Shown piece by piece: positions 1 through 64,000 of a stretch of 64,000 bases of DNA. Origin of the DNA: Xanthobacteraceae bacterium (lineage in GTDB: Bacteria > Pseudomonadota > Alphaproteobacteria > Rhizobiales > Xanthobacteraceae); the NCBI GenBank assembly GCA_030041005.1, contig JASHOR010000041.1, positions 62,001 through 126,000 of the forward strand. Direction: 5' to 3'. The notes beneath the pieces were generated by a model, which saw only the letters and a list, made by a program, of their open reading frames with translations, ran no database searches and was not told where the DNA came from. Position numbers and translations under genes: made by a program. Numbering within the stretch: the stretch's first letter is position 1; each line of letters begins with the position of its first letter.

Positions 1-5630
<5,630 letters not shown>

Positions 5631-5639
5631 GGGGCGCCG

Positions 5640-7499
5640 ATGACCGACAAAGTCAACATCCTCCTGGTCGACGACCAGCCGGAAAAACTGCTCGCCTACG
5701 AGATCATCCTCGGCGTGCTCGACGAAAATCTGGTCAAGACCTCGTCGGCGAGCGAGGCGTTGGCATTTCTGCTCAAGAACGACGTCGCGGTCGTGCTCAT
5801 CGACGTGTGCATGCCCGAACTCGACGGTTTTCAGCTCGCGGCAATGATCCGCGAGCATCCCCGCTTCCAGAAGACGGCGATCATCTTCATTTCCGCCATC
5901 CAAGTCACCGATGTCGACCGGCTGAAGGGGTACGCCATGGGCGCGGTCGATTACGTGCCGGTCCCGGTGGTCCCGGAAGTGCTGCGTGCCAAAGTTCGCA
6001 TCTTCGTCGAGCTGTTTCGCAAGACCCGCGAACTCGAGCGCTTGAACCTTGAACTCGAGCTGCGGGTCGCCGAGCGCACCGCGGAGCTGGCCGCATCGAG
6101 CGCCCGTCTGCTCGACAGCGAACAGCAATTGCGTCTGGCGACCGACGCTGCCGAGATCGGGCTGTGGGACGTCAATAACGTGACGGATACGCTGTACTGG
6201 CCGCCGCGGGTCAAGGCGATGTTCGGCATCTCGCCGGACGTTCCGGTGAGCATGGCCGACTTCTATGGCGGCCTGCATCCCGACGACCAGGCGGCAACCA
6301 CCAAGGCCTACGCGGCGGCCTGCGATCCGGAGAAACGCGCGGTCTATGACGTCGAATTTCGGACTGTAGGAAAGGAAGACGGCGTCATCCGCTGGGTTGC
6401 CGCCAAAGGCCGCGCCATCTTCGACAGCAACGGCAAATGCGTGCGCGTCATCGGCACCGCACTGGACATCACCAAGCGAAAGGAGGCCGACGAGCGCCAG
6501 GTGCTGCTGGCGCGCGAGGTCGATCATCGGGCGCGCAACGCGCTCGCCGTCATCCAGTCGCTCATCCGGCTGACCCGCGCGCGAAGCGTCGATGAATACG
6601 TGGCCAGCATCGAAGGCCGCATCACCGCGCTGGCGCGCGCCCACACGCTGTTGTCGGACTCGCGCTGGCATGGCGCCGATCTGGGAACGCTCGTTGCCGA
6701 GGAACTGGAGCCTTACCGCGCCGGCGACAGGGTGGCGATCTCCGGGCCGGACATCTCGTTGCAGCCTACGACCGCGCAGGGGCTCGCGCTCGCGCTCCAT
6801 GAGCTCGCCACCAATGCCGCCAAGCACGGCGCGTTGTCATCGCCGGACGGAAAAATCATCCTCGACTGGAAACTGCGGCCGGACGCCCTGATCGTGAACT
6901 GGACCGAGAGCGGGGGTCCTCCGGTTGCGGCGCCGACGGCCAAGAGCTTTGGCCTGCGGGTTATTCGCGCCAGTATCGAAAAGCAGCTTCACGGCGAAAC
7001 GACCTTCGACTGGAACGCGAATGGCCTGCACTGCAGCCTGTCGATCCCGCGCAAGGGAATGACGAAATCGCGCCAGCTATCCGATGGGGACAACGTCGCC
7101 GACAAATGTAACGCGCGCGGTGCAGTCAAGGTGATCGGCCTGCCGCGCGTCCTTTTGGTCGAAGACGAGGCGTTGGTGGCGATGATGGTCCAGGACTGCC
7201 TCGTCGAGTTCGGTTATCAGGTCGTCGGCCCGATCTGCACGGCGTCCGAGGCGCTGGAGAAAGCCAGGAACGACTATTTCGAGGCGGCGGTGCTCGACAT
7301 CAATCTTGGCGACGGCGCCGTCTATCCGATTGCGGACGTCCTGGATGCCCGCGGCGTGCCGTTCGTCTTCGTCACCGGCTACGACGCCGACAGCGTCGAG
7401 GCGCGCTTTCGCACAATTCCAGTCCTGCAGAAGCCGATCGACCGCGAAATGCTGAAACGGATCTTTGTCACCGCCGCCAGGGCATCGGTCGCCGGATAG
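5640..7499 (+). CDS. HWE-family hybrid histidine kinase (REC-PAS-HWE kinase-REC)
   Basis: A 619-residue cytoplasmic protein. The N-terminal receiver (about 3-125) has the VLIDVCMPELDGF phospho-acceptor segment; then a short coiled coil, a PAS domain (about 160-285), and an HWE kinase core with His near 296 in REVDHRARNALAVIQ. Both diagnostic HWE features are present: the His of LHELATNAAKHG in the N-box and the WTE of NWTESGGP in the G1 box. A C-terminal receiver starts near residue 500 (RVLLVEDEALVAMM). HWE kinases are typical of Hyphomicrobiales. The short spacing to the upstream poly-HAMP kinase suggests one operon and a phosphorelay in which the N-terminal receiver takes phosphate from that kinase; this partnership is inferred. 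Confidence 0.92.
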   Translation: MTDKVNILLVDDQPEKLLAYEIILGVLDENLVKTSSASEALAFLLKNDVAVVLIDVCMPELDGFQLAAMIREHPRFQKTAIIFISAIQVTDVDRLKGYAMGAVDYVPVPVVPEVLRAKVRIFVELFRKTRELERLNLELELRVAERTAELAASSARLLDSEQQLRLATDAAEIGLWDVNNVTDTLYWPPRVKAMFGISPDVPVSMADFYGGLHPDDQAATTKAYAAACDPEKRAVYDVEFRTVGKEDGVIRWVAAKGRAIFDSNGKCVRVIGTALDITKRKEADERQVLLAREVDHRARNALAVIQSLIRLTRARSVDEYVASIEGRITALARAHTLLSDSRWHGADLGTLVAEELEPYRAGDRVAISGPDISLQPTTAQGLALALHELATNAAKHGALSSPDGKIILDWKLRPDALIVNWTESGGPPVAAPTAKSFGLRVIRASIEKQLHGETTFDWNANGLHCSLSIPRKGMTKSRQLSDGDNVADKCNARGAVKVIGLPRVLLVEDEALVAMMVQDCLVEFGYQVVGPICTASEALEKARNDYFEAAVLDINLGDGAVYPIADVLDARGVPFVFVTGYDADSVEARFRTIPVLQKPIDREMLKRIFVTAARASVAG

Positions 7500-7573
7500 A
7501 CCGGGTGTTGCGGCTTCCGCCGCCTCTCAATCCAGGATTCCTCGAGATTGAGAAGAAAATCCGGCTGGTTTGG

Positions 7574-8725
7574 TCAGCCCGCGCGACGTTCGCCGCCGGG
7601 TTCGCCTTGCGGAAACAGCCGATCGGAATCCGCGACGTAACGGGCGGCGCTGTCGTGCAATTTGGCGTTGTTGATTTCGCGCAGCGCTGCGTCCGCCTCG
7701 CCATAGAGGAACGGCAGGAAGGCATAACGGCGGCCGCGGGTCACCGGCGTGACTTGGTGCAAAGCCCCACAGGAAAATACGATGGCGCCGCCGTGCGGCG
7801 CGCGATAGCTGCGCCGGCCGAACTCGGGCAGGATGAGATCGCCGCCCTCGTAATCCTTGTTCAAATTGATGGAGACGGCGAAGCGGCGGTGCTGCGCGCC
7901 GATATTGACGTTGTCGCGATGGCGATAGAAATGACCGCCGACCGCGCTGTCGTAGCAGGCGACGATGTAGCGGTCCATGCGCGTGGCCTGAAACTGAAAA
8001 AATTGCTCGATGGCCGGCAGCAGGCGGCGGACGATCCGACTGCGGATCGCTTCGCGAAGCCCGGGATGGGCGACGACAAGATCGCTGCGGCGTTTCACCC
8101 GATGGTCGACCATTTTCGTGGTCTTGCCGTCGACGTCGAACAGAAACCCCGATTCCTTGCCGCCGAGCTTTTCGTAGAACTCGACCAGCACATCGCACAG
8201 CGGGAAATCGAAAATGCGCGGCACGATCAGCACCGGAGCGCTGAGCGGGACGCCGGCGGAATCGTCCACGCAGGGCAGCCCCTGCAGCACGTCGCGCACC
8301 GCCTGCGCGTGCCCGCCGGGGTGGTTCCAGGGAATATTGGCAATCGTGCGCAGCATCGGATCGAGCACGATCGTGCGCGGCATCTCGGCGGCGCCGTAGC
8401 GGCGGCTGAGGGCGCCGTCATGGTCGACGATGAACGAAACGGATGCGCAAGAACGTTCGAGAAAGGGCAGCGGATCGTGCGGCAGCGCGGTCAGCACGCC
8501 GTAGAACACCAGCCGGTCCTCGTCGAACAGGCCGGGGTCCTGCAGCAGCAGGGCCAGCTCTTCGCCAACGCGAGCGCTGGCGGGCGAGCCCAGAAAGCTG
8601 AGCACGATCCAGCGCCCTGCGGCGACCTGCAGGTTGAAGGCGCCGCCGGCAAGAAGCGGCGCGCTGAACCACGGCGCCGGATCGCCGAGAATGATTTCGC
8701 CGTTGCCGCAAACGCTTGCTTCCAT
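7574..8725 (-). CDS. Fusion of a cysteine-less peroxiredoxin-like domain and a 2OG-Fe(II) oxygenase
   Basis: About 383 residues. The N-terminal half (ILGDPAPWFSAPLL ... VLSFLGS ... SFIVDHDGALSRRYG ... TIVLDP) follows the peroxiredoxin/AhpC fold, but where PxxxTxxC is expected it reads GSPASARVGEE, so the peroxidatic Cys is missing. The C-terminal half is a prolyl-4-hydroxylase-type oxygenase with HRD in HFYRHRDN, a distal His in GALHQVTP and an Arg in RGRRYAF: the full 2-His-1-carboxylate iron site plus a 2-oxoglutarate ligand. Start chosen at the ATG at 8725 behind GCGAGGA; an ATG at 8779 would add 18 residues without a clear ribosome site. It faces the TPR/ATP-grasp gene across about 135 bp, suggesting joint control. 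Substrate unknown; a peptide or protein side chain is plausible. Confidence 0.85.
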   Translation of the reverse strand: MEASVCGNGEIILGDPAPWFSAPLLAGGAFNLQVAAGRWIVLSFLGSPASARVGEELALLLQDPGLFDEDRLVFYGVLTALPHDPLPFLERSCASVSFIVDHDGALSRRYGAAEMPRTIVLDPMLRTIANIPWNHPGGHAQAVRDVLQGLPCVDDSAGVPLSAPVLIVPRIFDFPLCDVLVEFYEKLGGKESGFLFDVDGKTTKMVDHRVKRRSDLVVAHPGLREAIRSRIVRRLLPAIEQFFQFQATRMDRYIVACYDSAVGGHFYRHRDNVNIGAQHRRFAVSINLNKDYEGGDLILPEFGRRSYRAPHGGAIVFSCGALHQVTPVTRGRRYAFLPFLYGEADAALREINNAKLHDSAARYVADSDRLFPQGEPGGERRAG

Positions 8726-8859
8726 GGCGGACAAATCCTCGCCCGGCACGCGCCAGTCGCCGCCGGTCCCCGGCCGCATGATGTGGTTTTCATGGTAAAT
8801 TTTGCTCTAATCCCATCCCGCCGGGTGATTCGGACCCGCAAAAAGGGCGGCGACCGGCC

Positions 8860-10341
8860 GTGCACCAATCCTTGCAGCGCAGGCCGCGAAGCGCGCGCAT
8901 CGCGGAACTCGATCGCGTGCTGGCGCGGCGGCCCGAGGCGATCGAGGCGCGGCGCGAGCGCGCCGGCCTCTTGCGCGAGCAGGGATCGTTCGAAGCGGCC
9001 AAGCGCGACTACCTTGAACTCCTCCGCCGCGCGCCGAACGACTTCGGCGCGCTCAACGATTTCGGCGCGCTGGTCCTCAAGGCCGGATATCGAAGCGCCG
9101 CACGCTCGCTGTTCGGCGAAGCGGTCAGGCGCCATCCGGACAATCCGATGGGGCATGTCAATCTTGCCAATCTGTTGCTGCTGACCGACGAACCGGACGG
9201 CGCGCGCACACATTTCGAAACCGCCTTGCGCCTCGACCCCGGCCACATTCACGCCCATCGCGGATTGGCAAATCTGTTGGCGGCGCTCGGCGATGCCGAT
9301 GGCGCGCGCCGCCACCGCGACATCGGCTTCAAGACCGACTTCCTGACCGCATTGCCTTATTGCGGCGATCGCGAGCCGGTTCGCGTCCTGCTTCTGGTCT
9401 CCGCCGCCGGGGGCAACATCCCGACCGAGCTTCTGCTCGATGAGACCATCTTCCACACCACCGTTCTCGTGAGCGAATATTACGACGGCAAAATTCCGCT
9501 GCCCGCGCACGACGTGATTTTCAACAGCATCGGCGATGCCGATATCTGCGGCGAAGGTTTGCAAGGAGCGCGGAGATTGCTCGCACGCGCGTCGCGTCCG
9601 ATCGTCAATGATCCCGTTGCGGTGGGCAAATCCGGCCGCGCCGCCAATATCGAGCGGCTGCGCGGCGTGGCGGGCGTCATTGTCCCGCGGATGGCCAAAT
9701 TGCCGCGCAGCGCGCTCGCAGACTCCTGCCGTGCCGGCGCGGCCGTTGCCGACAACGATTTTTCCTTTCCGGTTCTGGCGCGTGCGCCCGGCTTTCACAC
9801 CGGACATCATTTCGTCCGCGCCGAGACGGCGGACGAATTGGCCGCGGCGGTTGGAAAATTTCCAGGCGACGAGGTGTGGCTGATCGAACCGCTCGACGCG
9901 CGGGACGGGGAGGGTTTCTATCGCAAGTATCGCGTGATGATTGTCGATCGGAAGCTTTATCCCCTGCACCTGGCGATCTCGCGCAACTGGAAGGTTCACT
10001 ATTTCACCTCCGACATGGCCGGTTCGGCCGACAATCGCGCCAAAGAGCTGCCGTTCCTTGACGACATGGCTAGCGCGATCGGCCGGCGCGGCATTGCCGC
10101 GCTTGAGCGGATCGCCGCCATGCTCGACCTCGATTACGGCGGCATCGATTTCGCCGTGAACGCGCGCGGCGATATTCTATTTTTCGAAGCCAATGCAACG
10201 ATGGTGCTTGCCCCGCCGTTGCGGGAGGAGAAATGGGCCTACCGCCGGCCGGCATTCGACAATGTGCTGGCGGCGGTTCGCGCCATGCTGATGGCGCGGG
10301 CGGCGGCCGGCGGCCGTCCGGCCGCCGCGGCCGCTCAGTAG
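8860..10341 (+). CDS. TPR / ATP-grasp fusion protein
   Basis: 493 residues from a GTG start behind AAAAGGGCGG. Residues about 10-150 are four TPR-like repeats (LRRAPNDFGALNDFGALV, AVRRHPDNPMGHVNLANL, ALRLDPGHIHAHRGLANL). Residues about 165-490 look like a glutathione-synthetase/RimK-type ATP-grasp ligase: FYRKYRVMIVDRKLYPLHLA in the lysine-strand region and the metal-site segment YGGIDFAVNARGDILFFEAN, ending in the ExN triad. ATP-grasp enzymes join a carboxylate to an amine or thiol through an acyl phosphate. The TPR half would recruit a partner. The stop overlaps the stop of the convergent TonB receptor by 7 bp. Function unknown; with the divergent oxygenase it looks like a two-enzyme modification cassette (inference). 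Confidence 0.85.
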   Translation: MHQSLQRRPRSARIAELDRVLARRPEAIEARRERAGLLREQGSFEAAKRDYLELLRRAPNDFGALNDFGALVLKAGYRSAARSLFGEAVRRHPDNPMGHVNLANLLLLTDEPDGARTHFETALRLDPGHIHAHRGLANLLAALGDADGARRHRDIGFKTDFLTALPYCGDREPVRVLLLVSAAGGNIPTELLLDETIFHTTVLVSEYYDGKIPLPAHDVIFNSIGDADICGEGLQGARRLLARASRPIVNDPVAVGKSGRAANIERLRGVAGVIVPRMAKLPRSALADSCRAGAAVADNDFSFPVLARAPGFHTGHHFVRAETADELAAAVGKFPGDEVWLIEPLDARDGEGFYRKYRVMIVDRKLYPLHLAISRNWKVHYFTSDMAGSADNRAKELPFLDDMASAIGRRGIAALERIAAMLDLDYGGIDFAVNARGDILFFEANATMVLAPPLREEKWAYRRPAFDNVLAAVRAMLMARAAAGGRPAAAAAQ

Positions 10342-12737
10342 TGCAGGCTCGCCTTCACATAATAGGTGCGAGGCTCGCCGACAAAGCCGCCGGCGCTCTC
10401 GGCGATGGTGAAATACTCGACATTGGCGATGTTTTTGATGCCGATCTGGGCGTCCCACTGCTTCGCATAATAGCCGAACATCGCGTCGATCACGGTTGAA
10501 TCCGGAATCCACGAGGTATTGCCGGTGTTGGCGTAGGTCTTGCTGTTGTAGGAGACGCCGCCGCCGACGCGGAAGCCGTGAATGCCGTTGATGGCGAAAT
10601 CGTAGGTCGACCAAAGATTGAAGATGTAGCGCGGCACGCCGACAGGCACATTGCCGACCTGCGAGGGTGTCAGCGGCACCTCGGTGAGCACCGCATGCTG
10701 CGCGATCGCGTTGGCCAACACCTTCCACTGCGGCGTGATCGCAAGCTGCAGGTCGGCGTCCACGCCGCGCGAATCCTGCGCGTTGAAGGCGATGGTGTCC
10801 GTCGTCGTGTTTTCGGTGAACACGTTGGTGCGGAAGATTTCGAACGCCGCCGGCGTGAAAACGAAACGGCCGTCGGGCGATGAGAACTTCACGCCGGCTT
10901 CGTATTCGAGGCCGGACTCAGGAGCGTAGATTCCCTCTTGCGTCGTCTCCGAGTTGAAGTTGGTCAGATAACTCTTGGAGACGCCGGCGAACGGCGCCAC
11001 GCCGGGAAGGATTTTGTAGAGCGTGCCGACGCTCCAACTGGTGGGCGTGTCGAGTTCGGTCTCGGTCATTCCCGGTTCGAGCGGAGTGCCCTGGGCCGTG
11101 ATCCGGCCCGGAACGTAGGCCAGGGGAGTTAATTCTTCGAACCAGTGCTCTTGACGGATGCCGAGGCGCACCTTCCATTGATCGGTTACGTCGATCTGAT
11201 CGGTGGCGTAGGCGCTCAGATAGAGGGCGCGCAGGTCGTCCTCCATGCCGCTGAGGGAGGCCGTGCGCTCGAAGACAAGGCCGTTGGTCGAGGTTTCCGG
11301 AATCACCGGCGCGAAGATGTTCGGGATGTTCTGCAGCGCGGCGGTGGCGCGATTGTCGTCGATGCTGTCCCATTCGACCTGGGCACCGGTCAGCAGCGTG
11401 TGGCCGATGCTGCCGGTGTGGAATTTCCAGATCGGCTCGAACTGATAGGTCATATCGTAGTCGTTGTCGGTCTGCTCGCGTAATTGCCGGTTGGTCAGCG
11501 CCCACTCGCCGTTCACGAGCGCGATGGTGCCGCCGGAATTGCGCAGGATATCGACGTCGCGATGCATGAAGGAGAGGCGGTTGTTGACGGTCAGATAGTC
11601 CGCGATCCACCAGGAATCCGTCAGCGTCGGCCGCTCGATATCCTGGTTGCCGTAGTTGAACGGGGTCGAATATTTGGCGGTGTTCGGCACGCTCGTCAGC
11701 GGCGTGCCGCCGCTGCCCGTGCCGTTGAAGTAGAGGATGCCGTAGCTGTCGGGCGTTTGTTCGATGTGCCGCAGATCGAGCGCGAACGTGGTGATGTGAT
11801 TGTCGTGAATCCAGCTCCACTCGGGACGGATTTCGTAGTCCGCGCTCTTGAGATCGCGGAATCCGTCAGACTGCTGCAGCAATCCGTCGACGCGATAGGT
11901 CAGCCCCGGAACGGTGGTGGGTCCGGTGGCGTAAATGCTCGTCGTCCACGAGCCGAACGAACCGATCTGCTGGCTGATGCCGTAGCCGGGGATATCGGAC
12001 GGCAGGAAATGGATGATGTCGATGGTGCCGCCGGGGGTGCTGCTGCCGAACAGCGCGGAGCCCGGCCCTTTGAGCACCTGGATGCTTTGCACGCCATTCA
12101 TCGAGTGGGGGAACCCGTTGAACTGGTCGCCGTCCGGAAAACCGTCAGTGAAGATGCGGGCATCCATGCCGCGGATGGTGAAGCGGTCGAAGAAGCCGTA
12201 GCTCGACGAGCCGCCGAGATTGATGCCGCTCACGTCGTGAACAGCATCGGCGAGACTGGTGCCGCCCTGCTGGCTCACCACGGCGCGCGGCACGACCACG
12301 ACGCTTTGCGGCAGGTCCGCAAGCTTGGTACCGGTCTTGTCCAGCGCCGGCGCCTGCTGCAGCGGCGCCTGGGCGGTCGCCGTTGCGGATGATGGCGCGG
12401 CTGTCGTCGGTGCGGCAGCCACCGCGGTCGCGGCGCCGCGTGCCGCCGCGCGGCGGCGGTGCCGGACTGGCCGCGGTTTCGGCTTCGGCGCCGACACGAC
12501 GATTTCGGGAACGGGTGTCGCCGCCGATGGCGCGGGAGAAACGGTGGGGGCGCTCTGCGGCGTCGAGGGCGGCGCCGGGGAGGCGGCCGGAGCGTTCTGC
12601 TGTTGTGCAAACGCCGCCGGAACGATGACGATGGCAACAGCGACTGCAAACGCGGGGATTGCAGTGTCCGTGCAGAACCGGCGCCGCCAGAAGCGGCGAG
12701 GACGCCGCGCATTCGATTCGAGGACTGGGTTGGACAC
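10335..12737 (-). CDS. TonB-dependent siderophore receptor
   Basis: Outer-membrane ligand-gated porin for ferric siderophores. From the GTG at 12737 it is about 800 residues. An Arg-rich n-region and a hydrophobic stretch ending VPAAFA give a signal peptide, followed by about 90 residues rich in Pro and Ala with an EIVVSAPKPKPRP segment. The plug has LADLPQSVVVVPR, SSYGFFDRFTIRGMDA and IQVLKGPGSALFGSSTPGG, and a 22-strand-type barrel ends in the aromatic KASLHY. The open frame continues 56 codons upstream to 12905, but that extension is AT-rich and precedes the signal peptide, so I reject it. No strong ribosome site is seen before the GTG. The ligand cannot be told from sequence. Confidence 0.9.
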   Translation of the reverse strand: MSNPVLESNARRPRRFWRRRFCTDTAIPAFAVAVAIVIVPAAFAQQQNAPAASPAPPSTPQSAPTVSPAPSAATPVPEIVVSAPKPKPRPVRHRRRAAARGAATAVAAAPTTAAPSSATATAQAPLQQAPALDKTGTKLADLPQSVVVVPRAVVSQQGGTSLADAVHDVSGINLGGSSSYGFFDRFTIRGMDARIFTDGFPDGDQFNGFPHSMNGVQSIQVLKGPGSALFGSSTPGGTIDIIHFLPSDIPGYGISQQIGSFGSWTTSIYATGPTTVPGLTYRVDGLLQQSDGFRDLKSADYEIRPEWSWIHDNHITTFALDLRHIEQTPDSYGILYFNGTGSGGTPLTSVPNTAKYSTPFNYGNQDIERPTLTDSWWIADYLTVNNRLSFMHRDVDILRNSGGTIALVNGEWALTNRQLREQTDNDYDMTYQFEPIWKFHTGSIGHTLLTGAQVEWDSIDDNRATAALQNIPNIFAPVIPETSTNGLVFERTASLSGMEDDLRALYLSAYATDQIDVTDQWKVRLGIRQEHWFEELTPLAYVPGRITAQGTPLEPGMTETELDTPTSWSVGTLYKILPGVAPFAGVSKSYLTNFNSETTQEGIYAPESGLEYEAGVKFSSPDGRFVFTPAAFEIFRTNVFTENTTTDTIAFNAQDSRGVDADLQLAITPQWKVLANAIAQHAVLTEVPLTPSQVGNVPVGVPRYIFNLWSTYDFAINGIHGFRVGGGVSYNSKTYANTGNTSWIPDSTVIDAMFGYYAKQWDAQIGIKNIANVEYFTIAESAGGFVGEPRTYYVKASLHY

Positions 12738-12905
12738 TTTAGAACCATGAAAAAGAGAAGCGATATCAATAGGTTGTTCACATAAAAGTATAATGCGCAA
12801 GAAAAAACAGTTATTGCACAGTAAAAAGGAATTAAAATAATTCAAATCTAGGACGGTGTAGTCTTTTTTATTGGTTCCAGACAATTCTACTTTGTCAGGA
12901 AACAC
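12738..12905 (-). promoter_or_regulatory. AT-rich leader/promoter of the TonB receptor
   Basis: This stretch is conspicuously AT-rich against GC-rich neighbours and lies just upstream of the receptor start. It includes GACAA and TTGTC arms at 12892-12908 around a short loop. An iron-responsive operator (Fur, Irr or RirA) would be expected here, but I could not recognise a clear consensus box. Confidence 0.4.
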
Positions 12906-13003
12906 TTGGTCTTAACGCGCCGTGCGAGGCCACGCCTGGTGGCCTCGGCGGCAATGCGCGTTGTGCGCTCCGTGGCTGCGATCGGTCGATGTTGGTCCTC
13001 GAA

Positions 13004-14734
13004 CTATCGCAGGCGCCGATAGCTTGCGTAAGCCGGCTGCCACATCTTGGTCAGCACCGCCGCGGCGATGTCATCATCCGATAACGGCGCGGCGAGCCCT
13101 TCGGCCGCGGCCTTTTTGGCGACCGCAATGGCGACATGAAACGATATTTTCCGCAGGTCGGTGAGCGGCGGCAGCAGATTGGCCGCGCGGTCGGTGCGTG
13201 CCGGCGACAGCTCGGCGAGCGTGCGAGCGGCGGCGAGAAACATCGCGTCGGACACCGAACGCGCTTTCGCCGCGACGGCCCCAAGGCCGATACCGGGATA
13301 GACATAGGCGTTGTTGGTCTGGTCGACGCGAGCTTTTCGGCCGTCGCATTGCAGCGGCGGAAACGGACTGCCGGTACCGATGATGGCGCGCTCGTCGGTC
13401 CAGGCCAGAATCTCCTGCGGCGTTGCCTCGCTGCGTTCGGTCGGATTCGACAGCGGGAAAATGATCGGCCGCTGCGCGTGGCGGGCCATGGTCCGCACGA
13501 TGGCTTCCGAGAAAGCGCGCGGTTGCCCGGACGTGCCGATGAGAACCGTCGGATGGGCGTTGGCAACGACGTCGGCAAGCTCGACGCGTCCCGGCGCCTG
13601 CAGCGTCCAGCCGGCGACGCGCTCGCGCGGCTGCGCGAACGGCACCTGGAACGATTGCAGGCCGGGCATGTCGGCGGTCAACAATCCGTCGCGGTCGACC
13701 AGATAGAAGCGGCTGCGCGCTTCGGCCTCGTCGGCGCCGGCTTCGCGCATGGCGCGCAGCAACAGCGCGCAGATGCCGGTGCCGGCCGAACCGGCGCCGA
13801 GCACGGCGATGCGCTGCCGCGTCAGCGGTTCGCCGCTGACATTGACGGCGCTCAAAAGCGCACCAACCGCCACCGCGGCGGTGCCCTGAATATCGTCGTT
13901 GAACGAACACAGGCGATCGCGGTAGCGCGCCAGCAGCCGGTTGGCGTTGCCGATGGCGAAATCCTCCCAATGCAGGAGCACATGCCGCCAGCGCGCCCGC
14001 ACCGCCTCGATGAAGGTCTCGACCAGCGCGTCGTATTCGGCCCCGCGCACGCGCTCGTGGCGCCATCCGATATAGAGCGGGTCGGCCAGGAGCTCCCGGT
14101 TGTCGGTGCCGACGTCGAGCAGGACCGGCAGCGTGGTCGACGGATGCAGGCCGGCGCAGGCGGTGTAGAGCGACAGCTTGCCGATCGGGATTCCCATGCC
14201 GCCGGCGCCCTGGTCGCCTAATCCGAGAATGCGCTCGCCGTCGCTGACCACGATCGCCTCGACGCCGTCGAAGCGCGAATGTTGCAGGATATCGGCGAAA
14301 TGGTCTTGCAGCGGCCGGCTCAGGAACAAGCCGCGCGGCTTGCGGAAAATGTGGCTGAATTTTTGGCAGCCGACGCCGACCGTGGGCGTATAGACGATCG
14401 GCATCATCTCTTCGATGTTTCGCGTCAACAGCGCATAGAACAAGGTCTCGTTGGAATCCTGCAGTCCGCGGAGAAAAATGTATTTCTGCAGGTCGGTGCC
14501 GAGCCCGCGAAAGGCATCAAGCCGGCGCTTGACCTGCCAATCGAGGGTGGCGACGTGCGGCGGCAACAGCCCGTGAAGCTCGAATGTGTCGCGCTCGGCG
14601 TTGGTGAACGCCGTGCCCTTGTTGAGCCGCGGATCGTTGAGCAGCTCGTAGCCGCTGAGCGCGGTCTCGACGACGTGCGGCTCGATCGGGTTCGCTGCCT
14701 GCTCTTGCGATGCCACCGTGGCGGGCCCTGTCAC
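13004..14734 (-). CDS. NAD-dependent malic enzyme
   Basis: Oxidatively decarboxylates malate to pyruvate, linking C4 acids to pyruvate. About 576 residues, the size of the large NAD-type enzyme. Visible motifs are PIVYTPTVGVGCQKF and RGLFLS near the N-terminus, VSDGERILGLGDQGAGGMGI (malate/metal site), FNDDIQGTAAVAVG, the Rossmann loop VLGAGSAGTGI, and PLSNPTERSEATP. The start is uncertain: GTG at 14734 is adopted, while a TTG at 14785 would add 17 residues that look non-native. The gene stands alone on the minus strand, 266 bp upstream of the TonB receptor. Confidence 0.93.
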   Translation of the reverse strand: MTGPATVASQEQAANPIEPHVVETALSGYELLNDPRLNKGTAFTNAERDTFELHGLLPPHVATLDWQVKRRLDAFRGLGTDLQKYIFLRGLQDSNETLFYALLTRNIEEMMPIVYTPTVGVGCQKFSHIFRKPRGLFLSRPLQDHFADILQHSRFDGVEAIVVSDGERILGLGDQGAGGMGIPIGKLSLYTACAGLHPSTTLPVLLDVGTDNRELLADPLYIGWRHERVRGAEYDALVETFIEAVRARWRHVLLHWEDFAIGNANRLLARYRDRLCSFNDDIQGTAAVAVGALLSAVNVSGEPLTRQRIAVLGAGSAGTGICALLLRAMREAGADEAEARSRFYLVDRDGLLTADMPGLQSFQVPFAQPRERVAGWTLQAPGRVELADVVANAHPTVLIGTSGQPRAFSEAIVRTMARHAQRPIIFPLSNPTERSEATPQEILAWTDERAIIGTGSPFPPLQCDGRKARVDQTNNAYVYPGIGLGAVAAKARSVSDAMFLAAARTLAELSPARTDRAANLLPPLTDLRKISFHVAIAVAKKAAAEGLAAPLSDDDIAAAVLTKMWQPAYASYRRLR

Positions 14735-14966
14735 ACGGCGCGTTTCACTGCGGCGCCCGCGGCCGGCGGGCGGCCGGTGCCGCAACGACGTGCTTCCGTG
14801 CGCTGGTCCAGCCAGACAGCGCGGCGATGGCCATGGATGAATTCTCCGTCAACGCGTGTCCAGTGCGAACGGCGTCAACGCGAGCCTAGGCCGGCAGGTC
14901 AAGGCTGGCAATATTGCGCGGCGTAAACTCGATTTCCAGGCGCGCTGTCGGCTCTGCGGCGGACCG

Positions 14967-15776
14967 CTACGGATGCTCAGCCACGTCGATCAGCGTTCCG
15001 TCGGGATCGGCAAGCTGCAAGGTTCCGAGCGGGCATTTCTGCAGAAGCTTCAGCCGCGCCGCGCCTTCATCGTCGAACGGGATCGGCTTCGCCGCGAGCT
15101 GGACGTTGGTCTTTGTCACTTTGTCGAGGTTGGCCGAGAAGGCTTTGAGATCGGGGACGCGAAAGCCGATGTGGTCCATCCCCGGCTGCTCTATGCCGGC
15201 CCCGTTGAACGACGAAATCTTCCACGGCAGGATCGCCATTGTCATGCGGCCGTCGGTGAGATGATAGCCGCCTTCGGCGGACGGCAGATTGCGCCGCTCG
15301 AGTTCGAACACGTCGGTGTAGAAGTCGGCAAGCCGCTCCGCCTCGCGGGCGCGGATGGCAAAGTGGCTGAATGTGGTGTCCTGCCGCCACTCGCCCTTGG
15401 CATAGACTTCGGCGCGGTTCTCGTGTCCGGGCTGCGACAGGTCGAAATAATTTCCCGCCGGATCGTGCGCGCTGTAGCTTGCGAACGGCCGATTGCCGGG
15501 CCGTTTGACGATCTCGATGTCGGGATATTTTCTCGCCACCTTTTGCCGAACCTTTTCCAGGTCCTCCACCTCGATGCCGAAATGATCGAGCCCGGCCTTG
15601 CGGCCGGCGCGCCGCGGAATGAGCGTCATGCCGACGTAGCCGTCGCCAACCGAAATGGCGCCGATTTCGCGCGCGGTGTCGCCCGAGGCCTTGAGCCCGA
15701 ACACGGCGCGATAGAACATGCCAAGCAGCGTGTAGCGATCGCCGGTAATGGCGAGATGGTTGAGTTTGCCGAACAT
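14967..15776 (-). CDS. Two-domain VOC (glyoxalase/extradiol dioxygenase-like) protein
   Basis: About 269 residues with two tandem vicinal-oxygen-chelate modules. Module 1 runs from LNHLAITG to DPAGNYFDLSQP, module 2 from FSHFAIRARE to DPDGTLIDVAEHP. Candidate metal ligands are the His of KLNHLAI and LDHFGIEVED in the first module and TFSHFAI, MDHIGFRVPD and a terminal acidic residue in the second. The start at 15776 is fixed by GGGAGGAATC just upstream. It begins 29 bp after a substrate-binding protein gene ends, so the two form an operon; the substrate may be the compound that protein binds (inference). The chemistry (dioxygenase, lyase or isomerase) cannot be decided. Confidence 0.85.
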   Translation of the reverse strand: MFGKLNHLAITGDRYTLLGMFYRAVFGLKASGDTAREIGAISVGDGYVGMTLIPRRAGRKAGLDHFGIEVEDLEKVRQKVARKYPDIEIVKRPGNRPFASYSAHDPAGNYFDLSQPGHENRAEVYAKGEWRQDTTFSHFAIRAREAERLADFYTDVFELERRNLPSAEGGYHLTDGRMTMAILPWKISSFNGAGIEQPGMDHIGFRVPDLKAFSANLDKVTKTNVQLAAKPIPFDDEGAARLKLLQKCPLGTLQLADPDGTLIDVAEHP

Positions 15777-15805
15777 GATTCCTCCCTCGCTCTTGTCAAC
15801 GGCGG

Positions 15806-16792
15806 TCAATCGACGAGATGGGCGAGACCCGGCATGACCACCTTGTCCGGCGCGATGCCGCCCTTGATGTCGCCCAGCGCCCGCATGGCGTTGATCAGGT
15901 TCTGCAGGCGCGATCGCGATACGTCGTTGTCGGGCGCAAAATAGTTGATCTTGCGCAGAAAGTCGTAGCTTCGCGCGACCGGCGCACGCGGCGATTTCAT
16001 CTCCCGCATCAGCAATGCGATCGCCTCCTCGCGGTTGGCGGAATCATCGAACCAGGCAACGCTCCTGTCCAGCGCCGCGAGCAGCTTCTGCAAGGTGTCG
16101 CGGTGGCTGCGCGCATAGGCGAGCGACACGTCGGAGGCGGAAAACGGCAGATCGCCGGCATAGTTGAGCATCAGGCCGATGCTGTGGAAGCCGGCGTCCT
16201 CGGCGAAGAAATTGACCGGCGGCGCCAGCATGGTGGCGTCCGCGGCGCCCGATTTGAGAGCGGCAAAGCGTCCGGCGGTGTTGCCGATCACGGTGATGTC
16301 GTACTCGCCGTCGTGCAACCCGTTGGCGGTCATGATGCGCTCGAGATAGACGCGGTTGATGTCGACGAGGCCGCCGATGCAGATGGTCTTGCCCTTCAAG
16401 TCCTTGACCGAGGCGATGCCGGGCTTGGCCACCATCTCGTAGGGCGGCACCCGGCCCATGATGCGCATGAGCGCCACCGGCGCGCCGCGTTGCACCGCAT
16501 GGATCGGCTCGACGACGCCGACATCGGCCACGACATCGAGCGAGCCGGCGGCAAGCTGCTGCACCAGGCCGGACGCGGTCGGCACGTAGATGAGGTCGAG
16601 CTTGATGCCCGAAGCCGCGAAGAATCCCTTGTCGATGCCGATGTACCACGGCCAGCCGACGGCGTTTGGCGCGCCGATTATTCCGGTCTCGATGGTCTCC
16701 TGCGCCTTGGCCGGCGGCGCGGCCAGAACGGCGAGGCAACAGAGCGCGCCGCAGATCGCGGCAAGCGCCCGCGCCAGTGGCACTGTCCTCAT
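15806..16792 (-). CDS. ABC transporter substrate-binding protein (NMT1/SsuA-like, orphan)
   Basis: 328-residue periplasmic protein with signal peptide RALAAICGALCCLAVLAAPP ending AKA. The fold is NMT1/THI5-like: GIIGAPNAVGWPWYIGIDKG, FFAASGIKLDLIYVP, a GLVQQLAAGSLDVVAD sampling segment and VKDLKGKTICIGG. The start at 16792 follows GGGAGGAAG. No permease or ATPase gene is nearby, so it either works with a distant ABC system or senses substrate. It is co-transcribed with the VOC enzyme gene. Family members bind nitrate, sulfonates, taurine or aromatic compounds. Confidence 0.88.
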   Translation of the reverse strand: MRTVPLARALAAICGALCCLAVLAAPPAKAQETIETGIIGAPNAVGWPWYIGIDKGFFAASGIKLDLIYVPTASGLVQQLAAGSLDVVADVGVVEPIHAVQRGAPVALMRIMGRVPPYEMVAKPGIASVKDLKGKTICIGGLVDINRVYLERIMTANGLHDGEYDITVIGNTAGRFAALKSGAADATMLAPPVNFFAEDAGFHSIGLMLNYAGDLPFSASDVSLAYARSHRDTLQKLLAALDRSVAWFDDSANREEAIALLMREMKSPRAPVARSYDFLRKINYFAPDNDVSRSRLQNLINAMRALGDIKGGIAPDKVVMPGLAHLVD

Positions 16793-16887
16793 CCCGGCTT
16801 CCTCCCGCATTTTTCATATTGCGGTCGGCAACGTTAAACCCCGTTTGTGAAGTTGCCTAGGAGGGGAGGGAAGGCTGCGGGCAAGTG

Positions 16888-17027
16888 CTGGTGTCCCGAT
16901 TCCGAAGTTCGCATCATTATGCGGCACCCTCGTTTGCGAACTTCGGAATCGAAGGACATCAGCAACTTATTGATCTCGTGTGGCTTTGGTTCAGAACTCC
17001 GCATGACGAGCCCGCGGCAGAAATGAT
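16888..17027 (-). repeat. Two-hairpin intergenic element, copy 1 (one unit truncated)
   Basis: Hairpin B is complete, with perfect 17-bp arms at 16897-16913 and 16935-16951 and a 21-nt loop. It is joined to half of hairpin A (about 16977-17027). Read on the minus strand it matches the copy at 41733-41895 nearly base for base, then stops abruptly where it meets the start of an SRPBCC-like gene. It lies about 95 bp upstream of the substrate-binding protein gene. Confidence 0.85.
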
Positions 17028-17082
17028 AGACCTTATCGGGCTTCGTTGCCAGCACGCGGTGCAATCGGACGGTATTGGGCAT
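17020..17082 (-). pseudogene. 5' relic of an SRPBCC/AHSA1-type gene
   Basis: Reading leftward from an ATG at 17082, behind a good GGGAGAAACG ribosome site, the frame gives MPNTVRLHRVLATKPDKVY, which resembles the conserved N-terminus of AHSA1/SRPBCC lipid-binding-fold proteins. After about 19 codons it runs into the repeat element's hairpin A arm and the rest of the gene is absent. The start region is intact, so truncation looks recent or tolerated. It is divergent from a DUF1801 gene, a common neighbour of SRPBCC genes in proteobacteria. Confidence 0.6.
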
Positions 17083-17150
17083 GGCCGTTTCTCCCGTGGC
17101 CAATAGTGATAACGGGTTTTAGTACCACGCATGAAGAAAGCGACTCCACC

Positions 17151-17564
17151 ATGAAGAAAGCCAAGAGCGCCGCGACGAAAGCAAAAGAGGCGGACTCGCC
17201 CTCCCGGTTGATCGATGCGCGCATCAAGGAGCTCTCCGATTGGCGGGGCGGGACGCTGGCGCGGGTCCGCGCGCTCATCAAAGAGGCTTGCCCCGACGTG
17301 ATCGAGGAGTGGAAGTGGCGAGGCGTTCCGGTGTGGGAGCACGCCGGCATCATCTGTACCGGCGAGACCTATAAGGCCGTCGTCAAGTTGACTTTCGCCA
17401 AGGGCGCCGCGTTGGACGACCCGTCAGGCCTCTTCAACTCCAGCCTGGAAGGCAACGTGCGGCGCGCCATCGATATCCGCGAAGGCGAGACCATGAACGA
17501 GGCGGCGTTGAAGGCGCTCGTTCGCGCCGCCGCGGCGCTGAACAAATCAAAACCCAAAAGCTGA
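17151..17564 (+). CDS. DUF1801 (YdhG-like) protein
   Basis: 137 residues. A Lys/Ala-rich N-terminus precedes a DUF1801 core: DARIKELSDWRGGTLARVR, EEWKWRGVPVWEHAGIICTG, YKAVVKLTFAKGAALDDP and RRAIDIREGETMNEAALKAL. Family function is not established. The start is set at the ATG at 17151, where the Lys-rich beginning typical of the family appears; the frame upstream runs through the SRPBCC relic and is not coding. It was probably once paired with the beheaded SRPBCC gene. Confidence 0.8.
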   Translation: MKKAKSAATKAKEADSPSRLIDARIKELSDWRGGTLARVRALIKEACPDVIEEWKWRGVPVWEHAGIICTGETYKAVVKLTFAKGAALDDPSGLFNSSLEGNVRRAIDIREGETMNEAALKALVRAAAALNKSKPKS

Positions 17565-17620
17565 TCCCGCATCCCTCGCCGTGCTGCGACGAATGGAGCA
17601 AATCGGGCGGAATTGGCTTC

Positions 17621-17722
17621 CAGAGCGCAATCGATTCATATTGAATCGATTGACGCTCTGACATTTGGCGGAGCATGATTTTCCCGGAAAACCGGTTTCC
17701 ACCTTTCCGGATCACGCTCTAA
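17621..17722. repeat. Palindromic intergenic repeat of rhizobial type
   Basis: Two adjacent palindromes: CAGAGCG plus CAATCGATTCA at 17621-17638 pairing with 17641-17659, then GGAGCATGATTTTCCCGG ... CCGGATCACGCTCT at 17670-17720. The GAGCATGAT ... CCGGAAAACCGG ... pattern is one I know as very common in Bradyrhizobium-like genomes. It lies between the 3' ends of two convergent genes and could act as a bidirectional transcript end, but no T-run is present. Confidence 0.7.
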
Positions 17723-18186
17723 AACTCGCGGCCGATCAGGTGGTCCAGCGAGTAGCGGCCGCCGCCGCCGAGGACAAAGCCGAAGCACACCAGCCCCAGC
17801 AGCAGGGCGACTTCCAGGCCGTGCACGGGCCAGAACAGGCCGTGCTTGATCATGATGCCGAAGGCGATCACCGCCATTTCCACGGCGATGGCGAACGCCG
17901 CCGGCCGCGTGAACAATCCGACCAACAGCAGCGTGGCAACGATGGATTCGTTCACCATAACGGCCCATCCCCATGCGTAGGGAAACGGAAAGCCGAGCGC
18001 GGTGATCGATTTCTCAAGTTCAAGCACGCCGCCATGAAACAGTCCGTGGTATCCGACCGGCAGGAAACTGACCGCCGTCGCCACCCGGATCAGGACGTAC
18101 GCGAGCGGAGCGACGCCGCGGTAGAGGCCGCCCAGCGCCGGGACGATCAATTGGCCGTTATCGATCTCGGTTGCTTCGTCGATCAT
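17719..18186 (-). CDS. DoxX family membrane protein
   Basis: 155 residues with four hydrophobic segments: LAYVLIRVATAVSFLPVGYH, MVNESIVATLLLVGLF, FAIAVEMAVIAFGI and VALLLGLVCFGFVL. It ends in GGGGRYSLDHLIGREF, the usual DoxX tail. The start at 18186 follows AAGGCAAGCC. It is the second of two adjacent paralogues on this strand, 48 bp apart. DoxX proteins act in membranes with oxidoreductases, but no specific substrate can be assigned. Confidence 0.88.
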   Translation of the reverse strand: MIDEATEIDNGQLIVPALGGLYRGVAPLAYVLIRVATAVSFLPVGYHGLFHGGVLELEKSITALGFPFPYAWGWAVMVNESIVATLLLVGLFTRPAAFAIAVEMAVIAFGIMIKHGLFWPVHGLEVALLLGLVCFGFVLGGGGRYSLDHLIGREF

Positions 18187-18234
18187 GGCTTGCCTTTCAT
18201 TGCGGTTCGCTCTGCGGCGGCAGGCGGAGTCGGA

Positions 18235-18675
18235 TCAGAACTCCCTGCCGAGGAGTCTATCCAGGGAATAATGGCCTCCGCCGCGCAGCAGGAAGGCAAA
18301 GCACAGCACCGCGACGAGCGTCGGGTAATGCAGCGACTCGCCGAGCATGATCCATGATTGGCCGGGCTTGATCGGCACGGCCAGCGCGATGCCGATCCAC
18401 TCGAGCGTCGAAAGCAAGGCGAACGGCCGCGTCAACAGGCCGAGCGCGATGAACACGCCCGCCACGATCTCGAACACGCCGATGGCCGAAACGGGAATGG
18501 CCGCCAGCAGCCCGCCCAGGTCCGCATGCGCGCCGCCATAGAACAGCCGATCGACGCCGTGCGGCACGATGAGCGCGCCGGTACAGAAACGGATGAACGC
18601 ATAGCCTGATTGTTCAAAGGGCCGATACCAGGCCAGCGCGGGTATGAATTTCGGCAGCGTCGAATCCCCAGCCAT
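18235..18675 (-). CDS. DoxX family membrane protein (paralogue)
   Basis: 146 residues, four membrane helices, with the same tail as its neighbour (RGGGHYSLDRLLGREF) and the same YRPFEQSGYAFIRFCTGALI type of first helix. The start at 18675 lies behind a GGGGGG ribosome site. It is the promoter-proximal member of a tandem duplicated pair. A two-hairpin repeat copy begins 29 bp upstream of the start codon, where it could affect transcription or translation. Confidence 0.88.
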   Translation of the reverse strand: MAGDSTLPKFIPALAWYRPFEQSGYAFIRFCTGALIVPHGVDRLFYGGAHADLGGLLAAIPVSAIGVFEIVAGVFIALGLLTRPFALLSTLEWIGIALAVPIKPGQSWIMLGESLHYPTLVAVLCFAFLLRGGGHYSLDRLLGREF

Positions 18676-18703
18676 GATTCCCCCCGGCGAAAACGATCAG
18701 ATC

Positions 18704-18798
18704 CTAGTGTGGCGGTTCAGAAGTCCGCATCATTCCTGCCACGACCTCGTCATGCGGATTTCTGAACCAAAGCCACACGAGATCAATCGGGACACTAG
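18704..18798 (+). repeat. Two-hairpin intergenic element, copy 2 (hairpin A only)
   Basis: Hairpin A is complete, with arms 18708-18730 and 18752-18778, an unpaired AAA bulge on the right arm and one G-T wobble. Terminal inverted repeats CTAGTGT and ACACTAG bound the element at 18704-18710 and 18792-18798. The segment that in copy 3 carries hairpin B is absent, the sequence jumping from GATCAAT directly to CGGGACACTAG. Confidence 0.85.
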
Positions 18799-18880
18799 AG
18801 CTTTTTGCGCTGAAGGGGAATCAATTGTATGTGCGCAGAACGCCTTCGGATCGAAACGGCAGGCGGAATCTCTCGGAAAA

Positions 18881-19351
18881 TCAGCGACCGTTGCAGCCGC
18901 CGGCCGGGCGACGCGGCACGATCAGATTGCCGATGAAGGTCTGCACGGCTTCATCGTTCTGATTGAACGTGGTGGTGCGCACGCGGATCAGGCCGCGATC
19001 GGGCCGCGATTTCGAGGGCCGTACTTCCACAATCTCGCTTTTGGCATGCAGTTCGTCGCCGGGCCGGACCGGCCGTTGCCAGCTCAATTCGTCGAAGCCG
19101 ACGCCGATGATGCCGCCGGCGGGCTTGAACTCGCCCTCGGCGAGGAGCCGCATGGTCAGCGCCGCGGTGTGCCAGCCGCTCGCCGCCAGGCCATGGAAGA
19201 TCGAGTTCTTCGCCGCTTCTTCGTCGAGGTGAAACGGCTGCGGGTCGAATTGCCGGGCGAATGCCTTGATTTCGTCGGCGCCGATCCGCGCCCGGCCGCC
19301 GGCGAAAACCTGCCCGACGGCAAAATCGTCGAAGAAATGAACTTGGCTCAT
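18881..19351 (-). CDS. MaoC-like hotdog dehydratase
   Basis: 156 residues, a single hotdog domain with the MaoC hydratase active-site segment FDPQPFHLDEEAA (catalytic Asp and His), HGLAASGWHTAALT and GFDELSWQRPVRPGDELH. Family members hydrate trans-2-enoyl-CoA. The start is the ATG at 19351, where the conserved beginning MSQVHFFDDFAVGQVF starts; the open frame upstream overlaps a MATE relic and is rejected. No fatty-acid genes are adjacent, so the substrate is open. Confidence 0.88.
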   Translation of the reverse strand: MSQVHFFDDFAVGQVFAGGRARIGADEIKAFARQFDPQPFHLDEEAAKNSIFHGLAASGWHTAALTMRLLAEGEFKPAGGIIGVGFDELSWQRPVRPGDELHAKSEIVEVRPSKSRPDRGLIRVRTTTFNQNDEAVQTFIGNLIVPRRPAGGCNGR

Positions 19352-19399
19352 CGCCGCGTCGCTCGCCGAACCGGTGCGCCCGCGGGCACAAGCGCCCCG

Positions 19400-19632
19400 G
19401 CGGCTGAAGACCAAGCTCCACTAGCAACGGCCGCAGCGTTGATCAACCCGAAAGCCGCCAGCGCCGCGGCCAAGGCGACAAAGACCTCGGTGAGATTGCC
19501 GGTCCACCGCAGCGCCAGGAAACCGCCGCCCGCGGCGATCAGCAGTCGCGCAAAGTTGGCGAGCAGCGGCCACAACAGCCGTCCCGCGCCCTGCGCCGCG
19601 AAGTAGAGCGCCATACAGGCTCCGCGAAGCAA
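19400..19632 (-). pseudogene. C-terminal relic of a MATE-family efflux transporter
   Basis: The minus-strand frame from about 19632 reads ALYFAAQGAGRLLWPLLANF, ARLLIAAGGGFLALRWTG and VFVALAAALAAFGLINAAA, which resembles the last two or three helices of MATE multidrug/Na+ antiporters. The rest, at least 350 residues, is absent: the upstream edge coincides with a repetitive palindrome at 19622-19690. Its 3' end runs into the MaoC start. It cannot be functional. Confidence 0.6.
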
Positions 19633-19690
19633 TCCAGAGAAGCGGTTTCGAGTGGATTGCTTCGTCGCTTTCGCTCTCGCAATGACGGGC
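19622..19690. repeat. Rhizobial GCAATCC-type stem-loop repeat
   Basis: Contains GCGAAGCAATCCA paired with TGGATTGCTTCGTCGC, then CTCTCGCAATGACGG. I recognise it as the common Hyphomicrobiales intergenic repeat with a TCATTGCGAG edge and a GAAGCAATCC stem. A second member lies at 43958-44072. It marks the truncation point of the MATE relic. Confidence 0.7.
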
Positions 19691-19728
19691 TCGAAGGGTC
19701 CGATCCACGGTGACGGTAGCGTCGCGTT

Positions 19729-20133
19729 TTAGAGCGCGGCCACCGTCTGCACTTCGAGCCAATAGGCTTCGTCGGCGAGCCGGCTGATGATCAGAAGCGT
19801 GTGCGGCGGATTGGCGCCGCCGGCAAACATTTTCGGGTAGGTCTTGGCGCGCCAGGTCCGATAGGCGGCGGCATCCTGCGGGCGCACCAGATAGCTGGTG
19901 AACTGCACGACGTTCTTCCAGTCGGCATTGACCGAGCGCAGGGCGGTGTGAATGTTGGCAAACACCTGCGCGCATTGCGCCTCGAAATCGCCCTTGCCGA
20001 CGATGGCTCCGGTGGCGTCGATCGGCGTCTGGCCGGCGATGAACACCAGTTCCTGGGTCTTGGCGTAGGCGACGTGACTGTACGGCGCCGGCTTGCTCAT
20101 GCCGTCGGGATTGAAGATCTTGATCTCCGCCAT
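19729..20133 (-). CDS. RidA family protein
   Basis: 134 residues of the YjgF/YER057c/UK114 family. Motifs: NPDGMSKPAPYSHVAYAKTQ, VFIAGQTPIDATGAIVGKGD, VFANIHTALRSVNADWKNVV and ANPPHTLLIISRLADEAYWLEV. Canonical RidA hydrolyses 2-aminoacrylate enamines; the arginine that defines that activity is not obvious here (PHTLLIISRL), so this may be another subfamily. The start at 20133 lies behind a clear AGGAGG. It follows the ThDP enzyme gene on the same strand with a 99-bp gap. Confidence 0.88.
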   Translation of the reverse strand: MAEIKIFNPDGMSKPAPYSHVAYAKTQELVFIAGQTPIDATGAIVGKGDFEAQCAQVFANIHTALRSVNADWKNVVQFTSYLVRPQDAAAYRTWRAKTYPKMFAGGANPPHTLLIISRLADEAYWLEVQTVAAL

Positions 20134-20232
20134 CGCGGTCCTCCTGGTCTGTGCGTTTGCGTGAAACGATCGGTGGTTGGGCGGCACTTCGGCGCGGACG
20201 CTTGCGGCATCCGCGGCGGTTGCGCTGCGCGC

Positions 20233-21870
20233 TCAAGCGTAGCGCGAGAAGTCGCGGCCCTCCTTGACCACGAATTCAAGCAGGAACGGCGCGCCTTTCT
20301 CCGTCACGCCGACCGCCTCCTTGATGGCGCCGACGATGTCGGACGGCTTTTCCACGCGCCGTGCCGCGACGTTGAGGCCCTCGGCCACTTTCTTGTAGTT
20401 GCCGCCGACGGTCATGGCGCCGTATTTGGCGTCGGAAATCTTCAGCACGTCGCGCTCCGCGCCCATGACGCCGTTGTTGAACACGACGGTGAGGATGCCG
20501 ATGCGGTTGCGCGCGGCCGTCTCGATGTCCATGCCGGTCATGCCGATGGCGGCGTCGCCCATGACGTTGATGCACAGCTTGTCCGGCGCGGCGAGCTTGG
20601 CGCCCATGGTGATGCCGAGACCGTAGCCGAGCTGAGTCGACTTGCCCCAGCCCATGTAGGAGCCGGCCACGGTCGTCTCCCAGAACGGGATCATCTGCTC
20701 GCGCGGGCTGCCGGAATCGTGCGTCATGATCACGTTGTCGCGGTCGAGCGTGCGCATGAGGTCGCGGATGACGCGATACTGATTGAGCGGCATTTCGTCG
20801 GAATCGAGAAACTTCGCCCAGGCGTCGAGCCAGGCCTTCTTGCCGGCCGCGACCTCCTCCTTGAGCGAGGCGAGCGCGTTGCCGCCGCCCGGACCCTTGC
20901 GCCTGCCGATCTCGGCGATGAGCGCATCGATCACCAGCGCTGCGTCGCCGACCAGCGCGTGGTCGGCGCGGTATTCCTTGTTGATGTCGCCGGCGTCGTT
21001 GGTGGAGTGAATGATGACCTTGCCGGGCGGCACCGACGGTCCGAAATTGGTCACGGTGAGGCTCGAGCCGATCGCCAGAACGAGATCGGATTTGTTCATG
21101 AAATCGGCGAACATTTTCGAGCGGGAGCGGGTGGCGCCGCCGAGCGCCAGCGGATGGCTGTCGGGGATTGCGCTCTTGCCGGGATTGGTGGCGACCACCG
21201 GCGCCGGGATGAGTTCCGCCAATGCGGCAAGCCGCTCGCCGGCTTCGGCATAGTGCACGCCCTGGCCGGACCAGAGCAGCGGCTGCCTTGCCGCCAGCAG
21301 CATGTCCACGGCCTTCTTGACAGCGTCCGGATCGGGTGCAGCGCGTTGCAGCGGCACCGGCGCGTAATCGAGCGGGCCGTCGAATTCCGCCTCCGCCACT
21401 TCTTCCGGCAATTCGATCAGCACCGGGCCCGGCTTGCCGGAGCGCATCGCATGATAAGCGCGCCGAAGGAGGTCGGGCAGTTCCTGCACGTCGTGCGCCA
21501 GCGCCGACCACTTCGTCACCGGGCGATAGACGTCGGCGGCGCGAAAAACCGGGCGCACATATTGGCGCGCGAGCGGCATGCCGCCGGCAACGACCAGGAT
21601 CGGCACGTTCTCGGAAAAGGCCTGGGCGATGCCGGGAAAGGCGTTCTCGATGCCGGGCCCGGCCTGGGCGGCGAACACGCCGTTCTTCCTGCCGCGCTTG
21701 ATGCGGCTGTAGCCGTCGGCAATGCCGACGCCCACCCGTTCCTGCCGGCACAGGATCGGGCGTATGTCGATGGCCGCGCACGGTTCGATCACCTGGTTGC
21801 GCGGATAGCAGGAGAGAAATTCGGTCCCCTCGCGCTTGAGAACATGGGCCACGACCTCGGCGCCATTCAT
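20233..21870 (-). CDS. ThDP-dependent enzyme, acetolactate synthase-like
   Basis: 545 residues with the three-domain plan of the ALS/benzoylformate decarboxylase superfamily. The N-terminal PYR domain has the catalytic Glu in LCRQERVGVGIADGYSRI and the FAAQAGPGIENAFPGIAQAF loop; a central domain follows; the C-terminal PP domain carries the ThDP/Mg signature GDAAIGMTGMDIET ... VVFNN with 26 residues between GD and NN. No regulatory subunit gene is nearby, arguing against a housekeeping branched-chain synthase. Related orphan enzymes decarboxylate 2-oxo acids. The start at 21870 is behind GGGAGAGCGG. The substrate cannot be assigned. Confidence 0.85.
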   Translation of the reverse strand: MNGAEVVAHVLKREGTEFLSCYPRNQVIEPCAAIDIRPILCRQERVGVGIADGYSRIKRGRKNGVFAAQAGPGIENAFPGIAQAFSENVPILVVAGGMPLARQYVRPVFRAADVYRPVTKWSALAHDVQELPDLLRRAYHAMRSGKPGPVLIELPEEVAEAEFDGPLDYAPVPLQRAAPDPDAVKKAVDMLLAARQPLLWSGQGVHYAEAGERLAALAELIPAPVVATNPGKSAIPDSHPLALGGATRSRSKMFADFMNKSDLVLAIGSSLTVTNFGPSVPPGKVIIHSTNDAGDINKEYRADHALVGDAALVIDALIAEIGRRKGPGGGNALASLKEEVAAGKKAWLDAWAKFLDSDEMPLNQYRVIRDLMRTLDRDNVIMTHDSGSPREQMIPFWETTVAGSYMGWGKSTQLGYGLGITMGAKLAAPDKLCINVMGDAAIGMTGMDIETAARNRIGILTVVFNNGVMGAERDVLKISDAKYGAMTVGGNYKKVAEGLNVAARRVEKPSDIVGAIKEAVGVTEKGAPFLLEFVVKEGRDFSRYA

Positions 21871-22104
21871 CGTCCGCTCTCCCTTCGTCCGCGCAGCTTC
21901 TCAGTTCGCCGGCATCCGATCTCCGCGGCGCTCGTTATCGATCAAGCGCACGGACGTTTCAGGCCGGCATTGTGGCGCGGCCATTACCCCATTGCAATTC
22001 ATCCGCGCTCAGCTCTGGCGATGCCGCTGCAGCGTCCAAAGTCTGGTTTCCTCCAGTCCCGTTCGCGGCTATGATCGCGGCTGAACCAGTGGAGGAGGGC
22101 GGCG

Positions 22105-22404
22105 ATGATCGGGCGAATGGCGTTTCTGAGCGCATTGCTCGGCTTGACCGCGCTTGCATCCCCGGCGCTGGCCGGTTGCGACGGCCACGCCCATTGCTGG
22201 TGGCACGCGCACCGCATCATCTATCACATGGAAAACCGCATCGCGTTTTTGCAGGCCGATCCGAACGCGGATGACGGTTACAAGGGGCCGGTCATCGATC
22301 ATTTGCACAGAAAGATCCTGCGCATACGCGCGGCGATCGGGCCGCGATGGCCGCTGTGGCCGACACCCTGCTGCTATAGCCGGAGACCGATTTATATTCG
22401 CTGA
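22105..22404 (+). CDS. Small secreted protein of unknown function
   Basis: 99 residues with a clear signal peptide (MAFLSALLGLTALASPALA, cleavage before GCDGHAHC) and a very strong ribosome site, GGAGGAGGG. The mature part is His- and Cys-containing (CDGHAHCWWHAHR, then CC near the end) with a helical middle (MENRIAFLQADPN) and a basic segment. I do not recognise a family. Histidines and cysteines hint at metal binding, unproven. Confidence 0.7.
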   Translation: MIGRMAFLSALLGLTALASPALAGCDGHAHCWWHAHRIIYHMENRIAFLQADPNADDGYKGPVIDHLHRKILRIRAAIGPRWPLWPTPCCYSRRPIYIR

Positions 22405-22446
22405 GCGGCGTTGCGCGCCGCCGCGGAGGGAGCGTCCGGAGCGTCT

Positions 22447-25400
22447 CTACTCCGCGGGCGCCGGCGGAGCCCCGAACAGGCCGGGGAACAGGCGCGTGCG
22501 CTGGCGCAGCGTCCACTCGCCGAGCCGGTCGAGGTAGAGATAGACCACGGGCGTGGTGTAGAGCGTCAGCAACTGGCTGATCAGCAGTCCGCCGATGATC
22601 GAAATGCCCAGCGGCCGGCGGATTTCCCCGCCATTGCCGAAGCTGACCGCCAGCGGCACCGCGCCGAGGATCGCCGCGGACGTCGTCATCATGATCGGGC
22701 GGAAGCGCACCACGCAGGCCCTCACGCAGGACTCCACGATCGCATCGTAGGATGTCAGGTGTTGCGATCGTTTCGCGTTGAGCGCGAAGTCGATCATGAT
22801 GATCGCGTTCTTTTTCACGATGCCGATGAGCAAGATCACGCCGATGGTTCCGATAATGTCGAATTGCGTGTGGAACAGCATCAAGGCAAGGAACGCGCCG
22901 ACGCCGGCCGACGGCAGGGTGGACAATATGGTGATCGGGTGGATGTAGCTTTCGTAGAGCACGCCGAGCACGATGTAGACGGCGGCGATCGCGGCCAGCA
23001 CCAGGATCAGTTCGTTGTGCAGCGATTGGGCGAACAACTGCGCGGTGCCGGCAAGGGTGCCGTGAATGGACGCCGGCATGTGCAGGTCGTTTACGGCCTG
23101 GTTGATGGCCTCCGTGGCCTCGCCGAGCGTCGCGCCGGGCTGCAGATTGAACGAAATGGTCGAGGCGACGAACAATCCCTGGTGATTGACCGACAGCGGC
23201 GTATGTCCCGGCCCGTAGTGGGCGACGGCGGAGAGCGGGATCATGGTCTCCTGCGCGGTGCTGACCGCTGCGCCGGATGATGTGGCGCCCTTGCCGGTAT
23301 TGGCCAGCTCGTTGATCGCGGCATTGCGCGCCGAATTATTGTTGGCGTTTGCCGCGGCTGCGGCTGCGGCCGTCGAAGCGCTGCTGCTGGATGCCGCAAG
23401 CGGCGCGGTTACGGTCCCCGCGGGCAGATTCGATGTCTGCGTGCCGGAGGCGCCGCCGCCGGAGGTCGAAATGTAAATGTCGTTGAGCGACTGCGGATTT
23501 TCGGTGTAGCGCGGGTCGATTTCCATGACCACGTGATACTGGTTGATCGCGCTGTAGATGACCGAAACCTGGCGTTGGCCGAAGGCGTCGTAGAGGGTGT
23601 TGTCGATCTGTGCCGGCGTTATGCCGAGCCGCGCGGCGGTGTCGCGGTCGATGACGATATTGGTCTCCAGGCCTTTTTCCTGTTGGTCAGAATTCACGTC
23701 GGCAAGGAACGGACTGCGCTCCAGCGCCTGCACCAGCTTCGGCGTCCACGCGTTGAGTTCATCGACGCTGTCGGATTGCAGCGTGTACTGATATGCCGCG
23801 TTGCTCTGGCGCCCGCCGGCGCGGATATCCTGCACCGGGATCAGGAACAGCCGGCCGCCCGGGACCCGCGCCAGCTTCGGCCGCAACCGCGCAATCACCT
23901 GATCGATCGACGGGCGCTCGGAAATCGGCTTGAGCGACACGAACACCCGGCCGGTATTGATCTGGCCGAAACCACCGCCGCTGCCGACCCCGGTATAGCC
24001 GACGACGTGGTCGACCGCCGGATCGGCCTGCACGATCGCGATCATCTGCCGCAGCTTCTGCGACATGGCCTGAAAGGAGACGCTCTGGTCGGCCTGCAGC
24101 GCTCCGATCAGCCGGCCGGTATCCTCTTCGGGGAAATAGCCTTTGGGTATCAGATAGATCAGCAACCCGTTGAGAGCGATCGCAAAGACGAAAACGGCGA
24201 GAATGAGCCTGCTGTGGTGAAGCGCCCAGCGCAGCGAGCGCTCGTAGATGTGCTGCACGCGCTCGAACAGCCTGCTGCGGCGCGGCGGCTCGCCGGCGGC
24301 GCGCTCGCGCAGGAACAGCGACGACATCATCGGCGTGGTGGTCAGCGAGACCGCCAGCGAAATCAGGATGGCGAGCGAGAGCGTGAGCGTAAACTCGCGA
24401 AACAGCCGACCGAGGATGCCGCCGAGCAGCAGGATGGGGGTAAAGACCGCAACCAGCGACAGGCTGATCGACAGCACGGTGAAACCCACTTCGCGAGCGC
24501 CGCGCAGTGCCGCCTCCATGCGCGACATGCCTTCGTCGATATGGCGCGAGATGTTTTCCAGGACGACAATGGCGTCGTCCACGACGAAGCCGGTGGCAAT
24601 CGTCAGCGCCATGAGCGAGAGAATGTCGAGGCTGTAGCTCAGTAGATACATGGCGCCGAAAGTGCCGAGCAGCGAAACCGGCACCGCGACGCTGGGGATG
24701 ATCGTGGCGCGAATGTCGCCGAGAAACAGAAACACGACCATCGTCACCAGGATGACGGCGATGACAAGCGTCAATTCGGTGTCGTGCAGCGAGGCGCGTA
24801 TGGTCGTGCTGCGGTCAATCGCGATCGACACGTGCATGTCGGCCGGCAGCGCGGCCTCCAGGTGCGGCAATTCCGCCTTCACGCCGTCGATGGTGTCGAT
24901 GATGTTGCCGCCGGGCTGCCGGAACAGAATGACCAGGACCGAGGGCTGTCCGTTCGACAGGCCGAGATTGCGCACGTCCTCGACCGAGTCGTACACCGAT
25001 GCCACGTCGCCGAGCGTGACCGCCGCGCCGTTGCGGTAGGCGATAACGAGCGGAATGTAGTCCGCCGCCTGGGTCGCCTGGTCGTTGGTGTAGATCTGAT
25101 AGCGCTGGTCGCCATCGTCGATCGTGCCTTTCGGACTGTTGGCGTTGGCGGAGGCGAGCGCGGCGCGCACGTCCTCCAGGCCGATGCCGTATTTGAACAG
25201 AGCCTGCGGATTGAGTTCCGCGCGAACCGCGGGCAGCGCCGAGCCGCCGATAATGACCTGGCCGATGCCATCGAGCTGCGACAGCCGCTGCGCCAGCACG
25301 TTGCTGGCGGCGTCGTAGATCTGGCCCTGCGTCAGGGTTTTCGAGGTGAGCGCGAGGATCAGGATCGGCGCGTCGGCCGGGTTGACCTTGCGATAGGTCG

Positions 25401-25779
25401 GGTTGGTTTTCAGCGCGGCCGGCAGGTCGGCGCGCGCGGCGTTGATCGCCGCCTGCACGTCGCGCGCGGCGCCGTTGATGTCGCGATCGAGGGCGAACTG
25501 CAGCGTGATGCGGGTCTGCCCGATGCCGCTCTGCGAGGTCATTTCGGTGACGTCGGCGATCTGGCCGAGGTGGCGCTCGAGCGGCTCGGCGACGCTGGTG
25601 GCTACCGTTTCCGGACTGGCGCCGGGAAGCTGGGCGCTGACCGAGATGGTGGGGAAATCGACCTGCGGCAGCGGCGCCACCGGCAGTTTGGAAAATCCCA
25701 GAATGCCCGCGCAGGCGATCCCGAGCGTCAGCAGCGTGGTCGCCACCGGACGCGAGATGAATGGCGCCGAGATGTTCAT
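22447..25779 (-). CDS. mdtC: RND multidrug efflux permease, MdtC-like, with an Ala/Ser-rich insert
   Basis: 1110 residues, an HAE1-type proton/drug antiporter of the inner membrane. The start [17 protein letters not shown], twelve helices and the paired transmembrane aspartates in [14 protein letters not shown] are present. Residues about 770-838 carry an unusual Ala/Ser/Asn-rich stretch between STSGGG and [12 protein letters not shown], exactly where the sister protein has only about a dozen residues. The start codon overlaps the stop of the upstream permease gene (ATGA), so the two are translationally coupled, as expected for a heteromeric MdtB2C-type trimer. Confidence 0.93.
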
Positions 25780-28700
25780 TCGGCCGGCTCGCCGCGGGCC
25801 AAACGGTTGGCCGGCGGACGCCCGGTCAGCCGTATCGCCAGCCGATCGAAATACAGATAGATGACCGGCGTGGTGAACAGCGTGAGCATCTGGCTCACGA
25901 TCAAACCGCCGACCAGCGCCACGCCGAGCGGATGGCGAAGCTCGGAGCCGGTGCCGGTGCCGAGCATCAGCGGCAATGCGCCCAGGATCGCCGCCATGGT
26001 CGTCATCATGATCGGACGGAAGCGCAGCAGGCTCGCCCGGTGGATCGCTTCGCGCGGCGAAAGGCCGTCCACGCGCTGGGCCTCAAGCGCGAAATCGACC
26101 ATCATGATGCCGTTCTTCTTGACGATGCCGATCAGCAGAATGATGCCGATGATCGAAATCACGTCGAGGTCATAGCCGAGCAGCATCAGCGACAGCAGCG
26201 CGCCGACGCCGGCCGACGGCAGCGTCGACAGGATCGTGATCGGGTGAACGAAGCTCTCGTAGAGGACGCCGAGCACGATGTACATGGCCAGGATGGCGGC
26301 GATGAACAGAAAGACCTCGTTGCTCAGCGACGACTGAAACGCGGCCGCGGTTCCCTGAAAGGCGGTGATGAAGCTATCCGGCAGGCCGAGCGACGTCTCC
26401 GCCTGCCGGATGGCGTTGATCGCGGCATCGATCGAGTAGCCGGGAGCGGTGTTGAAGGAGATGGTCGTGGCCGGGAACTGGCCGTAATGCGTGATCACCA
26501 GCGGGCCGGTCCTTTTCTCGATATGGGTAATGGCGGACAGCGGCACCTGGCCGTTGGTGGTCGACGACGAGGACGGCAGATAGATGCTCGACAGCCCGCT
26601 GAGCGACTGTTGCAGCGTCGGATCGAGTTCGAGGATGACGCGGTACTGGTTCGACTGGGTGTAGATCGTCGATACGATGCGCTGTCCGAAGGAGTCGTAA
26701 AGCGCGTTATCGACGGTCGCCGGCGTTATGCCAAAGCGGCTGGCTGTGGCACGGTCGATGACGATATCGACGGTCAGGCCCTGCTGCTGCAGATCGCTTG
26801 AAACGTCGGTGAGCTGCGGCGACTGATTGAGGCGCTGAACCAGCTTCGGCACCCAGGTGTTGAACTCGCTCGAATTGGCGTCCTCCAGAACGAAATTGTA
26901 GGGGGCGCGATTGATCGTCGAGTCGATGGTCAGGTCCTGCACCGGCTGCATGTAGAGCGTAATGCCGCTTACGCCGGCGACTTCGCGCTGCAGGCGCTGG
27001 ATGATCTGGCTGGCGTTGAGGCTGCGCTCGTCGGACGGCTTGAGCGTGATCAGGAAACGGCCGGTGTTGAGCGTCTGATTGGTGCCGTCGACGCCGATAT
27101 ACGAACTCAGATTGACGACGTCCGGATCCTTGAGCACCGCCTCCGCGAGCCGGTTCTGCAGCTCGGCCATCCGCTGATAGGACACGCTCTGCGAGGCTTG
27201 GGTGATCGCCTGGATGAGGCCGGTGTCCTGGACCGGGAAAAATCCCTTGGGAATCTCGTAGTAGAGAAAGATGGTCAGAAACAGCGTGAGCACGGCGACC
27301 AGGAGCGTCAACGGCTGCCGGTCCAGCACCCAGTTGAGCGCGCGGCCGTAACCGCCGATCATCGCCTCGACAATCCGCTCGGCGCGCAGGTCGAAGGCGC
27401 TGCGTTGAGCATCCGAGTAGTGGCGGATCAGTCGGGCGCACATCATCGGCACCAGCGTCAGCGATACGATGGCGGAAATGACGATGGTGACCGCAAGCGT
27501 GATGGCGAATTCGTGAAACAGCCGTCCGACCACGTCGCCCATGAACAACAGCGGAATCAGCACGGCGATGAGCGAGATCGTCAGCGAGATGATGGTAAAG
27601 CCGATCTGCTCGGAACCGCGCAGCGCCGCCTGCAGCGGATTCATGCCGCCTTCGACATAGCGGGCGATATTCTCGATCATGACGATGGCGTCGTCGACCA
27701 CGAACCCGGTGGCGATGGTCAGCGCCATCAACGACAGGTTGTCGAGCGAGAAACCGAGCAGATACATCGCCCCGAACGTGCCGACCAGAGACAGCGGTAC
27801 CGACAGGCTGGGGATGATCGTGCCCGGCAGCGTGCGCAGGAACAGGAAGATCACAATCACGACCAGCACGACGGCCAGCGACAGCTCGAATTCCACGTCC
27901 GCGACCGACGCGCGGATCGTGACGGTGCGATCGCTCATCACCGTGAGGTCGACCGCGGCCGGAAGCGAGGATTTGAGTTGCGGCAAGAGGGCCTGGATGC
28001 GATCGACCACCTGGATGATGTTGGCGCCCGGCTGCCGCTGCACCGAAAGGACGATGGCCGGCGTGGTGTTGGCCCAGGCGCCGAGCTTGGTGTTCTCCGG
28101 ACCGCTGATGATGCTGGCGACATCGGAAAGCCGGACCGGCCCGCCGTCGCGATAGGCGATGATCAGATTGCGGTATTGATCGGCGCTGCCGAGCTGATCG
28201 TTGGCGTTGATCGTCGAGGCCTGGGCGGTGCCGTCGAAATTGCCCTTTGGCGTATTGACGTTCAGGTTGCCGATCGTCGTTCGTACGTCGTCGATGTTGA
28301 GCCCATAGGCCGCGAGCGATTCCGGATTGAGCTGAATGCGCACCGCCGGACGTTCGCCGCCGCTGACCGTGACCAGGCCGACGCCGTTCAATTGCGAGAT
28401 TTTCTGCGCGAGGTTGGTCTCGCTGAAATCCTCCAATTGGGTCAACGGCAGCGTTTTCGATGTGACCGCGATGGTCAGGATCGGCGCGTCTGCGGGATTG
28501 ACCTTGGCATAGACCGGCGGTGTCGGCAGGTCGCTCGGCAACAGGTTGCCCGCGGCGTTGATCGCGGCCTGAACCTCCTGCTCCGCGACATCGAGGCTCA
28601 GGTCGAGACTGAATTGCAGCGTGATCACCGAGGCTCCGCCGGAGCTCGCCGAGGTCATCTGGTTCAATCCCGGCATCTGCCCGAACTGCCGCTCGAGCGG

Positions 28701-28895
28701 CGCGGTGACCGACGACGTCATCACCTCCGGACTGGCGCCGGGATAAAGGGTCTGCACCTGGATCGTCGGATAATCGACCTCGGGCAGGGTCGACAGCGGC
28801 AGGAACGTGTAGGCGATCATGCCGGAGAGCATGATCGCCACCATCAGGAGCGTGGTAGCGACCGGACGCAGGATGAAAGGTTCAGAGACGTTCAT
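25776..28895 (-). CDS. mdtB: RND multidrug efflux permease, MdtB-like
   Basis: 1039 residues, the size of E. coli MdtB. It starts [20 protein letters not shown] and carries the transmembrane Asp pair in [17 protein letters not shown]. The porter-loop segment [15 protein letters not shown] has normal length. It begins 51 bp after the membrane-fusion gene and overlaps its sister by 4 bp, so three genes form one operon in the order fusion protein, MdtB-like, MdtC-like. The expected role is export of bile-salt-like, novobiocin-like or aromatic compounds; the substrate is not predictable. Confidence 0.93.
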
Positions 28896-28946
28896 CTCAT
28901 CGCTTCGTGGCTGCTTCAGCGCCAGCGCGCTTGCCGCGATCGGCGC

Positions 28947-30323
28947 TTACTGATCAGCGGGGGCGCCCTGCTGCTGTGATCGACTGCCCTTGCCCCTGTG
29001 GCTGCCGCGTCCAGCCGCCCGGCCGCCCGCTTGCGGACCGCCGGCCGGCGCCGCGACCGGTTTGCCGTCGATCGAGGACACGCGCACGGGAAGTCCATCG
29101 CGCAGCCGGTCCGCGCCGTCGGTCACCACGTGATCGCCGGCCGCAAGTCCGGAATCGATGGTCGTCATGCTGACGTTTCCGGCGGCGACATAGGTCGGGC
29201 CGACGCTGACCTGCCGCACCGAGACGGTATCGTTGGCACTGACCAGATAAACGTAGGTGCCCATGGCGCCGCCCGGGGTGGCGCCCGGCGCGCCGCGTTG
29301 GATGGCGGCGGTGGGTACGGTCACCGCGTTCTGCAGCGTCTTCACCAGGAGCTCGGCGTTGACGAACTGATTGGGAAACAGCGCGTTGTCGGCGTTGTCG
29401 AACTGCGCACGCACATTTACGGTGCCGGTGGTGGTGTTGATTTGACTATCGACCGCCGATACGGCGCCGACGGCGAGCTGCTTGACGTTCGCCCGGTCGA
29501 ACACCGTCACCTGCAGTTTGGTGCCGGCATTCACTTGCGGCATGATCGCCGGCAGGTCGTCCTCGGGAATCGCGAAGATCACGGTGATCGGCTGCAACTC
29601 GGTCACCACGGCGAGGCCGGTGGTGCTGTTGGACTGAACGTAATTTCCCGCGTCCACCAGGCGCAGCCCGATGCGGCCGGTGATCGGGGAAACGATGTGG
29701 CAATAGGCGATGTTCAGCGTCTGCGAGTCGATCAGCGCCTGATCCTGCTTCACCGTGCCCTGGTATTGCTGAACGATGAAAACCTGGTCGTCCGCCTGCT
29801 GTTTGGCGATCGAGTTCTGCGCCGCCAGTGTCTGATAGCGCTTGAGGTCCATTTGCGCCTGGCTGAGCAGACCTTGATCGTGCGCGAGCTGTCCTTCGTA
29901 CTGGGCCTTCAAGGCTATGTAGGGCCGGTCGTCGATCTGCACCAGCAATTGACCCTTTTGCACCATCTGCCCTTCGGTGAAGGGAACTTGAGTGATGTAC
30001 CCGCTGATCTGAGATTGCACGGTCACCGTGGCGATCGGCGTCACTGTGCCGAGAGCGTTGACCAGCACGGGGACGTTGTTCAGGGTCGCGGTGGCAGCGC
30101 CGACCGATTGGGCGCCGCTCGACACGAAGCGTCCGGTGGGGGCTTTCGGGCCCACCAGCCAGCGTTCGATCTGATAGGCGCCGGCGGCGATCAAAAGAAC
30201 CACGATCAGCCCGACGACGATGCGCCTTCCTGTAGACCTGCGGACCTTGACCGCCGGTTCGGGTGCGGTTCGGCGCAGGTCGGGAGCTACCTGGTCGTCC
30301 GCGGGGCGCGTTCGCTCGTCCAT
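28947..30323 (-). CDS. mdtA: RND pump membrane-fusion (adaptor) protein, MdtA-like
   Basis: 458 residues. A single N-terminal anchor helix (RRIVVGLIVVLLIAAGAYQI) precedes a barrel-sandwich domain (VTVQSQISGYITQVPFTEGQ), an alpha-hairpin (QAQMDLKRYQTLAAQNSIAK), the second half of the lipoyl-like domain (IVSPITGRIGLRLVDAGNYV) and a beta-barrel. The tail is Gly/Arg/Gln-rich. About 280 bp separates it from the outer-membrane factor gene upstream, leaving room for its own promoter. Confidence 0.92.
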   Translation of the reverse strand: MDERTRPADDQVAPDLRRTAPEPAVKVRRSTGRRIVVGLIVVLLIAAGAYQIERWLVGPKAPTGRFVSSGAQSVGAATATLNNVPVLVNALGTVTPIATVTVQSQISGYITQVPFTEGQMVQKGQLLVQIDDRPYIALKAQYEGQLAHDQGLLSQAQMDLKRYQTLAAQNSIAKQQADDQVFIVQQYQGTVKQDQALIDSQTLNIAYCHIVSPITGRIGLRLVDAGNYVQSNSTTGLAVVTELQPITVIFAIPEDDLPAIMPQVNAGTKLQVTVFDRANVKQLAVGAVSAVDSQINTTTGTVNVRAQFDNADNALFPNQFVNAELLVKTLQNAVTVPTAAIQRGAPGATPGGAMGTYVYLVSANDTVSVRQVSVGPTYVAAGNVSMTTIDSGLAAGDHVVTDGADRLRDGLPVRVSSIDGKPVAAPAGGPQAGGRAAGRGSHRGKGSRSQQQGAPADQ

Positions 30324-30603
30324 GCTGCGCGTTCGTTCATCCAGAGGCGTCGAGAAACCTCATACAGAGGCGGTCAAGCATGTTGCAGTTATAATGTGAG
30401 CCGGCGCGCTTGGCCTCATGAATATTTGCTAATGATTCCCAATCTGCAGCCCCGGCGCTTCGAGGCGGACGGCGCAATGCAACGGGCGGCCGGCAAATCA
30501 TCGCATTCCAGACCTTATCTAGTCTCATTGGAATCGCGCAATAAATCAATGGGTTGGCACAAATTAATTGGGAGCGACCAGCGACAGCGCTGCGCCGGCT
30601 CCC

Positions 30604-32169
30604 TCATCTTATCGGTAGTTGCGGCAATATTGAGAACGAACGCTGCAGCTCCTTCTGGGTGGGAAGAAGAGTGCTGTCCCAGCCGCCGCCGAGATCCTCG
30701 ATCAGCGTGACGCTGGCGAGGAAGAGGTCCTGCCGAATGGTCAGCGCGGTTTCTTCGTCGGCCAGCAGAGTGATTTCCGCCGTCACGACGGTCGTGAACG
30801 CGACCGTGCCGGCCTGAAATTGGTTCAGGTAGACGTTTACGGCCGTGCGCGCGTTCACGACCGCCTTTTGCTGGGCCGCAAGCTCGCTGGTCATCAGACG
30901 GATATCAGCAAGCTCATCCTCGATTCCCTGAAACGCCGTGAGCACGGTCTGACGGTAATTGGCGACGCTCTGCCAATAGGCGGCGCGGGCCGCGTCGACC
31001 TGGGCAGAGGTCAGGCCACCGTTGAACAGCGTTTCCGTGCCTGCGGCGCCGAGCGACCACACCTCGTAGGCGGCATTGAAGGGAAGCGGATTCTTGCCGA
31101 TCCATTCCAGAGTCCCGGAGAGGCTGATATCCGGAAAATAGCCGGCCACGGCGACCCCGATCAGCGCGTTCTGCTCCTGCATCGTCCGTTCGGCTTCCGC
31201 AATATCGGGACGCCGCTCAAGCAGCGTCGAGGGGAGCGCGACCGGAACCTTCGGGATATTGCCGGTCAGGTCGTGCCGCGCGACGGTCAGCTCGGCCGGC
31301 GGCCGGCCGATCAGCGCGGCGATGGCATGCTCGTATTGCGCGCGCGCCGCGTCAGCCGCGAACTCTTGGGCTTCGGCCGTCTCAACGTTGGCCTCGGCGG
31401 TCGCCACGTCGCCGGCGGTTACGGAATAGCCCGCCTTGAATTGGTTCTGTACGATGGTGAGCGTTCGCTTGTACTCGGCGATGGTCCGCTCGAGCAGATC
31501 GTGCAACGAGTCCTCGGCGCGGAGGTCGAAATAGGCGGTGGCGAGCATCGCCTGTTCCGAGAGCTTGGCATAATCGAGATCGGCCTTGCTGGCCTGCGCG
31601 GCGGCGGTATTGCTCTCGATCTGGCGGCGAACCTTGCCCCAGACGTCGAGGTCCCAAGTGCCGGAGAGTTGCGGGACGAAGGTGGTCGTGTAAATGGCGC
31701 CGCCTGCGCCGCCGGCGGCGCCTGCGGTGATGACTTTTGGCCCGGTGCGCGTGCGGGTAAAGGTGTAGCTCCCGGTCAGGACCGGGAAAAGCGACGATTG
31801 CGCCTCCCTGACGACGGCGCGCGCCTGCTCGTAGGCGGCGGCGTCGGCGGCGACGGTCTGGTTGGAAACTTCGACTTGCTTGATCAAAAAATTGAGCTTG
31901 GGATCGCGATAGAGGGCCCACCACTCGCCGCGGCCTGGTCCGTCACTCGGCGTCGCGACCTTCCACCCCTTGAGGGCGGCGCCTTTGAGCTCCTTGAATT
32001 GTGTCGGGACCGGAGCGGCCGGACGCGAGTAGTTGGGGCCGACGGCGCAGGCGGCAAGGCCCAAGGCGCAGATCAGGGCCGAGCATGCGCCTGCGGCCGC
32101 CGCGCGAGAGAACGCCACGCGCCGCACCCGCCAAACGCCACGTAACCCAGCTCCGGCGAACGCAAACAC
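30604..32169 (-). CDS. Outer-membrane efflux lipoprotein, NodT family
   Basis: 521 residues. A signal peptide with lipobox GLAAC (Cys near residue 41) is followed by AVGPNYSRPAAPVP, the standard NodT/OprM start. Two TolC-type repeats follow, with WDLDVWGKVRRQIE, LERRPDIAEAERTM, FPDISLSGTLEW and FNGGLTSAQVDAARAAY. It forms the outer-membrane channel of a tripartite pump, almost certainly the MdtABC-like one encoded just downstream on the same strand. The start at 32169 lacks a strong ribosome site. Confidence 0.92.
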   Translation of the reverse strand: MFAFAGAGLRGVWRVRRVAFSRAAAAGACSALICALGLAACAVGPNYSRPAAPVPTQFKELKGAALKGWKVATPSDGPGRGEWWALYRDPKLNFLIKQVEVSNQTVAADAAAYEQARAVVREAQSSLFPVLTGSYTFTRTRTGPKVITAGAAGGAGGAIYTTTFVPQLSGTWDLDVWGKVRRQIESNTAAAQASKADLDYAKLSEQAMLATAYFDLRAEDSLHDLLERTIAEYKRTLTIVQNQFKAGYSVTAGDVATAEANVETAEAQEFAADAARAQYEHAIAALIGRPPAELTVARHDLTGNIPKVPVALPSTLLERRPDIAEAERTMQEQNALIGVAVAGYFPDISLSGTLEWIGKNPLPFNAAYEVWSLGAAGTETLFNGGLTSAQVDAARAAYWQSVANYRQTVLTAFQGIEDELADIRLMTSELAAQQKAVVNARTAVNVYLNQFQAGTVAFTTVVTAEITLLADEETALTIRQDLFLASVTLIEDLGGGWDSTLLPTQKELQRSFSILPQLPIR

Positions 32170-32523
32170 AGTTGAAAACTCGCGGCAATCGAACCCGAAT
32201 GCAGCCCGTCGCTACGCCCTCGGCGAGGCGTGCCACCGCTGCCTCGCTGGAAGGTCCAGCCGGAAGCGGTCGCACTGCATTCGCCTGCATATCGATGCCG
32301 GGCCCCCCGGCGATCATGTTAACCATAATGATGCTGCCCCACGCATGTCCGAATATCAACAGCGCAGCACCCGCGCCTGGGGATATGCCCTGTTTCCGTA
32401 CAGCATGTGATATTCGGGCGACAGTCCGCGCGACTCGGCGCCCGAGCGCGGCGCGCCGACACGGCGCATGGCCGCCGACCGGACCGCTGACGGCCGGGTG
32501 CGGCGGCCGTGCTTCACGCGCGA
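32170..32523. other. Gene-free spacer with an inverted repeat
   Basis: No supported gene in 354 bp. The only structure is CCGAATATCA at 32349-32358 with its exact complement TGATATTCGG at 32408-32417, 49 nt apart, each preceded by a GCATGT hexamer. It could be an operator or loop upstream of the outer-membrane factor gene. Confidence 0.4.
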
Positions 32524-33537
32524 TCACAACGCGGCGAGCGCCTTGTCGTAATAGGACAGGTCGATGTATTTGCCCGGCGCCGGCGGGGTGCCGCCCCATT
32601 GCTCTTCGATCTCGGCGCGAAGTCTTAGAACGTTCTCGAAGCCCGCCGGATCGAATTTTCCGTCCTTGGCGAAGCCGTCGACCGGATTGGTGACGACGGC
32701 GTAGGACTTGGCGGCAAAGTCGTTAGACAGCTTGAACCGGTCCATCACGAGCGCAATGACGTCGCTCTTATGGCCGGGATTGAACAGCCAGCGATAACCG
32801 CCGATGATCGCTTTGAGGTAGCGCACAAGCACGTCGCCGTTGGCCTGCGCCCATTCCCGCATGACGACAATGCAACCCGATTGATAGGCGCCGACGCCTT
32901 TGGTCGCCGAGCCCATGTCTTTGAGCCCTTCGGCGGCGGCCTTGAAACTCAGCGGCGGATTGATGACCCCGGCCGCGGCATTGGCTTTGTCGGTCAGCAT
33001 GGCCTCAATCCGCTGCGGCGTGCCGCCGACCGCGCGCACCTTGTAATCGCCTTTGTTCAGCCCGGCCCCCTGCAAAGCCTTGTAGAGCAAAAGCGCGAAT
33101 GCCGTGTCGGGCGCGTCGACCACGACGGTCTTGCCGCGCAGGTCGGACAGCGACTTGATCTGCGGCTGCGCGAAAATGCGATTGAAGCCGTTGTCGCCGC
33201 CGCCGACGATGACGGCGTCCTGCTTGCCCAATTCCACCATGGCGACCGCGTTGTCGGCGGCAGTGTGAATGATCTGGGTCTCGCCCTTGGCCAGGCCGTC
33301 GCGCTGGGATTGCGAGTTCGGCGTATAAGCGAGATCCACGGCAAGGTGATATTTGGCGAACAGGCCTGTGTGCTGGGCGGCGAAGATCGACAGGTTGCTG
33401 AAGCCGCGAAACGACACGACCTTGAGCGGGACGGAATTCTGCGCCTGCGTCATGCGCGGATCAGCGGCGATGGCGGCAGCCGTCACGGCGGCTCCGGCGC
33501 TCAGCAGAAGCGTTCGCCGCGTTGATTGGGCATCCAT
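32524..33537 (-). CDS. ABC transporter substrate-binding protein (orphan, Tat-like signal)
   Basis: 337 residues. The N-terminus STRRTLLLSAGAAVTAAAIA has twin arginines followed by a hydrophobic stretch, a Tat- or Sec-type signal. The mature part is NMT1/SsuA-like: VVSFRGFSNLSIFAAQHTGL, FAKYHLAVDLAYTPNS, QIIHTAADNAVAMVE and SLSDLRGKTVVVDAPDTAFA. The start at 33537 is behind AAGGAAC. No permease or ATPase is near. It lies 27 bp downstream of a haloacid dehalogenase gene in one operon, so the ligand may be a halogenated or hydroxylated acid (inference). Confidence 0.88.
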   Translation of the reverse strand: MDAQSTRRTLLLSAGAAVTAAAIAADPRMTQAQNSVPLKVVSFRGFSNLSIFAAQHTGLFAKYHLAVDLAYTPNSQSQRDGLAKGETQIIHTAADNAVAMVELGKQDAVIVGGGDNGFNRIFAQPQIKSLSDLRGKTVVVDAPDTAFALLLYKALQGAGLNKGDYKVRAVGGTPQRIEAMLTDKANAAAGVINPPLSFKAAAEGLKDMGSATKGVGAYQSGCIVVMREWAQANGDVLVRYLKAIIGGYRWLFNPGHKSDVIALVMDRFKLSNDFAAKSYAVVTNPVDGFAKDGKFDPAGFENVLRLRAEIEEQWGGTPPAPGKYIDLSYYDKALAAL

Positions 33538-33564
33538 TGCGGTATGTTCCTTCTCTGGTCAGTG

Positions 33565-34272
33565 TCACGCCCCGAGTTTTTGCGCCAAATCCTCAAGATT
33601 GCCGGCTGCGATGTCCACCGGCTCGGCGGGCGCGGCCTCACCCTTGCCGGGACCGCGTTCATTGGGGCGCGCCACGTGCGCGGTGCGCATCCCGACCGCG
33701 GCTGCGGCTTTCAGATCGAAGGTGTGCGCGGCCACCATCATGCATTCGGCGGGCGGCAGGTCGAACGCTTCGGCGGCGGCGAGATAGACCCCCGGTTTCG
33801 GCTTGTAGTCACGGGCGATCTCGGCGCCGAGGACGGCGTCCCAGGGAAAATCGTTGCGCCGGGCGAGATCGACCATGAGCGAGATGTTGCCGTTGGAGAG
33901 CGGCGCCAGCATATGGCGGCGCTTGAGGCGATGCAGTCCGCGCGACACGTCCGGCCAGGCGTCAAGCCGGTGCCAGGCGAGATTGAGATTTTGCCGTTCC
34001 TGTTCGCCCAAGCCCGCGAGACCAAAGCGCGGCAGGATGAGATCGAGGTTGCGCCGGTGCAGCACGTCGAGCTTGCGGAAGCCGATGCGGCCCGAGCGCA
34101 CCTCGTCCATGGCGCCCTGGTATTCGCCGCGCCAGGCATCGGCGAAGCCGAGCCAGTCGAGCGCATGGCCCTTCGGCTCCAGCAGCGCCTTCGCCTCGCG
34201 CGCGATCGAGCTGCGCCAATCGACCAGCGTGCCGAACACATCGAAGAACAGCGCTTTGACCGCGACCGCCAT
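33565..34272 (-). CDS. Haloacid dehalogenase, type II
   Basis: 235 residues of the L-2-haloacid dehalogenase subfamily. The nucleophile Asp lies in LFFDVFGTLVDWRSS (Asp10). Further motifs are APLSNGNISLM, DYKPKPGVYL (Lys) and MMVAAHTFDLKAAAAVGM, the family AHxxDL signature. The enzyme replaces the halogen of short 2-haloacids with hydroxyl. The start at 34272 follows TAGGAG; that ribosome-site segment lies in a 13-bp tandem duplication at 34281-34306. It heads a two-gene operon with a substrate-binding protein. Confidence 0.9.
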   Translation of the reverse strand: MAVAVKALFFDVFGTLVDWRSSIAREAKALLEPKGHALDWLGFADAWRGEYQGAMDEVRSGRIGFRKLDVLHRRNLDLILPRFGLAGLGEQERQNLNLAWHRLDAWPDVSRGLHRLKRRHMLAPLSNGNISLMVDLARRNDFPWDAVLGAEIARDYKPKPGVYLAAAEAFDLPPAECMMVAAHTFDLKAAAAVGMRTAHVARPNERGPGKGEAAPAEPVDIAAGNLEDLAQKLGA

Positions 34273-34562
34273 GCGCCTGACTCCTAGCGCAAACTCCTAG
34301 CGCAAAGTCGCCGCAATGCCAAAAGCAACGCCCCTCAAGCAGCTCCGCTATCGCCCGGGCACCGGCACGACTACGAGCCCGACTGGCGTCGGAAAACGCG
34401 GCGCGCCTCGTTCTGTCCTTGCCCGCAAGGGCAGGGGGCGCGTTCTTCAGCGCCGCGCTTCAAAGCGCCTTGCCGGCATTCGTCTCCGCCGCAGCCGCAT
34501 GACGCAATGTTGCCGCAGCGCGCGTGTTTGAATTCGCCTGTGAGGATTCCATATTTCGGCGG

Positions 34563-35018
34563 ATGATATCCCAGATGCTCACCCAGTTCGTTCAGTTCGC
34601 TGTCGCACGGTTCCGCGAGTTCGTTCCATTCACGATCGCCGGCCTCATCGCCACGGGCGTCAACTACGGCACGCTCTATCTTTTTCTCGGCGTGATCGGC
34701 GTGGCGACGATCGTCGCGGTGAGCGCCGCATTCGCGCTCTCGAGCGGCACCAATTTCTTTCTGCAGAAATTCTGGGCATTCGGCGAGAACAGTCTGCACC
34801 GGGTTCCCAAGCAACTGCTGCTGTTCGCTGCGGCCTCGCTCCTCGGGCTTGCGGTCAACGACTCGGTGTTTTGGCTCTTCCACGATGTCACGCGCGTCGG
34901 TTCCGTCTTGGCGGAAATACCGACGACCGCCGCGGTAAGTGCGGTCGGCTTCTTTGCTTCGAAATTCATCTTCAGGGTCGCAACGGCGCGATGCGCAGTC
35001 GGCGTTGCCCGCCGATAG
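34563..35018 (+). CDS. GtrA-like membrane protein
   Basis: About 151 residues with four helices: FVPFTIAGLIATGVNYGTLY, VAVSAAFALSSGTNFFLQKF, LLLFAAASLLGLAVNDSVFW and AAVSAVGFFASKFIF. The NFFLQKFWAF segment after helix 2 is the GtrA signature. GtrA proteins help move lipid-linked sugars across the inner membrane. No glycosyltransferase partner is adjacent. The start is uncertain: ATG at 34563 is adopted; a GTG at 34524 would add 13 residues. Confidence 0.85.
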   Translation: MISQMLTQFVQFAVARFREFVPFTIAGLIATGVNYGTLYLFLGVIGVATIVAVSAAFALSSGTNFFLQKFWAFGENSLHRVPKQLLLFAAASLLGLAVNDSVFWLFHDVTRVGSVLAEIPTTAAVSAVGFFASKFIFRVATARCAVGVARR

Positions 35019-35146
35019 CGTTCCTCGCGCACGCGTCGCGATTGCGACCGGCCCTTCGCCGGCAAGGAATGATGCGGTGGGCCGATAGTGGCGTTTTCGC
35101 CCGATGGCCGGCCCATTTTGGGCGACCGCCGGGAGTTCGATCGTTT

Positions 35147-36925
35147 TCAAACCGTGGTTTTGTGACGCGCTTGATCGAGGCGGTGCGAACGATCGAGATA
35201 AGCCTGCGCCGCATCGTTCTGAAAGATCTCACGCAATGTTTCTTCGTCGGAAATCGGCGTCATTGCGTGGTCGGTATATTCGAACCGCCGAGGGTCGTAC
35301 TTGATTCGCAGATAAATCCTGCGCAGACGCACATATAGCGCCGCCCAACGCACGGATTTGATGACGATCTCGGAATAATATCTCGGATAGAATTTCCACG
35401 CCGGCTCGATCGGTCGCTCCGGCCGGCGGTCGCGGCGATACTTCAGCCTGAGGAATCCTCCCTCGAGCGGGTGAACTCCTTCCAGATCATTGCTCCCCTT
35501 GAACCAGGTTATCAGGAAAAGTGCATTGCCGGCATTGGCGCCGACCGATGCCACCCGGCGCAGCACCGTCTCTATGTGGTCGATGGTGTAATAGCGCTGC
35601 CACGCGAGCCTGTAGGCCCGTTCCCATTCCTGCCGCGACATGCGCGGATGCGTCGTGCAGACATGAATGGCATCGTATCTGTTCATATCACTATCGAGCG
35701 GCGCACCGGCGCGAACGAGCGCGAGATGATCCTCGGACCCGGGCAACGGGGTCAGGCAGAAGAATTCCACAAGGTCAACCGGCAGTTCGCGTTTGATGAT
35801 ATCGATGTCGCGCAGAATGGATTCGACCGTGTCGTTGGGAAAGCCAAGGATGTAACCGGCATAGGTGATGATGCGCGCAGACTTCCAGGCCAGCAACATC
35901 CTGCGGTATTCGGTGATCTTATTCTGCCGCTTCTTGGCTCCGGCCAGGTTATCCGGATTGATGTTCTCAAGGCCGATAAACACGCGCCGCACGCCGGCCA
36001 AGGCGCATTTCTCTATGAAGTTCGGCAGCTTGTGGCAGAGCGTATCAACCTGAACAATGAAACCGACGTTGAACTTCTCCACCTGTCGCAAGTGAATGAG
36101 GCGATCAAGGATCGGCTCCCAATCCCTGTTGCGGGCGAAATTGTCATCTGTGATGAAGAAGCTGCGCAGGCCCTGCGCATAATTGATACGCACGATCTTC
36201 TCGATATCAGCCGGGGAGCGGCGGCGTGACTTTCGCCCCTGCACATTGATGATCGTGCAGAACGAGCATTGGTAAGGACAGCCGCGGCCGGCATCGAAAC
36301 TGGTCACGCCACCCGCCGTCCGCTGCGCACGCACCGCCGCCATCAGCGGGATCGGCGCGCCTTCGAGGTTCGGCAGGTCATCCATATAGTTGTAGAGCGG
36401 CTTGAGTGACCCTGCCGCCGCATCCCGCAGCACCTCGTCGAGCCGGCCTTCCGCTTCGCCGGCGAAAAGGGAGATGCCCATGGCCCTGGCACGGTTGAGA
36501 TCGGAATCGACACCATTGAGCATGCTCGTCGTGCCGGAGACATGGAAGCCGCCGATACAGACTTTGATGCCCCGCTTATTGAGCGGCGCAGCAATATCAA
36601 GCGCTCGCGGAAACTGATTCGATTGCACGCCGACCAGCATGATCATGCCGTCACCCGCGCGCTCGATCATGCGCGCCAGCCGGTCAGGACGGATGCGGGT
36701 ATTGGTCTCGTCGAAGGCGTGAATGTCGAAAGCGATATCCTTGCCAAGTACGGCGCGTTCGGCACAATCCACCGCAAGCCCGTAGAGCGACGCCAGCGAG
36801 TTCGACGGAATAGGGGAGCGCAGCCATTGCACGACATATCCGTCGTCGTCGTAGTGCGAGGGTTTCACCAGCACCAGACAGAACCGTTGCCGACGCGTCG
36901 CGTTCGAGGCAAGGCGCAATCTCAT
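35147..36925 (-). CDS. Radical SAM protein with B12-binding-like N-terminal domain
   Basis: 592 residues. Residues about 15-200 form a Rossmann-like cobalamin-binding-type domain (IMLVGVQSNQFPRALDIAAP, NKRGIKVCIGGFHVSG). The radical SAM core follows with its 4Fe-4S motif in DAGRGCPYQCSFCTIINVQG (CxxxCxxC), then FFITDDNFARN, RVFIGLENINPDNL and GYILGFPNDTVESI. The C-terminal 130 residues are basic. A canonical DxHxxG cobalamin motif is not seen, so cobalamin use is uncertain. Related proteins include methyltransferases and hopanoid-type enzymes. Base composition is visibly less GC-rich than the flanks. The start at 36925 follows GGGAAATAATTG. Confidence 0.87.
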   Translation of the reverse strand: MRLRLASNATRRQRFCLVLVKPSHYDDDGYVVQWLRSPIPSNSLASLYGLAVDCAERAVLGKDIAFDIHAFDETNTRIRPDRLARMIERAGDGMIMLVGVQSNQFPRALDIAAPLNKRGIKVCIGGFHVSGTTSMLNGVDSDLNRARAMGISLFAGEAEGRLDEVLRDAAAGSLKPLYNYMDDLPNLEGAPIPLMAAVRAQRTAGGVTSFDAGRGCPYQCSFCTIINVQGRKSRRRSPADIEKIVRINYAQGLRSFFITDDNFARNRDWEPILDRLIHLRQVEKFNVGFIVQVDTLCHKLPNFIEKCALAGVRRVFIGLENINPDNLAGAKKRQNKITEYRRMLLAWKSARIITYAGYILGFPNDTVESILRDIDIIKRELPVDLVEFFCLTPLPGSEDHLALVRAGAPLDSDMNRYDAIHVCTTHPRMSRQEWERAYRLAWQRYYTIDHIETVLRRVASVGANAGNALFLITWFKGSNDLEGVHPLEGGFLRLKYRRDRRPERPIEPAWKFYPRYYSEIVIKSVRWAALYVRLRRIYLRIKYDPRRFEYTDHAMTPISDEETLREIFQNDAAQAYLDRSHRLDQARHKTTV

Positions 36926-37179
36926 CAATTATTTCCCGTTGCCGAAACATTACACGTACGGAAAGCGCCTTTGTTGAGGCAAACTACCAATGTTGCACTC
37001 AGTACTCAGACACTCTCATTGGGAATCCCAAGCACGAGGAGGGATCGATACTGCTAAGAGCAGCCCGGAAAAGTGAGACCGTTAGGATATTTGGCACTGG
37101 CCGTTGTCGAGCGGCAGCCACAGCCTGGGCTCGGAGCCGACTTATCGCGATTATCATAGGGTTCTCGCCAAAACAACTC

Positions 37180-37395
37180 TCAATATCCTTTGCTCAAACG
37201 GAAAAGCTGAAAGCCGTGGGCCTGGATCGCCGCCTCCATTGCAGGTTCATCCGCGTTTCTAATCCGTTACCGGCAATCGTCGCCTGCCGCTGGCAGGAGC
37301 TGCGTAATCGTATAAATCCCGTTCGTACCGCTGCGACCGAACGGACCTGAAGTAAAATTCGCGTATTGGCCGATTGTGAATTTGTAATCTTCCAC
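37180..37395 (-). pseudogene. Small conserved rhizobial protein gene with an in-frame stop
   Basis: A 71-codon frame from a GTG at 37395 (GGAG ribosome site) to TGA at 37180-37182 is interrupted by one TAA at codon 43 (37267-37269). Before the stop it reads YKFTIGQYANFTSGPFGRSG and YTITQLLPAAGDDCR; after it RIRNADEPAMEAAIQAHGFQ. This follows the pattern of a short rhizobial hypothetical family that I recall with a continuous GGDFQYRIKSADEP-like middle, where the TAA stands at the Tyr. One substitution (TAY to TAA) explains it. It is either a pseudogene or, less likely, two peptides. Confidence 0.55.
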
Positions 37396-37470
37396 GGAAT
37401 CCACTCCGCGATCATGTGACCGGATGACAAGGGGACCGAATGCGCAGCGTCCGATCGATCGCCTCGCGCT

Positions 37471-37905
37471 TCACTGCGGCTCGGCTACAAAGACCGGAAT
37501 GCGACGTTCCGTGCGCGTCTGATAGTCCGCATAGGGCGGGTATGCCGCGACGGCCAGTGTCCACAGCCGGGCTTTTTCCGCCGCGTCCTCGACCTCGCGC
37601 ACGCGCATGGAGCGTACGACGGTCTCATCGCGCAGCTCGATTTGCGGATTGGCGCGCAGATTGTGGACCCAGGCCGGATCTGTCGGCGCCCCTCCCTGCG
37701 AGCCGACGAGAACGTAGTTCTTGCCGTCCTTGACGCGCATCAAAGGGGTCTTGCGGATTTCACCCGTCTTGTTGCCGCGGTGGGTCATGAGCACGACAGG
37801 CAACCCGGTGTCGCGCAGGGTGGTGCCCTTGGTGCCGCCGCTGCTCTCATAGAGCTCGACCTGATCACGCACCCAGTCTCGAGGGCTTGGAACGTATTTG
37901 GCCAT
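37471..37905 (-). CDS. Ddn-like F420/deazaflavin-dependent nitroreductase family protein
   Basis: 144 residues. The split beta-barrel reductase family signature is VVLMTHRGNKTGEIRKTPL, then LVGSQGGAPTDPAWVHNLRA, NPQIELRD and AAYPPYADYQTRTERRIPVF. Family members in actinobacteria use F420; in proteobacteria the cofactor is often unknown. The start at 37905 is fixed by AAGGAGGAAACCC. A divergent copy of the two-hairpin repeat lies about 40 bp upstream. Confidence 0.87.
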   Translation of the reverse strand: MAKYVPSPRDWVRDQVELYESSGGTKGTTLRDTGLPVVLMTHRGNKTGEIRKTPLMRVKDGKNYVLVGSQGGAPTDPAWVHNLRANPQIELRDETVVRSMRVREVEDAAEKARLWTLAVAAYPPYADYQTRTERRIPVFVAEPQ

Positions 37906-37946
37906 GGGTTTCCTCCTTGCGATGCCGGCGATCCGCATTACGCCTG

Positions 37947-38031
37947 GGGTGACGGTTGGGAAGTCCGCACCGACATGGCAGCGGGGATCGTTGTGCGGAC
38001 TTCTCAACTAAGGCCGCACCAGTCTAGCAGG
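37947..38031 (+). repeat. Two-hairpin family, divergent hairpin A (copy 4)
   Basis: Arms TTGGGAAGTCCGCAC (37956-37970) and GTGCGGACTTCTCAA (37993-38007) pair completely with one G-T wobble. Outside them GGTG and CCGCACC flanks continue the stem after an asymmetric bulge. The stem keeps GGTT and GAAGTCCGCA of the canonical hairpin A, but other positions have changed on both arms so that pairing is maintained. Confidence 0.7.
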
Positions 38032-38233
38032 CTGCTGAAATTTGGAAAATCAGTCAGATCAACGGCGTTTTCGGCGGCACCTGCCGGCGCCGAACGGGGC
38101 GATGCCGACAAACGCCGAAGATCGTTGAGCGCGCTCGCGCCGCAATGTGCGGCAAAGTTCCCTGCGGCACGAGCGCTCACGCATGCGCGCCCCTTCGCGC
38201 GCGCGGCATCGTCAGGGCGTGGCGAACTCCAGC

Positions 38234-38980
38234 CTATGCCGCCTTGTCGCGCGCCCAAAACATTTCGAGGCCTCGCCAAGTCAAGCATTCGGGCGCGCTG
38301 ACAATGCCGTCAAAAGCGGCCCGCAAGTCGTCAAGGCCGTAGTACGGCGTCTGTTCGAGCGGCCATCCGATGCGCGAGAATATTTTCTCGAGCCATGCTT
38401 CAAGGTGGAGATCCAGTTCAGCGAGCATTCGCATGCGCGGGCTGATCGTGATTTCCGCGATGAGGAGCGGCCTGCCGGGTTTTAATATCCGCAGCAGCTC
38501 ACGACCGGTTTCCTTCCAATTGTCGGTATGCTGGGTGGCTTGCATGATGGCGACGCTGTCAAAGGACCGGTCAGCCAGCTCTTTGGTGTAACGCCACTCC
38601 CATGTCGCCAATTGGCCGCCGCGCCCGCGTTTGCCGGTCAAGTACGCGCTGCGGGCTTCGCTGGTGATGTCGATTTCGTGTATCTCGCCCGAGGGACCGA
38701 TCCGTTGCCGGATATCGTCCACGAATCCGCAGATGCGAAGGCATTCGCCCAACAGCAGGACCCGCGCTCCGGGGAAAAGCTCCAGCTTGTCATAGCCGAG
38801 GTCGCGCACGATCGCCGCTTTTTCGCGCCACATGTACGGCAGCGTGCCGAACACCATGGCTTTGCACCAGCGCGTCTGCTCCTCCCGCCGCGTAATCACA
38901 TCGCCGAGAAGCCTTCTTTCCTCTTCGCCAATGAAATCCCACGGTGTCTTCTTGCTCAACGCTTGCGACTCCTCACCCAT
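38234..38980 (-). CDS. Class I SAM-dependent methyltransferase
   Basis: 248 residues. The SAM-binding Rossmann region is LFPGARVLLLGECLRICGFV (motif I, with an unusual LGECLR in place of GxGxG), then GEIHEIDITSEARSAYL (acidic end of strand 2), FDSVAIMQATQHTDNWKETG and LRILKPGRPLLIAEI, typical of UbiE-like enzymes. The acceptor is unknown. The start at 38980 follows GGAGCACACTG; the frame stays open to 39295 but upstream residues are not protein-like. It is transcribed alone. Confidence 0.8.
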   Translation of the reverse strand: MGEESQALSKKTPWDFIGEEERRLLGDVITRREEQTRWCKAMVFGTLPYMWREKAAIVRDLGYDKLELFPGARVLLLGECLRICGFVDDIRQRIGPSGEIHEIDITSEARSAYLTGKRGRGGQLATWEWRYTKELADRSFDSVAIMQATQHTDNWKETGRELLRILKPGRPLLIAEITISPRMRMLAELDLHLEAWLEKIFSRIGWPLEQTPYYGLDDLRAAFDGIVSAPECLTWRGLEMFWARDKAA

Positions 38981-39188
38981 CAGTGTGCTCCGGCTCCGCG
39001 GCCTGGGAGGCCGCAACCTCGTTTGCGCGAATATGCAGGAAAGCCATACCCGACTGTTTCTTGCACCCCTGTATATCGAAACGTCACCGGCATTGAACAG
39101 GCAGGCAGCCCGGCGCGCAGCGCAGAGGCAGCGCCTAATATGTCCGGGACATCGAGCAGCAGTTGCCGGTGACGGAGAAACTACACCG

Positions 39189-40058
39189 TCATGAAGCGCC
39201 GGTCTCCGCCAGCATTCGCCGCGCGTGCGTTTCGGCCTCGATATCTTCATCGAGCACCCAGCGGGCGATCTCGCCGTGGGTCGTGAACCAGACATCGGGA
39301 AACTGCGAGAAGTATTTTAGGATCTTGTCGAACACGGCGCAGACCAGCGGCCGGCCGCCGAAATGGCAGTGCAGCGTCAGGCAGAGATAGGCCGGAGCCT
39401 CGCGCAGATAGAGATAGTCGAAGGTTTCCTTGTAGACGTCCCAGAGAATCTGCGGGCTGGCGCGCGCCACCCGGCTGTCGGTGAAGTCGCTCGCCGGGAT
39501 GTAGGCGATCGGCCCGTTCTTGGTCGTCTTCACGCGCGGCAGATCGATGTCGAGCCAGTCGCCGTGCCAGGAAAGGCCTTCCTCGGCGAGAAAGTCGCTG
39601 GTGTGATCGGTCCAGGCCAGCACCGGGCTCAGCCAGCCTTGCGGACGTCTGCCGCTGACCTGCTCCAGGATCGCGAGCGATTTTTTGATGCTGTCATGTT
39701 CTTCCGGCGGAGTCATGTAGGCGAGCAGATGATCCTGCAGATAGCCGTGACCGGCGATATCGTGTCCGTCTTTGACGATGGCGCGAGCCGCTTGCGGCCA
39801 GATTTCCGCGCATCTGGCGTTGACGCCGAACGTGCCGCGGACGTTGTTGCGGGCGAGCAGGCTCATGATCCGCCAGACGCCGACCTTGCCGCCATAGGTG
39901 CCCCAGGAAATTCCTCCACGATCGAGCGTGCCGGGCTTGAGCGAGGTCCCTTGCACGCCCCACGGCGGCGGTTTGCCCTCCGACCATTGCTCGAGCATCA
40001 CGGTGACCGCGACCGCAACGCGCTGACCTTTCGGCCAGGCGAACGTTCCTTTTTTCAT
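39189..40058 (-). CDS. Polysaccharide deacetylase family protein (PuuE-like)
   Basis: 289 residues of the NodB-homology fold. The segments VTVMLEQWSEGKPPPWG, NNVRGTFGVNARCAEIWPQA, DGHDIAGHGYLQDHLLAYM (HxxxxH-like metal site) and CLTLHCHFGGRPL match the subfamily that includes allantoinase-type PuuE and related cytoplasmic hydrolases rather than chitin deacetylases. No signal peptide. The start at 40058 lies behind CGGGAATTC. It is divergent from the His-rich secreted protein gene 241 bp away. Confidence 0.85.
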   Translation of the reverse strand: MKKGTFAWPKGQRVAVAVTVMLEQWSEGKPPPWGVQGTSLKPGTLDRGGISWGTYGGKVGVWRIMSLLARNNVRGTFGVNARCAEIWPQAARAIVKDGHDIAGHGYLQDHLLAYMTPPEEHDSIKKSLAILEQVSGRRPQGWLSPVLAWTDHTSDFLAEEGLSWHGDWLDIDLPRVKTTKNGPIAYIPASDFTDSRVARASPQILWDVYKETFDYLYLREAPAYLCLTLHCHFGGRPLVCAVFDKILKYFSQFPDVWFTTHGEIARWVLDEDIEAETHARRMLAETGAS

Positions 40059-40299
40059 GTCGAATTCCCGTTTTGTTGCAACGCCGGAATTGCATCCATA
40101 GCAAGCCGTCGGCGCGCAATCGAGCGCGGCGCTCGGATCGAGCGTTTGCATCGCAACATGGCGCGGACACGCGCTGAACTCTTCGGGAACTTTTGCGACC
40201 GCGTCTCGGTTTCCATTACGGCGGCTCCGCGCGCCTTTCACGTGTGCGGCAGTATCTGCCGCGGGGCGTTTTGTTGCGGTCCGAAAGGACATTGTTGCT

Positions 40300-41685
40300 A
40301 TGAACATTATTGCCAAGAACGCGCGGAAAGCCGTGGTGGGGTTTGCCTCGCTGGGTTTGGCATTGTGCCTGGCGACGGGCGCCGGATTGGCGGCGCCAAG
40401 AGGCGGCGGACCCAGAGGCGGCGGACCAAGGGGCGGCGGACCCGCTCCGCATTTCGCTGCGCATTTCGGCGGTCACGGTGCTCCGCATTTTGCACCGCAT
40501 TTCGCCGGCGCTCGGCATTTCGCTCCGCATTTCGCGCGACACGTCGGCGCACCGCACTTCGCTGCGCACGTCGCGCGTGGCCGGCACGGATTCATCCACG
40601 CGCGGCACGCAGCGACGGCGGTTCATCACGTCCGGCCGCACGCGGCGCTGCCGGCCGTTGCCGGCTCGCGCGGCCACTTCGCGCACCTGGCCGGGCGGCC
40701 CGATCCGGCGCGTTTCGCCCATCTGCGCCGTTTTGGCGGTACGCCCGCGTTGCGGCCGTTTCTTGCCGCGCACTGGCACCGGCACCATCACCTGGGCTGG
40801 GTCGGCCCGCTGTTCTGGCCGTACGCCTACGGCGACGTTTTCTATGAAGCGCTGTGGCCGTACGCCTACGGCTATTACGATCCATTCTGGTATTACGGCT
40901 ATGGCGACATCTACGAAGCCATGTTCTGGCCCTACGATTACGAAGAATACGTGCGCGGGCCCGAGGCATCGGCGCGCATGAATGCGCTTTCGCAAAGCGT
41001 GACCGATAGCTGCACGCAGGAAGGCGCCGAAGTCACCGAATGGCCGATCGATCAAATCCAGGCGGCGCTGTCGCCCAATCCGCAACAGAGCGCGCTGCTT
41101 GACGATCTCGGCAATGCCACCGTCAAGGCGAGCGATGTGATCAGGTCGCATTGTCCGACGGCGGTGGCGTTCACGCCCGTCGATCGCCTCGCACAAATGC
41201 AGGAGCGGCTCGAAGGGCTCACCCAGGCGGTCGCCATCGTGCAGCCGCCGTTGGCCAGGTTCTACGATTCGCTCACCGACGAGCAGAAGGCCCGGTTCAA
41301 CGATATCGGCAGCAGCGGCGCCAACGGCAGTACGCGAGGACGGGGGAGGGAGCAAAACCCGCTGGCCGCCTGTGCCGGCAGCGTGATGGCGTTTCCCGCC
41401 GACCGGATCGAGCGGATCGTGCAGCCGAACGCGGCGCAGCGCGCCAAGCTCGATGCGCTGGCCGCCGCGAACGGCAAGGCTGCGGATCTGATCAAGGCGT
41501 CCTGTCCGAGCGAACTGCCGGCAACCCCGCCGGACCGGCTCGCGGCGGAAGGCAAGCACCTGCAAGCCATGCTGGCGGGCGTGCAGACGATCAGCCCGGC
41601 GCTTGCCGACTTCTACGACGCGCTTTCCGACGAGCAGAAGGCGCGGTTCAATAATCTCGGCCGGCAATTGTTTGCGCAGAGATGA
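40300..41685 (+). CDS. His/Gly-rich secreted protein with two LTXXQ (Spy/CpxP-like) modules
   Basis: 461 residues. A signal peptide ends near GAGLAA, followed by three GGGPR repeats, then about 45 residues with eight HF or HV pairs (APHFAPHFAGARHFAPHFAR), then Tyr/Trp-rich spacing (PYAYGYYDPFWYYGYGD). Two LTXXQ modules follow, about 228-335 and 345-461, each with two Cys and ending in LTDEQKARFND or LSDEQKARFNN. LTXXQ proteins are periplasmic chaperones or metal sensors (Spy, CpxP, CnrX). The His array suggests binding of Ni, Zn or Cu in the periplasm (inference). No regulator is adjacent. A canonical copy of the two-hairpin repeat follows the stop. Confidence 0.82.
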   Translation: MNIIAKNARKAVVGFASLGLALCLATGAGLAAPRGGGPRGGGPRGGGPAPHFAAHFGGHGAPHFAPHFAGARHFAPHFARHVGAPHFAAHVARGRHGFIHARHAATAVHHVRPHAALPAVAGSRGHFAHLAGRPDPARFAHLRRFGGTPALRPFLAAHWHRHHHLGWVGPLFWPYAYGDVFYEALWPYAYGYYDPFWYYGYGDIYEAMFWPYDYEEYVRGPEASARMNALSQSVTDSCTQEGAEVTEWPIDQIQAALSPNPQQSALLDDLGNATVKASDVIRSHCPTAVAFTPVDRLAQMQERLEGLTQAVAIVQPPLARFYDSLTDEQKARFNDIGSSGANGSTRGRGREQNPLAACAGSVMAFPADRIERIVQPNAAQRAKLDALAAANGKAADLIKASCPSELPATPPDRLAAEGKHLQAMLAGVQTISPALADFYDALSDEQKARFNNLGRQLFAQR

Positions 41686-41732
41686 AAATGCAGAAAACGC
41701 AGGGTGGGTTGGCGCTTCGCGGCTAAATCACA

Positions 41733-41895
41733 CTCGTGTGGCGGTTCAGAAGTCGATCATTCCTGCCGCAACCTCGTCATGCGGATTTCTGAACCAAAGC
41801 CACACGAGATCAATAAGTTGCTGGTGTCCTTCGATTCCGAAGTTCGCAAACGAGGGTGCCGCATAACGATGCGAACTTCGGAATCGGGACACTAG
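41733..41895 (+). repeat. Two-hairpin intergenic element, copy 3 (full length)
   Basis: The reference copy of the family: hairpin A (about 41736-41808, with an AAA bulge in the right arm), a short GATCAATAAGTTGCTG linker, then hairpin B with perfect 17-bp arms at 41832-41848 and 41870-41886, ending GGGACACTAG. It sits between two converging genes, beginning 48 bp after one stop and ending 6 bp before the other. Confidence 0.88.
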
Positions 41896-41901
41896 AGCGC
41901 T

Positions 41902-43368
41902 TCAATGAAACAACTTCGGAAACTTCGCCCGCAGCCTGGCGCGCAGATCGGCGCTGACATCGACCACCGTGGGGAAGGTGCCCTTGAGTTTCATGTCGTA
42001 GGGAATGCAGGCGTCGATCAGGACGCGATTGTTGAAATTGCCGGGCAGGAACAGCGGGTCGCGTTTTGACGCCCACGCCTTCTGCACGAGGTCGATGTCG
42101 ACCTTGGGATCGAACCGCGTGCACATCGCCCACAGCACCTGGTCGAGATCGCCGGCGTCGATGTCGTCGTCGACCACCACGGTCCATTTGCCGGCGTAGG
42201 CGCCGCCCTGACAGGCGCTGCCGACGTGCAGCGCCTGCCGGGCATGGCCCGGATAGCGCTGGCGGATCTGGATCGCGGTAAACCGCGTCGCCGGCCCGGC
42301 CTCGTGATTCCACACGCCGAGCACCTCGGGAACGCCGCAGGCCTCGAGCGCGCGCCAGATTTGCGCCGCCCCGGCGATGCCCTTCAACAGTCCGGTCTCG
42401 TCCACCGGCTTGTGCTGCGGCGCGCAGGTCAGGATCGGATCGTTGCGGTGCAGGATGGTCTTGACGTTGACGTAGGGCCGCTGCTGCGTGTCGTCGGAAT
42501 AATAACCCATCCATTCGCCGAACGGGCCTTCCGGCTTGGTCTGCCCGGGGACGGTTTCGCCCTCGATCGCGATCTCGCAATCGGCCGGGATCGGGAAGCC
42601 GGTGAACGGCCCGCGCACCACGTCGATCGGCTCGCCGCGAAGCCCTCCGGCGATGTCGTATTCGCTCACCTCCGGCAGCGGGCTCGACGACAGCATGAAC
42701 AAGAGCGGGTCCTGGCCGCACAGGATCACGACCTTCATCGGCTCGCCGCGGGCGAAATATTTGTCGCGATGGATGCGGCCGTGCTTGCCTTCGGTGATCT
42801 GGCAGCCGACGGTCCTGCCGTCATAGACCTGGCTCCTGTAGGCGCCGAGATTGAACCAGCCGTCGTCCGGGTCCTTGGTGACGACGGCGCAGGCGGTGCC
42901 GATGAAGCGCGCCTTGTCGGCCTCGTGGTGGCGCGGCACCGGGAATTTCAGCACGTCGACGGCGTCGCCCTCGATCACGTTCTCGAAGATCGGGCCGTCG
43001 TTGACGAAGCGCGGCTTGAGCGGCTTCATGTCGGCCATGCGCGCGTGATAGCGCCGCACGATGTCGACCTTGCGCTCGTGGTCGAGCGGCAGCCCGAGGG
43101 TGAGCGCGATGCGCTTGATGGAGGAGAGCTGGCCGTAGAGCGTGCGGTAGCCCTTCGGATAGCCCGGCACATCGTCGAACAGCAATGCCGGCGCGGTGCC
43201 GCCGCTTTTTTCGGTCAGCATCTGCGTCAGTCCGCCCATCTCGACGTCCCAGCTTGCGCCATTAACGCGTTCAAGCTCGCCGAGTTTGTCGACTTGCTCC
43301 AGCCAGCCGCGCAGGCCGCGATAGCTCACGGCTTTGCCCTGTTCCGTGGTCGCTGTGCCGCGCGGCAT
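41902..43368 (-). CDS. UbiD-family decarboxylase
   Basis: 488 residues. Family motifs are YRGLRGWLEQVDKLGELERV, GTAPALLFDDVPGYPKGYR, FNLGAYRSQVYDGRTVGCQI (catalytic Arg region) and PEGPFGEWMGYYSDDTQQ (catalytic Glu pair). UbiD enzymes use prenylated FMN made by a UbiX partner to decarboxylate or carboxylate aromatic and alpha,beta-unsaturated acids; no ubiX is in this window. The start at 43368 follows GGAGACAATC. It is divergent from a GYD-domain gene. Substrate unknown. Confidence 0.9.
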   Translation of the reverse strand: MPRGTATTEQGKAVSYRGLRGWLEQVDKLGELERVNGASWDVEMGGLTQMLTEKSGGTAPALLFDDVPGYPKGYRTLYGQLSSIKRIALTLGLPLDHERKVDIVRRYHARMADMKPLKPRFVNDGPIFENVIEGDAVDVLKFPVPRHHEADKARFIGTACAVVTKDPDDGWFNLGAYRSQVYDGRTVGCQITEGKHGRIHRDKYFARGEPMKVVILCGQDPLLFMLSSSPLPEVSEYDIAGGLRGEPIDVVRGPFTGFPIPADCEIAIEGETVPGQTKPEGPFGEWMGYYSDDTQQRPYVNVKTILHRNDPILTCAPQHKPVDETGLLKGIAGAAQIWRALEACGVPEVLGVWNHEAGPATRFTAIQIRQRYPGHARQALHVGSACQGGAYAGKWTVVVDDDIDAGDLDQVLWAMCTRFDPKVDIDLVQKAWASKRDPLFLPGNFNNRVLIDACIPYDMKLKGTFPTVVDVSADLRARLRAKFPKLFH

Positions 43369-43629
43369 GATTGTCTCCATCATTTCAATGGTTGCGGGCG
43401 GTATGCGGCCCGGTTCTGAACGTGTCAAGCTGGCGAGTCAGATCGGGCGGCGGACGTGGTTTTCATCCCCTGACGACACTGGCCGCAGCCTCGCTAAAGC
43501 ACGCGGCGAGCCTTTGCTTGGTGCGGTGAAGCGCCTAATCTTCCTGGCGGAGCGAACGGGGCAGGGCGCCTGTTGCGCGCGCCGCCGTTCAATCCCGTCC
43601 ATCAACACGCTTTCAGAAGGGAGTTTGTC

Positions 43630-43929
43630 ATGCCCACCTTCATCTGCTTTTTGAATTGGACCGAGCAGGGCGCCAAGAGTGCAAAAGACACGAGCAAGCG
43701 TCACCAAGCCGCCAGCGCCGCGGCGCAAAAACTGGGCGGTCGCCTGCTCAGCGGCTACATCACCACCGGCCAGTACGACGTGGTGGCGACCCTGGAAATG
43801 CCGAGCGGCGAGGCGATGGCGAAGTTTGTCATGGCGATTGCCGCCTCGGGCAATGCACGCACCACCACCGTGCGGGCCTTCACGCCTGAGGAGTTCGCGC
43901 GGATCGTCGCCGACACGCCTGCGTTCTAG
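43630..43929 (+). CDS. GYD domain protein
   Basis: 99 residues, a single small ferredoxin-like domain: FICFLNWTEQGAKSAKDT, GGRLLSGYITTGQYDVVATL (the GxYD motif reads GQYD) and NARTTTVRAFTPEEFARIV. Function unknown across the family. The start at 43630 is behind AGAAGGGAG. It is divergent from the UbiD gene across about 260 bp, so shared control is possible. Confidence 0.85.
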   Translation: MPTFICFLNWTEQGAKSAKDTSKRHQAASAAAQKLGGRLLSGYITTGQYDVVATLEMPSGEAMAKFVMAIAASGNARTTTVRAFTPEEFARIVADTPAF

Positions 43930-43957
43930 CGTGGAACGAGAGCGTCATTTCGCAGGA

Positions 43958-44072
43958 TGTCGTTGCGAGGAGCGAAGCGACGATGCAATCCGATGCGCTT
44001 ACAGGATTGCGTCGCGGAGCCCGTCATCGGACCGCGCGAATGGGCGCGGGTCCGATGGCTCGCAATGACAGT
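43958..44072. repeat. Rhizobial GCAATCC-type stem-loop repeat, second member
   Basis: CGTTGCGAGGAGCGAAGCGA leads into GCAATCC (43985-43991) paired with GGATTGC (44004-44010); a second hairpin ATCGGACC (44026-44033) / GGTCCGAT (44049-44056) follows; the element ends CTCGCAATGACAG. It lies in the 163-bp gap between two convergent gene ends. Confidence 0.7.
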
Positions 44073-44092
44073 TTGAAATCTCGTGCGCGGTT

Positions 44093-45049
44093 CTAAAAAT
44101 GCGCTGCGGCCTCTTGGCCGCCGGCGTAGCCGTGCTGCTGTACGTGCGCGTTGATGAGGTTGAGCGCTTCCGGAGTCTCGTCCAAAAAACCCCAGCTTCG
44201 CATCCACTCGTAGGTGCGCTGCAATTCGGCGGCCGGGATCGGCGCCGGATCGACCACGTAGATGCGGCTCTCGCGCAAATCGTCGATGGTCAGCTTGGCG
44301 ATCTCCGGGTCCTTCAGCTTGTAGTAGTCGATGAAGTAGTGCAGGTACGCGCGCTTGTTGGCGCTGATGCGGCGCACCGCCTCGCGCACCGCGCGGTTGA
44401 ACGCGCTGTAGGTCTCGGCATCGACGCGCTCGGAGGCCACTTCCGTGCCGTGATGGAACGCCGAGATGATCAGCCGGCAGCCCTTCTTCTCGGCCAGCGA
44501 GATGTAAGGCTCGGTCAGCGTCGTCGCCTCGATCTGCCCGTCCATCAACAGCTTGAAGCGGTAGGGCGAGCCGTTCGGCACACGGCCGAGCTTGATCTGT
44601 TCGCGCGGCACGAAGCCTTCCAGCATCTGCAAGGTCAGATAATGCGTACCGAAGAAGAACGGCACGCCGATCTGCCGGTTGGCGAATTGCTGCGGCGTCT
44701 GCACCGGCGAATCGCCGCGCACCACCAGCGCCGCAAAGGTGACGATCGAGCGGCGCCCGATCTGGCGGCTGCCGACCTTGGTGCTCTCGACGCGGCAGTA
44801 ATTGCCCCATTCGCAGGCGTTGTAGAGATCGGCTTTGCCCTCTTCGAGCAGCTTGCCGTGGCTGGCATAGCGGTTGACGCCCTTGCCGGTGACGTCGGTG
44901 ATGTGCAGTTGCGGGGTCTTGTCGACGCCCTTCTCGCGGTCGACCCATTCGATCTTGAGGCCTTCCTCGGCGAACAAACCCTCGTCGTCGGCGACGATTT
45001 CGGCCAAGCCCTGGAACGGTGCGGTCGTTTCCAGCCGAAGCGTCTTCAT
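44093..45049 (-). CDS. Substrate-binding-protein-like protein without a signal peptide
   Basis: 318 residues. NMT1/THI5-type fold: LRLETTAPFQGLAEIVADDE, GLFAEEGLKIEWVDREK, GKADLYNACEWGNYCRVE, ANRQIGVPFFFGTHYLTLQM and GQIEATTLTEPYISLAEKKG. Unlike the other two such proteins here, it has no signal peptide from the ATG at 45049 (ribosome site GGAGACATC), and no upstream in-frame start supplies one. It may be a cytoplasmic enzyme of the THI5 kind or a ligand-sensing protein. It is divergent from a LysR regulator. Confidence 0.82.
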   Translation of the reverse strand: MKTLRLETTAPFQGLAEIVADDEGLFAEEGLKIEWVDREKGVDKTPQLHITDVTGKGVNRYASHGKLLEEGKADLYNACEWGNYCRVESTKVGSRQIGRRSIVTFAALVVRGDSPVQTPQQFANRQIGVPFFFGTHYLTLQMLEGFVPREQIKLGRVPNGSPYRFKLLMDGQIEATTLTEPYISLAEKKGCRLIISAFHHGTEVASERVDAETYSAFNRAVREAVRRISANKRAYLHYFIDYYKLKDPEIAKLTIDDLRESRIYVVDPAPIPAAELQRTYEWMRSWGFLDETPEALNLINAHVQQHGYAGGQEAAAHF

Positions 45050-45069
45050 TGATGTCTCCACGATGGTTG

Positions 45070-45083
45070 CGTTACCGATAACG
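45070..45083. promoter_or_regulatory. Candidate regulator-binding inverted repeat
   Basis: CGTTA, a 4-nt spacer CCGA, then TAACG, in the 159-bp region between the divergent substrate-binding-like gene and the lysR gene. LysR proteins usually bind imperfect dyads in such a position. A second dyad, CCTCATCGAGG, lies at about 45156-45166. Confidence 0.3.
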
Positions 45084-45208
45084 TGATCCCGGAGCGGATT
45101 TACGTCAATCGAATAACTTGCGATGCAGGTTCAATTTCCTTTAAGCTGCATTTGACCTCATCGAGGCTCGGCGCTATCGCGCCGAGCACCTCAGGGTGGG
45201 GAAAAGAG

Positions 45209-46081
45209 ATGCCCGCCAAAGTCCACGAACTCGATCTGGCCAAGCTGCGGGCGTTCGAGATCGTCGCCCGCAACGGCACGCTGCAGGTCGCGGCCGCCCG
45301 GCTCAATCTGACGGTTTCGGCGATATCGACGCAGATCAAGCGTTTGGAGGAAATTCTCGGCGTCGATCTGTTCCGCCGCACGCCCAGCAAGCTCATCATC
45401 ACGCCGGAGGGCGAGCGTTTCGCCGCCGACGTGACCGGGCTCCTCGATGCGGCCGAACGGGCGTTGACGCGGCTGCAGCAAGGCGGAAGCCATTCCGGCC
45501 ACGTCAATCTGTCGCTCGGCGGCGATTATGCCTGGATGTTCATGCCCAGGATCGATTCGTTCTCGGCGCAGCATCCGAAGATCACGACCACGATCAAGAT
45601 TCACCGCGCCACCGAATCGATGACGGCGCTGCAGAAGGGGCAGGCCGATTTCTCGATCGGCGCATTTCTTCGCCGGCCGAAGGGCGTGCGGTTTCGCACC
45701 GTGGCCACCTCGACCATGTCGATCATCTTCAATGAGCGCGATCGGCCCGATCCGCAGTCGCCCTTGAGCGCGGTCGGCGACCGGCTCCTGGTCGCCCCGC
45801 GCAGCGCCACGGTGCGCGCGCGGCTCGCCAATTCGCGGCAATTGAAGCCGTCGCTCAATTACCTCGAATGCCCCACCTGCCACACCGCCATCGATCTGGT
45901 GAGGAGGCAATCCGGGCCGGCCATCGTTCATTCGCTGTGCTTGCGCCAGGTCGATGCCGGCGGCATCCGCGCCATCGATCTCGGCAAGGCCTTCGGCGTC
46001 GAGCAGTTCGTCGTCGCCTACAAGGCCGGCACGGTGAAGGAGCCGGTGATGCGCGACCTGCTGGAATGGCTGACCAGGTGA
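45209..46081 (+). CDS. LysR-family transcriptional regulator
   Basis: 290 residues. The winged helix-turn-helix occupies residues about 8-65 (LAKLRAFEIVARNGTLQVAA, LNLTVSAISTQIKRLEEILG, LFRRTPSKLIITPEGERF), followed by a periplasmic-binding-like effector domain (LSLGGDYAWMFMPRIDSF). The start at 45209 is behind GGGGAAAAG. It is divergently placed with the signal-less substrate-binding-like gene, which it probably regulates, perhaps in response to that protein's ligand. Effector unknown. Confidence 0.9.
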   Translation: MPAKVHELDLAKLRAFEIVARNGTLQVAAARLNLTVSAISTQIKRLEEILGVDLFRRTPSKLIITPEGERFAADVTGLLDAAERALTRLQQGGSHSGHVNLSLGGDYAWMFMPRIDSFSAQHPKITTTIKIHRATESMTALQKGQADFSIGAFLRRPKGVRFRTVATSTMSIIFNERDRPDPQSPLSAVGDRLLVAPRSATVRARLANSRQLKPSLNYLECPTCHTAIDLVRRQSGPAIVHSLCLRQVDAGGIRAIDLGKAFGVEQFVVAYKAGTVKEPVMRDLLEWLTR

Positions 46082-46312
46082 GGATGACGCCGAAGCGCGT
46101 CGGCGCGGAGGGGCAAGCCATCATCGTCATTTTTTTGTCCAAGGACTCGTGCGTCTGGACCGGGAGAGCCCACCCGGAGTAACACGCACACCCCATGATT
46201 CATCTCTAAAAGGCTGCGGGGACCGGCGAGCGGGAGCGTCAGCTCAACGGTCCGCAAACGACAGGCCGAACCTACTCCAACCTGTCTGCCTTCCGGCGTC
46301 GAATGCCGCTGC

Positions 46313-46501
46313 CGGATTCCGTTGGTCGATAACGCGCGCCGTTTCGCCAAGGGGCATCGCATCCGGCTCATCCTGCGTAGCGACGACACTACCGGCGCGG
46401 AGCCGATCATGGGATTCCGGCACCAGCCCGTGGGAATGTCGACGCGCGTAACGGTCGCCTCCTCGTCGCGATTGAAGCTCTCGGTCCTGCCGCGCCGTTG
46501 A
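46313..46501 (+). pseudogene. C-terminal relic of a CocE/NonD-type hydrolase
   Basis: A 62-codon frame to a TGA at 46499-46501 reads ARRFAKGHRIRLILRSDDTT, PIMGFRHQPVGMSTRVTVAS and SSRLKLSVLP. This matches the end of CocE/NonD (X-Pro dipeptidyl-peptidase-type) hydrolases, where AKGHRIRL, IMGFRHAPVGTSS and SSRL-like strings close the jelly-roll domain. The catalytic domain is not found upstream, which is occupied by the lysR gene. It is therefore a remnant. Confidence 0.6.
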
Positions 46502-46859
46502 CCGCCAGCCGCCAGCCGGCACGCTTTCGATCCAATTCAATCGACAAAAATCTCTTTAAGCCTGAGCGGTCGTGACGGCGGCAGCAATGATTCGGAGATT
46601 CGAACCGAATTGATCCGCGTGGCCGCTACGGCGCACGCGCAAGACGGAACGAAAATCGTCGCTGAATCAGCGTCATAGTCTCTAGTATCGTGCCAGCCAT
46701 TGACACCGCTTCCGTGTCAACTATAGAGACCGCGCCTCGCTCATCGTGAAGGAGGCCGGTCGCCTGACAGCGGCCGGCGGAGCGGGGTGCGGCGCCCGCG
46801 GGCCGCGGCTCGTCACCGTTGCACTCGGGCGGCTTCGGGCATCATGCCCGCCGGCAGCA

Positions 46860-47150
46860 TGACCGGCGTGTGAGGTGCTCACTGGACTGGGACAGGTTTT
46901 GTTGCTTTCCGGCGCGGGTAACGCCCGTGGAACAGCGCGCGGTCTCCGCTCTCTGGTTGGGAGCGGCCGTATCGGATCGAACGCTCCGGCCGCGTCCCAG
47001 GAAGCCTGGCCTGAAGCTGAGCCTTGGGTGACGTAAGTCCCCTTGGTCAGAGCCGCGGTGGAACGCCGACAGGCGAGCGCGCCCTGCAGGGTGCGCGCTG
47101 CGCCGCAAGGCTCGGTGGTTGGTGAACAGCGTCTGTCGGCGTTCCGCTTC
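46860..47150. ncRNA. Candidate structured RNA or complex stem-loop element
   Basis: Non-coding-looking sequence with strong nested pairing. GGAACGCCGACAG (47060-47072) pairs perfectly with CTGTCGGCGTTCC (47133-47145). Inside lies a GCGCGCCCTGCAGGGTGCGC hairpin (47077-47098). Further 5', GGGAC near 46889 can pair with GTCCC near 46995, enclosing GCGCGGGTAACGCCCGTG and CTCTGGTTGGGAGCGG stems. It does not match the tmRNA, RNase P, 6S or SRP signatures I know. The minus-strand frame gives an Arg/Ser-rich translation (SAHPAGRARLSAFHRGS) that I recall in many rhizobial hypothetical proteins, suggesting a multi-copy non-coding element. Strand undetermined. Confidence 0.35.
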
Positions 47151-47414
47151 CTTTTCGTTGCCGGAAGCCAGTCGAGAAGATTTGTAGCGCGCGTTGAGTG
47201 AAACGAAACCCGGCAAGCGGCAAGCGAGCCGGATCAGGATCATCGATCCCGGATTTTGCTTCGCCCAGTCCGGGCTACGGATTTTCGATTTCGTGCGCCG
47301 CGCCTGATCGTGATGCATCCGGCTGGTCCACCGCCGGGTTCATCTGACGACGATCGAAGGTGCGGCGAAGGTCTTGCGCTTTGCCTGCTGATGACTCGGG
47401 TGCGCACAAAAACC

Positions 47415-47870
47415 GCATCGCGAGAACGAGAGTGCATTGCTTCACCCTCCCCTGGAGGGGGAGGGTCGCGCGCCGAAGGCGCGCGGGGTGGGGTGAACCT
47501 TATCGCCGATGGCAGGAGCACTCTCGACCGCTGCCACCCCCTCCCGATCCCCTCCAGGGTGAGGTGAAAGGAAAGGAAAGGAAAGGAAAGGAAACGGCGC
47601 CGCGAGAACGAGTTTCAAATTTCCCCTCCCGCCCACGCGCTACGCGCGTGGGCGGGAGGGGTCAGGGGTGGGGGGCACTTTTTGATCGGCGCACTTTCAG
47701 ATCGGAGGTCCTTTGCGGTCGTCCACCCACCCCGCCGCTCATTTCATTCGCGGCGACCCTCCCCACCACTCGCTCCGCTCGCGGGGGCAGGGGAAGAAAA
47801 CGCATCGCGAGAACGGGTATCTATTTCATCCTCCCCCGCTGCGCTTCGCTCCGCGGTGGCGGATAAAATG
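47415..47870. repeat. Array of three related stem-loop repeats with a GAAAG microsatellite
   Basis: Three blocks share the lead CGCGAGAACG(A/G)G followed by a pyrimidine-rich CCCTCCC stem, near 47418, 47600 and 47805. Block 2 holds a perfect palindrome: an 18-bp arm at 47623-47640, loop TAC, complementary arm at 47644-47661. Block 1 has CACCCTCCCCTGGAGGGGGA and a GCGCGCCGAAGGCGCGC hairpin. Between blocks 1 and 2 lies (GAAAG)x5 at 47566-47590. No gene is supported. Such CCTCCC/GGGAGG stem-loops are frequent between rhizobial genes. Confidence 0.75.
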
Positions 47871-49043
47871 TCACTGCGTCTTTTCGAAAATCTCGCGGCC
47901 GATCAGCATGCGGCGGATTTCGCTCGTTCCGGCGCCGATCTCGTAGAGCTTGGCGTCGCGCAGAAGCCGGCCGGCCGGGTAGTCGTTGATGTAGCCGTTG
48001 CCGCCGAGACACTGAATGGTTTCCAGCGCCATCCAGGTGGCACGCTCGGCGGCGTAGAGAATGGCGCCGGCGGCGTCTTCGCGCGTGGTCTCGCCGCGGT
48101 CGCAGGCGCGCGCCACGGCGTAAACGTAGGCCTTGGCGGCGGAAAGCGTCACGTACATGTCGGCAAGCTTGCCCTGCATGAGCTGAAATTGTCCGATCGG
48201 CTGGCCGAACTGGGTGCGCTGATGCAGATAGGGAACCACGGTGTCGAGACAGGACTGCATCACCCCGAGCGGCCCGGCCGCCAGCACCGCGCGCTCGTAA
48301 TCGAGCCCCGACATCAGGACATTGACGCCGTTGCCGACGCCGCCGAGCACGTTCTCGGCCGGCACTTCGCAGTCGTGAAAGACGAGTTCGCTTGTATCGG
48401 AGCCGCGCATGCCGAGCTTGTCGAGCTTTTGGCCGGGCGCAAAGCCGGCAAATGTCTTCTCGACGATGAACGCGGTGATGCCGCGCGCGCCCGCAGCCGG
48501 ATCGGTCTTGGCGTAAACCACGAGCGTATCGGCGACCGGCCCGTTGGTGATCCACATTTTGGCGCCGTTGAGAAGAAAGCGGTCGCCCTTCTTCTCGGCG
48601 CGCGCGCGCATCGACACCACGTCGGAGCCGGCCTCCGCTTCCGACATCGCCAGCGCGCCGACATGCTCGCCGGAAATGAGCCGGGGCAGATAGCGCTGCT
48701 TCTGTTCGGCATTGCCGTTCCTTCGGATCTGATTGACGCACAGATTGGAATGCGCGCCGTAGGACAGGCCGACCGCGGCGCTGGCGCGGGACACTTCCTC
48801 CATGGCCACGCAATGGGCGAGATAGCCCATGGCGGCGCCGCCGAATTCCTCTTCCACGGTGATGCCGAGAAGCCCGAGCGCGCCGAGCTGCACCCACAGC
48901 GAGCGCGGAAAGCTGTTGCTGCGATCGATCTCGGCGGCAAGCGGCGCAATCTTGTCCTGGGCGAAGTCGCGCACCGTCTCGCGCAGCAGGTCGATGTCGC
49001 TGCCGAGCCCGAAATCGAGACCGGGAAGGCTGTTGGCAATCAT
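47871..49043 (-). CDS. Isovaleryl-CoA dehydrogenase (acyl-CoA dehydrogenase)
   Basis: 390 residues. FAD-dependent oxidation of isovaleryl-CoA to 3-methylcrotonyl-CoA in leucine degradation, with electrons passed to ETF. Motifs: [84 protein letters not shown] (the catalytic Glu position used by the isovaleryl-type enzymes), QTIQ-type [18 protein letters not shown] and [16 protein letters not shown]. The start ATG at 49043 is adopted; 49055 is possible. The usual liu-operon partners are not adjacent. A divergent two-hairpin repeat lies directly upstream and could mask the ribosome site. Confidence 0.92.
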
Positions 49044-49065
49044 GCGGCGCCCCATCACGTGGTCC

Positions 49066-49222
49066 GATTGCAACATTCGCATCCCGTTTCGGCACGTCCT
49101 CGTGCGAATGTTGGAATCAAAAGACCACCAGCAAATATAAGTGCTCGTGGAGCTTTTGGATTTGACATTCGCTTGATGAGCGAGTGGCTTGGGGTGGCGA
49201 ATGTCAAATCCGCTCCACGAGC
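49066..49222 (-). repeat. Two-hairpin family, divergent B plus A pair (copy 5)
   Basis: Same architecture as copy 1 with new stem sequences. Hairpin B arms are GATTGCAACATTCGCA (49066-49081) and TGCGAATGTTGGAATC (49103-49118), one mismatch; then an AGACCACCAGCAAATATAAG linker resembling the canonical GACATCAGCAACTTATTG; then hairpin A with arms 49143-49172 and 49197-49222, pairing perfectly for 26 bp apart from an unpaired TTTT bulge at the place of the canonical TTT/AAA bulge. Confidence 0.75.
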
Positions 49223-49269
49223 GCGGGTGAACGATGCGCCCGTAAGGATAATGCGCTGGCGCGACGCTG

Positions 49270-51195
49270 TCAGGATGCGGATGCGGCAGATCTGGCCGTC
49301 GCGGCGGCGGGCACGGCCTGCCCGGCCAGGATATTTTCGATGGCCGGCGCCGGACTGGGTCTGGCGAACAGGAAGCCCTGCATCTCGTCGCAGCCGGCAA
49401 GCCGCAGGAGCACGCGCTGCTGGTCGGTCTCGACGCCTTCCGCCAGCACGATCATGCCAAGCGCGTGGCCGAGCGCGACGATCGAATGAATGATCGCGCC
49501 GGCATTGCCGGCGCCGTCGAGCGCGGCGACGAAGGCGCGGTCGATCTTGAGCCGGCTGAAGGGGAATCTTTGCAGGTAGCTCAAGCTGGAATAACCGGTG
49601 CCGAAATCGTCGAGCGCCAGACCAACGCCGAGTTCGCGCAACGCGGCAAGACGCGAGAGCGTGTCGGAAGGATCGTCGATGAGAATCCCTTCGGTCATTT
49701 CCAGCACCACCCGCGAGGGTTCGATGCCGGCCTGCGCGATGACGCCGCCGACCAGTTCGACAATATGCGGATCGCGAATCTGCAGCGGCGACAGGTTGAC
49801 CGCGACAAACAGCGCCGGCCAGCGCGCCGCGTCCGCCAAGGCCCGCCGCAGCACGAACTCGCCGAGTTCTTTCATCAGCCCGCACTGCTCCGCGAGCGGA
49901 ATGAAGGTCGCAGGCGCGATGGGGCCGCGCACCGGGTGCGTCCAGCGCAGCAGCGCCTCGACACCGACGATCGCACTGCCCGCGGCGGCGACAATCGGCT
50001 GGTACTGCAATTCGAACGATTGCGCGCAAATCGCCGATTTCAATTCGCGCAGCAGAAAGCGCCGGTCGGAATCCTCGGTCTCGATCTGCGGCACGAAGCG
50101 CCGCACGACACCGTACCCCTCGCCTTTGCGCCCCTCGCGCTTGGCCGTGCGCAGCGCCAGCGTGGCGCGGTGGGCCAATTCCTCGCCCGTCGTCCCGTCC
50201 TCGGGCGCTTGCACGAGCCCGATGGCCGCGCCGATCCGCCACGGCTGCTCGGCGCCGCTCGCGCCGACCGGCACCGGCGCGCTCAACGCTGCGCGCAATC
50301 GCTCGACCACCATCGCTCCCGGGTCCGCGTCGACACCCGCTGCGATCACGGCGAACTCGTCTTCCTCCAAGCGGCCAAGCAGCGCACCGTCGGGCAACGC
50401 CGCTCGCAGTCGTTCGGCAACGGTGCGAATGACCGCGTCGCTGCCATTGCGTCCCACCGCCTCGGTGAGCTGATGAATGCCCTCAAGGTCGAGGACGGCG
50501 AACGCCACCTGTCCGCGCCGTTGCCCTGCCCACTCGGTCAATCGCCGGTCGAGGCTCTCCAGCATGAGGCGCTGGTTGGGAAGTCCGGTCAGCGCATCTT
50601 CGTTTTCGAGCTTGCGTGCGGCTTCGGCGCTGCGGGCCAATGCGCGCACGAGCCGCCGCACCTTTCGCCTGACGATCACCGCGCCCAAGCCGAGCGCAAG
50701 TCCGGCCACGCCGGCCAGCGCCCACAGCCAGTCCATGGCGACGATGAAGCCGCGATCGGGGGCCCAGGAAAACCATCCGACGATGCGTCCGCGAGCGTCC
50801 TGCCAGGACTGGATCTCGCGACCGTCGCCCAGCGCCGGATCCGGACCGAACCGCAGATCCTTCAATCCGCTACGGCGTTCAATCAGCCGAAGCTGGCCGC
50901 GATCGAAACGCTCAACGTCGCCGAACGCGGTATGGAATCCGTCGAGCGCCCGCTGCAAGGCGGCGTGCCGCTCCATGGCGAAGCGGCGGTCGCTCGATTG
51001 CGTGAGCACGACACCGACGACCGCGCACAGCACGACAGCGCTCGCCAAAAGCGCGAGCACAGACGGAGCAATGTCGGCAGACGGCGCGTCCGGCGCAGCG
51101 GCACGGCCCAGCCGCTCGCTTTCCGAGCCCGATTGCTGCCGCGTCCGCCGCCGGCCCACCCTCCACCATTGCCGGGCCGTGTCGACGGCCTTCAT
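49270..51195 (-). CDS. Membrane GGDEF-EAL protein (degenerate GGDEF, intact EAL)
   Basis: 641 residues. An N-terminal helix ([19 protein letters not shown]), a periplasmic sensor of about 110 residues with a helical start ([19 protein letters not shown]) and a second helix ([19 protein letters not shown]) precede GGDEF and EAL domains. The GGDEF loop reads LEEDEF, so cyclase activity is unlikely. The EAL domain keeps [48 protein letters not shown] and [10 protein letters not shown], so it should hydrolyse cyclic di-GMP. The start at 51195 follows GCGAGGGGCTCGGG. Its target process is unknown; it is monocistronic. Confidence 0.9.
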
Positions 51196-51848
51196 CCCGA
51201 GCCCCCTCGCCGATCTCTTCGGCCCAAGGTAAGCGCGCGTGATTAACGGGAAGGAAAAGCATGCGGCCAATGGCGGCCAGGCCCGCATTTCCGCTGACTT
51301 ATCAACAACGCGGACCGGCGGGGCCGTCTCGGTATGACATTAATCATGTCGCCCCATAATAATAATGTGGATCGTGCCGGCTGGCCGCGGCCGCGTAGAA
51401 GAGCGGACGTCGAGGGTGGCTATATTCAGAGTCGGGGTTTCCGCGGCGGCCGTCGCCGCGTCGTACTTAAGCAGGCCGTCGCCGGCCGGACTCGGCGCCA
51501 CCACTGCGAGCATGCACCGCGGAGCTCGCCACGTCCGGTTGCGCCTAGTGTCCCGATTCCGAAGTTATGCTGCGGCCTCCTCAGTTCCGGCTTAATCACG
51601 CCGCCGGCAGGTCACGGCGGCGTTAACGCTGCGGTGCGACAGCCTCAATACGAATTGTTCGGGCAGATCGATCGGCTTTTCCAACCGGAACGTGCGACAA
51701 AAAAGACGATCGCCTGCTGGAAATCGATTGTGCACTGCGGCTATGAGAGACGCGACCGCTGTGCCGCCGAGGCAGAATTGGTCTGCCGCGGAAATTCCTT
51801 GTGCCGACCATCCCCGCGTCGAACCGGCTTCGCGACAAGGATCGAGCC
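51196..51848. other. Gene-free divergent spacer with a repeat fragment
   Basis: 653 bp between the GGDEF-EAL gene and the phosphotransacetylase gene. It holds an AT-rich spot CATAATAATAATGTGG (about 51354-51369), a 22-bp remnant of the two-hairpin repeat at 51545-51566 (terminal CTAGTGT plus the outer hairpin B arm), and no open frame with protein-like composition. Promoters for both flanking units must lie here. Confidence 0.5.
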
Positions 51849-52778
51849 ATGCCACAGACCGCACCCCGCCGCCACCAGGACCTGGTACGACAGGCCCAAG
51901 CGCTCCCGCCGCTTCGCACCGCCGTCGTGCATCCGGTCGATGCGGTGTCGCTGCAGGGAGCCATCGAGGCCGCAAGCAAGAAGCTGATTGTCCCCGTCCT
52001 GGTCGGACCCGAGGCCAAAATTCGCGCCGCGGCGGATGAGGCCGGAGTCGACCTTGCCGGTTATGAACTCGTGCCGACCGAGCACAGCCACGAAGCCGCA
52101 GCAAAGGCCGCGGCACTCGCCCGCGATCTCAAGGTCGACGCGCTGATGAAGGGCAGCCTGCATACCGACGAGTTCATGAGTGCGATCGTGCGCGAAGAGA
52201 AACTGCACACCGCCCGGCGCATGAGCCACGTCTTTGTCATCGATTGTCCGGATTATCCACGGCTGCTGTTCGTCACCGATGCCGCCATCAACATCTACCC
52301 GACGCTCGAAGACAAGGTCGACATCGTGCAGAACGCTATCGAACTTGGGCACGCTCTGGGGCTCGTTCAGCCCAGGGTCGCCATCCTTTCCGCGGTTGAG
52401 ACCGTCACCTCCAAGATCAAATCGACGATCGACGCCGCAGCGCTCTGCAAAATGGCCGATCGCGGCCAGATCGTCGGCGGCATCCTCGACGGCCCCCTCG
52501 CCTTCGACAATGCCGTCTCGGCGGAAGCCGCCAAGACCAAGGGCATCGTCTCGCCGGTCACCGGACAGGCCGATATCTTCGTCGTGCCCGATCTTGAAGG
52601 CGGCAACATGCTGGTCAAGCAGCTTGAATATCTGGCCAAAGCGGAGATCGCCGGCATCGTGCTCGGCGCCCGCGTACCGATCATCTTGACAAGCCGCGCC
52701 GACAAGACACTCGCCCGGCTCGGTTCGTGCGCCGTCGCGCTTCTCTTGGCGCGCTATCAGAAGGAGAACGGACTTTGA
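51849..52778 (+). CDS. pta: Phosphate acetyltransferase / butyryltransferase family
   Basis: 309 residues, a short single-domain enzyme of the phosphotransacetylase/phosphotransbutyrylase type that converts acyl-CoA and phosphate to acyl phosphate. Motifs: PTEHSHEAAAKAAALARDLK, DALMKGSLHTDEFMSAIV, RRMSHVFVIDCPDYPRLLFV, TDAAINIYPTLEDKVDIVQN and DIFVVPDLEGGNMLVKQLEY. The start at 51849 follows ACAAGGATC. The stop overlaps the TTG start of the acetate kinase gene (TTGA), so the pair is coupled. A PHA-type hydrolase gene follows. Acetyl versus butyryl preference cannot be told. Confidence 0.9.
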   Translation: MPQTAPRRHQDLVRQAQALPPLRTAVVHPVDAVSLQGAIEAASKKLIVPVLVGPEAKIRAAADEAGVDLAGYELVPTEHSHEAAAKAAALARDLKVDALMKGSLHTDEFMSAIVREEKLHTARRMSHVFVIDCPDYPRLLFVTDAAINIYPTLEDKVDIVQNAIELGHALGLVQPRVAILSAVETVTSKIKSTIDAAALCKMADRGQIVGGILDGPLAFDNAVSAEAAKTKGIVSPVTGQADIFVVPDLEGGNMLVKQLEYLAKAEIAGIVLGARVPIILTSRADKTLARLGSCAVALLLARYQKENGL

Positions 52779-53977
52779 CCGGCGTCATCCTCGTACTCAA
52801 TGCCGGATCGTCGAGCGTGAAATTTTCGCTGTTCCCCGGTGGGCAACGGCCGACACGCCAGGAGCTGCTCTGCGAGGGCCAGTTTGCTGGCATCGGCCAG
52901 CGCCCGCACTTCACCGCCAAAGACCACGCCGGCGCGCCGCTCGCGAACGAAACTCTCGAACCAGGCTCGACGCACGAGGACGCGCTGGCGACGCTGTTGA
53001 AGTGGCTCGAACGGCAATTTCCCGAGCATGTTTTGGTCGCGGCAGGCCATCGCGTCGTCCATGGCGGCACCCTCTACACGCGGCCTGTGCGGATCGATGC
53101 AGATGTCGTCGCCGAACTTACGCGCCTTGTGCCGCTGGCGCCCTTGCACCAGCCGCACCCCCTCACCGCCATCGCAGCGCTATCGAAACTGCATCCGACG
53201 CTGCCGCAGGTCGCCTGCTTCGATACATCGTTCCACCACACTGAGCCGGAGGTCGCGACCACCTTCGCGCTGCCGCGCCGACTGAGCGACAAGGGCATTC
53301 GGCGCTACGGCTTTCACGGACTGTCCTACGAATACATCGCCGGCGTCCTGCCCGAGATCGTGGGCACGCCGGCCGCTGACGGACGTGTCGTCGTCGCCCA
53401 CCTCGGCGCCGGCGCCAGCATGTGCGCGATGCGGCAGCGCCAAAGCGTCGCCACCACGATGGGATTCACGGCGCTCGACGGCCTTGTGATGAGCCGGCGT
53501 TGCGGCAGCCTTGATCCCGGCGTCATGCTTTATCTGCTGCAGCAAGAGGGCATGAGCGCGGACGCGGTCAGCGACCTGTTGTACCAATCTTCGGGACTGC
53601 TCGGCGTTTCCGGCATCAGCGAAGACATGAAAACTTTGCTGTCGAGCGACGCACCGAATGCGCGCCAGGCCGTGGACCTGTTCGTCTATCGCGTCTGCCG
53701 CGAACTGGGATCGCTCGCCGCTGCCTTGGGAGGATTCGATGTGCTGGTGTTCACCGCCGGTATCGGCGAACACGCAGCCGAAATTCGCCGCCGGGTCTGC
53801 GAACGATCGGCGTGGCTCGGCCTGCAAATCGACGAAGCCGCGAACCAGGCGGGCGGCCCCCGCATCACCAAGGAGGGCAGCAAAGCCTCGGCCTGGATGA
53901 TACCGACCGACGAGAATCTGATGATTGTGCGCCATACGCGGCGGCTGGTCGGCGCCACGCAAGGCGGCACGAATTGA
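52775..53977 (+). CDS. ackA: Acetate (acyl) kinase
   Basis: 400 residues from a TTG start behind AAGGAG that overlaps the upstream stop. It makes ATP and acetate from acetyl phosphate. Motifs: VLNAGSSSVKFSLF, AAGHRVVHGGTLY, ACFDTSFHHTEPE, YGFHGLSYEYIA and VFTAGIGEHAAEIRRR. Two changes from the consensus stand out: HLGAGASM for the usual HLGNGAS, and SRRCGSLDP for TRSGDLDP (Arg kept, Asp replaced by Ser). These are near the active site, so kinetics or substrate may differ. Co-transcribed with pta; with it, substrate-level ATP formation from acyl-CoA is possible. Confidence 0.92.
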   Translation: MTGVILVLNAGSSSVKFSLFPGGQRPTRQELLCEGQFAGIGQRPHFTAKDHAGAPLANETLEPGSTHEDALATLLKWLERQFPEHVLVAAGHRVVHGGTLYTRPVRIDADVVAELTRLVPLAPLHQPHPLTAIAALSKLHPTLPQVACFDTSFHHTEPEVATTFALPRRLSDKGIRRYGFHGLSYEYIAGVLPEIVGTPAADGRVVVAHLGAGASMCAMRQRQSVATTMGFTALDGLVMSRRCGSLDPGVMLYLLQQEGMSADAVSDLLYQSSGLLGVSGISEDMKTLLSSDAPNARQAVDLFVYRVCRELGSLAAALGGFDVLVFTAGIGEHAAEIRRRVCERSAWLGLQIDEAANQAGGPRITKEGSKASAWMIPTDENLMIVRHTRRLVGATQGGTN

Positions 53978-54089
53978 CAACGAACGATCGACAACGGATG
54001 ACGGAACCGGATGCTCCGCTTTTCGCCGCCCGCGGCGGAATTGCGTCGATGGCGCGCTTGGCAATGCGAGGCACGAGTGAGCCTGAACC

Positions 54090-55205
54090 ATGGCAAAGAA
54101 ACCCCGCGTCAAGAGTTCCCAATTTTCACTGGTAAGCGTTCCGGCGTTCTGGCCGATGGCGATGGCCGCTTCGTTGATGGAGAGCGGTGTCGAGCTCTAC
54201 GTCAAAAACGTCAAATTTGTCGAGGAAGAAATCGAGATTCATGGCGAGCTGCGGCCCGACCTAGCCACGGCAAACACCATCCGGCTCGACCTTCGCACCA
54301 TGTTGCTGCGCGAATACGGCAAGCCGGAAAGGATTCCAACTCTCGTCGACGCGCCTTATGCTGGTCACACCGCAGTGATCGCGGATTACCAAAAAGGCCA
54401 GAGTCTGATCGAAACGCTGCTCGCCAATGGCCTCGGTCACGTTGCGTTGACCGACTGGAAGTCAGCCACCGCGGACATGAGTAATTTCGACATCGACAAT
54501 TATTTGGCGGAAATGGTGGCGGTGATCGACGACCTGGGTGGATGCGTCAACATTATCGGACTGTGTCAGGGCGGCTGGATGGCGGCCATGGTGGCGGCAC
54601 GCTTTCCGCAGAAGGTACGATCCCTGGTGCTGGCCGGTGCGCCCATCGACACCGATGCCGGCAACGGGCCCGTCAAGAAAATGGTGCACGCTTCGCCGAT
54701 CTCATTTTACGAAGAACTGGTGGCGCTCGGCGGCGGCTTGATGCTGGGCAAGTTCATGCTGCAGGGTTGGAAGAACATGCACCCCGAGCAGCATTATTTC
54801 GCAGATCATATCGATCTCTATGAGCACATCGATGACCCGAAATATCTGGCCAAGAAAGAAGCATTCGAAAGCTGGTATGGAAATCCCATCGACCTGCCCG
54901 GCCGCTGGTATCTGCAAGTTGTTCAGCAATTATTCAAGGAAAATCGCCTGGCCAAGGGCACCTTCGTGGGGCTCGGTCGGCCGCTCAATTTGAAGGACAT
55001 TACCTGCCCGGTCTATCTTCTCGCCGGTGCCACGGACGACATCACTGCGACGGAACAGGTCTTCGACGCCGAGAAATATCTCGGTACCCCGGAGCGCAAG
55101 ATTGAAAAGAAATTGGCGCCGGGCGGCCATATCGGCCTGTTCATGGGCTCGCGCACCTTGCACGAGGTTTGGCCCGCGATCGCCCGCTGGATTGCGGCAG
55201 CGTAG
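54090..55205 (+). CDS. PHA synthase/depolymerase-like alpha/beta hydrolase with Cys nucleophile
   Basis: 371 residues. The nucleophile elbow is GLCQGGWMAAM with Cys159 in a GxCxG context, followed by the acid-loop region VYLLAGATDDITATEQ and the His segment APGGHIGLFMGSRTL. Cys in the elbow is found in PHA synthases and in intracellular PHB depolymerases of the PhaZ1 type; the length (371) and FWPMAMAASLMESG start fit the shorter hydrolase group better. Start at 54090 after a 112-bp gap from ackA on the same strand. A link with pta-ackA in acetyl-CoA and storage-polymer turnover is inferred. Confidence 0.75.
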   Translation: MAKKPRVKSSQFSLVSVPAFWPMAMAASLMESGVELYVKNVKFVEEEIEIHGELRPDLATANTIRLDLRTMLLREYGKPERIPTLVDAPYAGHTAVIADYQKGQSLIETLLANGLGHVALTDWKSATADMSNFDIDNYLAEMVAVIDDLGGCVNIIGLCQGGWMAAMVAARFPQKVRSLVLAGAPIDTDAGNGPVKKMVHASPISFYEELVALGGGLMLGKFMLQGWKNMHPEQHYFADHIDLYEHIDDPKYLAKKEAFESWYGNPIDLPGRWYLQVVQQLFKENRLAKGTFVGLGRPLNLKDITCPVYLLAGATDDITATEQVFDAEKYLGTPERKIEKKLAPGGHIGLFMGSRTLHEVWPAIARWIAAA

Positions 55206-55383
55206 CGACGGACAATACAGATGATATCGGATTACACGGGACCAACGTTGTGCCGCTTGCCCCGCTCACTTGCGCGAAACGTTCCCTGCGTCGTCCGCGC
55301 CGATTCCACCGCGCGGCGTCCGCGCGTGAGACTGATCAAGCTTGTGATGGCAACCGAAGTCTTTATTGCGGCGCGATTATCAC

Positions 55384-56232
55384 TTATCGAACGCTCGCCT
55401 CAAGATGAGGTAAAACGACCGCAAGGATGTGCGCCGTTCCGGCGATCAGAAGCAAAACCAATATCAACCGACGAAATGAAGCCTCATTCACTCTTGTAAA
55501 AATGTGAACACCCGCAAAAGTACCAAGCGTAATCGCAGGAAGCATCTTGAAATAGTCTGCTACAAAGCCGCTACCGACCAGTCCCTTCATGATCAAGTAG
55601 GTCAATGTGCAAAACTGCATGACCAGGATAAATGCCTGGATCGTCCCGCGCTGCTCTTCCTTCGTCTTCCGCGTAATCGCGCACCAAATTGCCGGGAACG
55701 CTCCCGGAAAGGCGATTGCTCCACCGGTTATTCCACCTGTCGCCCCCGCAAGTACATCCGCCAGAACGCTCGGTCTCGGAAGTTGAAGATGGGGACGCGT
55801 AAGAAGATAGCCGCTCCAAGACAGGAGAAATAAGCCGAACGCAATCTGGAACGCATCGGGTTTTATGGTTTGCAATATCAGCACACCGATCGGAATTCCG
55901 ACGAAACCACCAACCAGGAGCGGCAGCGCTCCCCGCCAACGCAACATGTGCCAGAGTTGACCAAGACTGATCAGTTGGGTCGTGAAACTTGCGGCGATCA
56001 GTATGGGCACCGCAGACACGGGAACAAAGAAAAACAACATAATTGCGCCGGCAACGGCCGCGGAGCCAAACCCGGCGGCGCCGACGACAACTGAACCAAA
56101 AAATACTGCGACAAAAATGAGGACGCTGTTAAAGTCTATTAAGGTGCCGAGCAAGCCGAGCGCCCATAGCGAAAGCGGTACCAGGAAGCTGAAAGAGACC
56201 AGGAGGATTTGCGCCCGGATCGTCAGGATCAC
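55384..56232 (-). CDS. TauE/SafE family sulfite/sulfoacetate exporter-like membrane protein
   Basis: 282 residues and seven to eight membrane helices: VLIFVAVFFGSVVVGAAGFG, SAAVAGAIMLFFFVPVSAVP, LPLLVGGFVGIPIGVLIL, FGLFLLSWSGYLL, VLAGATGGITGGAIAFPGAF and LILVLLLIAGTAHILAVVL. The two GG-rich half-repeats are the family hallmark. Substrate is an organic or inorganic anion, unspecified. The start is set at the GTG at 56232, 7 nt from GAGGAA. Base composition is visibly lower in GC than neighbours. It is divergent from the Mo/W transporter. Confidence 0.88.
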   Translation of the reverse strand: MILTIRAQILLVSFSFLVPLSLWALGLLGTLIDFNSVLIFVAVFFGSVVVGAAGFGSAAVAGAIMLFFFVPVSAVPILIAASFTTQLISLGQLWHMLRWRGALPLLVGGFVGIPIGVLILQTIKPDAFQIAFGLFLLSWSGYLLTRPHLQLPRPSVLADVLAGATGGITGGAIAFPGAFPAIWCAITRKTKEEQRGTIQAFILVMQFCTLTYLIMKGLVGSGFVADYFKMLPAITLGTFAGVHIFTRVNEASFRRLILVLLLIAGTAHILAVVLPHLEASVR

Positions 56233-56508
56233 GGCATTGTTCCTCAATCCGGCTGCTTGCCGATCTTTGCACGATATCCTTCACAAGGCATGGCGGCGGC
56301 TGTCAGGAAAACCGGACGGTTGACTGACGCACGGATAACAGGCGCTTGTTCAATAGCATTGCGTCAGAGCGCGACAAAAGCAGATCTCACATCAGTGATG
56401 AAGATACTTCCTATCGTACTATAGAGGCCGCTGTGGTATTCGATTGGAAGCATGGTGGGTAAAGGATTTCGATGGTAAATTCGCCGGCCTTCCCACAAGA
56501 GGAAAATC

Positions 56509-57474
56509 ATGATCTTTCCGGCACGACTTGTACTCGGCACATGCGGCTTTCTTATCGGTGCATTAATTGCGGTTTCCGGAGCCCAGACAGCCGAACCAAC
56601 CGCATTGACGATATTCGCTGCCGGCACGCTGGCGGTGCCGTTCAAGCAGGTCAATGCGCTGTTTGAGAAGCAAAATCCGACCGTGACCGTGCAGCCGCAG
56701 TACGGCGGCAGCGTAATGATGGCGAAAAGGATTACCGAGCTGCACCAGGATGCCGATCTGCTCGCGGTCGCCGACTACAATGTGATTCCCAAGTACCTGT
56801 TCGGCAGTCAGCCCCACGCGTCGTGGTATGCAGGCTTTGCGCGCAACGCGATTACCTTCGTCTATACTGACAAGAGTAAATACGCGGGCGAGATCAACGC
56901 GCAGAATTGGTACAAGGTGCTTGCGCGTCCGGGCGTCGAAATCGGCCGCTCTAATCCGGACACCGATCCCTCCGGCTACCAGACGGTGCAGATGCTTAAC
57001 CTCGCGGAGAAGTACTACGGCGTATCGGGGCTGGAGCGGAAGGTGCTGGCGAACGCGCCACTCGCGAATATGCGCGACACCGAAACCGCGTTGATTTCGG
57101 CGCTGCAACTCGGACAGATCGACTATCTGGCGATCTACCACTCCGACGCCTTGCAGCATCATCTGAAATTCATCGGCCTGCCGGCCAAGATCGACCTCAG
57201 CGATCCGGCGCAAGCGGCCTATTATCGGCAAGGCGTTGCTCACACCAAAAACGGCGATCTTGCCGGCAAGCCGATCGTCTATGCCCTCACCGTGGTCAAC
57301 GGCAGCAGGAATGCAAGGCTGGCAGAGAAATACGTCGCCCTGCTGCTCGGACCGCAGGGCCAGGCGGTGATGAAAGAGAACGGTTTCGGCGAGTTCAGCC
57401 CGGCCTTCGCGGTGCATGTCGAGGCAATGCCGGCCGACCTTAAGAAGCTGGTTGAGCCGTGGCCGGGCTCTTGA
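56509..57474 (+). CDS. wtpA: Molybdate/tungstate-binding protein (WtpA/ModA family)
   Basis: 321 residues with a signal peptide (ARLVLGTCGFLIGALIAVSG). The mature protein starts LTIFAAGTLAVPFKQVNALF and has TVQPQYGGSVMMAKRITELH, DLLAVADYNVIPKYLFG, GFARNAITFVYTDKSKYAGE, IGRSNPDTDPSGYQTVQMLN and the hinge QLGQIDYLAIYHSDALQHH, matching the WtpA oxyanion-binding family more than classical ModA. The start at 56509 follows AGAGGAAAATC. It is first of three genes encoding a complete ABC importer, and a Mo/W-dependent formate dehydrogenase is nearby. Upstream, CCTAT ... ATAGAGG at about 56412-56429 might be an operator. Confidence 0.88.
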   Translation: MIFPARLVLGTCGFLIGALIAVSGAQTAEPTALTIFAAGTLAVPFKQVNALFEKQNPTVTVQPQYGGSVMMAKRITELHQDADLLAVADYNVIPKYLFGSQPHASWYAGFARNAITFVYTDKSKYAGEINAQNWYKVLARPGVEIGRSNPDTDPSGYQTVQMLNLAEKYYGVSGLERKVLANAPLANMRDTETALISALQLGQIDYLAIYHSDALQHHLKFIGLPAKIDLSDPAQAAYYRQGVAHTKNGDLAGKPIVYALTVVNGSRNARLAEKYVALLLGPQGQAVMKENGFGEFSPAFAVHVEAMPADLKKLVEPWPGS

Positions 57475-57504
57475 GCGGCAGACTGGCAGCCTGACCTTGC
57501 CTTG

Positions 57505-58338
57505 ATGTTGACGCATCCTACAGCACGTTGGGGTAGCGGCGGGCAAGGCCATTCGCGCGGCCTTTATCTGCTGTGCTGGTTTCTCGGCACCATCTTGGTC
57601 GCCTTTCTTGTTGCCCCGCTGATGGCGCTCGCACTCTCGCAATCGGGACAGAGCTTGGCAGGCGTTGCCCGGATGGGCGACGTGCGCGACGCCATCGCGC
57701 TCAGCCTCGAAGGAGCGTTTCTCTCGGCCGCGCTCTCTGCATTGGCCGGCGTGCCGTTGGCCTACGGCTTGGCGCGCACCACATTCCCAGGGAAAGGCGT
57801 GGTTGCAGCTTTGGTCGATCTACCGCTTGCGGTGCCCCACACCGTTGCCGGCATCGCCCTTCTGATGGTGCTTGGCCGCCAGGGCGTACTGGGCGCGCCC
57901 TTGCAAGCGCTGGTCGGGCTGAAATTCTGGGGGACGCTCGCTGGCATCGTCGCGGCGATGCTGTTTGTCTCGGCGCCTTATACGGTGAACGCGGCGCGCA
58001 TCGGCTTTGAGGCGGTAGATCCGCGGCTGGAAAAAATCGCACGCACGCTCGGCCTCGGTCCATGGCGAACCTTCGCGCAGATCACGCTGCCGTTGGCGCG
58101 GCGCAGCATCATGACCGGCGTCACCCTCACATACGCCCGCTCGATCAGCGAATTTGGCGCGGTGGTCATCCTCGCCTACTACCCGATGACGGCGCCGGTC
58201 AAAATCTACGAGTTGTTCCTCCGTTTCGGCCTGGATCAGGCCGCGGGTGCTTCGGTACTGCTGCTTGTTGTCTCGCTCGTATTGTTCCTGCTTCTGCGTG
58301 CGGTATCGCACGGCGGGCCATCGCGAGAGAGCCGATGA
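57505..58338 (+). CDS. wtpB: Molybdate/tungstate ABC transporter permease
   Basis: 277 residues with six helices: LYLLCWFLGTILVAFLVAPL, GAFLSAALSALAGVPLAYGL, LPLAVPHTVAGIALLMVLG and FWGTLAGIVAAMLFV among them. The cytoplasmic EAA loop that docks the ATPase is EKIARTLGLGPWRTFAQITL. The start at 57505 is 30 bp after the binding-protein stop; the stop overlaps the ATPase start (ATGA). Confidence 0.9.
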   Translation: MLTHPTARWGSGGQGHSRGLYLLCWFLGTILVAFLVAPLMALALSQSGQSLAGVARMGDVRDAIALSLEGAFLSAALSALAGVPLAYGLARTTFPGKGVVAALVDLPLAVPHTVAGIALLMVLGRQGVLGAPLQALVGLKFWGTLAGIVAAMLFVSAPYTVNAARIGFEAVDPRLEKIARTLGLGPWRTFAQITLPLARRSIMTGVTLTYARSISEFGAVVILAYYPMTAPVKIYELFLRFGLDQAAGASVLLLVVSLVLFLLLRAVSHGGPSRESR

Positions 58339-59435
58339 GCGACGGAATTGCTGTCGAGACGCTGACGCTGACCCTCGGCACCTTCCGGCTGCAAAATCTA
58401 AATCTCGCCGTCTCCAGCGGCGAGATACTCGTAATCCTCGGGCCTAACGGTGCCGGCAAATCGGTCACGCTGGAGACGATCGCTGGCTTTCATAGGCCCG
58501 ACAGCGGTCGCGTGCTGATCGACGGCCACGATGTGACGGGATTGGCGCCTGAGCGGCGTAATGTTGCCTTCGTCGTGCAGAATTTCGGCCTCTTTCCGCA
58601 CCTCACGGTCGCGCAGAATATCGTGATCGCTCGCCGGTCCAACGTCAAGGGCGCCAAAACCGATAAGCCCTCCTCGTTACCTCGCAACGACGCTGGGCTG
58701 CTTGCATACCTCGGCCTTTCGCGTTTGATGCAATGCTGGCCCGAAGATTTGAGCCCTGGCGAGCAGCAACGTGTAGCTCTGGCCCGCGCTCTCGCGAGTT
58801 CGCCGGATCTTTTCCTGTTCGACGAGCCTTTCGCTGCGCTTGATAATCAAATCCGCGATCAATTGCGCGAAGAATTGCGCTCTTTTCTGCGCACTCTGTC
58901 GACCCCGGCAATTTTCGTTACACATGATCACGCGGACGCTACGGTGCTCGCTGATCGAATCGCGGTGCTGCGGGATGGCGCCATCGTCCAGGCCGGCCCA
59001 GCAAAGGATGTATATGCGAGACCTGCCAACTCCTTTGTCGCGCGTTTCGTCGGCTTTGAAAATATTCTTGGCGCTCGCGTCGTGGGTGCAGCGGGCGAGA
59101 TTGCCACGATCGCTATAGGCGACCGAAAACTGTATGCGTCAGTGCCGACCGACACTGCCACGATGGGGGATACGGTTCGCCTGGCTATCAGAGGCGAACA
59201 GGTGATACTTGGCCCGCCTCGATCCGGCAATTTCCCCTCACCCGCGGTCAATCGGCTCGATGGCCGCATCACGTCGCTGCGCAGTCAAAATCCGCTTGTC
59301 ACGGTCGGTATCGATTGCGGCTTTCCGCTCCGAGGGTATCTTTTGGCACCGCAGACGCGCATGATGAATATCGAAGTCGGGAGGTCGATCGGAGTAGAGA
59401 TCGCGGTGGACGCGGTCCATGTCATGCCGAATTAG
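58335..59435 (+). CDS. wtpC: Molybdate/tungstate ABC transporter ATPase
   Basis: 366 residues. Walker A GPNGAGKSVTLE, Q-loop FVVQNFGLFPH, signature LSPGEQQRVALARA, Walker B LFLFDEPFAALD and switch His in FVTHDHADA are all present. The C-terminal 130 residues (GARVVGAAGEIATIAIGDRK, LAIRGEQVILGPPRSG) form a TOBE-like oxyanion domain typical of ModC/WtpC. The start at 58335 overlaps the permease stop by 4 bp. With its two upstream genes it forms a complete importer. Confidence 0.92.
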   Translation: MSDGIAVETLTLTLGTFRLQNLNLAVSSGEILVILGPNGAGKSVTLETIAGFHRPDSGRVLIDGHDVTGLAPERRNVAFVVQNFGLFPHLTVAQNIVIARRSNVKGAKTDKPSSLPRNDAGLLAYLGLSRLMQCWPEDLSPGEQQRVALARALASSPDLFLFDEPFAALDNQIRDQLREELRSFLRTLSTPAIFVTHDHADATVLADRIAVLRDGAIVQAGPAKDVYARPANSFVARFVGFENILGARVVGAAGEIATIAIGDRKLYASVPTDTATMGDTVRLAIRGEQVILGPPRSGNFPSPAVNRLDGRITSLRSQNPLVTVGIDCGFPLRGYLLAPQTRMMNIEVGRSIGVEIAVDAVHVMPN

Positions 59436-59698
59436 GGAATTGGCCCGATCGGACTTCGATGGTTGTGTTACCACTTTCACACATCCCCTTTTACCGTCGC
59501 ATCTGCGTCCACAGATCTGCTTTCTAGCCGACACGAGCGACAAGCGCGAGTTCTGCCAGATACGGAGCAGCAGTCGCTCACCTGCGCACCCCGAACACAC
59601 CCATTATTTCGCGCGAAATGGCAGCAGCGTGCGAACGCCTGCCATCTTTGGCCGACAAATGTCCCAAATTATTTCGAACCGATCCAAAGATTACAGCG

Positions 59699-59712
59699 TT
59701 GATCCAAATCAA
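59699..59712. promoter_or_regulatory. FixK/FNR-type operator upstream of mgtC
   Basis: TTGATCCAAATCAA, a perfect TTGAT-N4-ATCAA dyad centred about 64 nt before the mgtC start codon, a distance suited to class II activation. It is the only notable feature in the 334-bp gene-free spacer 59436-59769. An identical sequence lies at 60545-60558. Confidence 0.75.
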
Positions 59713-59769
59713 TGTTCCTGTTCCAGGGAAAGCACTAGTAGCCCTTCCTAAGACCGGTCGATATTGGCC

Positions 59770-60474
59770 ATGCCTCTACACCCGAGTTGGGAAAACATCG
59801 CACTTCGGCTTGCTCTCACGATGATTGCCGGTGGCATCATCGGGTTCAACCGAGGCGTCCGCGGCGAAGCCGCCGGCCTTAGAACAACAATGCTCGTTGG
59901 CTTGGCCGCGTCAGTCGCAATGATTCAGGCGAATATTCTACTTCCGGTCGGCGGCAAAACGGCAGATTCCTTTGGCGTCATGGATATAATGCGCTTACCG
60001 CTCGGCGTTCTCACGGGCGTTGGGTTCATCGGCGGTGGCGCCATTCTAAGGCGCGGCGATCTGATCATCGGCGTAACCACGGCGGCAACCCTCTGGCTGA
60101 TTACGGTGGTCGGACTGTGTTTTGGAGGCGGTCAGCTCGGTCTTGGCATTGCGGCGACGTTACTTGGCGTTGTCACGCTCTGGACTCTCAGATGGGTTGA
60201 CATGCACATCGCTCGCGAACAACGGGCCATGCTCGAGATTAGGACGGAGCTTGGCTCGTTTTCACCATCGCAGCTGACTGAGCTAATCGCGCCTCTCGGC
60301 TACGAGGCTCAATTTCGCCGACAGCAGAACGACGATCGAAATTACTCAATAGTTTGTTTCGACGTCGGATGGAGACGTTCAGAAGTCAAAGGCCCGCCTA
60401 CCGATTTGCTAAGGTTGATAAACGAACATTTCCCCAACTCATCTTTCGAGATGACGACAGAGGCGCGTCATTGA
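59770..60474 (+). CDS. mgtC: MgtC/SapB family membrane protein
   Basis: 234 residues. The signature AGGIIGFNRGVRGEAAGLRT is near the N-terminus; then LPLGVLTGVGFIGGGAILRR, GVTTAATLWLITVVGLCFGG and GLGIAATLLGVVTLWTL give four to five helices. A soluble C-terminal domain follows (about 150-234). MgtC proteins modulate membrane ATP synthase and Mg2+ homeostasis under stress. A TTG at 59764 could add 2 residues. A perfect FixK/FNR box upstream suggests induction at low oxygen. Confidence 0.9.
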   Translation: MPLHPSWENIALRLALTMIAGGIIGFNRGVRGEAAGLRTTMLVGLAASVAMIQANILLPVGGKTADSFGVMDIMRLPLGVLTGVGFIGGGAILRRGDLIIGVTTAATLWLITVVGLCFGGGQLGLGIAATLLGVVTLWTLRWVDMHIAREQRAMLEIRTELGSFSPSQLTELIAPLGYEAQFRRQQNDDRNYSIVCFDVGWRRSEVKGPPTDLLRLINEHFPNSSFEMTTEARH

Positions 60475-60544
60475 GAGACCACTGCTTTGCCGGCGGCTCC
60501 CCGCCGCGCGCTCCTCGCGCACGAAGCGGGCGTCCATGTGGTTT

Positions 60545-60558
60545 TTGATCCAAATCAA
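60545..60558. promoter_or_regulatory. FixK/FNR-type operator upstream of the small membrane protein gene
   Basis: TTGATCCAAATCAA again, centred about 51 nt before the ATG at 60603. It is identical in all 14 positions to the box at 59699-59712, including the variable centre, pointing to one regulon or a local duplication. Confidence 0.75.
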
Positions 60559-60602
60559 AACGTCCTGACCGCGGACGACCTATTTTTATTCAGGGTATAA
60601 AA

Positions 60603-60860
60603 ATGCGCGCATTCCTGATCGCATGTGTTACAACCATAATTCTTATGGCAAGCGGCTATTTTTTGCTCAATGCCTTCCAAGAGCCCACCGGCATGGCCTA
60701 CACCGCCAAGAGCGCACGCATCGAGACGACCTGGAGTTGGCGCGTCACATCAATCATGACAGAGAAAACAACCTGCACGCCTCGGCGGTCGTGGCAATGG
60801 TTCTTTGTCGATTTTCGCGATTCCTACGGTGAACCGGCTATTTGTGCCTATTCTCAATAG
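60603..60860 (+). CDS. Small membrane or secreted protein of unknown function
   Basis: 85 residues with one N-terminal helix (MRAFLIACVTTIILMASGYF), then NAFQEPTGMAYTAKSARIE and a Trp/Cys-containing tail (TCTPRRSWQWFFVDFRDSYG ... CAYSQ). I recall similar short Hyphomicrobiales proteins, with an FxxALxxxI helix followed by QEPxxxAYT, but know no function. Its own FixK/FNR box suggests low-oxygen induction together with mgtC. Confidence 0.7.
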   Translation: MRAFLIACVTTIILMASGYFLLNAFQEPTGMAYTAKSARIETTWSWRVTSIMTEKTTCTPRRSWQWFFVDFRDSYGEPAICAYSQ

Positions 60861-60924
60861 AACTCAGGCGCGCACTGGCCTGGTGGTTGCATAATGATGC
60901 CGGCCGGTACGGAGCCGCCGCCGC

Positions 60925-61911
60925 TTAAGGCGGCGAAACCGCGTCAGATCCTCGCTTGAGCTCCTCTTCCGCCCACAGTGAATGATGTTGCTTGGCCCAG
61001 TTGAGATCGACGTCGCCGCTCGCCATAGCGTCCCATCCGCCCTCCATTCCCAAAGCGCCGATATAGATGTGAGCGATTATCGTTCCGACGAAGGCAATGG
61101 CAATCAAAGAGTGGACAACTTGAGCGATCTGCATACCCATTATATTTGTCCAATAGAATGGGAACAGAAGAAACAAACCAGAAGCGGCAAGACCTATGGT
61201 GCCAAGGACACTAACCCAAAACAACACCTTTTGCCCGCCATTGAACTTCCATGCGGGCGGGTGTCTGTTGCCGACCATACCGCCTCCTTCCTTGAACCAT
61301 CTTATGTCGACGCCGGTTGGCAGATTCTCCTTTGCCCATAAGATCAGCAAACTCACAATACCAAGAACGAATGGAACGCTCGAGTAATCGTGGGCATATT
61401 TTGCCATGATTGACCATCGGGAAAATGCTTCTGGGCCGATGAGCGGCAACAACAATTCCCTTCCGAAGGTGATATTCAGGCCTGTCAGTGTAAGGATCGC
61501 AAACGATACCGCTATGATCCAGTGCAGAGCGCGCTCGAGGCCGTTAAAGCGGGGGATCATCTTTCCCGAGCGCCCACCTTCGATTCTCAGCGGTCCTCGA
61601 ATGAAATAGAACGCGAGCAACAGCGCGATCACGCCGAAAATCACGATGCCGCCGATCCAATGCAACCATACTTCGTGCACCACCCGCCAAAGGCGGCCGA
61701 ACGGCTGTTCGATGACATAGGAGCTTGTGTCCGGAATAGTGCCAAGCCCTCGGATCAAATAGTGTTGCTGCAGCAGGTCGCGCTCTTTGACGGCTTGTGC
61801 ATTTGGATCGACCGCATTTGTCGTTTGGGCGGCGGCCGACGCGACAGCGGAGAATACGACAAGCGCAAAAACAGAAAAAATGAGGCGAGCCCGTGCGAGT
61901 GAAAATATCAT
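60925..61911 (-). CDS. Formate dehydrogenase gamma subunit (cytochrome b)
   Basis: 328 residues. A signal-like first helix (FSVFALVVFSAVASAAAQ) and a periplasmic stretch precede four helices: WIGGIVIFGVIALLLAFYF, LERALHWIIAVSFAILTLTG, VLFWVSVLGTIGLAASGLFL and AQVVHSLIAIAFVGTIIAHI. His residues in RALHWI, KYAHDYSS and QVVHSL are likely haem b ligands. It anchors the enzyme and passes electrons to quinone. The start at 61911 follows GGGAGGGCTG. It is the last gene of the operon, 56 bp after the beta subunit. A hairpin spans its stop but has no T-run. Confidence 0.92.
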   Translation of the reverse strand: MIFSLARARLIFSVFALVVFSAVASAAAQTTNAVDPNAQAVKERDLLQQHYLIRGLGTIPDTSSYVIEQPFGRLWRVVHEVWLHWIGGIVIFGVIALLLAFYFIRGPLRIEGGRSGKMIPRFNGLERALHWIIAVSFAILTLTGLNITFGRELLLPLIGPEAFSRWSIMAKYAHDYSSVPFVLGIVSLLILWAKENLPTGVDIRWFKEGGGMVGNRHPPAWKFNGGQKVLFWVSVLGTIGLAASGLFLLFPFYWTNIMGMQIAQVVHSLIAIAFVGTIIAHIYIGALGMEGGWDAMASGDVDLNWAKQHHSLWAEEELKRGSDAVSPP

Positions 61912-61967
61912 AACGCAGCCCTCCCTACTTTCTCGAACGCGGTTTTCCGGGGGCACGGCACACCGCT

Positions 61968-62564
61968 TTAGGTGGACACATCTTCACCATATGCCGTTTG
62001 CCATCCCCAGGCGCCGGAGCCGTAGCCGCGCGCCTTCACGCGAGTTCCGTAAATATCCTCGACGACATCGCCGTCACCCGCCAGCAACGCTTTTGTCGAG
62101 CAGACTTCTGCGCACATCGGCAGTTTTCCCTGAGCCAGCCTGTTGGCGCCGTATTTTTCGTATTCGATTTCGGAATTATTCGGCTCTGGTCCGCCTGCGC
62201 AGAAGGTGCATTTATCCATCTTGCCACGTGAACCAAACGCGCCGACGCGAGGATATTGCGGCGCGCCGAACGGACATGCGTAAAAGCAATAACCGCAACC
62301 GATACAGAGGTCCTTGTTGTGCAATACGACGCCATCGTCTGTCGTGTAGAAGCAGTTCACCGGGCAGACGGCGGCGCACGGCGCATCTGTGCAATGCATG
62401 CATGCCATGGAAACCGATCGTTCGCCGGGTTTCCCATCGTTGATGGTCACGACGCGGCGCCGGTTGATGCCCCACGGCACCTCGTTCTCATTCTTGCAGG
62501 CGGTGACGCAAGCGTTGCATTCGATGCAACGGTCAGCATCGCAAAGGAATTTCATTCGCGCCAT
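61968..62564 (-). CDS. Formate dehydrogenase beta subunit (4Fe-4S ferredoxin type)
   Basis: 198 residues with four ferredoxin-like Cys clusters: CIECNACVTACKNENEVPWG, CMHCTDAPCAAVCPVNC, CIGCGYCFYACPFGAPQYP and CTFCAGG with a later CAEVCSTKAL. It relays electrons from the catalytic subunit to the haem subunit. It lacks the C-terminal membrane helix of E. coli FdnH/FdoH and matches the shorter FDH3-type beta subunit. The start at 62564 follows GAGGAGAGCG, 11 bp after the alpha gene. Confidence 0.92.
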   Translation of the reverse strand: MARMKFLCDADRCIECNACVTACKNENEVPWGINRRRVVTINDGKPGERSVSMACMHCTDAPCAAVCPVNCFYTTDDGVVLHNKDLCIGCGYCFYACPFGAPQYPRVGAFGSRGKMDKCTFCAGGPEPNNSEIEYEKYGANRLAQGKLPMCAEVCSTKALLAGDGDVVEDIYGTRVKARGYGSGAWGWQTAYGEDVST

Positions 62565-62575
62565 GATCGCTCTCC

Positions 62576-64000
62576 TCAAGCCGCGCTGACCTGGCACAAT
62601 GTTGTCTTTGGTTCCTGCATGCCCGTTGCGGGATCGTAGCCGTAAGTCGTGAGCGTATTGGCGCTTTCGCCGAGCACGATCGGATCCGTGCCTGCCGGAT
62701 AATTGGCGCGCAAATCCTTGCCGTCGAACCAGCCGCCGAAGTGATATGGCATCCAGACCACGCCCTTTGCGACGCGCCCAGTCACCAGCGCCTTGACTTT
62801 GGCCTTGGCGTTAGGCCCGCTTACCCAAATCCAAGCGCCATCCTCGATGCCGCGTGCGGCGGCGTCCGCCGGATTGATCTCGGCGAACATTTCCTGCTGC
62901 AACTCCGCGAGCCATTTATTGGAGCGCGTCTCTTCGCCGCTGCCCTCAAATTCGACGATGCGGCCTGTGGTGAACACCAATGGAAAAGCCCGGCTGAGTC
63001 CTTTATCGACGGCTGCCTTCTGCAGCGAAAATCCGATATTGGGCAGACGAAACTGCTTGGCGTCCGGGTAGGTCGAATATTGACTGACAAGTTCCGGACG
63101 CGGCGTGTTGATCGGTTCGCGATGCACCGGAATCGGATCCGGCAAGCCGAACGCGTTCATGCGCGCTTTGGCGTTGCCGTAAGGCACGCAGCCATGCCTG
63201 AGCGCGACGCGGACGATGCCTCCAGACAAATCGGTCGACCACGACACAGTGTCTGTGTTGGCGCCGCCGATCGTCTGGATGGTCACCAGCTCCTCGCTGG
63301 TGAGTTCGCCGTCCCAACCCAGTTTTTTGAGGACCGCATAAGTGAATTCAGGATAGCCGTCCTTGATCTCAGATCCCCTCGAATACGAACCTTCGGCGAG
63401 CAGATTCACGCCACCATATTGGACGCCAAAGCGGGCGCGGAAAGTGCCGCCGCCATCCATAACGTGCCGGCTCGTATCGTACAGATTTGGCGAACCAGGA
63501 TGTTTGAGCGCGGGCTTTCCCCAGCATGGCCACGGCAGCCCGTAATAGTCGCCCTTGCACGGCCCGTCGGTGGCGCGCAGTGTCACCAAATCGAAATCCT
63601 TCTGGTTTGCCATATGTAACTTGATCCGTTCAGGCGATTGCCCGGTATAACCCGTGCTCCATCCGCCGCGGTTTATCTCGCGCAAAATGTCCTCGGGTAC
63701 GGGCCTATCGCCTTCGACCGGGATGTTCTTGAACAGCACGTCGGCAAAGCCGAACTTCTTCGCCATTAGATAAATGATCTGATAGTCATCCTTGGCCTCG
63801 AACAGCGGCGGTACAATCCGCTCACCCCATTGGATCGAGCGATTCGAGGCCACACGCGAGCCGGAGCTTTCGAACTGGGTGCAGGCCGGCAGCAGATAGG
63901 TGCCGTTCTTGCGGCCGGCCTCCACTGACAGCGACGCCCAGGTGGTTGGATGCGGATCGACCACTACCAGTAGGTCGAGCCTGGCCATGCCCTTCATCGC
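62576..64000 (-). CDS. fdhA: Formate dehydrogenase alpha (catalytic Mo/W) subunit, C-terminal part
   Basis: The frame is open through the window end, so only the last 475 residues are seen and the catalytic Cys/Sec region is outside. Visible: ARLDLLVVVDPHPTTWASLS, GTYLLPACTQFESSGSRVAS and NRSIQWGERIVPPLFEAKDD (middle of the MopB fold), and the dinucleotide-binding C-terminal domain FPLVFTTGRIVEFEGSGEET, RSNKWLAELQQEMFAEINP and WMPYHFGGWFDGKDLRANYP. Periplasmic location is expected from the membrane gamma partner, although the export signal is not in view. It is the upstream gene of the alpha-beta-gamma set. Confidence 0.92.
   Translation of the reverse strand, partial: AMKGMARLDLLVVVDPHPTTWASLSVEAGRKNGTYLLPACTQFESSGSRVASNRSIQWGERIVPPLFEAKDDYQIIYLMAKKFGFADVLFKNIPVEGDRPVPEDILREINRGGWSTGYTGQSPERIKLHMANQKDFDLVTLRATDGPCKGDYYGLPWPCWGKPALKHPGSPNLYDTSRHVMDGGGTFRARFGVQYGGVNLLAEGSYSRGSEIKDGYPEFTYAVLKKLGWDGELTSEELVTIQTIGGANTDTVSWSTDLSGGIVRVALRHGCVPYGNAKARMNAFGLPDPIPVHREPINTPRPELVSQYSTYPDAKQFRLPNIGFSLQKAAVDKGLSRAFPLVFTTGRIVEFEGSGEETRSNKWLAELQQEMFAEINPADAAARGIEDGAWIWVSGPNAKAKVKALVTGRVAKGVVWMPYHFGGWFDGKDLRANYPAGTDPIVLGESANTLTTYGYDPATGMQEPKTTLCQVSAA

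Follow-up and report, generated by a model that had tools for sequence, protein, structure and literature searches.

A divergent gene pair coding for a redoxin-like/2OG oxygenase fusion and a TPR/ATP-grasp protein in Xanthobacteraceae, and its possible link to flagellar protein modification

Closest described systems

The Caulobacter flagellin glycosyltransferase FlmG combines a TPR part, described as binding flagellins, with a catalytic half, and offers a precedent for the joining of a TPR to a catalytic domain (PMC7591256). In Shewanella, the ATP-grasp protein SfmE (SO_3265) belongs to a flagellin modification operon and its loss is reported to alter flagellin migration (PMC3765264). ATP-grasp ligases are also found in graspetide loci, some of which are described as carrying separate TPR genes (PMC8939145).

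Here we analysed a 64,000-nucleotide stretch of a Xanthobacteraceae genome (hereafter the window) in which two open genes diverge. Gene A (7574..8725, minus strand; 383 aa) codes for a 2OG-Fe(II) oxygenase with a fused redoxin-like domain that lacks the peroxidatic Cys, and gene B (8860..10341, plus strand; 493 aa) for a TPR followed by an ATP-grasp domain. Like FlmG as described, B is alphaproteobacterial, has a TPR N-half in front of a catalytic C-half and is putatively under cell-cycle control, but the catalytic half is a GT-B glycosyltransferase in FlmG (PMC7591256) and an ATP-grasp domain in B, whose TPR is a putative flagellin-binding part. The domain of SfmE is of the ATPgrasp_4 type according to its authors, and we liken it to B by description only (PMC3765264). 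B has its ATP-grasp domain in common with the described graspetide ligases, but its locus contains no adjacent precursor peptide, its TPR is fused to the ligase, and no graspetide model scored above cut-off (PMC8939145).

Our literature search returned no paper linking ATP-grasp, flagellin and tetratricopeptide, none on ATP-grasp, flagellar and pyridoxal terms in Bradyrhizobium, none on a PKHD-type hydroxylase with a redoxin and, for a peroxiredoxin/prolyl hydroxylase fusion in alphaproteobacteria, only apparently unrelated work. The work of Iyer et al. (2009) on amidoligases may already mention the ATP-grasp family of B.

Domains and conserved residues of the two proteins

The start of gene A was chosen by the N-termini of its homologues and likely lies at 8725 and not at 8779, where the longest ORF begins; residues are numbered with the Met at 8723-8725 as residue 1. 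By searching Pfam, we found an AhpC-TSA domain (PF00578; 8357..8686, minus strand) with 29.6 bits for a cut-off of 26, and a 2OG-FeII_Oxy_3 domain (PF13640; 7709..7963, minus strand) with 42.3 bits for a cut-off of 27. The metal-site residues of the HxD...H motif (H269, D271 and H323) and R333 were invariant in all 10 aligned rows. The best solved relatives of this oxygenase half are PiuC proteins (E 2e-7), but A differs from the PKHD hydroxylases PiuC and YbiX by its redoxin-like domain and by scores far under the equivalog cut-offs (at best 48.4 bits for a cut-off of 143).

The peroxidatic motif of peroxiredoxins is C-x-x-E-L. Whereas the N-half of A meets the Pfam cut-off for AhpC/TSA peroxiredoxins, the peroxidatic Cys is missing from the window's protein, which has a Val at this position when the motif is placed by eye. 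Cys was seen there in none of the 9 covering rows of the 10-row alignment and in 1 of the 15 rows of a second one (locus L233), the other rows having V, A, G, I, L or F. An active peroxidase was thus ruled out for the window's A, its relative at L233 having a Cys at that place. A structure model of A, built from a seven-row alignment, reached a pLDDT of 34.9 and was set aside.

In B, many Pfam models matched the TPR, and these matches together with the structure model (pLDDT 93.8, pTM 0.90) delimit a superhelix at residues 10-157 (8887..9330, plus strand). Structure searches paired it with the TPR of OGT (Z 18.6) and a consensus TPR (Z 18.2). The C-terminal ~330 aa had zero Pfam matches, with RimK, CofF and GRASP models weak and below cut-off, and the NCBIfam RimK model gave 11.4 bits for a cut-off of 143.4. 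The closest fold of this half was nevertheless RimK (7qys; Z 20.4, rmsd 3.8, 264 aligned residues), followed by ArgX (Z 19.4) and LysX (Z 18.8), with Ddl-type ligases and glutathione synthetase also among the matches. Judging from this model, residues 174-483 (9379..10308, plus strand) form a genuine ATP-grasp domain. LysX was also the first match of the sequence profile of B (E 8.7e-5). Aligning this profile with the single E. coli RimK sequence by hhalign gave a weak result (probability 14.8, E 0.0018), and the fold match, made on a predicted structure, is the stronger evidence.

D430, E443 and N445 of B align with the Mg-site residues D248, E260 and N262 of E. coli RimK. Among 40 rows, R260, R308, R355, K356, R358, D430 and E443 were invariant, and N445 was not; most TPR-less relatives have Asp or Gly in its place. 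The basic residue of the ATP site is usually Lys in ATP-grasp enzymes, and Arg in CPS; in B the usual Lys places are occupied by Arg (R260 and R308, the latter aligning with K141 of RimK). B resembles RimK, LysX and ArgX, which act on proteins, in the fold of its C-half and in the D/E/N Mg site, and differs from them by the TPR in front, by Arg for the ATP-site Lys and by an identity of 13-16%.

The two genes are separated by 134 nt (8726-8859), and no ORF of at least 20 aa was found wholly inside this gap. A ends 74 nt from a histidine kinase gene, and B overlaps by 7 nt a convergent gene for a TonB-dependent receptor (10335..12905, minus strand; PF00593, 115.7 bits), listed here as context and not as a component of the system. 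By eye, TonB-receptor-like genes also adjoin B in L087, L089, L095 and L108. A first-pass annotation, made from the DNA letters alone, had described an oxygenase with a complete metal site, a peroxiredoxin-like domain deprived of its peroxidatic Cys, a divergent TPR/ATP-grasp protein and the absence of intergenic candidate peptides. All of this was borne out, and the ATP-site residues of B could be located on alignment, with Arg for Lys.

Linkage of the two genes and a CtrA-like box between them

Six of the 37 best B loci have an adjoining A, all of them among the window's near relatives, and the other 31 show no A in the flanking DNA, some flanks being short. Likewise, 24 of the 29 genomes with examined A surroundings have no B in that stretch. 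At the order level, A and B co-occur in 3 of 397 genomes for ~1.7 expected, which is not above chance. At the family level, matches to A with E <= 0.001 are found in 89 of 149 genomes but mostly involve the oxygenase half alone, and A carriers were counted as the 11 genomes with E < 1e-60; B is present in 7 of these 11 versus 27 of the 149 overall, and five of the seven belong to one genus. Both genes are present but apart in G097 and G076, and A is alone in G002. Since the gene caller was crude and missed genes (B in L135, L144, L145, L160, L164 and L318, and A in L078), the counts made with it are lower bounds.

The gap contains a box, TTAG-N7-TTTACCAT (8792..8810, minus strand), 66 nt before the start codon of A. 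The CtrA box in promoters is given as TTAA-N7-TTAAC (PMC7200025), and the window's box, with 2 mismatches to TTAA-N7-TTAACCAT, is a candidate CtrA site; that of G002 reads TTAG-N7-TTAACCAT. First, the 12-mer of the window's box was unchanged in all 7 divergent pairs from near relatives of the window and occurred once per genome in 4 of the 8 genomes searched, with 0 in the reversed control. Second, the box class had 6, 6, 6, 6 and 8 matches in five genomes of the window's genus, again with 0 in the reversed control; four genomes have such a site ahead of flgB, and two have one beside flagellin, at a distance of 261-274 nt and closer (38-91 nt) to a divergent gene. Third, 4 of 18 additional A genes have a box with at most 2 mismatches ahead of them, the A genes of L231, L234, L235, L078, L079 and L082 being left aside in this count. 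The background was 9 in 1000 for random segments and 12 in 668 for segments upstream of genes (p 0.0005 for the latter comparison, or 0.005 with L232 and L233 taken as one). Within 2 mismatches, the box was absent at the pair of G331, at the A of G076, and upstream of B genes away from A (0 of 12 distinct genes, from 14 rows with two contigs twice).

The separate occurrences, the chance-level figure in the order and a box that keeps with A and not with B all favour a view of A and B as separate enzymes that are neighbours in one clade, B being a stand-alone ligase for small molecules or proteins with no fixed partner and A a CtrA-regulated hydroxylase of its own. However, there are three separate settings in which A is found with ATP-grasp genes, and these are of different clades. 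The first is the window's genus; the second is G331 (L219), a genome of another family with a divergent A/B pair and a 64% identical FkbH-like gene; the third is G114 (L069), where flagellin, a B-like gene, an FkbH-like gene, A, a second B-like gene, FlbT and FlaF follow each other on one strand. The FkbH-like partner is the same in two of these three settings, and together with the family-level counts this makes independence of the two enzymes rather doubtful.

The first-pass annotation had seen in the pair a possible modification cassette. Since the nearest folds are those of protein-acting ligases (RimK and LysX/ArgX), the protein-modification part of this proposal gained weight, and some linkage is conserved, but a general A+B cassette co-occurring across genomes was not found. 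The flagellar context of the B family and the CtrA-like box lay beyond what that annotation could see.

Flagellar context and possible function

The family of the C-half of B is wide, spans many phyla and recurs beside flagellar genes and PLP enzymes. Of 80 B-family loci, 14 had flagellar genes within the examined flanks, as opposed to 0 of 40 control windows (Fisher p 0.002). Such genes were also present in 3 of the 14 B contexts taken at the order level (L311, L313 and L316) and in 3 of 18 family contexts (L069, L083 and L086). In related MAGs, a B 59-61% identical to the window's one starts 1 nt after flhA (L094, L095 and L097) or 158 nt after it (L096). Cultured bacteria with a B of the close type include Rhizobium sp. 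BK376, Rhodopila globiformis DSM 161 and Bradyrhizobium sp. S69. Most flagellar loci of the family are in a mostly TPR-less clade, and in B's own clade the linkage concerns two lineages only (6 of 37 loci). No flagellar gene adjoins A or B in the window itself, and none was found in the 18 A contexts L219-L236. A PLP decarboxylase or SerC-like enzyme was rejected as a constant partner of the window's B clade, as in the listed loci of L087-L123 it was seen only in L098, L107 (fused) and L105 (SerC-like neighbour).

Genome G000 has flagellin genes. Flagellin was found in 27 of the 31 genomes with B and in 19 of the 22 with A, compared with 301 of 397 overall (p 0.09 and 0.18, respectively), and in 23 of 23 genomes with a strong B match (p 0.001, with a cut-off chosen afterwards). 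It was not found in G266, G294, G340 and G387, which have B, nor in G235, G409 and G510, which have A, and G049 has flagellin without A and without B. Neither A nor B is confined to flagellated genomes.

Our best reading, to which we give a little less than an even chance, is that the TPR-guided ligase B and the hydroxylase A modify a flagellar protein. The TPR superhelix of B would bind the protein substrate, and its RimK/LysX-like domain would convert a carboxylate, at the expense of ATP, into an acyl phosphate and couple it with an amine. The outcome would be a protein that carries an amino acid or an amine derived from one. A, as a PKHD-like Fe(II)/2OG hydroxylase, may act on the same protein or on the same modification, and its redoxin domain, having lost the catalytic Cys, may be retained as a structural or docking module. 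The likeliest target would be flagellin or another flagellar protein under CtrA-type control, with CtrA possibly binding the box before A.

Alternatively, B could modify a non-flagellar or carrier protein, as ArgX and LysX modify LysW; these two are its next best folds, and the A and B genomes in which flagellin was not found would suit such a target, but the flagellar linkage of the B family argues against it and we hold it for very unlikely. An iron-uptake module, in which A would be a hydroxylase of the PiuC/YbiX kind at the service of the TonB receptor beside B, could draw on the PiuC kinship of the oxygenase half and on the receptor adjoining B in the window and in the four loci seen by eye; it seems highly improbable given the low PiuC/YbiX scores, a receptor that is convergent with B and not beside A, a conserved upstream site that is CtrA-like, and no such receptor noticed by eye among A-gene neighbours outside the window's genus. 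Least probable of all is a peptide natural product pathway (a graspetide-like RiPP or a dipeptide), an option in line with the first-pass annotation. Clusters of this kind are predicted to combine ATP-grasp or other peptide ligases with oxygenases (PMC2922099), but neither the gap, the overlap with the receptor gene nor the space before the kinase gene leaves room for an adjacent precursor ORF, all graspetide models were under cut-off (TIGR04187, 14 of 350 bits), and the pair is flanked by genes for a histidine kinase and a TonB receptor, not for an exporter or a peptidase.

Motility is a better lead than a widespread A/B cassette. Modification of a flagellar protein by B and A could be extended to a flagellin modification of a new kind, in which the TPR-docked ATP-grasp protein B would ligate an amino-acid-derived group, the redoxin-scaffolded 2OG oxygenase, with an FkbH-like protein in some species, would hydroxylate it, and the ATP-grasp family would act likewise across Proteobacteria and beyond, its amines being supplied by PLP decarboxylases or SerC-like enzymes. 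We consider this extension unlikely. If amino-acid groups are indeed ligated to flagellin, this would be a class of flagellin modification that does not involve glycosylation, and a widespread ATP-grasp family now without a role would gain one.

Domain architecture of the two divergent genes

In the window (genome G000, contig C83, 62001-126000), gene A, the redoxin-like/2OG-Fe(II) oxygenase fusion, lies on the minus strand and encodes 383 amino acids, with its end at 7574 and its start placed at 8725, not 8779, from homologue N-termini. Against Pfam, both halves scored above cut-off (AhpC-TSA, 29.6 bits for a cut-off of 26; 2OG-FeII_Oxy_3, 42.3 bits for a cut-off of 27). In an alignment of 10 homologues, the 2OG-site residues H, D, H and R do not vary, which confirms the complete metal site reported by the first-pass annotation. 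The nearest solved oxygenase is PiuC (E 2.2e-7), and the PiuC/YbiX models scored far under cut-off against A. The redoxin-like domain had also been described as lacking its peroxidatic Cys, and this holds: at the place that we take to be the peroxidatic one, set by eye from the C-x-x-E motif, V, A, G or I stands in 9/9 covering rows of the same alignment, and a more diverse alignment has a non-Cys residue in 14 of 15 rows, with Cys in locus L233 only. These rows suggest that the loss is old and nearly family-wide; given L233, extending it to every member would overreach. The A homologue of genome G056 (locus L047) matches in two pieces in different frames and may be broken or misassembled.

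Gene B (8860-10341, plus strand, GTG start) has a TPR N-terminal half; its C-terminal half has no Pfam match and matched ATP-grasp models only below threshold. A structure model from a 40-row alignment (pLDDT 93.8, pTM 0.90) upholds the proposed TPR/ATP-grasp architecture: by structural alignment of this model, residues 174-483 superpose on RimK (7qys, Z 20.4, rmsd 3.8, 264 aligned), and ArgX (3vpb, 19.4) and LysX (3vpd, 18.8) come next. LysX also ranked first in a sequence profile (E 8.7e-5). The ATP-site residues are present with Arg replacing Lys, so that the ATP-grasp assignment is not refuted: in an alignment that is weak overall, D430, E443 and N445 stand opposite E. coli RimK D248, E260 and N262, and R308 opposite K141. 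The TPR half of the model fits the TPRs of O-GlcNAc transferase (Z 18.6) and consensus TPRs (Z 18.2) alike, which makes its TPR match a generic one.

By eye, B is followed by a TonB-type receptor and then a malic enzyme in the window and in loci L087, L089 and L108, the window's receptor (10335-12905) being seemingly of another type than those at L087:5381-7390 and L108:11005-13014. Also by eye, a hybrid histidine kinase (15-5630, plus strand) has an N-terminal half resembling many tandem near-identical HAMP-type repeats.

Linkage and spread of A and B

Among the best 80 of 589 confirmed matches, from one scan of genome contigs, we found Pseudomonadota, Acidobacteriota, Eremiobacterota, Nitrospirota, Myxococcota, FCPU426 and others. 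In a tree of 120 rows, B belongs to a 40-row TPR-ATP-grasp clade (support 100/95); a 55-row clade, mostly without TPRs (100/100), and a second TPR type lie outside it.

The co-occurrence of A and B was borne out in part. First, A divergently adjoins B in six of the first 37 of these best loci (L087, L089, with A truncated by the contig end, L090, L091, L092 and L108; the 37, L087-L123, are 42-75% identical), and was not seen in the other 31 within the available stretches, several of them short. In genomes G097 and G076, A and B lie on separate contigs. Second, in G331, of a different family of the same order, the genes (A 37% identical over the oxygenase half, B 46%) are again divergent and followed by an FkbH-like gene, and in G114 a single strand carries, in order, flagellin, B-like, FkbH-like, A, B-like, FlbT and FlaF genes. 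The two FkbH-like proteins (L069:4717-6864 in G114, L219:11355-13472 in G331), thus found in two families beside A and ATP-grasp genes, share 64% identity, and their TIGR01686 scores are 218 and 228 bits. Third, B was absent from the fetched surroundings of A in 24 of 29 genomes. Across 397 genomes of the order, A (E 1e-30) occurred in 22, the ATP-grasp half of B (E 1e-15) in 31 and both in three (G000, the window's genome, G331 and G466; p 0.24). Across 149 genomes of the family, the counts were 11 for A, 27 for the ATP-grasp half of B (E 0.001) and seven for both (p 0.0006), five of the seven being one genus; the cut-off for A here (E < 1e-60) was our choice, and at 0.001 there are 89 matches, mostly to the oxygenase half alone.

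Flagellar and PLP-enzyme neighbours

Queried with E. coli flagellar proteins and with FlbT, FlaF, FlaG and one flagellin taken from the loci, 14 of the best 80 of 589 B-family loci (6/37 and 8/43) showed at least one flagellar gene in the flanks examined, several of them short, against 0/40 control windows of 20 kb, a comparison in which the controls are Hyphomicrobiales only, the loci span many phyla and related loci are non-independent. The six comprise flhA in L094-L097, ending 1 nt before B (L094, L095, L097) or 158 nt before it (L096), and flgE in L118 and L122. B contexts lie amid flagellar genes in 3/14 cases at order level (L311, L313, L316) and 3/18 at family level (L069, L083, L086); of 18 A contexts, that of G331 included, none has flagellar genes. 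Flagellin occurs in 301/397 genomes overall, 27/31 with B and 19/22 with A, which is not significant; in B genomes at E <= 1e-90 it is 23/23 (p 0.001, post hoc cut-off). In the window's genus, flagellin/hook loci on contigs C69 and C170 of G000 (L302, L303) and in L304 and L305 carry large proteins (445-855 aa) with B-like TPRs, perhaps FlmG-like enzymes.

A PLP decarboxylase is fused to a B relative in L098 and, by eye, L107, and lies beside one in L085 and L086 (by model) and L306, L307, L311 and L313 (by eye). Compact operons of a B-type ATP-grasp half and a PLP decarboxylase, often with a second PLP enzyme, were noted by eye in L306, L307, L310, L312 and L315, and also in L085 and L086 (by model), L311 and L313. 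A SerC-like phosphoserine transaminase cluster member lies near the ATP-grasp gene in 16 loci (L105, L124, checked by model, L129, L130, L132, L133, L137, L141, L149, L151, L152, L153, L155, L157, L159 and L163), with FliS, FliD, FlaG or flagellin also in L132, L141, L153 and L155. These enzymes are compatible with the supply of an amine or amino-acid donor; neither kind of gene lies beside the window's A/B pair.

A CtrA-like box and the proposed reading

The A/B gap of 7/7 divergent pairs among the window's near relatives contains ATGGTAAATTTT, which is absent from G331. It occurs once per genome in G000, G115, G146 and G097, where A stands alone and the element lies upstream of it, and is absent from G076, G002, G049 and G131; a reversed control gave 0 in 8/8 genomes. 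On the A strand it reads TTAG-N7-TTTACCAT, and the corresponding G002 site TTAG-N7-TTAACCAT; the CtrA consensus appears in a passage of PMC7200025 as TTAA-N7-TTAAC. The pattern TTA[AG]-N7-TT[AT]ACCAT had 6, 6, 6, 6 and 8 matches (32) in five genomes and 0 reversed. Among sites with an adjacent called gene, some precede flgB in G000, G002, G097 and G146; in four genomes each, others precede A and a gene that by eye resembles lytic transglycosylases, and the rest include sites before various further genes. In G115 and G146, one lies in a divergent gap beside flagellin, 261-274 nt from it and 38-91 nt from the other gene. With up to two mismatches, the box was found upstream of 4/18 other A genes (L069, L232, L233, L236), compared with 9/1000 random segments (p 4e-5) and 12/668 control-gene upstream segments (p 0.0005, or 0.005 when L232 and L233, one genus, are counted once).

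RimK and LysX/ArgX use ATP to activate a carboxylate that is then joined to an amine on or with a protein, and 2OG oxygenases are hydroxylating enzymes. We propose that B modifies a flagellar protein by adding an amino-acid or amine group, and that either this protein or the group is hydroxylated by A. FlmG combines a TPR half, able to bind flagellins and steer, with the catalytic half that it steers (PMC7591256), as B combines TPR and ATP-grasp halves, and SfmE is an ATP-grasp protein required for full flagellin modification (PMC3765264). The observation behind the possible undescribed modification cassette of the first-pass annotation stands, and its reading does so in part. Together, these data offer a sharper lead: the ATP-grasp family of B is wide, unnamed and repeatedly flagellum-linked, and the window holds a TPR-fused member of it, paired with an oxygenase bearing a CtrA-like box.
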